A stretch of DNA of 33,269 nt from Mesoaciditoga lauensis cd-1655R = DSM 25116 (GTDB lineage: Bacteria > Thermotogota > Thermotogae > Mesoaciditogales > Mesoaciditogaceae): positions 1-33,269 of the forward strand of contig NZ_JQJI01000027.1 of NCBI RefSeq assembly GCF_000745455.1, in the 5' to 3' direction. The translations under genes were made by a program, and so were the position numbers. This document shows, piece by piece, positions 1 to 33,269 of the stretch (positions are counted from its first letter, which is position 1; every line of letters begins with the position of its first letter). The notes under the pieces were generated by a model. That model made no database searches. It worked only from the letters and a program-made list of their open reading frames with translations, and was not told the origin of the DNA.

Positions 1-181
1 GAGTGCGAGAAATGGAAGACTGACAAATATGGATGTATTTTGAAATGTTCGATTCGTTGACATGCTTTGGCATAGACAAGCCAAGAGTATAAGCCATAAT
101 TCTGAGACGTTGGTCTTTTCTTGAAAACATATTTGGCTTTAGGATAGAAGACAGAATTTGTGGTATATTTGTTGTGGGCAT
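1..181 (-). CDS. IS4-family transposase, N-terminal fragment (partial)
   Basis: An open frame starts with ATG at 181 and runs off the left edge after 60 codons; its N-terminus begins MPTTNIPQIL. The start follows an AAAGGAG ribosome binding site by 6 bases and lies downstream of a TTGAAA-17-TATAAT promoter. The catalytic DDE core is outside the window, so identity rests on linkage to the terminal repeat shared with the right-hand fragment, which carries the IS4-type YREK signature. The visible N-terminus has no motif that identifies it alone. Confidence 0.7.
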   Translation of the reverse strand, partial: MPTTNIPQILSSILKPNMFSRKDQRLRIMAYTLGLSMPKHVNESNISKYIHICQSSISRT

Positions 182-215
182 GGAATCACTCCTTTGAGTT
201 TGTTTGTCCACAACG

Positions 216-244
216 ATTATAGGAGGATTTCATGCCTTTTTCAA
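216..244 (-). promoter_or_regulatory. Promoter of the IS transposase
   Basis: On the minus strand, TTGAAA (239-244) and TATAAT (216-221) are separated by exactly 17 bases. The predicted transcription start is about 30 bases upstream of the transposase ATG. Confidence 0.7.
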
Positions 245-299
245 TGACCTTGTTATCCAATATTTATCTCTTTAACTCGACTTGCATAATTTGAGTCAT

Positions 300-370
300 T
301 GGGGATGCCTCCTTTATGGGCAAAAGGTTAATGTGTTGGTTAACAAGGCTAAGACGCATAGGCATCCCCA
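300..370. repeat. Inverted repeat in IS leader
   Basis: TGGGGATGCCT (300-310) is perfectly complementary to AGGCATCCCCA (360-370) across a 49-base loop. It lies between the IS end and the transposase promoter. Such stems in IS leaders can sequester the transposase start from read-through transcripts, as known for IS10 and IS231. Here, however, the stem lies upstream of the promoter, so that role is only a suggestion. Confidence 0.6.
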
Positions 371-419
371 TTTTACTTGCTTTTTCTCTTCTTTTCAAGA
401 GCTGTCTTAATGAACTCAC

Positions 420-436
420 TGTTAACTTGGGGCCCT
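420..436. repeat. IS terminal inverted repeat (left copy)
   Basis: Read inward this is AGGGCCCCAAGTTAACA. The mate at 32936-32952 is AGGGCCCCAAATTAACA, one mismatch in 17. No target duplication can be scored because the two ends belong to two different, incomplete copies. Confidence 0.85.
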
Positions 437-473
437 ACTAGAACAGGTAATGAAATATCTTTCATTTTATACT

Positions 474-1685
474 TCAAGAAACAGGTTTTGTCACTGCTTT
501 CCTCAAATGAACATGAAAGAATTCGAGAAAGAAAGCTCCAAGAGAAAGAATAAGACCTATCCAAAATAAGATGCTATATCCAGATATTGATGCCAGGATC
601 CCGCCAAATATCCCTCCTGCGACGTTGTCAAGACTCATAAGCGCGTTGGCAACGCCAAGAGCTTCCCCTTCTTTTTGTTCTTCCACAAGTTCAACTGTTC
701 CCACGTTCATTCCGACAGATACAAACGGCCATGACAGAATCATCAAAACAACTCCTATGATACCTAATACACCACTAAAACCGAATTGTACAGAGATCAT
801 CATCGCGAAAGAGACAATACTGATAATAGTCCCCATGTTAAAAACTTTAAATGGTCCCCGTTTCTCGGAGAGCTTTCCAACCATTATGAACAGTATCACA
901 CCAAGAGCTGTTGCCACTGAGTAAATTATTGACGAGCTCGCGTGACTTACGCCAAAAGAGCCTTTCATTAAAAGCGGATACATGGCGTAAACCGGCCCAG
1001 GTGCCAACAAAATAAGTGCCCATCTGATGTAGAACAAAAGCAGCACTTTATTTTTAAAATGAACCAAGTGGGCAAGCTTGAAGTGTGTGTGATAATGACC
1101 TGTCATGATATCGAAAAAACGTGATTTTGGAGCGACACTTGGCAAATGAATATTACGCATTATCGAGAGATTTGTCACTAATCGAAGTGGAAATGAAGCG
1201 ATGATACCAACAATGAGAAATGGAATCCCAATCGCGACACCTGCATACAAAGATGTGGAAAGCGCACCAGCAACTTGACCAGCCGTCATGTACGATTGCA
1301 TCCGTGCGATATATTTGTCCCATTCTTTCTTAGGATAAAGTTCGGTAACTCTCACCGTTGCAAGCGCGAATACACCTGCCGTGAAGAAGCCAAATATCAG
1401 AGACATCAGTACGAGTAAATCTCCGTTCAAAAGAGTGAGCACGATCCATATTGATGTTGAAATTGTCACACTCAAAAACACAAGAGTGGAAATTTTCATT
1501 TTTCTCGAAAGAATTCCCCAAATCGGTGCACCTATCGCTATTCCGAGATTTATCATGGCGAAGACAAGGCCCGCCCGAGAGTTGGTTTTGGCGAGAAGTG
1601 GAAGGGATATGCTCCCAACACCCCAAACGATGGCATTGACCATTACAAATGGTAAAGATACTTTCCAGAATGCGTTCTTTGTCAT
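474..1685 (-). CDS. MFS transporter
   Basis: A 403-residue major facilitator superfamily permease, almost entirely hydrophobic, with about 12 predicted membrane spans. The loop after the second span reads GILSRKMK, a version of MFS motif A, and the second half repeats it as GKLSEKRG. Overall look and length fit the sugar-efflux/drug-efflux MFS group, but the substrate cannot be read from the sequence. I chose ATG at 1685 because AAAGGA sits 5 bases upstream; an in-frame extension to 1739 would run into the promoter. A second, unrelated-looking MFS gene lies 0.9 kb upstream on the same strand. The IS element ends 37 bp beyond its stop codon; the C-terminus looks complete. Confidence 0.85.
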   Translation of the reverse strand: MTKNAFWKVSLPFVMVNAIVWGVGSISLPLLAKTNSRAGLVFAMINLGIAIGAPIWGILSRKMKISTLVFLSVTISTSIWIVLTLLNGDLLVLMSLIFGFFTAGVFALATVRVTELYPKKEWDKYIARMQSYMTAGQVAGALSTSLYAGVAIGIPFLIVGIIASFPLRLVTNLSIMRNIHLPSVAPKSRFFDIMTGHYHTHFKLAHLVHFKNKVLLLFYIRWALILLAPGPVYAMYPLLMKGSFGVSHASSSIIYSVATALGVILFIMVGKLSEKRGPFKVFNMGTIISIVSFAMMISVQFGFSGVLGIIGVVLMILSWPFVSVGMNVGTVELVEEQKEGEALGVANALMSLDNVAGGIFGGILASISGYSILFWIGLILSLGAFFLEFFHVHLRKAVTKPVS

Positions 1686-1730
1686 TTTAATCCTTTCTTG
1701 TCGTAATGATGAATTTGAAAAAGCACATGC

Positions 1731-1759
1731 ATTATACATTTAATCAGGCTGTACGTCAA
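1731..1759 (-). promoter_or_regulatory. Sigma-70-type promoter of the MFS gene
   Basis: On the minus strand, TTGACG (1754-1759), a 17-base spacer and a perfect TATAAT (1731-1736). The start codon at 1685 gives a leader of about 40 bases. Confidence 0.8.
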
Positions 1760-2045
1760 CTGCAAGAAGCTAATCAAAGCGCAAAAAGTCATGATTGAAC
1801 TGTTGCTTTTAGCTCCAAACTTTCGCGCACAAGGTGAGTGCTTTAATTTTGACTTGTTGCTTGGCAATTATACGACAAAATCTGTTACAAAAGGCACGTT
1901 TCAATCATGATAACCTCTTGATCATATAACGAAGTCGGAGAACGATCATCGAAGTTAAAATGGCTGAGAATTAGGTGATGTACGGACACAAAAATCTCCC
2001 CACTCAAAAAAGGGAGAAGATGGATTTAAAATATTCAAAAAAGGT
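1760..2045. other. Intergenic space without recognisable gene
   Basis: No open frame with a ribosome binding site is visible on either strand. A weak stem at about 1991-2011 (CTCCC with GGGAG) is too short to call a terminator with confidence. The stretch lies between a decayed pseudogene and a promoter and looks like degenerate sequence. Confidence 0.5.
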
Positions 2046-2490
2046 TCATCGATGCGGATCGTACAAAACCTGAACGTCTCTTCCTTGAAGTGTTTGAATA
2101 TTGTTCAAATCCGTAGATGGAGGGGTTAAATCTAACAAATTCTATCTCACATCCAAATAATCTCCATCGTTAATTCCACTATTTTTCACGAGAGGAGAAA
2201 TATCATTTATTTGATTGTAAGAAAGATTCAGTCCCTCCAAGTTATAGAGACCTTCCAAGAGTGAAATGTTACTCCCATTGTTGTGCTTTATGGCAAGTAT
2301 CTCTAAGTGTGTTAAACTTGCCAGAAGGGAAATATCCGTTAAGTGATTGCCAAAAAATAGCCAATATCTTCAAACTCATTAAATTCCTCAAAGAGGTTAA
2401 ATCAGTTTTGGGATTGTCTCCAACGTTTAGAACCCGCAAATTCATGAGTTTTGATAACGGTGATAAATTGTTTATCTTGTTTCCGTTGAT
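2046..2490 (-). pseudogene. Leucine-rich-repeat (internalin-like) protein remnant
   Basis: Minus-strand translation gives canonical 22-residue LRR units: INGNKINNLSPLSKLMNLRV, then after a frame change near 2350-2360 (beside a run of six A) NHLTDISLLASLTHLEILAI, then LEGLYNLEGLNLSYNQINDI. The frame then hits an in-frame TAG at 2142-2144 but continues with PPSTDLNNIQTLQGRDVQVL and stops at 2046-2048. That tail is typical of the C-terminal end of secreted bacterial LRR proteins. The 5' part is missing: an in-frame stop precedes the first unit and there is no start codon or signal peptide. Three separate lesions make sequencing error an unlikely sole cause. Confidence 0.8.
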
Positions 2491-2587
2491 GAGAAGTCAT
2501 AAGCATGATCAATGGCAAAGGTAATTAAACCACTTTTTGATAAAGCGAAAAACCGGAGAATTAGAGAAGAACAAAGCCAAGTTATGC

Positions 2588-3844
2588 TCAGCCGCTCCTA
2601 CCGACTTTCAACCTTGAAAAATATAAAGAGGCAAAAAGCCTTGCGATGAAGGAAAATAAAAATATTATTCTATACATGTCCATGTTCCATATCCAAAAGG
2701 TAAAATGAAAATGCAAGAAAATCAATGCGAGTATCCCAGAAGATATGTTGCCAATGAAAGCTGCCCCACTTGTTACGCTCATGAAAAGTGAAAAAGCCTC
2801 TGTTTTTCCAAATGATGGAGCAAATTCCATTAAAGCGTTAAAAGAGCTAAGAAAAACGCCACTTGTGACAAATATTCCTATCAAAGCGTAAAGTATACTT
2901 ATGTAGCACAAAGACGGAATGGCACTAAACCATAAAAATGCTAACGAGGTTTGAAGAAAAAGTGCCATTTTTAGCATTTTGAAATTTCCGTACTTGTCCC
3001 CAAGCTTTCCCCAAATAGGTTGAAAAAGTGTGGAAAACGCCGTCAATATGACGCTTAATATACTCAATGTAGCGTAATCGTATTTGAATTCGCTGATAAG
3101 CATGACAACTGGATAAGGTCCAATGAGAGCGGCGGAAAAATTCCAGATTGTGAATCCGACAAGATACTTTCTGTAATTTCCGGGTATTTTGAGCACTTCA
3201 AACATCGCATGAAGGTTGAAAACCGGTTCTCTTTTCGTTTCATCTTCATCCTGAAATTTGAACATGTAAGATTCCAATATTCCAAACGCCACGCCTATGG
3301 AAAAAAGTATGCTGAATGCCACATATCCTCTTCCCAGAGCGTCAAGCAAATAACCGGCAATAAGCAAGGAAGGTATAGCGACGGCACCACCAACGAGATT
3401 TCTTATTCCAAAGTACTTTCCCATCTTTTTGAAGTCCACGACTTCGCTCATCCAGCTTCTCCATACGGCACCAACTGCAAACACCATGAGTTCAATCATG
3501 AAAAGAATAACGATTGCGATCCATACCCTTATACCTGTCGCGAGAAATGGAATAAACACGAAAAAGAGAAAAGAAGGTCTGGAAATCCATGTGAAAATCC
3601 AGACGAGCTTTTTCTTACTTTTTAATCGTTTGGTAAAGATGAGAAAAAAGGGTTGGAGGACGTTTGCCAGAGCAAAAACGGAGTTGTATATCGACATGGC
3701 AAAAGGAGAAGCGCCTAACCATAAGAAAAAACCAGCAAGGTAAGAATTCCCTCCAAATGCCCCTGTGAATTGTCCCCAAACCGTGGCCAGAGCTCCCTCA
3801 ATGATTGAAATCTTCCTGGCGTGTGCTTTTTGATGCTCTTCCAT
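2588..3844 (-). CDS. MFS transporter
   Basis: A 418-residue major facilitator permease with about 12 hydrophobic segments. A cytoplasmic-loop motif GKLGDKYGNF, an MFS motif A variant, lies at the start of the second half; the first-half equivalent is a basic loop (TKRLKSKKK). The N-terminus is short and polar before the first span. ATG at 3844 is preceded by a modest GGGGATGAAAG ribosome binding site. Family members of this type are often annotated as uncharacterised or oligosaccharide MFS transporters; the substrate is unknown. The gene starts 78 bases from a fold-back repeat copy (3923-4266), whose terminus supplies a possible -35 element (TTGATG at 3934-3939, 17 bases from CATTAT). Confidence 0.85.
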   Translation of the reverse strand: MEEHQKAHARKISIIEGALATVWGQFTGAFGGNSYLAGFFLWLGASPFAMSIYNSVFALANVLQPFFLIFTKRLKSKKKLVWIFTWISRPSFLFFVFIPFLATGIRVWIAIVILFMIELMVFAVGAVWRSWMSEVVDFKKMGKYFGIRNLVGGAVAIPSLLIAGYLLDALGRGYVAFSILFSIGVAFGILESYMFKFQDEDETKREPVFNLHAMFEVLKIPGNYRKYLVGFTIWNFSAALIGPYPVVMLISEFKYDYATLSILSVILTAFSTLFQPIWGKLGDKYGNFKMLKMALFLQTSLAFLWFSAIPSLCYISILYALIGIFVTSGVFLSSFNALMEFAPSFGKTEAFSLFMSVTSGAAFIGNISSGILALIFLHFHFTFWIWNMDMYRIIFLFSFIARLFASLYFSRLKVGRSG

Positions 3845-3922
3845 CTTTCATCCCCGCTTATTCGCATTCGGATCTTGAAGATATTTTACACTGTTTTTTT
3901 GCTTTTTGATATAATGAAATTA

Positions 3923-4266
3923 CTCACATTGTGCATCAACGTTACAAAGCATTTCAAAAAGGGATTAAATCTCACTCTTGAAGTACTTGTCAGAACATAT
4001 GAGCTCCCCCTCTGGAAATTCACAAATATGAGGTTGAGAGGCACAGGATGTGCCGAGAAAGCGAAGCACTCACGGACGAGTGTCTGAGCGCGCCTCATAT
4101 TTTGAATTGTAAGATGGAAAGAAGAGCGAATCCGTTCTGACAGGACTTCGAAAAAAATGTCTTGGCCGCTTGGAAAGTGGATTCTAAACCAAAATGTTGC
4201 ATTCAAATGTTGCTCATATGTTCTCCATGTAATACTACCTTTCGTAATGTTCACGCACAGAGTGAG
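3923..4266 (-). repeat. Fold-back (MITE-like) repeat, copy 1
   Basis: A 344-bp element beginning CTCACATTGTGC and ending GCACAGAGTGAG, so its termini are imperfect inverted repeats of about 26 bp. It is flanked directly by AAATTA on both sides (3917-3922 and 4267-4272), a possible 6-bp target duplication. It is the reverse complement of copies 3 and 4 and shares with them the landmarks ACTTGTCAGAACATATGAGC and AGCACTCACGGACGAGTG. Inside, the two arms are again complementary, so the whole unit folds back on itself. It fills the gap between two divergent genes. An open frame across it has no ribosome binding site and does not look coding. Confidence 0.8.
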
Positions 4267-4366
4267 AAATTAAATGAAGTTTGTCAAATTATGTGGATAA
4301 ATTCATTCCATCGAGATTGAGAAGTTTCCATGCAGAATCCAAGTCGGAAACTCGAAAGGAAAAACT

Positions 4367-5902
4367 ATGAATTTGATAATGGGCTTTCTTCATCTTTTGA
4401 ATGCCTTTACAGTTCAGATAATTCAAACAGGAGGATATTTCGGGATCTTCTTTGCAATGGCTCTTGAAAGTCTCATGGTGCCGATCCCAAGTGAAGTTAT
4501 TTTGCCTTTCGGAGGTTACCTTGCCTCTTCAGGTAGTCTTAGCGTTTTTGGAGTTGTACTTGCCGGTACGATAGGCGGAACAGTGGGCTCATTAGGGCTT
4601 TATTACCTCGCTACTTTTTTGGGAAATGCTTTTGTCAAAAAATGGGGAAAGTACATATTCGTTTCTGAAGAACATATTAAAATAACGAGTGAATGGTTTA
4701 GAAAGTACGGTAATTTCGCCATTTTTACCACAAGAGTGTTACCCATAGTAAGGGGTATTATTTCCATACCGGCCGGAATAGCAAGAATGAACGTTTTGGC
4801 ATTTACAGTTTACACTTTTTTGGGTACTTTTGTTTGGTCTTTGATATTGACTTATTTTGGATTTCAGCTTGGATTGTCAAATATGAGCACACATTTAATA
4901 TGGATTGTGACGATCGTTATTGCGGGTTTAGCTATCGCCATCTACTTCCTTTCACATGTTGCAAGAAAACATTCCGAATTTTTCGGTGTCTTAATAAACG
5001 TATCTTTGTGGCTTGTATTGATTTTTTTCATATCTTATTCTCTCTACGAATCTTATGCCCCCATTAAAACATCCGACTTGAACTACCTAAATGTGGTAAA
5101 AATACAGAAAGAAATGAGTGAAAATGATTTTTCATTTTACGTTGTCGGAGACACTTTTCAAAATCCTGAATCGCTGAGAAAAATTCCAGCCTTTCAAGAT
5201 TCAGCAAAAAAATCTTTTATCGTGAGTTTGGGAAATATGGTTTATTCTGGAGATAAAGCTAAGTACAGAATACTTCTTCATGAGATAAAGAAAGTCAAAG
5301 TTCCTTTTGTGGCAATTCCGGGGCCTTTGGATTTGAGCGATCAGGGATACCAAAACTATTACAACATATTTGGGGATTACGATTACGCTTTTGATATCAA
5401 AGGCGTACGGTTTATAATGCTCAACGATGCGAACGGAAGGATTTCTTCCGAACAGTTCAATTGGCTGACAAATGAACTGTCCGAAATTCCCAGTTCTTCA
5501 ACGGTAATTGTGACGTTGAGTGTGCCACCATCATGGGTTAATTCCAATGACACCCTTGATGAAAAGACATCCAACAAACTTAGGAACATCTTGAATTCTC
5601 ATCCAACACTGCTTTTTTCAATGGGAAAAAACGCAACCATTTTATCCACTCCCATCAAAAGTGCAATCACAGATGAAAATGATTATCTTCGCGTTCAAAT
5701 AAACGGCAAGGGACCAAGCATAAAAATTGAAAAAGTCAGAATGAAAAAAGGTGACACTCTCATGGAAGAAATTTCAGTGTACTTGTATTCCGTTTGGGTT
5801 TTAGAATGGCCGGTGTTAGGTATAATAGGTATGGCCATACTTATAACATGGTTTTTCTTCAAGCATTACAAAGTGTTTGTCAAAATTGAAAAGAGAAAAT
5901 GA
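4367..5902 (+). CDS. DedA-family membrane protein fused to inactive metallophosphoesterase-like domain
   Basis: 511 residues. Residues 1-200 are a DedA/VTT-type membrane domain: ESLMVPIPSEVILPFGGYLA near 30-50 and TRVLPIVRGIISIPAGIARM near 122-142. DedA proteins act in membrane lipid transport and envelope homeostasis. Two more spans (about 180-230) follow, then a domain with the layout of calcineurin-like phosphoesterases (about 255-455), then a last span near the C-terminus. The domain keeps the shared scaffold (YDYAFDIKGVRFIMLNDANG and QFNWL) but the ligand motifs are altered: GDTF262-264 for DxH, GN290 for GD, GPLD319-322 for GNHD, SVPP385-388 for HxPP, and SMGKNA418-423 for GHxH. Only D262 remains. 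ATG follows AAAGGA by 7 bases. I infer a non-catalytic, extracytoplasmic domain. Confidence 0.85.
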   Translation: MNLIMGFLHLLNAFTVQIIQTGGYFGIFFAMALESLMVPIPSEVILPFGGYLASSGSLSVFGVVLAGTIGGTVGSLGLYYLATFLGNAFVKKWGKYIFVSEEHIKITSEWFRKYGNFAIFTTRVLPIVRGIISIPAGIARMNVLAFTVYTFLGTFVWSLILTYFGFQLGLSNMSTHLIWIVTIVIAGLAIAIYFLSHVARKHSEFFGVLINVSLWLVLIFFISYSLYESYAPIKTSDLNYLNVVKIQKEMSENDFSFYVVGDTFQNPESLRKIPAFQDSAKKSFIVSLGNMVYSGDKAKYRILLHEIKKVKVPFVAIPGPLDLSDQGYQNYYNIFGDYDYAFDIKGVRFIMLNDANGRISSEQFNWLTNELSEIPSSSTVIVTLSVPPSWVNSNDTLDEKTSNKLRNILNSHPTLLFSMGKNATILSTPIKSAITDENDYLRVQINGKGPSIKIEKVRMKKGDTLMEEISVYLYSVWVLEWPVLGIIGMAILITWFFFKHYKVFVKIEKRK

Positions 5903-5921
5903 GGTTGAAAAAGGAGGATAT

Positions 5922-8900
5922 ATGAAAAAGAGAAAAATTCTTTTGGTGCTTTTCATTTCAATAACGGTGGCCTTAGCGCTATCTGGTTGTTTTTTATTTA
6001 AACCTGAGGCACCACAGCTGGAAATATCGTCCATTTCTGATCACGCGATAACTCTAACATGGACAGAATCCTCCAGCGTGGATGGGTTCAAACTGTATCG
6101 TGCCCAAAACGGGGGCTCTTTCCAAGAAATAGCCTCATTAGATTCTTCCGCAAGAAGCTACACGGATAATCATTTGGATTCGAATACACCTTACTCTTAC
6201 AAAATGGTAGCTTACAGAATGGGAGTTAACTCCGATTGGTCAAATGTTGTAAATGCTCAAACGTCTTATACGGTTAGTGGATATATTTTTGATCCATCCA
6301 ATCATCCACTTCAAAACGTTTCTATTCTTCTTAATGGTCAAAGCAAGGCACAGACGGATTCTGCCGGCTTTTGGAAAGTGAGCGGCCTTTTGGGTCAAAA
6401 TGTGATAGAACCCCAGAAAAGTGGATGGGTCTTCACCCCACCAAATAAAACTGTAAACGGTCCGGCCAGTCAATTGAATTTTGTCGGAATTCAAAAGCCT
6501 GGCATTCCATTTAATCCCCTTCCTCAAGATGATGCCGTTAACGTGAGCAAAGATGTAACTTTGCAATGGAATTGCACTGGCAGTGAATTGAAATACGATG
6601 TTAGAATTGGTACCACTCAGAATCCTCCTCTTGTGGCTTCCAACATAGGTGTTAACTCCTACAAACCGAAAAATTTGAAATATTACACCAAGTATTATTG
6701 GAAAATCACAGCCCGAAACGCCGCCGGGACTTCCGAAGGACCTCTCTGGTCTTTTACAACCCAGGCAACCCCACTAAGTGTTTCTGGATACGTGAAGGAT
6801 CAGAGTGGGAACCCGATAAGTGATGTGGAAATAAAATTCAGTGGAGGGTATCAATCCGTTTTTACCGATCAAAGCGGTTATTGGCATGAGGAAAATATGG
6901 TGGCCCCTGTAACCATAACACCTTACAAAGCCAATTTTTCGTTTACTCCATCCAGTACGACAGTCATCAGATCCAGAAATGACATCAATTTTACAGGAAC
7001 GTATATAGATAATCCGCCTTATCAGCCGTATAACCCAACTCCTTCAAATGGTGCCATTAACGTGGCCACTAACACGTCGTTGAGTTGGAACGATTCGGAT
7101 CCAGATGGGGATACACTTACCTACAGCGTTTACTTTGGAACTAATTCCAATCCATCGCTTGTGGCAAATGGAATATCCGCAAAAACCTTTTCTCCCGGCC
7201 CGCTTTCGCCTTCTACGACGTATTACTGGAAGATAAAAGCGAGCGATGGCGTTAAAAGCACAGAAGGACCCGTATGGCATTTTAAAACCGTTGAAAACAC
7301 TCCTTCCGGAACCGGTACGGTAGAAGGGAAAGTGGATGTTTACACGGGTAAGAGTGCCTTTATTTCTTCTGTGTCTAAAACTTCAGAGCCGTTTGTGTCA
7401 GTTTCAACCGTTTCTCAAGCCGGCAAGAATTACGTGAAAGGCGAAGTCATAGTTTCTTTCAAAAGTGGAAACATTCGCACTCTTGCCACAAACTACAAAA
7501 TTCCATTTTCTTACAAGGTAAAAAGCGAGTTTGTAACACCAAATAAAGAGATAAACACTGCACTTTTAGAAGTGAATACAGATGTCTTTAAAGCGATAGA
7601 TTTTTTTGAAAAGCTTCCAAATGTCAAATACGCTGAACCAAACTACATAGTTCATGTACTTAGCACTCCTAACGACGAATATTACTCTTATCAGTGGAAC
7701 ATCCCGGATATAAAAATTCCACAAACATGGCAGATAACCAAGGGGGCTAACACAGTCATAGTCGCGGTAATAGACACGGGAGTATCTTCTACACATCCAG
7801 ATCTTCAAAGCATACTTGTTCCCGGATACAATTTCGTTTCTGACAACACGAACACAAACGACGATTACGGGCACGGTACCCACGTTGCGGGCATAATAGA
7901 TGCTGATACGAACAACAACATAGGAGTTGCAGGCGTGGATTGGGGAGAGGCAAATTCTGTGAAGATCATGCCAATCAAAGTGCTTGACTCCTCAGGTAGT
8001 GGCAGTACTATGTGGATTGCTAAGGGTATAGTTTACGCCGTTGAACATGGTGCAAAGGTTATAAACATGAGCCTTGGAGGGGACTATTCCCAAACGGAAG
8101 AAGAAGCTTGCCAATATGCCTATGATAACGGTGTAACTATAGTGGCTGCTGCTGGAAACGAAAACAAGAGCTATTTGGATTATCCTGCGGCTTTTTCGAC
8201 GGTTATTCCTGTTTCCGCTGTGGGACCCCAAAACACGCGTGCATACTATTCGAATTATGCCAATGATGTTATATGGGCTCCGGGTGGAGATATGAGTAGT
8301 GACTACAACAACGGAATATTGAGTACATACTATTCCACTTCGACTCATAAAGATGAGTACGCTTACATGCAAGGAACTTCTATGGCAGCTCCTCATGTGG
8401 CCGCTGTTGCGGCTTTGATGATTTCACAAGGCATAACCGGCCCTGCGAATATTTGGAACATATTGAAAGACACAGCCGATCCCATTTCGGCTTCCACAAA
8501 TTATGGAGGATATGGTTTGATAAATGCATACGATGCCGTCACATACAACGGTGGGTGGGAACCCATGATGATCTGGGCAGAAGATTCGTATGGTTCAATT
8601 GTAGCTTCAACTTACATGAATGAAGATGGCACCTTTTCGTTCAACCTTCCCGCCGGCACATACAAAATCTACGCATGGCAGGATTTCAACGGTGATAATG
8701 TGATAGATGCTGGGGATTTTTACGGTTATTTTGGATATAACGGCAGCACTAATGATCCAGCTCAAAGTGTAACCGTTTCAAATGGAAGCACATCTTACGC
8801 ACACATATACGTGAGCACAAAAATAGACAATTCCGAAAATCCGTTCTCTTCATCGATTCCAAAGAAGATATTGGAGTACAAGCGAGAAGTTATAAATAAA

Positions 8901-8930
8901 CACTATGAATCCTTAATTTCCAGCCGATAA
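5922..8930 (+). CDS. Lipoprotein subtilase (S8) with FnIII and CarboxypepD-reg repeats
   Basis: 1002 residues. The start follows AAGGAGG; an in-frame TTG at 5877 is weaker. A lipobox (LALSGC) gives lipidated C23. Modules in order: FnIII (24-108), carboxypeptidase-regulatory-like (109-185), FnIII (193-285), second regulatory-like (286-364), FnIII (365-465), a fervidolysin-type propeptide (about 504-580, from VKGEVIVSF to KYAEPNY), the S8 catalytic domain (about 590-875) and a beta-rich tail with an EF-hand-like DFNGDNVIDAGD loop. The triad is D618 (VIDTG), H651 (GHGTHVAG) and S820 (GTSMAAPH); the oxyanion Asn is N746 (AAGNEN). It is probably an envelope-anchored protease for peptide scavenging. 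The propeptide sits between anchor and protease, so self-cleavage could release the catalytic part. Confidence 0.92.
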   Translation: MKKRKILLVLFISITVALALSGCFLFKPEAPQLEISSISDHAITLTWTESSSVDGFKLYRAQNGGSFQEIASLDSSARSYTDNHLDSNTPYSYKMVAYRMGVNSDWSNVVNAQTSYTVSGYIFDPSNHPLQNVSILLNGQSKAQTDSAGFWKVSGLLGQNVIEPQKSGWVFTPPNKTVNGPASQLNFVGIQKPGIPFNPLPQDDAVNVSKDVTLQWNCTGSELKYDVRIGTTQNPPLVASNIGVNSYKPKNLKYYTKYYWKITARNAAGTSEGPLWSFTTQATPLSVSGYVKDQSGNPISDVEIKFSGGYQSVFTDQSGYWHEENMVAPVTITPYKANFSFTPSSTTVIRSRNDINFTGTYIDNPPYQPYNPTPSNGAINVATNTSLSWNDSDPDGDTLTYSVYFGTNSNPSLVANGISAKTFSPGPLSPSTTYYWKIKASDGVKSTEGPVWHFKTVENTPSGTGTVEGKVDVYTGKSAFISSVSKTSEPFVSVSTVSQAGKNYVKGEVIVSFKSGNIRTLATNYKIPFSYKVKSEFVTPNKEINTALLEVNTDVFKAIDFFEKLPNVKYAEPNYIVHVLSTPNDEYYSYQWNIPDIKIPQTWQITKGANTVIVAVIDTGVSSTHPDLQSILVPGYNFVSDNTNTNDDYGHGTHVAGIIDADTNNNIGVAGVDWGEANSVKIMPIKVLDSSGSGSTMWIAKGIVYAVEHGAKVINMSLGGDYSQTEEEACQYAYDNGVTIVAAAGNENKSYLDYPAAFSTVIPVSAVGPQNTRAYYSNYANDVIWAPGGDMSSDYNNGILSTYYSTSTHKDEYAYMQGTSMAAPHVAAVAALMISQGITGPANIWNILKDTADPISASTNYGGYGLINAYDAVTYNGGWEPMMIWAEDSYGSIVASTYMNEDGTFSFNLPAGTYKIYAWQDFNGDNVIDAGDFYGYFGYNGSTNDPAQSVTVSNGSTSYAHIYVSTKIDNSENPFSSSIPKKILEYKREVINKHYESLISSR

Positions 8931-8951
8931 AGTGAGGCATTCGAATTAATG

Positions 8952-9023
8952 CTCATTATGTGCGTCAATGTTACAAAGCATTTCAAAAAGGGATTAAATC
9001 TCACTCTCAAAGTACTTGTCAGA
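8952..9023 (-). repeat. Fold-back repeat, copy 2 (truncated)
   Basis: About 72 bp match one terminus of the fold-back family, from CTCATTATGTGC through GTACTTGTCAGA; the closest equivalent is the first 80 bp of copy 1. Homology stops abruptly just before a terminator hairpin, so this is a 3'-deleted remnant rather than a full element. Confidence 0.75.
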
Positions 9024-9026
9024 TGA

Positions 9027-9056
9027 AAAAAGAGGGCGAATATTCGCCCTCTTTTT
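9027..9056. terminator. Bidirectional intrinsic terminator
   Basis: A perfect 30-bp palindrome with core GAGGGCGAATATTCGCCCTC, flanked by A5 on the left and T5 on the right. It therefore works as a hairpin plus U-tract on both strands. It separates the convergent subtilase and hpf genes. Confidence 0.92.
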
Positions 9057-9082
9057 GATTGAATTTCTTTGATTAGTTTAGT

Positions 9083-9607
9083 TTAACGTGGAACTATCAG
9101 GCCGTAATTGCCATCTTTTCTTCTGTAGAGCACGTTTACTTGATCATCCTCGACGTTTCTAAACATGAAGAACTCATGATCTAACAGATCGAGTTGCATC
9201 ATAGCTTCTTCAACGCTCATCGGCCTGAGTTCAAACTTTTTAACCTTGACGATTTTTTCCTTTTCGGAACCTTCCGCTTCAGCAGAAATTGTGGCTTCTT
9301 CACCAGCTTTTTCGCGTTTAAGTGTTCTAAAGCGGTCTTTAAACCTTTTCAGCCTTCTTTCAAGATTGTTAATTGCGCTGTCTACAGAAGCATAAAAGTC
9401 TTTGGTTTTTTCTTCTGCTCTAACGATTATGGATCTCATCTTTAAAGTTACTTCAACAGTGTAAAGCTGCCTTAATTTTGAGAAACGAACCTCTACTTCG
9501 CCGTCTTCATCATTAACCAATCTTTCCAGTTTGGCCATCTTTTTTGAAAAATATTCCTTCATCGCATCGCTGATTTCCAAGTTTCTGGATTTGTACTGTA
9601 TTTTCAA
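9083..9607 (-). CDS. hpf: Long-form ribosome hibernation promoting factor
   Basis: 174 residues, the usual length of long HPF. The N-terminal S30AE domain (about 1-100: MKIQYKSRNLEISDAMKEYF, then EVEVRFSKLR) binds the 30S subunit. A charged linker with KEK-rich stretches joins it to the C-terminal dimerisation domain (about 125-174: RPMSVEEAMMQLDLLDHEFF, NVLYRRKDGNYGLIVPR), which pairs two ribosomes into inactive 100S dimers. The start codon is TTG (9605-9607), set 8 bases after AAAGGAGG; no ATG is available nearby. The gene is monocistronic, ended by the bidirectional terminator, and its 5' end is next to the divergent tRNA-Ala promoter. Confidence 0.95.
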   Translation of the reverse strand: MKIQYKSRNLEISDAMKEYFSKKMAKLERLVNDEDGEVEVRFSKLRQLYTVEVTLKMRSIIVRAEEKTKDFYASVDSAINNLERRLKRFKDRFRTLKREKAGEEATISAEAEGSEKEKIVKVKKFELRPMSVEEAMMQLDLLDHEFFMFRNVEDDQVNVLYRRKDGNYGLIVPR

Positions 9608-9639
9608 CTTGAATTCCTCCTTTCTACAGCTCTCCCTAC

Positions 9640-9668
9640 TTGACCGTGCCCCTTAGTTTGTGTTAAAC
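9640..9668 (+). promoter_or_regulatory. Promoter of tRNA-Ala
   Basis: TTGACC (9640-9645), a 17-base spacer and TTAAAC (9663-9668), placing transcription start just ahead of the tRNA at 9682. Confidence 0.65.
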
Positions 9669-9681
9669 TTCATTCTGTAAC

Positions 9682-9757
9682 GGGGTCGTGGCGCAGTCGG
9701 GAGCGCGCTTCCTTCGCAAGGAAGAGGTCGTGGGTTCGAATCCCATCGACTCCACCA
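9682..9757 (+). tRNA. tRNA-Ala (anticodon CGC)
   Basis: A 76-base cloverleaf with acceptor GGGGTCG/CGACTCC containing the alanine identity pair G3-U70. It has D stem GCGC/GCGC, anticodon stem CTTCC/GGAAG with loop TTCGCAA (anticodon CGC, codon GCG), T arm GTGGG-TTCGAAT-CCCAT, discriminator A and an encoded CCA. Confidence 0.96.
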
Positions 9758-9760
9758 GAA

Positions 9761-9787
9761 AGGCAGGCTTTCACCTGTCTTTTTTTA
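9761..9787 (+). terminator. Terminator after tRNA-Ala
   Basis: Stem GGCAGG/CCTGTC around a short loop, followed by a run of seven T. The T-run overlaps the stop codon of the convergent EF-G-like gene. Confidence 0.8.
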
Positions 9788-11860
9788 TTTGTTGTTTTCT
9801 TCCTCCAATTCCGCTTTCCTTTCTTGAATTATCTTTTCTTGCAAATTCCTTGGCACTTCATCGTAGTGAGAGAACTTCATGGTGAAGTAACCCTTACCAC
9901 TTGTTATGGAATTGAGTTGAGAGGAGAATTCAAGCATTTCCGCCAACGGTACCTCTGCCTTTATGAGTTGATAGCCGTTTCCTTGTGGTTCCATGCCTTG
10001 AATCCTGCCACGTCTTGAGTTCAAATCTCCCATCACATCACCGGTATTGTCGTCTGGCACATAAATTTCCACGCTCATTACAGGTTCGAGCAGGGTGGGA
10101 TTTCCAGCTTGCATTCCAAGCTTGAATGCCTGGATGGCCGCGATCTGGAAAGCGATATCTGACGAGTCAACTTCGTGATATGAACCATCGTAAAGAATGA
10201 CTTTTATGTCATCAACAGGATAACCGGCTAAAACTCCACTTTTCATCGCTTCGTGAAGACCTTTTTCAACGGATGGGATGTAGTTCTTGGGTATAGCCCC
10301 TCCAAATATCTTATCTTCAAATTCAAAGCCTTTTCCTCTGGGTAGAGGCTCTAAATAGATCTTTACATGGCCGTATTGACCATGACCACCACTTTGTTTC
10401 TTGTGCTTGTATTCAGCTTGCGATTTCTTTGTGATGGTCTCTCTGTAAGCTATTTTGGGTTTTCCAAGTTCAACTTCCACGTTGAAGTTTTTCTTCAATT
10501 TTTCTATGATTACGTCAATATGCATGGTCCCAATACCGGAAACGACTATTTCTCCAGTTTCTGGATTGAAATCCATGTGGAAAGTTGGATCGGATTCGGT
10601 CAATCTTGCAAGTCCGCTGGTTACTTTGTCTATTTCTCCCTTGTTTTTAGCTTTTACGGATTTCGAAATCATGGGTTCTGGAAAATCGAAAACTTTTTCT
10701 TCCACTTTGAAAACGTTGGATGGATCGGAAAGAAATCCGCCTATCTTACTTTCTTTGAGTTTTGGTATTGAGGCGATATCACCAACGCTTATCTCTTTAA
10801 CTTCTTGCTGATTTTTGGCATTCGGCAAATAAAGGTGGTTAACCCTTTCCGTTGCGTCTGAAGCAGCGTTATGGATCGTGTCGCCGGCTGACAATTTCCC
10901 CCTCAAAACTTTAGCGTACGTAACCTTTCCTATGAACGGATCGACCACAACTTTGAAAACGAGGGCCAGGAAAGGCTCTTCCGGATCTGGTTTTATCTCA
11001 TTTCCACCAATTACGTTGGTAACGTCCAATGGAGAAGCACCAAATTCTTGTAAAGCGTCCAGGAACTCATTCACGCCTATTCCCAAAGTGGCAGATCCAG
11101 CGAAAACAGGAACTATTTCGCCTTTTGCATATCCCTTTGTCAAGGCGCCTTCAAGCTCTTCAACGCTTACGGGTTCGTCCGCAAAGTATTTTTCCATCAG
11201 TTCGTCGTCCATTTCGACGACCGATTCGACAAGAGACGTTCTGTAATTTTCAACTTCTTCTTTCATCTCTTGTGGAATATCCTGCTCCACAGCTTTTCCA
11301 TTCTCATATATATAAGCTTTCTGCTTTATTACATTTACCACACCTTTAAACGAAGCTCCGCTTCCAACAGGTACGGTTAAGGGAATTACCGATTTCCCTG
11401 AAAGGTTTTTGAGTTGCTCAAGGACCTTTGGAAAATCCGCATGATCTTTGTCCATGCCGTTTACAAATGCCAACATTGGGCGTTTGTATTCCTGAGCGAT
11501 TCTCCATGTTTTTTCAGTCTGTACCTCAACGCCACTTGCAGCGTCAAGAACGGAACACACGTTTTCCGAAACAAGTGTTGTTGAAATGACCTCTCCGATG
11601 AAATCGGAAAATCCGGGGGTATCCACCAACGTAAATGAATAATCTCCCCTTTTGAACGTGAACACTGAGGCATTCACGCTGGACTTCTTTTCAATTTCAA
11701 CAGGGTCGAAGTCCATTGTAGTATTTCCTTGTTCCACGCTTCCCATCCTGTCTATGGCTTTGTTTAAGAACAGAATGGATTCAGATAGTGTCGTTTTTCC
11801 GCTTCCATTGTGACCTATGAATGCTACGACACGTTTCTTTCTTATATCGGCCACTCTCAT
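9785..11860 (-). CDS. EF-G-like GTPase (EF-G2 type)
   Basis: 691 residues with the five-domain elongation factor G layout. The GTPase domain has P-loop GHNGSGKTT (residues 16-24), G3 DTPGFSDF and a G4 box reading NGMD instead of canonical NKxD. Switch I is divergent (QGNTTMDFDPVEIEKKSS), as in the EF-G-like paralogue group present beside true EF-G in Thermotogota and Thermus. Domain IV has the conserved GGHGQYGHV and domain V the GDVMGDLNSRRG motif. Its cellular role in this group is unsettled; the family binds GTP and ribosomes. ATG at 11860 follows GGAGG and overlaps the previous stop codon (ATGA). It is the last gene of the ten-gene run. Being a variant, it should not be called fusA. Confidence 0.9.
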   Translation of the reverse strand: MRVADIRKKRVVAFIGHNGSGKTTLSESILFLNKAIDRMGSVEQGNTTMDFDPVEIEKKSSVNASVFTFKRGDYSFTLVDTPGFSDFIGEVISTTLVSENVCSVLDAASGVEVQTEKTWRIAQEYKRPMLAFVNGMDKDHADFPKVLEQLKNLSGKSVIPLTVPVGSGASFKGVVNVIKQKAYIYENGKAVEQDIPQEMKEEVENYRTSLVESVVEMDDELMEKYFADEPVSVEELEGALTKGYAKGEIVPVFAGSATLGIGVNEFLDALQEFGASPLDVTNVIGGNEIKPDPEEPFLALVFKVVVDPFIGKVTYAKVLRGKLSAGDTIHNAASDATERVNHLYLPNAKNQQEVKEISVGDIASIPKLKESKIGGFLSDPSNVFKVEEKVFDFPEPMISKSVKAKNKGEIDKVTSGLARLTESDPTFHMDFNPETGEIVVSGIGTMHIDVIIEKLKKNFNVEVELGKPKIAYRETITKKSQAEYKHKKQSGGHGQYGHVKIYLEPLPRGKGFEFEDKIFGGAIPKNYIPSVEKGLHEAMKSGVLAGYPVDDIKVILYDGSYHEVDSSDIAFQIAAIQAFKLGMQAGNPTLLEPVMSVEIYVPDDNTGDVMGDLNSRRGRIQGMEPQGNGYQLIKAEVPLAEMLEFSSQLNSITSGKGYFTMKFSHYDEVPRNLQEKIIQERKAELEEENNK

Positions 11861-13470
11861 GCACCTCCAGTTGTTTTGTCTATTTCAACCCCGAATCCTA
11901 CCGGGTACAATCCATGATTCATGAATTCCACGGCTTTTCCATTTACAATCATGGAAACGTTTTTACCATTTTCCAAAAACATAGCCTTTGAAAAACCCAT
12001 GTTTATGATCATATCAGCCATCTCATTTGCATCTATTTCCTGATCGCATTCAGCTTTCACAAAATAAAGGTTACCATTTTTCAAAGCGGCAATCAAAACG
12101 CTTTTTCCCTGACATGCTTTCAATTTATCAGGCCAAATTTTTTCTTTCTTTGAATCGTTTACAAGCAAGCATCGTCCTTGAATAATTCCATTCCAACTGT
12201 TCATATCGTATTTTCCACCCAACGAGTAAAAGAGGTAAAAATCATCTCCAAGGTGGACGTTTTTTAGAAAGAGCTGGTAATCTTTTGTCAAAGACAGAAT
12301 ATATTCTTCTTTGCCAGGATGGGAAACGTAATTCATTCCGACCACTTTCCCATTTTTTATTTCAAAGTAAATTCTTTCACCTTTCGGTATTACGGGAGCG
12401 TAATCATCGGTGTAAAGTATGACATTTCCCGTTGGGCCATTCACCTCATCTACGTTGAACGGAACTTCTCCAATGTTAACACTTATAGTTGGACTTGTTT
12501 CAATTATATCAAATTTTTGATCATTCCAAACCAAAAGAGGGCCATTTTGGAATGAAGAATACGAAAAAACCCGGCCATATTTGACAAATCCCCTATGATC
12601 GTTTGAAAAACCAACAGCTGCCAGTGAAGTGGAGTTTATCATTGATGTGATCAAACTCTTTTCTCCAACACCTGTTAAAGGATGAACTATCTTCACTTCT
12701 TTTGACTTCGGCGTGATCTTCAAAATACCAAGTTTCACATGCTTGCCGTTAAGTGATGTTAATTCCATGGATTGATAAGAAAGTCCATCTTCAAGTTTCA
12801 CGTTCTTCGACGTCTGTAAAGGCAAAGACGGATATCCTAACGCGTAGGATATTTCCAGGTTTGGCATATGCGTTATTCTAAAAACTATCGAGTTTTTCCC
12901 CCTGTTTTCAACTACCAACGGAGAACGTGAAGGTACGTAGTCCGAAGCGATTAAAATCGGGAAGACCGTTACAGTTGAAACCATTCCACTTGTTTGAACA
13001 TTCATGACAGGTACTTCCGGTTTCTCCTTAAAGAAGACGGTGAATTTGTTTCCATACAAGAGTACTCCATTCACCACAAGCGTGGGAGGCTTTTTCACAA
13101 AGAAATATCCCGCCGGCTCGTTTTCCAGCTTGAAATTCGTCAGCTTTGTTAAAGCATTTAAAGAAAGATATGGAACTTTTGCACCTGACGCCACATCACC
13201 TATCGTGTAAAGAGCGTCATAGATCCCTTTATGTGTTACGGTGTTAAAGGAGATGAAGTCTTTGCCGTTTGTTACAACACCGCTTCTTCCTTTGTAAGAC
13301 CATTGAAGGTTAAGGCCTATTCTCACATCGGCAAGCTTAACATAAGGTTCCGACCACAAAAAAACCTTTCCCAACAACATCGCCTTATTTCCATCAACAA
13401 GATAAAGCGATTTTGAAAAGGAGATGGTGGTAAGCAGTGCCATGAAAAGAAGAAAAACGCCTTTTTTCAT
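11857..13470 (-). CDS. Secreted phosphodiester-glycosidase-like (NAGPA/DUF2233) protein
   Basis: 537 residues. A signal peptide (MKKGVFLLFMALLTTISFSK) is followed by a segment resembling the copper-amine-oxidase-N/stalk type (about 20-135) and a long C-terminal half resembling the NAGPA family of exopolysaccharide-linked phosphodiester glycosidases: HPLTGVGEKSLITSMINS near 275, and NEMADMIINMGFSKAMFLEN with MIVNG near the end. Where active members have the glycine-rich DGGGSS signature, this protein has ENGKNVS, and the INGGFF block reads INSTSL, so catalytic activity is doubtful. The start overlaps the pdp stop codon (ATGA) and has only a weak GGGG upstream, suggesting translational coupling. 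Why an exported protein sits within a nucleoside salvage operon is unclear. Confidence 0.7.
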   Translation of the reverse strand: MKKGVFLLFMALLTTISFSKSLYLVDGNKAMLLGKVFLWSEPYVKLADVRIGLNLQWSYKGRSGVVTNGKDFISFNTVTHKGIYDALYTIGDVASGAKVPYLSLNALTKLTNFKLENEPAGYFFVKKPPTLVVNGVLLYGNKFTVFFKEKPEVPVMNVQTSGMVSTVTVFPILIASDYVPSRSPLVVENRGKNSIVFRITHMPNLEISYALGYPSLPLQTSKNVKLEDGLSYQSMELTSLNGKHVKLGILKITPKSKEVKIVHPLTGVGEKSLITSMINSTSLAAVGFSNDHRGFVKYGRVFSYSSFQNGPLLVWNDQKFDIIETSPTISVNIGEVPFNVDEVNGPTGNVILYTDDYAPVIPKGERIYFEIKNGKVVGMNYVSHPGKEEYILSLTKDYQLFLKNVHLGDDFYLFYSLGGKYDMNSWNGIIQGRCLLVNDSKKEKIWPDKLKACQGKSVLIAALKNGNLYFVKAECDQEIDANEMADMIINMGFSKAMFLENGKNVSMIVNGKAVEFMNHGLYPVGFGVEIDKTTGGA

Positions 13471-14771
13471 TGAACAACCCCATGAACAAGCTTTTCTTCC
13501 TTTGGCTTCACTTCCTTTATATCGTACGCATTCAAGAGCGTATCTATTGATTCTTGCAGCCTCTTGTCATCGTTGTAATACAAAACGCAAAGCGTTTCGC
13601 CTGCTTTTACTTCGTCTCCCGTTTTTTTCATCAGTTCTATGCCAACGGAGAGATCTATTTTGTCTTCCTTTTTCGTTCTTCCAGCGCCAAGCATCATGGA
13701 AGAAATTCCGACTTCTTCCGCGTTCATTGAATAGACGTATCCATCTTTAGGAGATTTCAATTCGTACGTTTTTGAAGAAACACCCAAAAGCGATGTGTCG
13801 TCCACCACACGCGGATCTCCACCTTGAATTTCAACAAGCTCTTTGAATTTATTGAGTGCTTTTCCACTTTTTATAGAATCTCTAAGCATTTTCCTTGCTT
13901 CTTCAAGCGTTTGCGCTATCTTGCCTATTCTCAGCATTTGCGCACCCAACTCAACACACAGTTCTTCCAAATCCCATGGGCCGTTTCCCTTCAAGGTTTC
14001 AATGGCTTCCTTAACCTCCAAAGCGTTTCCAACCGTGTTTCCTAGGGGCCTATCCATATTGGTGAGCAATGCGACAGTTTCTCTACCATGTCTTTTGCCT
14101 ATATCCACCATCGCGCGTGCCAAATCGGTGGCGGATGCGATGTTTTTCATGAAAGCACCGGAACCGACCTTTACATCTAACACTATGCCATCTGCGCCGG
14201 CAGCGAGCTTTTTGCTCATTATACTGGAAGCTATCAAGGAAATCTCATCTATGGTAGCGGTAACATCTCTTAAAGCGTATATTTTCTTGTCGGCTGGAGC
14301 AAGATTTGCGGTTTGTCCGACCACGGCTATTCCGTGTTCTTTAACGTTTTTCATGAATTCTTCTTCGCTGAGAGATGTTCTGAAACCGGGGATCGCTTCA
14401 AGTTTATCTATCGTACCGCCAGTATGTCCCAATCCTCTACCGGACATCTTTGCAACAGGAAGGCCACATGCGGAAACCATTGGTGCAAGTACAAGGGTTG
14501 TTTTATCCCCTACACCACCCGTTGAATGCTTGTCCACTTTTATGCCTGGAATCGGTGAAAGATCGATGGTATCACCAGAATGGGCCATTATCTCTGTCAA
14601 GTTGTACCTTTCCACATCATTCATATGCCTGAAATACACGGCCATAAGAAAAGCGGCCATTTGGTAATCCGGCACATCGCCTTTCACGAATCCGGTAACC
14701 ATGAATTTTATCTCTTCTTTTGAGAGTTCCATGCCGTTTCTTTTTTTCAATATCACATCGTAGGGTCTCAT
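13467..14771 (-). CDS. pdp: Pyrimidine-nucleoside phosphorylase
   Basis: 434 residues, the normal size for the thymidine/pyrimidine phosphorylase family. It splits uridine, thymidine or deoxyuridine with phosphate into the base and (deoxy)ribose-1-phosphate in the cytoplasm. The phosphate-binding KHSTGGVGDKTTL motif is at about 80-92, followed by the family signature SGRGLGHTGGTIDKLEAIPG (about 109-128) and the C-terminal domain GYVYSMNAEEVGISSMMLGA. ATG at 14771 follows AAGGTGG. It lies 21 bases after a purine phosphorylase gene and overlaps the next gene by 4 bases. Whether it is broad (pdp) or thymidine-specific (deoA) cannot be decided by eye; the broad type is usual in this group. Confidence 0.93.
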   Translation of the reverse strand: MRPYDVILKKRNGMELSKEEIKFMVTGFVKGDVPDYQMAAFLMAVYFRHMNDVERYNLTEIMAHSGDTIDLSPIPGIKVDKHSTGGVGDKTTLVLAPMVSACGLPVAKMSGRGLGHTGGTIDKLEAIPGFRTSLSEEEFMKNVKEHGIAVVGQTANLAPADKKIYALRDVTATIDEISLIASSIMSKKLAAGADGIVLDVKVGSGAFMKNIASATDLARAMVDIGKRHGRETVALLTNMDRPLGNTVGNALEVKEAIETLKGNGPWDLEELCVELGAQMLRIGKIAQTLEEARKMLRDSIKSGKALNKFKELVEIQGGDPRVVDDTSLLGVSSKTYELKSPKDGYVYSMNAEEVGISSMMLGAGRTKKEDKIDLSVGIELMKKTGDEVKAGETLCVLYYNDDKRLQESIDTLLNAYDIKEVKPKEEKLVHGVVQ

Positions 14772-14792
14772 AATTCCACCTTCTTCAAATTT

Positions 14793-15596
14793 TCAGCAAG
14801 TTCTTTCGACTATAAGTTTAACCAACGAAACAAAGCGCTCTGATACTCTTCTCCCAGCTTCTATAACTTCTTCGGCGGTAAGCGTTTGATCAAGCACACC
14901 AGCCGCCATGTTCGTGATGCACGATATTCCGAGTACTTCTATACCGATATGGTTTGCCACTATGACTTCATGCACGGTGGACATACCGATCATGTCAGCA
15001 CCCAGTTTTCTGAACATCTTTATTTCTGCAGGCGTTTCATAACTTGGGCCCAAGACCGAAATGTAAGTTCCAACCTCGAGAGGGGCCCCAAAATTATCCT
15101 TTATGACTTCATTTGCTTTTTCCATCCATTCTTTTGAAAAAGCCTGGGACATGTCTGGAAATCTTGGACCTTCGGATTCATCGTTTGGTCCCCTCAATGG
15201 ATTTCTGAATGAGAAGTTTATTATGTCTTTTATGAAAACAAGATCTCCTGGATTGTAAGAGGTCTTTATTCCTCCCGCAGCGTTGGTGACTATCAATTTG
15301 TTTATGCCTATTTGTTTCATCACCTTGATTGGAAAAGCCACATCTGCTGGAGAATACCCTTCGTAAGTGTGAAAACGCCCATTCATCAGCAAAGCCTTTT
15401 TGTCACCGATGGAGCCGTATATAAGTTCCCCAACATGGCCAGGTGCGGTGGAACTTAAAAAACCAGGTATTTCTTTGTAAGGTATTCTCAAAGGATTATC
15501 GATCTCGCCGGCAAGCCTTGATAAACCGGAACCAAGGATTATGGCAACATCGGGAACTGCTTTTATCTTACCCAATATGTACTCAGAAGCGTTCAT
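14793..15596 (-). CDS. Purine nucleoside phosphorylase, Asn (6-oxopurine) type
   Basis: 267 residues of the trimeric PNP-I family, which phosphorolyses inosine and guanosine. Visible sites: phosphate loop ILGSGLS (about 20-26), STAPGHVGEL, MNGRFHTYEGY, TNAAGGI, base-site Glu in GPSYETPAE, and ISCITNMAAG, where N229 corresponds to the Asn that selects 6-oxopurines (human Asn243). ATG at 15596 follows AAAGGAAATG. It is separated from the upstream paralogue by only 4 bases. Within the operon it is the enzyme expected to act on the inosine-type products of the upstream deaminase. Confidence 0.93.
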   Translation of the reverse strand: MNASEYILGKIKAVPDVAIILGSGLSRLAGEIDNPLRIPYKEIPGFLSSTAPGHVGELIYGSIGDKKALLMNGRFHTYEGYSPADVAFPIKVMKQIGINKLIVTNAAGGIKTSYNPGDLVFIKDIINFSFRNPLRGPNDESEGPRFPDMSQAFSKEWMEKANEVIKDNFGAPLEVGTYISVLGPSYETPAEIKMFRKLGADMIGMSTVHEVIVANHIGIEVLGISCITNMAAGVLDQTLTAEEVIEAGRRVSERFVSLVKLIVERTC

Positions 15597-15600
15597 GTTT

Positions 15601-16428
15601 TCATTTCCTTTCCAGCTTGGTTAAAACGTTTTCGAATATCGTGGCTATTTTCTTTCCGGTTTTTTCCGCGACTTCAATGACTTCTTCCGCGGTAAGCGGT
15701 TCAAGGCCTTCCGGTATAGCGCGATCGGTTATCGAAGAGATGGCCAGCACTTTCAATCCACCATGGTTTGCCACTATTACCTCCGGAACGGTTGACATTC
15801 CAACCGCATCGGCACCAAAGTATCTTGCCATCTTCAGCTCAGCTGGCGTTTCAAAATTTGGTCCCGTGAAGGCTATGTAAATGCCCTTGTAGTATTCCAA
15901 AGCGAGTTCTTTGCACGTTTCTTCGGCAAGGCTTATCAGTTCCGGATTGTAAGCGTGTGACATATCAGGGAATCTCACTCCCCATTCATCCACATTCTTT
16001 CCTATGAGAGGGTTATCTCCCATGAAATTTATATGATCTGTTATGATCATTGGATGCCCTGGCTCGAAGGAATGGTTTAATCCTCCCGCGGCGTTTGTCA
16101 AGAAAAGGTATTGAATTCCCAACAATTGGAATACCCTTATTGGCATGGTAACTTCCTTCATGGAGTATCCTTCATAATAATGGAATCTTCCATTCATCAA
16201 GACAACGTCAACACCGTTCCATTTTCCGAATATCATTTCGCCAGCATGTCCCGGCGCGGTTGAAATGGGAAAATGAGGTATATCCGAGTATTTGATCTTC
16301 AAAGAAACTTCAACTGCATCTTTTATAACACTTAAACCAGAACCTAACACTATTGCCACCTTAGGAACTTTTTCAATCTTTGATTCAACGAATTTTACAG
16401 CTTCTTTTACATCTTCAACGTAACCCAT
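15601..16428 (-). CDS. Purine nucleoside phosphorylase paralogue, Asp type (adenosine/MTA candidate)
   Basis: 275 residues of the same PNP-I/MTAP family as its downstream neighbour, with phosphate loop VLGSGLS, STAPGHAGEM, MNGRFHYYEGY, TNAAGGL and GPNFETPAE all intact. The base-specificity segment differs: ISSITDRAIPEG, with D235 where the neighbour has Asn. In this fold Asp at that position hydrogen-bonds the 6-amino group of adenine, as in MTA phosphorylase and in the human PNP Asn243Asp variant. I infer a preference for adenosine, methylthioadenosine or 5'-deoxyadenosine. ATG at 16428 lies 8 bases after GGAG; an adjacent TTG at 16431 would add one residue. The pair probably arose by duplication and specialisation. 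Confidence 0.88.
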   Translation of the reverse strand: MGYVEDVKEAVKFVESKIEKVPKVAIVLGSGLSVIKDAVEVSLKIKYSDIPHFPISTAPGHAGEMIFGKWNGVDVVLMNGRFHYYEGYSMKEVTMPIRVFQLLGIQYLFLTNAAGGLNHSFEPGHPMIITDHINFMGDNPLIGKNVDEWGVRFPDMSHAYNPELISLAEETCKELALEYYKGIYIAFTGPNFETPAELKMARYFGADAVGMSTVPEVIVANHGGLKVLAISSITDRAIPEGLEPLTAEEVIEVAEKTGKKIATIFENVLTKLERK

Positions 16429-16450
16429 CAAAATCTCTCCTTTCTCTATT

Positions 16451-17392
16451 TCAAGATAAGAATTTTTTCCTCCAACTTGCTCCGTTTAAATAGTCAAAAT
16501 CGCTTCCTTGGATTTTTCCATTCTCTTTCATCTCTGATTCAATCCTTTTTTTCGCTTCCGCATTGGTTAGACCTATAGACCAAATGGCATCACAAGGAGG
16601 AGTTGATATGAGACGATGAATAACTATCTTGGGATCCAAATAACTCAAAAAATTGGCAGCTCGATAGACGTAATCGTTGGCTGTCAACGGCGTGAGCTTT
16701 CCCTCCTTGTATTCTTTTTCCATTGCTGTATGAGGCGCTATATATAAGGAATGCATTTTAATGCCATTCACACCAACAGCCGACAACAATTTTGCGCACC
16801 CGATCACATCGTAGATGGTATCGGATGGAAAATCCAGTATAACATGCGTTATAACTTCAAAGCCGTATTTCTTTGCGCATCCAACGGCATCCACGAATTC
16901 CGCAACCGAATGTCCCCTATTTACCTTTGCAAGCGTATTCTCGTTTATCGATTCCAATCCGAATTCGATGAAAATGTCTATATCGTATTCATCCCTTATA
17001 TTTTTCAAAAGCTCGGCGATCTCACATGGAAAAGTGTCTGGCCTTGTTGAAATATCCAGCGCCACCACGTCTTCCAAAATGGCAGAGCGATAGACGGAGT
17101 TCAATTCATTCAATGGTGCGTAGGTGTTGGTAAACGATTGAAAATACGCTATGAATTTTTTTGCATTGTAACGCTTTTTGGCATGCTCTATGCCATTTAT
17201 CATTTGATCGCGCACACTCATGCTTTTGAAACGGTTGGCAAAGCCACTTCCCGTTTCTTCACAGAAAGTACATCCTCCCACTCCAACCGTTCCATCACGA
17301 TTGGGGCATGTCCTAAAATATGCCAACGATACTCGCTGCGTTCTTGCACCGTATCTTTCTTTTAGATATGGGGCAAGTTCTCTGTAGATCAA
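16451..17392 (-). CDS. Radical SAM protein, TIGR01212/YhcC family
   Basis: 313 residues from a TTG start at 17390-17392, which overlaps the previous stop as TTGA and follows GGGGGC. This start gives the family-typical opening (IYRELAPYLKERYG); the longer open frame upstream lies inside the lipoprotein gene. The iron-sulfur cluster motif is CPNRDGTVGVGGCTFC (C-x11-C-x2-C), characteristic of this family rather than the usual C-x3-C-x2-C. Further conserved parts are FQSFTNTYAP, STRPDTFPCE, EFGLES and HVILDFPSDT. The family's function is not established. Like most radical SAM enzymes it should produce 5'-deoxyadenosine, which is notable because its neighbours look able to salvage that compound. 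Confidence 0.9.
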   Translation of the reverse strand: MIYRELAPYLKERYGARTQRVSLAYFRTCPNRDGTVGVGGCTFCEETGSGFANRFKSMSVRDQMINGIEHAKKRYNAKKFIAYFQSFTNTYAPLNELNSVYRSAILEDVVALDISTRPDTFPCEIAELLKNIRDEYDIDIFIEFGLESINENTLAKVNRGHSVAEFVDAVGCAKKYGFEVITHVILDFPSDTIYDVIGCAKLLSAVGVNGIKMHSLYIAPHTAMEKEYKEGKLTPLTANDYVYRAANFLSYLDPKIVIHRLISTPPCDAIWSIGLTNAEAKKRIESEMKENGKIQGSDFDYLNGASWRKKFLS

Positions 17393-17883
17393 GATGGTGC
17401 CCCCGAGAAAGTTTCTGTAAACACGTCCAACTCCTTCTTTACCTTTTTGAGCAGTTTTTCGTCTTTTGACGACAGTATGAAAACCACTTTTCCTTTGTAC
17501 CACGCAATGATTCCGTTGGCCTCTATTTTGCCCGAAAACCACCACCACTCACTTTCCAAAGCGGCTCCTAGGGAAAAGTGCTTGCGTGTCCATTTGTGCC
17601 AAAATTCGTGCATCTCAAAAGAATTTTCAAATTGTGCACTTTCAAGTTTTACCTCTTCGCCTTTGTTTACAATATAAAGTGCTTCCACACTTTTAAGAAT
17701 CTTAAAATTCATGCCCGCAAACTCTTGTGCATTGAGGATTATCTTGTAGCTTCCGCTACGAAACCCAAACGGCTTAAAATATCTCAAGGTAGATATATCA
17801 AAATTTTCAAGGACGCATCCACTTAAGAAAAGAATTAGCAAAAGCTCAGAGGCGAGAATTAAGGGAACTAACGGCTTTTTCAA
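17389..17883 (-). CDS. Small lipoprotein of unknown function
   Basis: 164 residues with an N-terminal signal (KKPLVPLILASELLLILFLS) ending in a lipobox LFLSGC, so Cys23 is probably lipidated. The mature part is a mixed alpha/beta domain rich in Trp (ESEWWWFSG), with no motif I recognise; it loosely resembles small secreted DUF domains with an internal repeat of strand-rich segments. The start is TTG (17881-17883), downstream of GAGGTGATGG, and lies 38 bases inside the end of the deaminase gene; the stop overlaps the radical SAM start. This tight packing means it is co-translated with the salvage enzymes although it must work outside the membrane. Confidence 0.72.
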   Translation of the reverse strand: MKKPLVPLILASELLLILFLSGCVLENFDISTLRYFKPFGFRSGSYKIILNAQEFAGMNFKILKSVEALYIVNKGEEVKLESAQFENSFEMHEFWHKWTRKHFSLGAALESEWWWFSGKIEANGIIAWYKGKVVFILSSKDEKLLKKVKKELDVFTETFSGAPS

Positions 17884-19102
17884 AACGTTCCATCACCTCG
17901 TGGAAATCCACGTTTAAAAACCCTTCATCGTAAACCCATTCGCCGTTTACCATGACCTTTTTTATGGCCGATGTGTCGAACGAATATATAAGATGCGACT
18001 TCATGTATTCATTCGGTGATAAAGAAAGGCTTTCCGTATTGACTACAACGAGATCGGCCAGCATTCCACTTTCTATCTTTCCAACTTCAAATGGAAGGGG
18101 TTTCGATGCGTTTTTCGTTGCCATGCTGAACACTTCTTCCATCTTCATAACAGTCGGATCTTTTGAAATTGCTCTCTGAACCAAAACTCCGAATTTTATC
18201 TCATCGAACAGATTTAGAGAGTTGTTCGATGCAGCTGAGTCTGTTCCAAGCGTAACGTTAACTTTCTTAGAAAGTGCCAAATGAATTGGTGCTATGCCAT
18301 TTCCCAGTTTTGCGTTGGAAATGGGGTTGTAGGAAAGTGTAGCTCCCCTTTGGGCGATCAAATCCAACTCTTTTTCATTGAAGTGAGTGCCATGGGCTAT
18401 TATCGTTCTTTCGTCAAAGGCCCCTATGGAATCCAGAAAATCAACGGACTCCATACCGGTTCTTTTAACGTAATCTTCCCTTTCAAGTGGACTTTCAAGA
18501 AGATGAAAAGTCAAAAGCGAATCGGTTGAGTGCGCAAGTTGAACAGCTTCTTTGAAGTAATCATTTGAGCAGGTGTAAAGGGCATGGGGCCCTACTCCAC
18601 CACGAATAAGAGGATCATTGGCGTGTGCCTTTATGAAATCCTCACACTCTTTCAACTTCTGTCCGCCATTTCCCGAAATGTCAGCCAACCCGCGGGTTAT
18701 AACTCCCCGGATCCCAACATCTTTTGCCGCTTGAGCTACGGCATCTTGAAAGAAATACATATCCACAAATGTTGTTATGCCGTTCTTTATCATTTCCATG
18801 AAACTCACAAGGCTGCCTATGTAAACGTCTTCCTCTGTGAGCTTATCTTCTCTTGGAAATATGTATGTTGAGAGCCATTCGTACAATTCAACATCTTCCG
18901 CTATGCCTCTGAAAAGGCTCATAGGTGCATGCGTGTGAGTGTTCACAAGACCGGGAAGCACCAACGCCCCTTTGAGATCTTCGACATCTTCGGCATTTTC
19001 TTCGGCAAAATCAACGAATCTCCCATCTTCTACATACAAATCTTTCTTTTCAAAATTCAGATTTTCATCTACCACAAGGCAGTTTTTCAATACCTTCTTC
19101 AT
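17846..19102 (-). CDS. mtaD: MTA/SAH-type amidohydrolase deaminase
   Basis: 418 residues of the amidohydrolase superfamily, MTA/S-adenosylhomocysteine/5'-deoxyadenosine deaminase branch. It would deaminate the adenine of methylthioadenosine, SAH, 5'-deoxyadenosine or adenosine to the inosine analogue. Metal ligands are visible: NTHTH (H56, H58), the HLLESPLE segment, AHGTHFNEKEL, and LGTDSAASNN with the catalytic Asp; FRGIAEDVELYEWL is typical of this branch. ATG at 19102 overlaps the aldolase stop as ATGA. The aldolase upstream and two phosphorylases downstream support a role in recycling S-adenosylmethionine by-products. The substrate range of such enzymes is broad, so the exact substrate is inferred. 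Confidence 0.88.
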   Translation of the reverse strand: MKKVLKNCLVVDENLNFEKKDLYVEDGRFVDFAEENAEDVEDLKGALVLPGLVNTHTHAPMSLFRGIAEDVELYEWLSTYIFPREDKLTEEDVYIGSLVSFMEMIKNGITTFVDMYFFQDAVAQAAKDVGIRGVITRGLADISGNGGQKLKECEDFIKAHANDPLIRGGVGPHALYTCSNDYFKEAVQLAHSTDSLLTFHLLESPLEREDYVKRTGMESVDFLDSIGAFDERTIIAHGTHFNEKELDLIAQRGATLSYNPISNAKLGNGIAPIHLALSKKVNVTLGTDSAASNNSLNLFDEIKFGVLVQRAISKDPTVMKMEEVFSMATKNASKPLPFEVGKIESGMLADLVVVNTESLSLSPNEYMKSHLIYSFDTSAIKKVMVNGEWVYDEGFLNVDFHEVMERFEKAVSSLNSRL

Positions 19103-19761
19103 TCCTTAAAATCCCTCAATCTTCTATAATGGCTAACGTAAACGTTGCTCAATTTCTTTACATCTTCATCACTCAAAACACGTGGTGAGTCGGTAATTTC
19201 CAGAGCTTTTATGTAAAGCTGGGAAGATTTTTCACACATAACAGAGGCAAGAATGGCGTCATCCAAAGTTGGGCCTACGCCTACTTGACCATGATTCGCT
19301 ATGATAACGGCATTTTTTTGACCTAGATGTTTTACAACTTCTAAAGCAAGCTCTTGCGTTCCAGGGGCTTCATAAGAGGTTACCTCTATGTTCCCTCCCA
19401 AAACCATGGCGGCGTCTTCAACCAGGAGTGGGACCATGTTTAAAGCTGAAGAAGCGACAGAGGCATAAAGGCTGTGAGTGTGAACAATGGCTTTTACGTC
19501 TTTTCTAGCCTTGTAAATCTCAACATGCATTTTCAGCTCACTGGATGGTTCTTGTTTTCCACTCACAACGTTTCCGTTCATATCGCATATGACGAGGTCT
19601 TCTTCTCGCAATTCGTCGTAAGGGATGCCACTTGGGGTGATCAATATGTTTCCGTTTTCTAACAGCACGGATAAATTTCCCCACGTTCCAAAGATCAGTC
19701 CTGATTCTTGTACATCTTCACATGCTTGTAAAATCTGGATACTTTCTTTCAAAGAAATCAT
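19099..19761 (-). CDS. Class II aldolase (fuculose/methylthioribulose-phosphate aldolase type)
   Basis: 220 residues of the zinc-dependent class II aldolase/adducin family. Signature parts: FGTWGNLSV and TPSGIPYDEL (phosphate binding), catalytic-site EPSSELKMH, zinc ligands HTHSLYA and ANHGQVGVG. Members cleave fuculose-1-phosphate, ribulose-phosphate analogues, 5-methylthioribulose-1-phosphate or 5-deoxyribulose-1-phosphate to DHAP and an aldehyde; close relatives include MtnB dehydratases. The adjoining deaminase and phosphorylases favour the last two substrates, but this is contextual. The start overlaps the upstream stop (ATGA) and follows AAAGGCG closely. No ribose-1-phosphate isomerase gene (mtnA/drdI type) is present in the window. 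Confidence 0.85.
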   Translation of the reverse strand: MISLKESIQILQACEDVQESGLIFGTWGNLSVLLENGNILITPSGIPYDELREEDLVICDMNGNVVSGKQEPSSELKMHVEIYKARKDVKAIVHTHSLYASVASSALNMVPLLVEDAAMVLGGNIEVTSYEAPGTQELALEVVKHLGQKNAVIIANHGQVGVGPTLDDAILASVMCEKSSQLYIKALEITDSPRVLSDEDVKKLSNVYVSHYRRLRDFKE

Positions 19762-20093
19762 CGCCTTTCGTTTATATGAAAATTGTTTTTGGATGTTGCG
19801 TAACCTTGTATCAGTTCGATGTTTTTGGAGATCTCTTCTATTTTCCCCTTCGTTTTTTTCATCAAATCTTTCATCGCGTCCATAAGCCTTTCGTTGTCTT
19901 TTGCAAATTTTGAGAGCTCTGCCTCGGGAAGGGAAATATTTTCATCTTCAGCGGCCTTCTTGAACTCATCAAAAAGGACATTCCTTGTTTTATAGAGTTC
20001 TTTCAATTTCTGTAAATTCTGAGATTGTACGGCATCTAACATCTTCAACGTTACCCCATCTAACGACTCTAACATTTCTCGAGCTTCTTTCAC
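19758..20093 (-). CDS. Small coiled-coil protein, possibly FliT/FlgN-like
   Basis: 111 residues, nearly all predicted alpha-helix and highly charged, with heptad-like spacing (NLQKLKELYKTRNVLFDEFK; LMDAMKDLMKKTKGKIEEIS). The arrangement, with an Arg in the second helix and a C-terminal GYATSK, faintly recalls the FliT/FlgN flagellar chaperones, but I cannot assign it. The start is GTG at 20091-20093 after GAGGTGAT. It is the first gene of the ten-gene run and overlaps the aldolase start as ATGA. A TGGTATAAT extended -10 sits just upstream, leaving a leader of only about a dozen bases. Confidence 0.7.
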   Translation of the reverse strand: MKEAREMLESLDGVTLKMLDAVQSQNLQKLKELYKTRNVLFDEFKKAAEDENISLPEAELSKFAKDNERLMDAMKDLMKKTKGKIEEISKNIELIQGYATSKNNFHINERR

Positions 20094-20111
20094 CGAATAT
20101 CACCTCATGTG

Positions 20112-20120
20112 ATTATACCA
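20112..20120 (-). promoter_or_regulatory. Extended -10 promoter of the ten-gene operon
   Basis: On the minus strand TGGTATAAT is a perfect extended -10 (TGn-TATAAT). The -35 region (GAAAAA) is poor, as is usual for this class. No riboswitch-like structure fits in the very short leader. Confidence 0.6.
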
Positions 20121-20172
20121 TTTGAAAAAAAGCTTTTTTCACTTTCAGATTTGTCCATTATTTACTTCTATC

Positions 20173-20534
20173 TTCATGTTGTGCGTGAACATTACGAAAA
20201 ATATTAAAAGAGACATTACAAAAATCTTCTATGAAAACATATAAGCAGCATTTAACAACACTTTTTGATTTAAAACCCGCTTTCCAAGCGACCAAGGCAT
20301 TTTTTTCGAAGTCCTGTCAGAACGGATTCACTCTTCTTTCCGTCTTCCTAATTCAAAATATGAGGCACGCTCAGACACTCATCCGTGAGTGCTTCGCTTT
20401 CTCGGTACGTCCTGTGCCTCTCAACCCCATATTTTGAATTTTCAGACGGAGAGCTCATATGTTCTGACAAGTACTTCGAGGGTGAGATTTAATCCTTTTT
20501 TGAAATGCCTTGTAATATTGACGCACGATGTGAG
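20173..20534 (+). repeat. Fold-back (MITE-like) repeat, copy 3
   Basis: A 362-bp element from TTCATGTTGTGC to GCACGATGTGAG, in opposite orientation to copy 1 and the same as copy 4. Arms pair over long stretches: TTCGAAGTCCTGTCAGAAC with GTTCTGACAAGTACTTCGA, and AATTCAAAATATGAGG with the later CATATTTTGAATT. Inside is a compact hairpin, CACTCATCCGTGAGTG. The flanks (CTTCTATC, TTCTGTTT) allow only a degenerate target duplication. It lies between the divergent salvage operon and S9 peptidase gene. The spurious 68-codon frame across it is repeat sequence, not a gene. Confidence 0.8.
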
Positions 20535-20607
20535 TTCTGTTTTTTAAAAGAGGGAGGGCCTTCTTTTATGTTAAAATTAAACAACGTGAAAATGAGGAGG
20601 GGGAGCC

Positions 20608-22530
20608 ATGAAAAAGGTTACTTCACAAGATTTTTTCGGTTTTAAATTTGTTGGAGATCCTCAGATAAGTCCTGATGGATCAAAGGTGATTTTCAACGTA
20701 AGCGAACCAGAGGAGAAGAAAAACGATTACATTCAAAAGCTCTTCATGTACGATGGGAAAAAGGTAAAAACGTTCACAGGCGGTCCGAAAGATGCCAACG
20801 CGAGATGGTCACCAGACGGTGAAAAAATAGCGTTCATTTCCAAAAGGAGCAAAGATAAAGGCAACGACCTTATGGTTATAGATGCAAACGGTGGAGAGGC
20901 TCAAGTTGTATCCCATTTCGAAAATGGCGTGGCAAGTGCGAAGTGGCTGAATGAAAAAACTTTGATAGTGCAAGTTGTGGAAAAAGAAAAAAAAGATCCA
21001 AAAGATGACGTGCATCTTATAGATAAAATTCCATTTTGGTTTAACGGCGAAGGATTCATATACGATACGACAACACAGCTTTACGAGATAAACCTTAACG
21101 GGAAGAAGAAAAAGCTCACCGATGAAAAAGGCATCATAGAACATTACGTTCCCTCACCAGATGGAAAGAAAGTGGCTTTCGTTGAGGTGCTTGATATCGA
21201 GAAAAATCCGATGATATCTGATATATTCATCCTAGAGATTGGTGCTGAAAAACCGCTTAAGCTTACAAAGTCAAAGATGTCCGTTGGCTCTGTTGCATGG
21301 AGCCCTGATTCGACAAAATTGGCCTTTACGGCTTCTGATTTGAAACATGGATCTTTTACAAACCATCGCGTGTACGTCATGAATGCAAAGAAGAACGCCA
21401 GGATGAGAAAAGTATGCGATGTCGATCTTTCAAAATGGAATGCTGTTAACAGCGACAGCCGCGGTGCCTCTCCTACTCCTTTTTATTGGGTTGGAGAATG
21501 GATCTATTTCACCATGACCGATGGCCCAGCTGCCAAGATTTACAGGGCAAAAGACGGAAAAGTGGAAGAATTGATCGGTGGCGAAAGATGCGTGGACGGA
21601 TTCAGCATTTCCAAAAACGGGATAAGTGCATTCACGGCTATGGATTTCACTTCGCTTGACGAAGTATACATGATGAAAAACGGTAAAGAAAAGCAAATCA
21701 CACATATCAACACTAAATATTTAAGAAAACTCTCACTTTCCAAACCAGAATATTTCAAAGTAAAAACATCTGACGGGAAAAATATAGACGCTTGGATCAT
21801 GAAACCGATTGATTTCGATCCTAAAAAGAAGTATCCTGCCGTCCTCGAAATCCATGGTGGGCCAAAAACTTCTTACGGTTACGGCTTTTTCCTGGAATTC
21901 CAAATTCTAACCTCACACGGCTACGCCGTTATATTCTCCAATCCGAGGGGTAGCGATGGATATGGAGAAGAATTCTCTAACATATTCGGAGCTTATGGAA
22001 AAAGGGATTATCAGGATCTGATGGAAGTTATGGATGAATCACTCAAACGCTTCAAATTCATAGATGGAGAGAAGCTTGGTGTGACAGGTGGATCGTATGG
22101 GGGATACATGACAAACTGGATAATCGGTCAAACGAAGAGATTTAAAGCCGCGGTAACTCAAAGATCCATAAGCAATTGGGTTTCATTCTTTGGGACAACG
22201 GATATAGGATATTTCTTTGGACCAGAACAACTTGGAGGAGACCCATGGTCAAATCCAGAAGGATACGCTAAAATGTCCCCTTTGACCTATGCGAAAAACG
22301 TTGAAACTCCGTTGCTTTTAATTCATTCCATGGAAGATAAAAGATGCTGGATGGCAGAAGCACTTCAATTCTTTACAGCATTGAAATATTTCAAAAAAGA
22401 AGCGAAGATGGCGCTTTTCCCGGATGAGACACATGAACTTTCACGTTCCGGTAAGCCGTTGCACAGGATCAAAAGGCTTGATCTCATTTTAGATTGGTTT
22501 GAAGCTCATTTGAAGGAGAGTAAAAATTGA
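20608..22530 (+). CDS. S9-family prolyl-oligopeptidase-like/acylaminoacyl peptidase
   Basis: 640 residues with no signal peptide, so cytoplasmic. The N-terminal part (about 1-390) is a WD40-like beta-propeller with repeated ISPDGSKVIF, WSPDGEKIAF and WSPDSTKLAF blades. The C-terminal alpha/beta-hydrolase domain has the nucleophile elbow GGSYGGYMTNW (S496), Asp577 in HSMEDKRCW and His609 in PDETHELSRSG, a complete triad in the expected order; EIHGGPKTSYG supplies the oxyanion region. Such enzymes trim short peptides from the N-terminus, fitting a peptide-fermenting lifestyle. ATG follows GGAGGGGGAG. The stop codon overlaps the smpB start (TTGA). Confidence 0.94.
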   Translation: MKKVTSQDFFGFKFVGDPQISPDGSKVIFNVSEPEEKKNDYIQKLFMYDGKKVKTFTGGPKDANARWSPDGEKIAFISKRSKDKGNDLMVIDANGGEAQVVSHFENGVASAKWLNEKTLIVQVVEKEKKDPKDDVHLIDKIPFWFNGEGFIYDTTTQLYEINLNGKKKKLTDEKGIIEHYVPSPDGKKVAFVEVLDIEKNPMISDIFILEIGAEKPLKLTKSKMSVGSVAWSPDSTKLAFTASDLKHGSFTNHRVYVMNAKKNARMRKVCDVDLSKWNAVNSDSRGASPTPFYWVGEWIYFTMTDGPAAKIYRAKDGKVEELIGGERCVDGFSISKNGISAFTAMDFTSLDEVYMMKNGKEKQITHINTKYLRKLSLSKPEYFKVKTSDGKNIDAWIMKPIDFDPKKKYPAVLEIHGGPKTSYGYGFFLEFQILTSHGYAVIFSNPRGSDGYGEEFSNIFGAYGKRDYQDLMEVMDESLKRFKFIDGEKLGVTGGSYGGYMTNWIIGQTKRFKAAVTQRSISNWVSFFGTTDIGYFFGPEQLGGDPWSNPEGYAKMSPLTYAKNVETPLLLIHSMEDKRCWMAEALQFFTALKYFKKEAKMALFPDETHELSRSGKPLHRIKRLDLILDWFEAHLKESKN

Positions 22531-22976
22531 AGATAGTGACCAAGAATTCAAAAGCATACAGAAACTTCGAGATTTTAGATAAATATGAATGTGGCATAGA
22601 GCTAAAAGGCACGGAGGTTAAATCCCTCCGTGCCGGTAGTGCAAACATAAACGATGCCTATTGCATCGTAAGAAAAGGAGAACTGTTCATAGAAAACATG
22701 CACATAGCTCCTTACAAATCCGGAAATGTTTTCAATCACGATCCTTTGAGGCGCAGAAAGCTTCTCATGCATAAAAGAGAAATAATACGTTTGGCCAGCA
22801 AATTAGAACAAAAAGGATTGACACTTGTTCCACTTAAAGTTTACTTCAACGATAAGGGAAAAGCCAAGGTCGAGATAGCCCTGGCGAAGGGAAAACACAT
22901 ATACGATAAGCGTGAAGATATAGCAAAAAGGGATCAAGAGCGTGAGATGAGAAAACAGATGAAATACAAGTATTGA
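22527..22976 (+). CDS. smpB: SsrA-binding protein SmpB
   Basis: 149 residues, the standard size. It binds tmRNA and delivers it to stalled ribosomes for trans-translation. Family hallmarks are NSKAYRNFEILDKYECGIEL, GTEVKSLRAGSANINDAYC, ENMHIAPY, the LVPLKVYF strand and the basic C-terminal tail (AKGKHIYDKREDIAKRDQER) that mimics an mRNA codon. The start is TTG (22527-22529), overlapping the peptidase stop and preceded by AAGGAGAG, so expression is coupled to the S9 peptidase. No ssrA gene is in the window. Confidence 0.97.
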   Translation: MKIVTKNSKAYRNFEILDKYECGIELKGTEVKSLRAGSANINDAYCIVRKGELFIENMHIAPYKSGNVFNHDPLRRRKLLMHKREIIRLASKLEQKGLTLVPLKVYFNDKGKAKVEIALAKGKHIYDKREDIAKRDQEREMRKQMKYKY

Positions 22977-23052
22977 GCGAATGCTGATTTTGTAGGTTGT
23001 AGGGTGGTAAAATTGAGAAATCATGAAAAATGCTTAATTTGGGGGTGGGAAT

Positions 23053-24138
23053 ATCTATCCCAAACTTTTTATAAATTCCGATGCTCTATATCATAATGCA
23101 AAAAAAATAGCCACGTTGTGTCATGAAAACAACATACGACTGGTAGCCGTAACCAAAGTGTTGTGTGGCAATCCAGAAATCGCGAATATTTACTTAGAAG
23201 CCGGGGCCGATGCCATAGGGGATTCAAGAATACAGAACATCATAAGAATGAAGGAAAACGGAGTCAAAGGGCCATTTATGCTTATAAGAATTCCCATGAT
23301 CAGTGAAATTCCTTACGTGGTCGAAAACGTGGATGTGATTTTGGTTTCCGAGATAGGCACGTTGAAGGAAATTTCCAAATACGCATCCAAGATGCGAAAA
23401 AAACAAAAAGTTTTGTATATGGTTGATGTTGGCGATTTGAGAGAAGGAGTGTGGTACCCGAAAGCTGTTGATGAAATAATTGAAGCTGCAAGTATATCTT
23501 CCATAGAATTGTATGGCATAGGAACGAATCTGGGGTGCTATGGAGGCGTAATTCCAGATGAAGATAGAATGAACGTTCTTATAGAAGTTGCAAAAGCGGT
23601 TGGCAAAAAAGGAGTAAGGGTAAACGTTATAAGTGGTGGAAACACCGCGGCTATACAATTAATAGAGAATGGGACACTTCCTTCAGCCATAAATGAGTAT
23701 AGAATTGGAGAAGCCATAGCACTTGGAACGGATATAACGAATGGAAAAACCTTCAGTTTTTTAAGGCAAGATACGTTTGTGTTGGAAAGCGAAGTTGTGG
23801 AAGTGAAGGTAAAGCCTTCCGTTCCTCAAGGAAAAATAGGAAAAGACTCAATGGGTAGAACGCCACATTTTGAAGACAAAGGAATGCGCCTCAAAGCCAT
23901 TGTGGCATTGGGCGAGCAAGATATAGCATCTGATGGAGTAATTCCAACGGAAAAGGGTATAGAAGTTCTGCATGCTTCCAGCGATCATATGGTTTTAGAC
24001 GTAACGGAATGTAAAAGAGAAATAAAGGTTGGAGATACGGTGAAATTCAATTTGAAATACAGTGCTTTACTGAGAGCCATGACTTCAACTTATGTAGAAA
24101 AAATATGGAATGAAAGCGATCGGCAAAAGGAGAATTAA
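23053..24138 (+). CDS. Alanine/ornithine racemase-family PLP enzyme, probable non-standard ATC start
   Basis: 361 residues if begun at ATC 23053. The family is the alanine-racemase-fold group that includes ornithine racemase: PLP-lysine in VAVTKVLCG (K35), DSRIQNI, DVGDLREGVW, GTNLGCYGGVIP, ISGGNTAA, RIGEA, and the C-terminal HFEDKGMRLKA and LHASSDHMVLDV. Orr relatives begin MYPK; here in-frame codons before the first TTG (23116) read IYPKLFINSDALYHNAKK, the conserved first strand and helix, yet no ATG, GTG or TTG lies between the upstream TAA and that point. GGGGGTGG stands just before the ATC. A TTG start at 23116 would leave 13 residues before the PLP-lysine and delete the first barrel strand. 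Substrate (Ala, Orn, Lys) is unknown. Confidence 0.82.
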   Translation: MYPKLFINSDALYHNAKKIATLCHENNIRLVAVTKVLCGNPEIANIYLEAGADAIGDSRIQNIIRMKENGVKGPFMLIRIPMISEIPYVVENVDVILVSEIGTLKEISKYASKMRKKQKVLYMVDVGDLREGVWYPKAVDEIIEAASISSIELYGIGTNLGCYGGVIPDEDRMNVLIEVAKAVGKKGVRVNVISGGNTAAIQLIENGTLPSAINEYRIGEAIALGTDITNGKTFSFLRQDTFVLESEVVEVKVKPSVPQGKIGKDSMGRTPHFEDKGMRLKAIVALGEQDIASDGVIPTEKGIEVLHASSDHMVLDVTECKREIKVGDTVKFNLKYSALLRAMTSTYVEKIWNESDRQKEN

Positions 24139-24139
24139 G

Positions 24140-25537
24140 ATGGAGAAACTCGTAGAAGTAAGCAAAAAGGAATTCTTGTCTTTTTTTAACTCCGTAAATG
24201 TAGGAATGTTCATTCATAGAGAGGGAGAAATACTCTATGCGAATAGGTATCTTCTGGATCTTTACAAAGTGACATCATTGGAAGACGTGAGAAATGAAGA
24301 CGCCCTTCGCTTTGTATCTGACGAATTTCGTGAAGCGTTTGAGGCCAATTTTAACTCAATTATGAAGGGGAAAAATATTCCATTGTTTATAGAAAAAACA
24401 TTTGATGCTCAGGGAAACGTTTTATGGATAGAAGTAAGCGTATCCAAGGTTCTTTTTAAGGGAAAAGTAGCTGCTTTAAGTATCATAAGAGATGTAACTG
24501 AAAGAATGAAAAAAGAGGAACAACTTTCCCATGTGTACAAATTAGATCTGATAAAAAACATAGCCACTTTATTCAAGAAAGAAGATGTTATTAAGAGTAT
24601 AGGAATGGAAACCTATGAATATTGTAAAAAGAACGAAATCGCTGATTATATTTACATCGCGTCTGTCAGAGATGACAAAATAGTTATAGAGTGGTCTCAC
24701 TTAGAACAAGCTGAGATTATGCGAAGAGAGCTTCCTAAAGCGAGCAGTAAAGGAGTGCTGTGGTATATAGCGGACAGTGGGAAAAAGCTGTATCTTCCAA
24801 ATGTTTTCGATTTTGATATGGATGGCTACAGGGCTGTGCGGATTTCCAATTTCTCAACTGAGACCCCTGTTTCTTATTTTGGCGTGCCTATTAAAAGAGC
24901 GAACAAGGTGAAGATGATAGTGGTCTTCTTGAAGAAAGGGTATGCTTCTTTCTCAGAAATGGACTTCAGCTTCTTTGAAGCTATAGCATCTCAAATAGAA
25001 GTGGCCACGGAATTCGATACGATCGTAAACGAGCTAAGAAAAGAAAGGGAAAAATTCCACGACTTGGCCATGGTGGATGCTCTAACCGGCGTTTATACCA
25101 GGCATTTTTTCAATGAGTGGATTCAAAATTATTATGAAATCGTAAAAAGAAAGAGTGAATATGCCTCAATAGTGATGATAGACATAGATCATTTTAAAAA
25201 GATAAATGACGTACACGGACATTTGGTGGGAGATGAAGTTTTGAAGATGGTTGGAAAGATCCTCAAAGAAAATACAAGAAAGATGGATTTGGTCGTTAGA
25301 TATGGTGGAGACGAATTTTTGATGATATTCCCACAAACTCCCCAGAAAAGGACACATGTCATTTTAGAAAGAATTCAATCAAATCTTTCCCTTTTAAAAA
25401 AAGAATTTGGTTTTGAAGTGACGATATCTTATGGAATTTCTTACCTTAGCCCTGAAATAGATTACAAACGCGCTTTGAAAATGAGTGACGAAAGAATGTA
25501 CAAGATGAAAAAAAGCAAGACGCAAGACGAAAAATAA
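24140..25537 (+). CDS. PAS-GAF-GGDEF diguanylate cyclase
   Basis: 465 residues, cytoplasmic, no membrane span. A PAS domain (about 8-125: NVGMFIHREGEILYANRYLL; IIRDVTERMKKE) and a GAF-like domain (about 145-300, including ETPVSYFGVPIK) precede the GGDEF domain (about 305-460). The active site is intact: MIDIDHFKKIND and YGGDEF with G389-G390-D391-E392-F393, and an RKMD inhibitory site (R380-D383) exactly five residues before it. It should make cyclic di-GMP in response to a small-molecule or redox signal and be product-inhibited. ATG at 24140, after AAAGGAG, starts one base beyond the racemase stop, implying co-transcription. No EAL or PilZ partner is nearby. Confidence 0.94.
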   Translation: MEKLVEVSKKEFLSFFNSVNVGMFIHREGEILYANRYLLDLYKVTSLEDVRNEDALRFVSDEFREAFEANFNSIMKGKNIPLFIEKTFDAQGNVLWIEVSVSKVLFKGKVAALSIIRDVTERMKKEEQLSHVYKLDLIKNIATLFKKEDVIKSIGMETYEYCKKNEIADYIYIASVRDDKIVIEWSHLEQAEIMRRELPKASSKGVLWYIADSGKKLYLPNVFDFDMDGYRAVRISNFSTETPVSYFGVPIKRANKVKMIVVFLKKGYASFSEMDFSFFEAIASQIEVATEFDTIVNELRKEREKFHDLAMVDALTGVYTRHFFNEWIQNYYEIVKRKSEYASIVMIDIDHFKKINDVHGHLVGDEVLKMVGKILKENTRKMDLVVRYGGDEFLMIFPQTPQKRTHVILERIQSNLSLLKKEFGFEVTISYGISYLSPEIDYKRALKMSDERMYKMKKSKTQDEK

Positions 25538-25588
25538 CCCGCTTCTTATTCCTGGTAAATCACTTTTCACTATTCCCTTCTTACTCTA

Positions 25589-25922
25589 TTCATGTTGTGC
25601 ATAAACATTACGAAAGAATAAGAAAACATGTGAGCGGCATTTTACAACACTTTTTGATTTAGTACCCGCTTTCCAAACGATCAAAGCATTTTTTTCGAAG
25701 TCTTGTCAGAACGAATTCGCTCTTCTTTCCGTCTTCTAATCCAAAATATGAGGCATGCTCAGACACTCATCCGTGAGTGCTTCGCTTTTTCGGCACGTCC
25801 TGTGCCTTTCAACCTCATATTTTGAATCCTCAGACGGAGAGCTCATATGTTCTGACAAGTACTTCGAGGGTGAGATTTAGTCCCTTTTTGAAATGTTCTG
25901 TAACGTTGACGCACAATGTGAG
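25589..25922 (+). repeat. Fold-back (MITE-like) repeat, copy 4
   Basis: A 334-bp copy from TTCATGTTGTGC to GCACAATGTGAG, colinear with copy 3. It is flanked on both sides by TTACTCTA (25581-25588 and 25923-25930), a perfect 8-bp target duplication and the best evidence that the family moved by transposition. It lies between convergent gene ends (GGDEF and ABC-2 permease), where its long stem could also help stop transcription. It encodes no transposase. Confidence 0.85.
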
Positions 25923-25961
25923 TTACTCTACTGAGGATTGTTAGTGATATGGCTTTGACGT

Positions 25962-27032
25962 TCAGTCTTGTATAAGCTTTTGAAAACTCAAAGTGGCCGC
26001 AACAGAGCTAACGAGTGCGAATGCCAGTAAAACTACCACATCAAGTTTTATGTAAGAAAAGCCTACACCTAAAGTCATAACTTTTCTCAGCGCATCCGCG
26101 GCGTAGGTAAGCGGAAAGACGTACGCCACGTACTGAATGAATTTAGGCATCTGTTCAATTGGAAAGAAAACGCCTGAGAAAAAGAGCATGGGAAAAGTTA
26201 TGGTCGTCATTATAACCTGGGCCGTTTCTTGCTCTTTTACACTTGATGTAATTATTATTCCGATCCCTATAAAGCTGAAGGTGCCCAATATCAAAAGCAA
26301 TAACGTCGTCCAAATAGAACCTTCAATGGTTACTCCAAAAAGAAGTATCGAAACGCCAAGCACTATGAGCGCTTGAACAACTCCTCTGGCCGTTTGCGCT
26401 AATATTTTCCCCACGACTATGTTTCCCCTGTTTATAGGGGTAACCATCAGCCCATCCATCGTTCCCAATTCCCTTTCTCTGGTTATAGAAGCTGCAAGTC
26501 CGTTCGAAACACTCATTATAGCTATCATGGCCATAATGCCTGGTGCCATGAAATCGTAGTAGTTGAATGCGCTTCCATCAACGTTTATAAGGTTTACCTT
26601 TATATTTTTTGAAGACGGTTGTCTTGCCTTTTCCATCATTGCTGGTATCATTTGAGCTATCATTATGCCAGCCTGAGGATTAGATGGATTTGGAATAACG
26701 CTTACGGCGGCTTTATCCAATGCGGCGTTTGTCGTGAAGTTTTTTGGGATTACAGCTCCCACAGATATTTCATCTTTTGCCAAGGCGTTCACCAATTCAT
26801 CTTTCGATTTGTACACGACTATCATGGTAGCGGGAGCGCTTTTTGTCATTACGTTGAAAAGCAAATCCTGGGAGTAAAAACCTATCTTGCCCTTTATTTC
26901 TCCACCGTTTTGTGGGAAAATATATCCCATCATCAACATGGAAATTATTGGCATGGCTATGGAAAAAGCGAGCATCGTTCTACTTCTTAAAAGAAATTTT
27001 AAATCCTTCCATGCTATCATCAACGCTTTCAC
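25962..27032 (-). CDS. ABC-2 type exporter permease
   Basis: 356 residues. One N-terminal span (about 20-40), a large extracytoplasmic loop (about 45-165) and five C-terminal spans form the ABC-2 membrane layout; the conserved TRERELGTMDGLMVTPI segment follows the second span and SGVFFPIEQMP lies before the last. The start is GTG (27030-27032), overlapping the ATPase stop as GTGA and preceded by GGAGGTG. With the overlapping ATPase and PadR gene it forms a self-regulated efflux cassette; the exported compound is unknown, though relatives export drugs or lipids. Confidence 0.9.
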   Translation of the reverse strand: MKALMIAWKDLKFLLRSRTMLAFSIAMPIISMLMMGYIFPQNGGEIKGKIGFYSQDLLFNVMTKSAPATMIVVYKSKDELVNALAKDEISVGAVIPKNFTTNAALDKAAVSVIPNPSNPQAGIMIAQMIPAMMEKARQPSSKNIKVNLINVDGSAFNYYDFMAPGIMAMIAIMSVSNGLAASITRERELGTMDGLMVTPINRGNIVVGKILAQTARGVVQALIVLGVSILLFGVTIEGSIWTTLLLLILGTFSFIGIGIIITSSVKEQETAQVIMTTITFPMLFFSGVFFPIEQMPKFIQYVAYVFPLTYAADALRKVMTLGVGFSYIKLDVVVLLAFALVSSVAATLSFQKLIQD

Positions 27033-27943
27033 GCTTTCACCTCCGCACCTGTGGTAAGCTTCACGAAAATGTCTTCAAGTGAAGGTTCCATCGTTTTTAT
27101 GCTTTTCACTTTCACATTCAAATCTGCAAGCTCTTTCAAAAAGCTGTTGAGATCTTCAACTTCCACCTTGAAATAATTGTCAATGGCTTCTACAATTTTT
27201 CCCTTTATGAGCTCTTTGTCAATGGTTCTTTCAAGCTCTACTTCTATCACTTCTTTCTCTTTGAAGTGTTTCTTTAAATTCCTTGGCGTGTCGATGGCAA
27301 CTATTTTACCCTTGTTCATTATGGCGACTTTTCCTGCCAGCAACTCCACTTCATGCAAGATGTGAGTTGTAAGAATTATCGTTTTTCCTTTCTTGCTTAG
27401 TTGAAAAATGAAATTCCTTATATGCATCGTTGATTCGGGATCTAAGCCCAAAGTCGGTTCATCCAGGAATATGATTTCTGGCTCAGGTATTAAAGCGCGG
27501 GCGATGTTTATTTTTTGCTTCATCCCAGTGCTCATCTTTGATACGAACGTGTCTTTCCATTTCCACATTCCAAGCAAAGAGAGCAGCTCTTCCGATCTTT
27601 TCATGATGGTTTTATCATCCACTCCGTACAATCTTGAGAAGAATTGAATATTTTCAAGGGCGGTTAGTCTGTCGTAAAGGATAAGCCTGTCTGAAACCAG
27701 GCCGATCTTCTTTCTGACCTCTTTTCCTTGTTTTTTTACATCGTATCCGGCAACTTCGGCTCTTCCTCCGGTGGGATAGGCAAGAGTTGTGAGAATCCTT
27801 ATAGTTGTGCTCTTTCCCGCACCGTTGGGGCCCAACAAAGCGAAAAGTTCCCCATAATCAACGCTAAAAGTTATTCCATCGACGGCTTTGACTTTTCTGA
27901 AACGCTTTTCAAGATTTTCAACTTTTATCGCTTTTTCGCTCAT
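27029..27943 (-). CDS. ABC exporter ATP-binding protein (DrrA-like)
   Basis: 304 residues. Walker A GPNGAGKST (about 38-46), Q-loop region, signature MSTGMKQKINIARAL, Walker B IIFLDEPTLGLDPES and switch His in TTHILHE are all intact. The C-terminal extension of about 80 residues is like that of drug-exporter ATPases of the DrrA/CcmA group. It energises the ABC-2 permease encoded downstream. ATG at 27943 lies 26 bases inside the end of the padR-type gene, so all three genes overlap and are likely co-translated. Confidence 0.93.
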   Translation of the reverse strand: MSEKAIKVENLEKRFRKVKAVDGITFSVDYGELFALLGPNGAGKSTTIRILTTLAYPTGGRAEVAGYDVKKQGKEVRKKIGLVSDRLILYDRLTALENIQFFSRLYGVDDKTIMKRSEELLSLLGMWKWKDTFVSKMSTGMKQKINIARALIPEPEIIFLDEPTLGLDPESTMHIRNFIFQLSKKGKTIILTTHILHEVELLAGKVAIMNKGKIVAIDTPRNLKKHFKEKEVIEVELERTIDKELIKGKIVEAIDNYFKVEVEDLNSFLKELADLNVKVKSIKTMEPSLEDIFVKLTTGAEVKA

Positions 27944-28397
27944 TCAACCATCTCCTTATTTCACTCTCAACCCTTTCAAATTCCTTTAGAAAATTCTCGA
28001 CGTCCTTTTCTCTTTTCCAATTCACAGAGTGTAAAGAATAAAAGAAGGCTCGAAAACTTTTTTGAATGCTTTTTGGCATGGAAGTTTGAGGGTTCTCCAT
28101 GACCACTCCCAATTTACTCATGATGTTTTTGAATCCTTCTTTGCTTTTTTGTATTTCTTTTAAGAAACCTTTCCCCTTCTTGGTGAGAAAGTACACATTT
28201 TTTCTTCCATCAACCTTTTTTTCAAGAATTCCATCTTTTGCCAAAGCTTCCAACTGAGGATAAACGGTGCCTGGTGAGGCCGTTATGTTTTCTTTTTTGC
28301 AGTACTTTAAAAAATCGTATCCCGTTGTCTTTCCTTCTTTTTCTATGAAATTCAAAAGTAAAATTTTTAAAAAGGGAAATCTCGCCATTTTCACCAT
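27918..28397 (-). CDS. PadR-family transcriptional regulator
   Basis: 159 residues. An N-terminal winged helix (about 1-85) shows the PadR pattern FPFLKILLLNFI, GYDFLKYCKKENI, SPGTVYPQLEALAKDGILEK and NVYFLTKKGK; the C-terminal helical region (about 90-159) would mediate dimerisation. PadR proteins repress multidrug exporter genes and respond to the exported ligand. I give the first ATG (28397), but ATG at 28388, better spaced from GGTG, is equally possible. The promoter and a doubled palindrome sit directly upstream, so the gene is probably self-repressing along with its exporter. Confidence 0.92.
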   Translation of the reverse strand: MVKMARFPFLKILLLNFIEKEGKTTGYDFLKYCKKENITASPGTVYPQLEALAKDGILEKKVDGRKNVYFLTKKGKGFLKEIQKSKEGFKNIMSKLGVVMENPQTSMPKSIQKSFRAFFYSLHSVNWKREKDVENFLKEFERVESEIRRWLNERKSDKS

Positions 28398-28400
28398 TCC

Positions 28401-28428
28401 TATCTATATAGATATATCTATATAGATA
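28401..28428. promoter_or_regulatory. Tandem palindromic operator for the PadR regulator
   Basis: TATCTATATAGATA, a perfect 14-bp palindrome, occurs twice back to back (28401-28414, 28415-28428). It lies between the -10 box and the padR start codon, over the expected transcription start. The 14-bp period differs from one helical turn, so two dimers would bind on different faces. Binding by PadR is inferred from position. Confidence 0.75.
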
Positions 28429-28456
28429 TACTAACACTTTATTTTTCATTTGTCAA
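28428..28456 (-). promoter_or_regulatory. Promoter of the PadR-ABC operon
   Basis: On the minus strand, consensus TTGACA (28451-28456), a 17-base spacer and TAGTAT (28428-28433). The operator palindromes begin at the -10 box. Confidence 0.8.
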
Positions 28457-28457
28457 C

Positions 28458-28486
28458 TTGACATTTGTCATAAATATGACTATAAT
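28458..28486 (+). promoter_or_regulatory. Consensus promoter of the antitoxin-ATPase genes
   Basis: TTGACA (28458-28463), exactly 17 bases and TATAAT (28481-28486), a perfect sigma-70 consensus. Its -35 box is one base from the -35 box of the divergent padR promoter. The spacer holds the palindrome GTCATAAATATGAC (28467-28480), a plausible operator for the antitoxin-like protein. Confidence 0.85.
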
Positions 28487-28507
28487 TATGGTCAAGAGGT
28501 GGATAAA

Positions 28508-28753
28508 ATGTTGGGAGAATTAAGGTTTTACAGCGTTGCCGAAGCGAAAACAGAACTTTCAAAGCTAATTTCTACGCTGAAAAAAGGCGATGTGGTGATA
28601 ACGAAAAACGGAATACCGGCGGCAGCTGTTATGGATTACGAAAGATATGTGAAGATGATAGATTTTTTGGAGAAGATAAAGGATATATACCTTTTAGACA
28701 TTGGAACATCCACCATCGAAGATCCTATAAATACGATTATAAAAGATGATTAG
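28508..28753 (+). CDS. Orphan Phd/YefM-family antitoxin-like protein
   Basis: 81 residues. The N-terminal part (about 8-55) has the PhdYefM pattern: [40 protein letters not shown]. Such proteins bind DNA and, with the C-terminal tail, neutralise a RelE/YoeB or Doc toxin. ATG at 28508 lies 6 bases after GAGGTG; a GTG at 28499 overlaps the ribosome binding site. No toxin-sized gene adjoins it: the next gene, 11 bases on, is a transport ATPase. It may be a solitary antitoxin or simply a small autoregulator of the operon. Confidence 0.85.
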
Positions 28754-28764
28754 GAGGTGCCGAA

Positions 28765-29940
28765 ATGGCAGATGTAGTGCTTGAGCATGTGTGGAAAGTT
28801 TACGATGGAAAGGTGGAAGCGGTTAAAGATGCAAACTTGGTGGTAAACGATAAAGAATTTGCTGTCCTCGTCGGGCCATCTGGATGTGGAAAAACCACAA
28901 CCCTCAGAATGATAGCTGGTCTTGAGGAAATCACAAAGGGAGAAATCAAAATCGGTGGAAAAGTTGTAAATGATGTTGAACCAAAAGATAGAGATATAGC
29001 AATGGTGTTCCAGAACTACGCTCTGTATCCCCATATGACCGTTTATCAGAACATGTCCTTTGGACTTAGATTGAGAAAATTCCCAAAGGATGAAATCGAC
29101 AGAAGGGTTAAAGAAGCTGCCCGCATCCTTAGCATTGAAAACCTTCTTGACAGAAAACCAAAACAACTATCTGGTGGACAGCGCCAGCGTGTGGCTTTGG
29201 GACGTGCAATAGTAAGGAATCCAAAAGTCTTCCTTTTTGACGAACCTTTGTCCAACCTGGATGCTAAGTTGAGAGTTCAGATGAGAAGTGAGTTGAAAAA
29301 ACTTCATTTAAGATTGAATGCCACGATGATATACGTTACACACGACCAGGTAGAAGCTATGACGATGGCGGATAAAATTGTCGTTATAAAAGATGGAATC
29401 ATTCAGCAAATAGACTCTCCTTTCAATCTTTATCATTATCCAAATAACATTTTTGTTGCTGGTTTTATCGGTTCCCCTTCAATGAATTTCATGGATGCTG
29501 TTGTGGTAGAAAAAGAAGGAGGCTTGTGGATAAAGCTCAAAAATGATATAATGCTTAAGATTCCTAAAATATACGAAGAGGAACTTAAGGAATATAAGAA
29601 CAAGGAAATAATATTTGGTATCAGGCCAGAAGACATATATGATAAAATGTTTGCAGTAGCGGCCAAATCAGATAACACTGTAAGTGTGAGTGTCGACATA
29701 CTGGAGCCATTGGGCAATCAGACGATACTTCATGCAAAAGTTGGAGATGATGTAATAGTCGCTTCAATAGATCCGAAAACTGAAGCCGAAGTTGGACAAA
29801 AGATGGATTTGGTATTTGATATGTCCATGATGAGGGCATTTGACAAAGAAACGCAAAAAGCTATAATCACCAAAGAAAAATTGGAACATGGTTTGAGTGC
29901 TAGTAAAAGTGCAAAAATTGGTGAAAACAACGGTAAATAA
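28765..29940 (+). CDS. Sugar ABC transporter ATPase, MalK/UgpC/MsmX type
   Basis: 391 residues. Walker [10 protein letters not shown] (about 37-45), Q-loop [11 protein letters not shown], signature [14 protein letters not shown], Walker [16 protein letters not shown] and switch [14 protein letters not shown] are complete. A C-terminal TOBE/OB region (about 240-375, [11 protein letters not shown]) marks the CUT1 carbohydrate-importer class. It is somewhat longer than usual because of a polar tail ([15 protein letters not shown]). ATG follows GGAGGTG. No permease or binding-protein gene adjoins it, so it probably serves several transporters encoded elsewhere, as known for MsmX. Confidence 0.93.
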
Positions 29941-29961
29941 ATTTCAGATCTAAGTAGAGAC

Positions 29962-30049
29962 GGAGGTGTGCCCGAATTGGCTAAGGGGCCGGTCTTGAAA
30001 ACCGGTGGCACTATGTGCCTTCTGGGTTCGAGTCCCAGCACCTCCGCCA
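29962..30049 (+). tRNA. tRNA-Ser (anticodon TGA)
   Basis: An 88-base class II tRNA with acceptor GGAGGTG/CACCTCC, anticodon stem CCGGT/ACCGG with loop CTTGAAA (anticodon TGA, codon UCA) and a long variable arm with stem GGCAC/GTGCC. The T arm is CTGGG-TTCGAGT-CCCAG, the discriminator is G and CCA is encoded. I see no convincing promoter of its own in the 21 bases after the ATPase gene, and nuoE starts 48 bases after it, so it may be cut from a longer transcript. Confidence 0.96.
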
Positions 30050-30097
30050 TTTTTTATTCATCCATGTTATTTATTTCACAAGAAGAAGGTGAGAAGC

Positions 30098-30586
30098 GTG
30101 AAAGATGAAAAAAAGAAGCTCCTCCTTGAGAAGTTAAAAGAGATAGAAAAAGAAAAAGTTGAAAAAAATGATGAAATATTGATGGCACTCCATGCAACGC
30201 AGGATATCTTCAACAATTCCATTCCTTTAGAAGCGGCTCAAATGGTGGCGGAAAGATTGAACGTAAAAGTTGGAAGAATATACGAGCTTGCGACATTTTA
30301 CAGCATGTACTCTATCAAACCTAGAGGTAAGCACATCATACGTTACTGTGAGAGCCTTCCGTGCCATGTTAGAGGTGGAAGAGAAGTCAAAGAAGCACTC
30401 GAAAAGACGTTGGGTATTAAAACTGGAGAAACAACAAAAGATAGGATGTTTACCCTCGAGTCTTCATCATGCCTGGGATTGTGTGGAGTTGGGCCGGTTA
30501 TCACGATTGATAGCGAAGCCATAGGTAATGTGACACCGGAAAAGGTGAAGGAAATAATAGAAAGTTATAGAGGTGAGGAGTCATGA
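30098..30586 (+). CDS. nuoE: NuoE-like [2Fe-2S] subunit (24-kDa/HydC type)
   Basis: 162 residues of the thioredoxin-like ferredoxin family of NADH dehydrogenase and bifurcating hydrogenase small subunits. The four cluster cysteines are in place: YCESLPCHVRG (C-x4-C) and SSCLGLCGVGP (C-x3-C); the helical N-terminal part has the family's ILMALHATQDIFN and VGRIYELATFYSMY. The start is GTG at 30098 after GAAGGTGAG; the open frame further upstream is the tRNA-Ser. The stop overlaps the start of the nuoF-like gene (ATGA). It would pass electrons between the NADH-oxidising partner and an unidentified third subunit. Confidence 0.94.
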   Translation: MKDEKKKLLLEKLKEIEKEKVEKNDEILMALHATQDIFNNSIPLEAAQMVAERLNVKVGRIYELATFYSMYSIKPRGKHIIRYCESLPCHVRGGREVKEALEKTLGIKTGETTKDRMFTLESSSCLGLCGVGPVITIDSEAIGNVTPEKVKEIIESYRGEES

Positions 30587-32220
30587 GAAACGTGACAGTT
30601 GTGCTGGTGTCCACCGATTCTAACAGCATTCTTAGCGGCGCGAAAGAGTATGAAGAACTGCTGAGAACTTTGGTATCAGATCACAACATGAGCGATCTGG
30701 TTCAGGTTATGGAAACGGGAACATTTGGTGTGTATGAAAATGGTGTGCTCTTCCAAATACTGCCTGATGATATTTTTTATCTCATCAAGTCTTCATCCGA
30801 TGTGAAAAAAGTATTTGAAGAGCATTTACTAAAGGGAAGAACGGTAAATGAATTAAAAATAGATTTGAGTAAGCTTAAAGTTTCCCAGCCATCAAAGACA
30901 AAAGAGGTAAAAATAGTGCTAAGGAACTCCGGCGTGATAAATCCCGAAAGCATAGAGGAATACATAGCACGCGATGGCTATCAAGCGTTGGCAAAAGCGT
31001 TTAAAATGGGCGCTGATGAAGTGATAAAAGAATTAAAATCTTCTAATTTAAAGGGGCGTGGTGGCGCCGGCTTCCCGACGGGCTTAAAATGGGAAATGAC
31101 GCGAAATTCGAAATCAGATAAAAAATACGTTATTTGCAACGCTGATGAAGGCGAGCCTGGAACGTTCAAAGATCGTATGATTCTTGAAGGTGATCCACAT
31201 TCTCTGGTAGAATCCATGATAATTGCGGGATTTTCCGTTGGCGCGGATACCGGCTATGTGTATATTCGTGGGGAGTACCAGGATTCGATAAAGAGAATGC
31301 AAAAAGCCATAGAAGATGCCGAAAAGTTCGGATTCTTGGGTGAAAACATTCTAGGCAGCGGCTTCTCCTTCAAATTGGCCATCAGACCGGGAGCCGGGGC
31401 GTATGTTGTTGGAGATGAAACCGCTTTGATGGAATCTCTAGAGGGAAAAGCAGGAAGACCCCGTCTGAAACCTCCCTATCCAACCGTTAAAGGCTTATTC
31501 GGTAAACCTACGCTTATAAACAACGTTGAAACGCTTGCCAACGTTCCATGGATATTGCTAAACGGTGCAGAAAAATTCAAATCTTACGGTACTGAAGAAT
31601 CAACAGGTACCAAAGTTTTTTCATTGGTGGGAAACGTGGCACATAGAGGTGTCGTGGAACTGCCAATGGGGACAAATCTTAAAGAGATCATTTACAACTT
31701 TGGTGGTGGCGTTGCTTTTGGTAAAAAATTGAAAGCAGTTCAAACGGGAGGAACGGCTGGAACGTTTTTGAAACCAGACGAATTAGATGTACCCATGGCA
31801 TATGAATCTATAAAAAACGGTGTTTCCCTTGGATCAGGTGCTGTTCTTGTTATAGATGAAGATAACTGTATGGTGGACGTCGCAAAAAGCGTTGCAAAAT
31901 TTTACATGCACGAATCGTGTGGTAAATGTACACCTTGTCGCGAAGGAACACGAATGATATACGAAATAATATCCAACATCTCGAAGGGCAAAGGCAAAAA
32001 AGGAGACGTGGAGAAAATCGAAGAAATGGCAAAAGAAATAGCCGATACGGCATTTTGTGGTTTAGGACAATCCATAACTCTTCCAATATTAAGCGTAGTT
32101 CAAAAGTTTAAAGATGAATTTGAAGCTCACATAGGGGCAAAAGAATGCCCAGTTGGAGTATGCGAATTTGAAAAACCAGAGAAAAAAGAAAACGCTTTCC
32201 CGAGAATTTTAAAAGGTTAA
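30583..32220 (+). CDS. nuoF: NuoF/HydB-like NADH-binding flavoprotein with Cys-less N-terminal domain
   Basis: 545 residues. The core has the FMN/NADH sites GRGGAGFPTGLKW and CNADEGEPGTFKDR and the 4Fe-4S motif SCGKCTPCREGT (C446, C449, C452) with C492 in FCGLG. The N-terminal 90 residues match the thioredoxin-like [2Fe-2S] domain of HydB proteins, but the four cysteine positions read S10, S15, T47 and Y51 (LVSTDSNSILSGA; ETGTFGVYENG). The C-terminus ends at ECPVGVCEFEKPE, where HydB proteins usually continue into a two-cluster ferredoxin domain. No hydrogenase catalytic subunit follows; a strong terminator does. The pair is thus a stripped-down NADH:acceptor module. It starts at the ATGA overlap. 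Confidence 0.93.
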   Translation: MRNVTVVLVSTDSNSILSGAKEYEELLRTLVSDHNMSDLVQVMETGTFGVYENGVLFQILPDDIFYLIKSSSDVKKVFEEHLLKGRTVNELKIDLSKLKVSQPSKTKEVKIVLRNSGVINPESIEEYIARDGYQALAKAFKMGADEVIKELKSSNLKGRGGAGFPTGLKWEMTRNSKSDKKYVICNADEGEPGTFKDRMILEGDPHSLVESMIIAGFSVGADTGYVYIRGEYQDSIKRMQKAIEDAEKFGFLGENILGSGFSFKLAIRPGAGAYVVGDETALMESLEGKAGRPRLKPPYPTVKGLFGKPTLINNVETLANVPWILLNGAEKFKSYGTEESTGTKVFSLVGNVAHRGVVELPMGTNLKEIIYNFGGGVAFGKKLKAVQTGGTAGTFLKPDELDVPMAYESIKNGVSLGSGAVLVIDEDNCMVDVAKSVAKFYMHESCGKCTPCREGTRMIYEIISNISKGKGKKGDVEKIEEMAKEIADTAFCGLGQSITLPILSVVQKFKDEFEAHIGAKECPVGVCEFEKPEKKENAFPRILKG

Positions 32221-32251
32221 GAATATTTGGGTGCTTCCATAAAACGTTAAA

Positions 32252-32283
32252 GACTTCCCCTTTCTAAAGGGGAAGTTTCTTTT
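32252..32283 (+). terminator. Intrinsic terminator after nuoF
   Basis: An 11-bp perfect stem ACTTCCCCTTT/AAAGGGGAAGT with a two-base nominal loop, followed by TTTCTTTT. It lies about 32 bases past the nuoF stop and closes the operon. Confidence 0.9.
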
Positions 32284-32419
32284 CCAAAAAGTTTTTCACT
32301 CTACTTGAAACGCACATTGTGCCTCCCAACATCGTTTTTTAAAGAGGTCCTGAAAGCTCATCGTAAAAGAAAACAAAATTTGTTATCTTCATAGCCCAGT
32401 AAAGTGAAAGGAGCTACGA

Positions 32420-32448
32420 TTGAATAAAACCTTTCAAAAGAGTAAAAT
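32420..32448 (+). promoter_or_regulatory. Promoter of the CGGC-domain gene
   Basis: TTGAAT (32420-32425), 17 bases and TAAAAT (32443-32448); the transcript would begin about 25 bases before the ATG. Confidence 0.6.
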
Positions 32449-32482
32449 TTTAAATTGGAGTTGTTACTATTTGGAGGTGAAA

Positions 32483-32929
32483 ATGGTGGAAAAGGTGAAA
32501 ATTGGAATCATCATATGTGATCGTTATCGTAATTGTGCGGGCGGAAAGTGCTTGAAAGCATTGAAAAACCGTGAAGGTGCTTTCAGCATATACAAAGACA
32601 AAGAAGTAGAGCTTGTCGGATACACAACATGTGGCGGTTGTCCTGGAGGAAATATAGAATACGCTCCAGAAGAGATGAAAAAGAACGGTGTGGAGGTTAT
32701 CCATCTTGCAACCGGCATGGTTGTAGGATACCCACCTTGCCCTTATGTGAGTTATTTCAAGAAATTCATAGAGGAAAAATATGGTGTAAAAGTTGTAGTT
32801 GGAACTCATCCAATACCTCAAAAATATTATTTGACGCACATGAACCTCGGCACATGGAATTCAGATGAATGGAAAAAACTCATCGCTCCGACGCTTGCAG
32901 ATGAGAAAACCAGATTGGAATATGATTGA
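32483..32929 (+). CDS. CGGC-domain putative metal-binding protein
   Basis: 148 residues of the CGGC-domain family (PF08821 type), small cytoplasmic proteins in anaerobes predicted to bind metal or a cluster. Cysteine groups: CDRYRNCAGGKC near the start, TTCGGCPGGN in the middle and PPCPYVSYF later, with a conserved HPIPQKYYLTH near the C-terminus. The biochemical function is not established. ATG at 32483 follows GGAGGTGAAA, clearly better than an in-frame TTG at 32420 that falls on the promoter. The right-hand IS copy begins 7 bases after its stop codon; the C-terminus (TRLEYD) may be native or trimmed by the insertion. Confidence 0.85.
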   Translation: MVEKVKIGIIICDRYRNCAGGKCLKALKNREGAFSIYKDKEVELVGYTTCGGCPGGNIEYAPEEMKKNGVEVIHLATGMVVGYPPCPYVSYFKKFIEEKYGVKVVVGTHPIPQKYYLTHMNLGTWNSDEWKKLIAPTLADEKTRLEYD

Positions 32930-32935
32930 CCTGAC

Positions 32936-32952
32936 AGGGCCCCAAATTAACA
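32936..32952. repeat. IS terminal inverted repeat (right copy)
   Basis: AGGGCCCCAAATTAACA, the mate of 420-436 with one mismatch in 17. Confidence 0.85.
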
Positions 32953-32966
32953 AATGAAAGTTAATA

Positions 32967-33269
32967 TTATCTAAAGCGCCTGTGAGTAATCTTGAACTCG
33001 TTCAGCTTTTCAAAGAAAACATTCCTAAGCCCGGCATAAATCATCTCATTTCTAAATCTCGTATAGAACGAATATCTTCCGTCTTTGACAATGTTCTCTC
33101 TCATCTCATACATAACCATGTACGCAAGCGTGTACGTGCATAACAACGCGAGCAATCTTTTCTCATTCATCCCATTCGAATATTTTCCAAAGCCCATTCC
33201 ACTCTTGTAATCCCTAAAGGTCTCTTCTATGAAAAATCTCTTTCGGTATGTGTCCACTATGTACAAGGG
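32967..33269 (-). CDS. IS4-family transposase, C-terminal fragment (partial)
   Basis: The last 100 codons of a transposase entering from the right edge. It contains YRKRFFIEETFRDYK, which fits the IS4 signature Y-x2-R-x3-E-x6-K exactly and carries the third catalytic acidic residue (the second Glu-side position of the DDE triad region). The following helical tail (ALLCTYTLAYMVMYEMREN) is typical. The remainder of the protein is outside the window. Confidence 0.88.
   Translation of the reverse strand, partial: PLYIVDTYRKRFFIEETFRDYKSGMGFGKYSNGMNEKRLLALLCTYTLAYMVMYEMRENIVKDGRYSFYTRFRNEMIYAGLRNVFFEKLNEFKITHRRFR

What the first reader, a model, noticed from the sequence alone, without database searches (positions are those of the whole stretch)
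4367..5902. DedA transporter-like protein fused to a phosphoesterase domain stripped of its metal ligands
Residues 255-455 keep the fold landmarks of calcineurin-like phosphoesterases, but four of the five ligand motifs are fully replaced: GN for GD, GPLD for GNHD, SVPP for HxPP and GKNA for GHxH. The first retains only its Asp (GDTF, D262). Loss at nearly every motif with an intact open frame suggests a retained non-catalytic function, such as sensing or binding a phospholipid headgroup next to a DedA lipid-transport domain.
Basis: partly seen in the sequence, partly recalled or inferred. Interest (0 to 1): 0.68.

Follow-up and report, generated by a model that had tools for sequence, protein, structure and literature searches.

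The report
Lipid flippase with dead phosphatase domain
In one family of heat-loving bacteria, a membrane protein that probably recycles the lipid carrier used to build the cell wall is fused to a phosphatase domain that lost its catalytic metal site in every species but was kept and re-conserved, so the dead domain very likely has a new, non-enzymatic job next to the lipid flippase.

Summary
Window 4367-5902 encodes 511 aa: a DedA/VTT domain nearest to the undecaprenyl-phosphate (Und-P) transporter UptA, a TM helix, a calcineurin-like phosphoesterase (MPE) domain and a C-terminal TM helix. The MPE fold is confirmed (AF2 pLDDT 87; GpdQ TM 0.70) and its metal site is gone.

The same fusion occurs in 9 of 10 Mesoaciditogaceae genomes (10 proteins, one clade) and in no other Thermotogota searched. 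The bridging Asp of motif II is Asn in all ten, and the GNHD Asn and His and the first GHxH His are always lost. The nearest relatives are stand-alone membrane MPEs with complete sites. The fused domain is not decaying: dN/dS is low (0.07-0.25), and motif loops I-III remain its best conserved parts, with a new fusion-specific sequence.

Context supports 'lipid-carrier recycling' over 'phospholipid'. In several relatives the gene lies between rseP and ispG in an isoprenoid operon. The family lacks UppP/BacA, and the window's lineage also lacks the flippase PopT. In Marinitoga-type genomes the stand-alone MPE is in an operon with PopT and BacA.

Best reading: an Und-P flippase with an extracytoplasmic pseudo-phosphatase used for binding, gating or scaffolding. 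What that domain binds is untested.

The parts
4367..5902 (+). Fusion gene: DedA (UptA-like) + TM + pseudo-metallophosphoesterase + TM, 511 aa
   Evidence: full-length homologues at 45-64% identity in 8 other genomes of the family
4367..4966 (+). DedA/VTT lipid-transport domain, residues 1-200; invariant E34, E43, R123, R129 at the positions matching the essential acidic and basic residues of COG0586 DedAs
   Evidence: Pfam PF09335 E 2e-21; NCBIfam UptA model E 7.5e-44 but below the equivalog cut-off; invariant columns; residue roles from PMC10127716; correspondence by motif and spacing is inference
4979..5035 (+). Transmembrane helix (residues 205-223) linking DedA to the MPE; basic on its N side, so the MPE is predicted extracytoplasmic
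   Evidence: hydropathy and charge count on all 10 fusions
5114..5737 (+). Pseudo-metallophosphoesterase domain, residues 250-457, calcineurin-like fold
   Evidence: AF2 model pLDDT 86.7; Foldseek top hits calcineurin-like
5147..5158 (+). Motif I, GDTF (261-264); D262 kept here and in one other member, Asn in eight
5231..5254 (+). Motif II, GNMVYSGD (289-296) in place of GDMVFDG; N290 invariant in all 10 fusions; best conserved loop of the domain
5321..5332 (+). Motif III, GPLD (319-322) in place of GNHD; metal-ligand Asn and catalytic His lost in all 10
5519..5530 (+). Motif IV, SVPP (385-388) in place of HVP; His kept in 5 of 10 fusions
5624..5635 (+). Motif V, GKNA (420-423) in place of GHIH; first His lost in all 10, second kept in 3
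5792..5848 (+). C-terminal transmembrane helix (476-494) with basic tail, homologous to the C-terminal helix of the stand-alone MPEs

Best explanation
The protein is a DedA-type (COG0586, UptA-like) flippase that returns the cell-wall lipid carrier undecaprenyl phosphate from the outer to the inner leaflet. It carries on its outer face a pseudo-phosphatase domain. That domain descends from a membrane-anchored metallophosphoesterase associated with carrier-lipid recycling. After a single fusion in the ancestor of Mesoaciditogaceae it lost its di-metal site but kept, and re-fixed, loops I-III of the former active site. Most likely it now binds something without hydrolysing it: the lipid-phosphate head group or a partner such as the PAP2 Und-PP phosphatase, capturing or handing over Und-P to the DedA core, or gating it. 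Shown here: fusion, fold, ligand loss in all members, selection, operon context, UppP/PopT absence. Inferred: transport activity, substrate, membrane side, and what the dead domain does.
For: DedA half: nearest curated model is UptA (E 7.5e-44); E34, E43, R123, R129 are invariant in ten proteins and correspond to residues essential in COG0586 Und-P flippases (PMC10127716). Ligand loss: 10 of 10 fusions lack the bridging Asp, the GNHD Asn and His, and the first GHxH His; 12 of 12 stand-alone relatives have all of them. One clade, 100/100. Selection: dN/dS of the MPE part is 0.07-0.25 in the pairs where dS could be estimated, 0.07 at dS about 0.8, like an active stand-alone pair (0.066 at dS 1.2). 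Loops I, II and III have pairwise conservation 0.71, 0.77, 0.62 against 0.49 for the domain; only 10 of 207 circular shifts match the motif set; T263, F264, N290, S294 are invariant and fusion-specific. Context: rseP-FUSION-ispG, with dxr before rseP in three of four genomes. The only VTT domain found in the genome is this one, with no BacA and no PF04018/PopT, while PAP2 and UppS are present. In four Marinitoga-type records the stand-alone MPE sits directly before PopT and BacA, so this MPE family is tied to two unrelated Und-P flippase families. Both flanking helices fit the positive-inside rule with the MPE outside.
Against: No transport or binding data exist. The DedA half scores below the UptA equivalog cut-off (150 against 250 bits). 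The MPE part evolves about 1.3-4 times faster than the DedA part in the pairs with dS estimates, and motif loops IV-V are relaxed. The gene is missing from one congener, G001 (88% complete), at both syntenic sites. BacA loss and fusion gain are each a single phylogenetic event, so their co-occurrence is not independent statistical support. The full-length model is poor over DedA (pLDDT about 58), so the interface could not be examined.
Confidence: 0.62

Rival explanations
1. The MPE domain is a neutral, decaying passenger on a working DedA protein; it persists only because losing it cleanly is rare.
For: Ligand loss is graded: HxP His kept in 5 of 10, second GHxH His in 3, first Asp in 2. The MPE part evolves faster than DedA. 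One congener lacks the gene.
Against: All ten copies are full-length open frames at down to 45% identity. dN/dS is 0.07-0.25, and at similar dS about equal to an active stand-alone pair. Loops I-III are the best conserved parts, with new invariant residues.
Confidence: 0.08
2. The domain is a structural anchor or protein-docking module, like the phosphatase-fold Plasmodium membrane anchor GAP50, with no lipid contact: it holds a PAP2 phosphatase, a penicillin-binding protein or an envelope protease next to the flippase.
For: GAP50 (3tgh) is among the top fold matches (rank 12, TM 0.64). Fixed aromatic and small residues (T263, F264, Y293, S294) would suit a contact surface. In the window the next gene, 19 bases downstream, is a subtilase with a lipoprotein-type signal sequence.
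Against: Conservation is centred on former active-site loops I-III. No partner gene is conserved across all fusion loci.
Confidence: 0.22
3. The domain is still an enzyme with a changed or single-metal site, using residues such as D296, D262 and the remaining His.
For: D296 and K299 are invariant; some members keep one or two His.
Against: No member keeps more than 2 of the 6 metal-ligand positions scored, the bridging Asp and catalytic His are lost in all, and which ligands remain varies.
Confidence: 0.06
4. The DedA half moves ordinary phospholipids, and the dead domain senses phospholipid head groups.
For: DedA relatives in another subfamily are thought to be phospholipid flippases or scramblases (PMC10127716).
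Against: The acidic and basic residue pattern is that of COG0586 Und-P flippases; the subfamily thought to move phospholipids lacks it. Isoprenoid operon and UppP/PopT context.
Confidence: 0.1

Closest known systems
UptA / COG0586 DedA undecaprenyl-phosphate flippases (B. subtilis UptA, E. coli YqjA/YghB)
   Same: VTT domain, conserved acidic pair and arginine pair, best-matching curated model
   Different: about 300 extra residues with an extracytoplasmic pseudo-phosphatase; below the equivalog cut-off; COG0586 described as absent from Thermotogota
DedA-PAP2 fusions (COG0586 + PF01569)
   Same: Und-P flippase fused to a phosphatase-type domain; one occurs in the same phylum (G047, L022)
   Different: PAP2 is an unrelated fold, presumed active; here the partner is a calcineurin-type domain without its metal site
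Stand-alone membrane metallophosphoesterases of Thermotogota (N-TM, MPE, C-TM)
   Same: nearest sequence relatives (28-38% identity) with the same flanking helices
   Different: complete metal site, no DedA domain; in Marinitoga-type genomes in an operon with PopT and BacA
UpsH (YpbG) of B. subtilis
   Same: a metallophosphoesterase acting in Und-P recovery
   Different: COG1408, cytoplasmic, catalytic histidines required (PMC11898649); not a DedA fusion
GAP50, phosphatase-fold membrane anchor of Plasmodium
   Same: calcineurin-type fold; called an anchor rather than an enzyme in its PDB title (3tgh)
   Different: eukaryotic, no transporter domain

Membership tests
COG0586 / UptA-type DedA flippase | PF09335 VTT domain | tested here: met
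   E 2.1e-21, above cut-off
COG0586 / UptA-type DedA flippase | conserved acidic residues of re-entrant helix 1 and two arginines of re-entrant helix 2 | tested here: met
   E34, E43, R123, R129 invariant in 10 proteins; matched to YghB E39/D51/R130/R136 by motif and spacing, with a 3-residue difference in the first pair
COG0586 / UptA-type DedA flippase | NCBIfam UptA equivalog cut-off | tested here: not met
   150 bits against 250; so it is UptA-like, not filed as UptA
COG0586 / UptA-type DedA flippase | Und-P transport | not testable with these tools
   needs complementation or binding assay
Calcineurin-like phosphoesterase superfamily (fold) | calcineurin-type alpha/beta phosphoesterase fold | tested here: met
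   Foldseek GpdQ TM 0.70, E 1e-9
Catalytic metallophosphoesterase | GD / GD / GNH(D/E) / H / GHxH metal ligands | tested here: not met
   motif II Asp, GNHD Asn and His, first GHxH His lost in 10 of 10
DedA-PAP2 fusion | PAP2 domain | tested here: not met
   no PAP2 in the protein; PAP2 encoded separately

The most novel reading that the evidence does not exclude
Mesoaciditogaceae have rebuilt carrier-lipid recycling: UppP was lost, PopT is being lost, and a single-chain flippase with a built-in pseudo-phosphatase took over, the dead domain acting as an outer-leaflet receptor that recognises Und-P (or Und-PP) and gates its import.
Probability: 0.3. Interest if true: 0.78.

Novelty: new variant of a known kind. 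Interest (0 to 1): 0.58.

Why it matters
How Und-P flippases recognise and gate their lipid is an open question. A naturally fused, catalytically dead phosphatase domain predicted to lie at the outer face of one, conserved across a bacterial family, gives a ready-made handle: the domain can be removed, swapped for its intact stand-alone relative or purified alone for lipid binding. It also revises the statement that Thermotogota lack COG0586 DedAs, and links an uncharacterised membrane phosphoesterase family to carrier-lipid recycling through an operon with PopT and UppP.

Tried and rejected
Decay of this single copy: rejected, ten of ten fusions lack the site. Wrong superfamily: rejected by fold search. 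A stand-alone active orthologue still present in the family: none found at E below 1e-12; a different secreted MPE with intact motifs exists (L029). Two-component and glycosyltransferase genes near the MPE in G053, G014 and G003 looked like a shared neighbourhood, but the similarities between these genomes are generic (23-45% identity), so not used. Fusions outside the family: none among 103 Thermotogota genomes, the 24 loci of the genome-contig scan, 6 further genomes or the 9 held genomes of one other phylum, which have separate DedA and, in two, MPE genes; other phyla were not surveyed. PDB by sequence: purple acid phosphatases, weak. Full-length model too poor over DedA to dock the two parts. 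Literature: no paper in the held library on a DedA-metallophosphoesterase fusion.

Full report
WHAT IS THERE. Window 4367-5902 is one intact gene of 511 codons. Residues 1-200 are a DedA/VTT domain (Pfam E 2.1e-21) whose nearest curated model is the undecaprenyl-phosphate transporter UptA (E 7.5e-44, 150 bits, below the 250-bit equivalog cut-off). A hydrophobic helix (205-223) leads into a calcineurin-like phosphoesterase (MPE) domain (about 250-457), then a second helix (476-494) and a basic tail. Charge on all ten homologues is more positive before the first helix and after the second, which predicts the MPE domain outside the cytoplasmic membrane. The Pfam MPE hit of the window copy is sub-threshold, so the fold was tested: an AlphaFold2 model of the domain (pLDDT 86.7) matches calcineurin-type enzymes, first GpdQ (TM 0.70, E 9.9e-10), then purple acid phosphatases; GAP50, a phosphatase-fold membrane anchor of Plasmodium, is rank 12.

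LIGAND LOSS IS A PROPERTY OF THE FAMILY, NOT OF THIS COPY. The fusion is present full-length in 9 of 10 genomes of family f1, which named records identify as Mesoaciditogaceae (Mesoaciditoga, Athalassotoga), with two copies in G003, and in none of the other 93 Thermotogota genomes searched. In those, the best matches are stand-alone proteins with one helix, the MPE and one helix, at 27-38% identity, with intact GD / GD / GNH(D/E) / H / GHxH motifs in all 12 aligned. In the ten fused proteins the motif II Asp is always Asn, and the GNHD Asn and His and the first GHxH His are always lost; the first Asp survives in 2, the HxP His in 5, and the second GHxH His in 3. The fused proteins also lack about 14 residues (in the GGAGAELxGxxxxHYFYH stretch) near the C-terminal end of the domain. 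Fused and stand-alone MPEs separate with 100/100 support: one fusion and one loss of catalysis at or before the family ancestor, with further erosion later, is the simplest account.

NOT DECAY. NG86 dN/dS of the MPE part is 0.07 (G007/G009), 0.17 (G002/G005), 0.15 (G006/G004) and 0.07-0.25 over the other pairs with an estimate; for DedA 0.02-0.12. Many dS values are near saturation, so only the closest pairs carry weight. An active stand-alone pair gives 0.066. Motif loops I, II and III keep pairwise conservation of 0.71, 0.77 and 0.62 against a domain mean of 0.49; the five motif loops together are matched by 10 of 207 circular shifts. Loops IV and V are relaxed (0.46, 0.39). T263, F264, N290 and S294 are invariant in fusions and differ from the stand-alone residues. 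So half of the former active site was re-specialised rather than abandoned.

WHICH LIPID. Todor et al. 2023 (PMC10127716) assign Und-P flippase function to COG0586 DedAs, with essential acidic residues and two arginines; the matching E34, E43, R123, R129 are invariant here. They report fusions to PAP2 and rhodanese, with no MPE fusion in the text read, describe COG0586 as absent from Thermotogota (16 of 17 genomes), and note that it is rarer where the other flippase, DUF368/PopT, is present. Here VTT occurs in 9 of 10 f1 genomes and over the cut-off only once elsewhere (G047, a DedA-PAP2 fusion). BacA/UppP is absent from 10 of 10 f1 and present in 50 of 51 others. PopT is not found in G000, G001, G003, G004, G006, G008 and G009; it is present in three of four Athalassotoga-type genomes (genus g2) and in 49 of 51 others. 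PAP2 is present in all ten f1 and the carrier synthase UppS in all ten. So in the window's genome this fusion is the only member of either known Und-P flippase family, and PAP2 the only known type of Und-PP phosphatase, that was found. These co-occurrences reflect few evolutionary events and are context, not statistics.

GENE NEIGHBOURHOOD. In G003 (second copy), G004, G006 and G008 the fusion lies directly between rseP (M50 protease) and ispG, in all but G006 with dxr directly upstream of rseP, then panC and a small exporter gene. That is an isoprenoid-synthesis operon. In G000 and G001 rseP abuts ispG with no fusion between them, so the window copy, which groups with the first G003 copy (100/99), is best read as a relocated paralogue. 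In G001 (88% complete) it is also missing at the position syntenic with the window. In the window a subtilase with a lipoprotein-like signal sequence starts 19 bases downstream behind a good ribosome site, so the two are probably co-transcribed. In Marinitoga-type genomes (G053, G074, G075, M. lauensis L056) the stand-alone MPE precedes PopT and BacA; in G074 and G075 it carries stop codons. The same MPE family is therefore tied to two unrelated Und-P flippases, by operon and by fusion. B. subtilis UpsH shows that an MPE can release Und-P from Und-PP-linked polymers, though in the cytoplasm and in another MPE family (PMC11898649).

READING. Most likely an Und-P flippase with an outer-face pseudo-phosphatase that binds without cutting. 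Shown: anatomy, fold, loss, selection, context. Inferred: transport, substrate, side of the membrane, and whether the dead domain touches lipid or protein. Closest kinds are UptA and DedA-PAP2 fusions; the pseudo-MPE fusion appears undescribed in the held library, hence a new variant of a known kind.

Noticed in passing
It may have helped relocate the gene; nature unknown.
   Followed up: partly
L074:7274-10883: Operon MPE - PopT (PF04018) - second MPE - BacA in G053; the MPE-PopT-BacA order also in G074, G075 and Marinitoga lauensis, with stop codons in the MPE of G074 and G075.
   Followed up: partly
family f1 genomes: All ten Mesoaciditogaceae genomes lack BacA/UppP, unlike 50 of 51 other Thermotogota; G001 shows no BacA, PopT or DedA, which would leave it without any known Und-P flippase unless the assembly is incomplete.
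   Followed up: partly
L022 (G047): A DedA-PAP2 fusion, the only other DedA over the cut-off found in Thermotogota, next to a second PAP2 gene.
   Followed up: no
L095:9236-10780, L096, L097: In Athalassotoga-type genomes a 5'-nucleotidase-type phosphoesterase with a C-terminal 5_nucleotid_C domain lies next to or one gene downstream of the fusion.
   Followed up: no
L122, L126-L129: The nine held genomes of a small phylum (a record labelled Aquificota, S016_37) carry separate DedA genes 34-40% identical to the fusion's DedA half, the closest found, and two also carry the stand-alone MPE.
   Followed up: no
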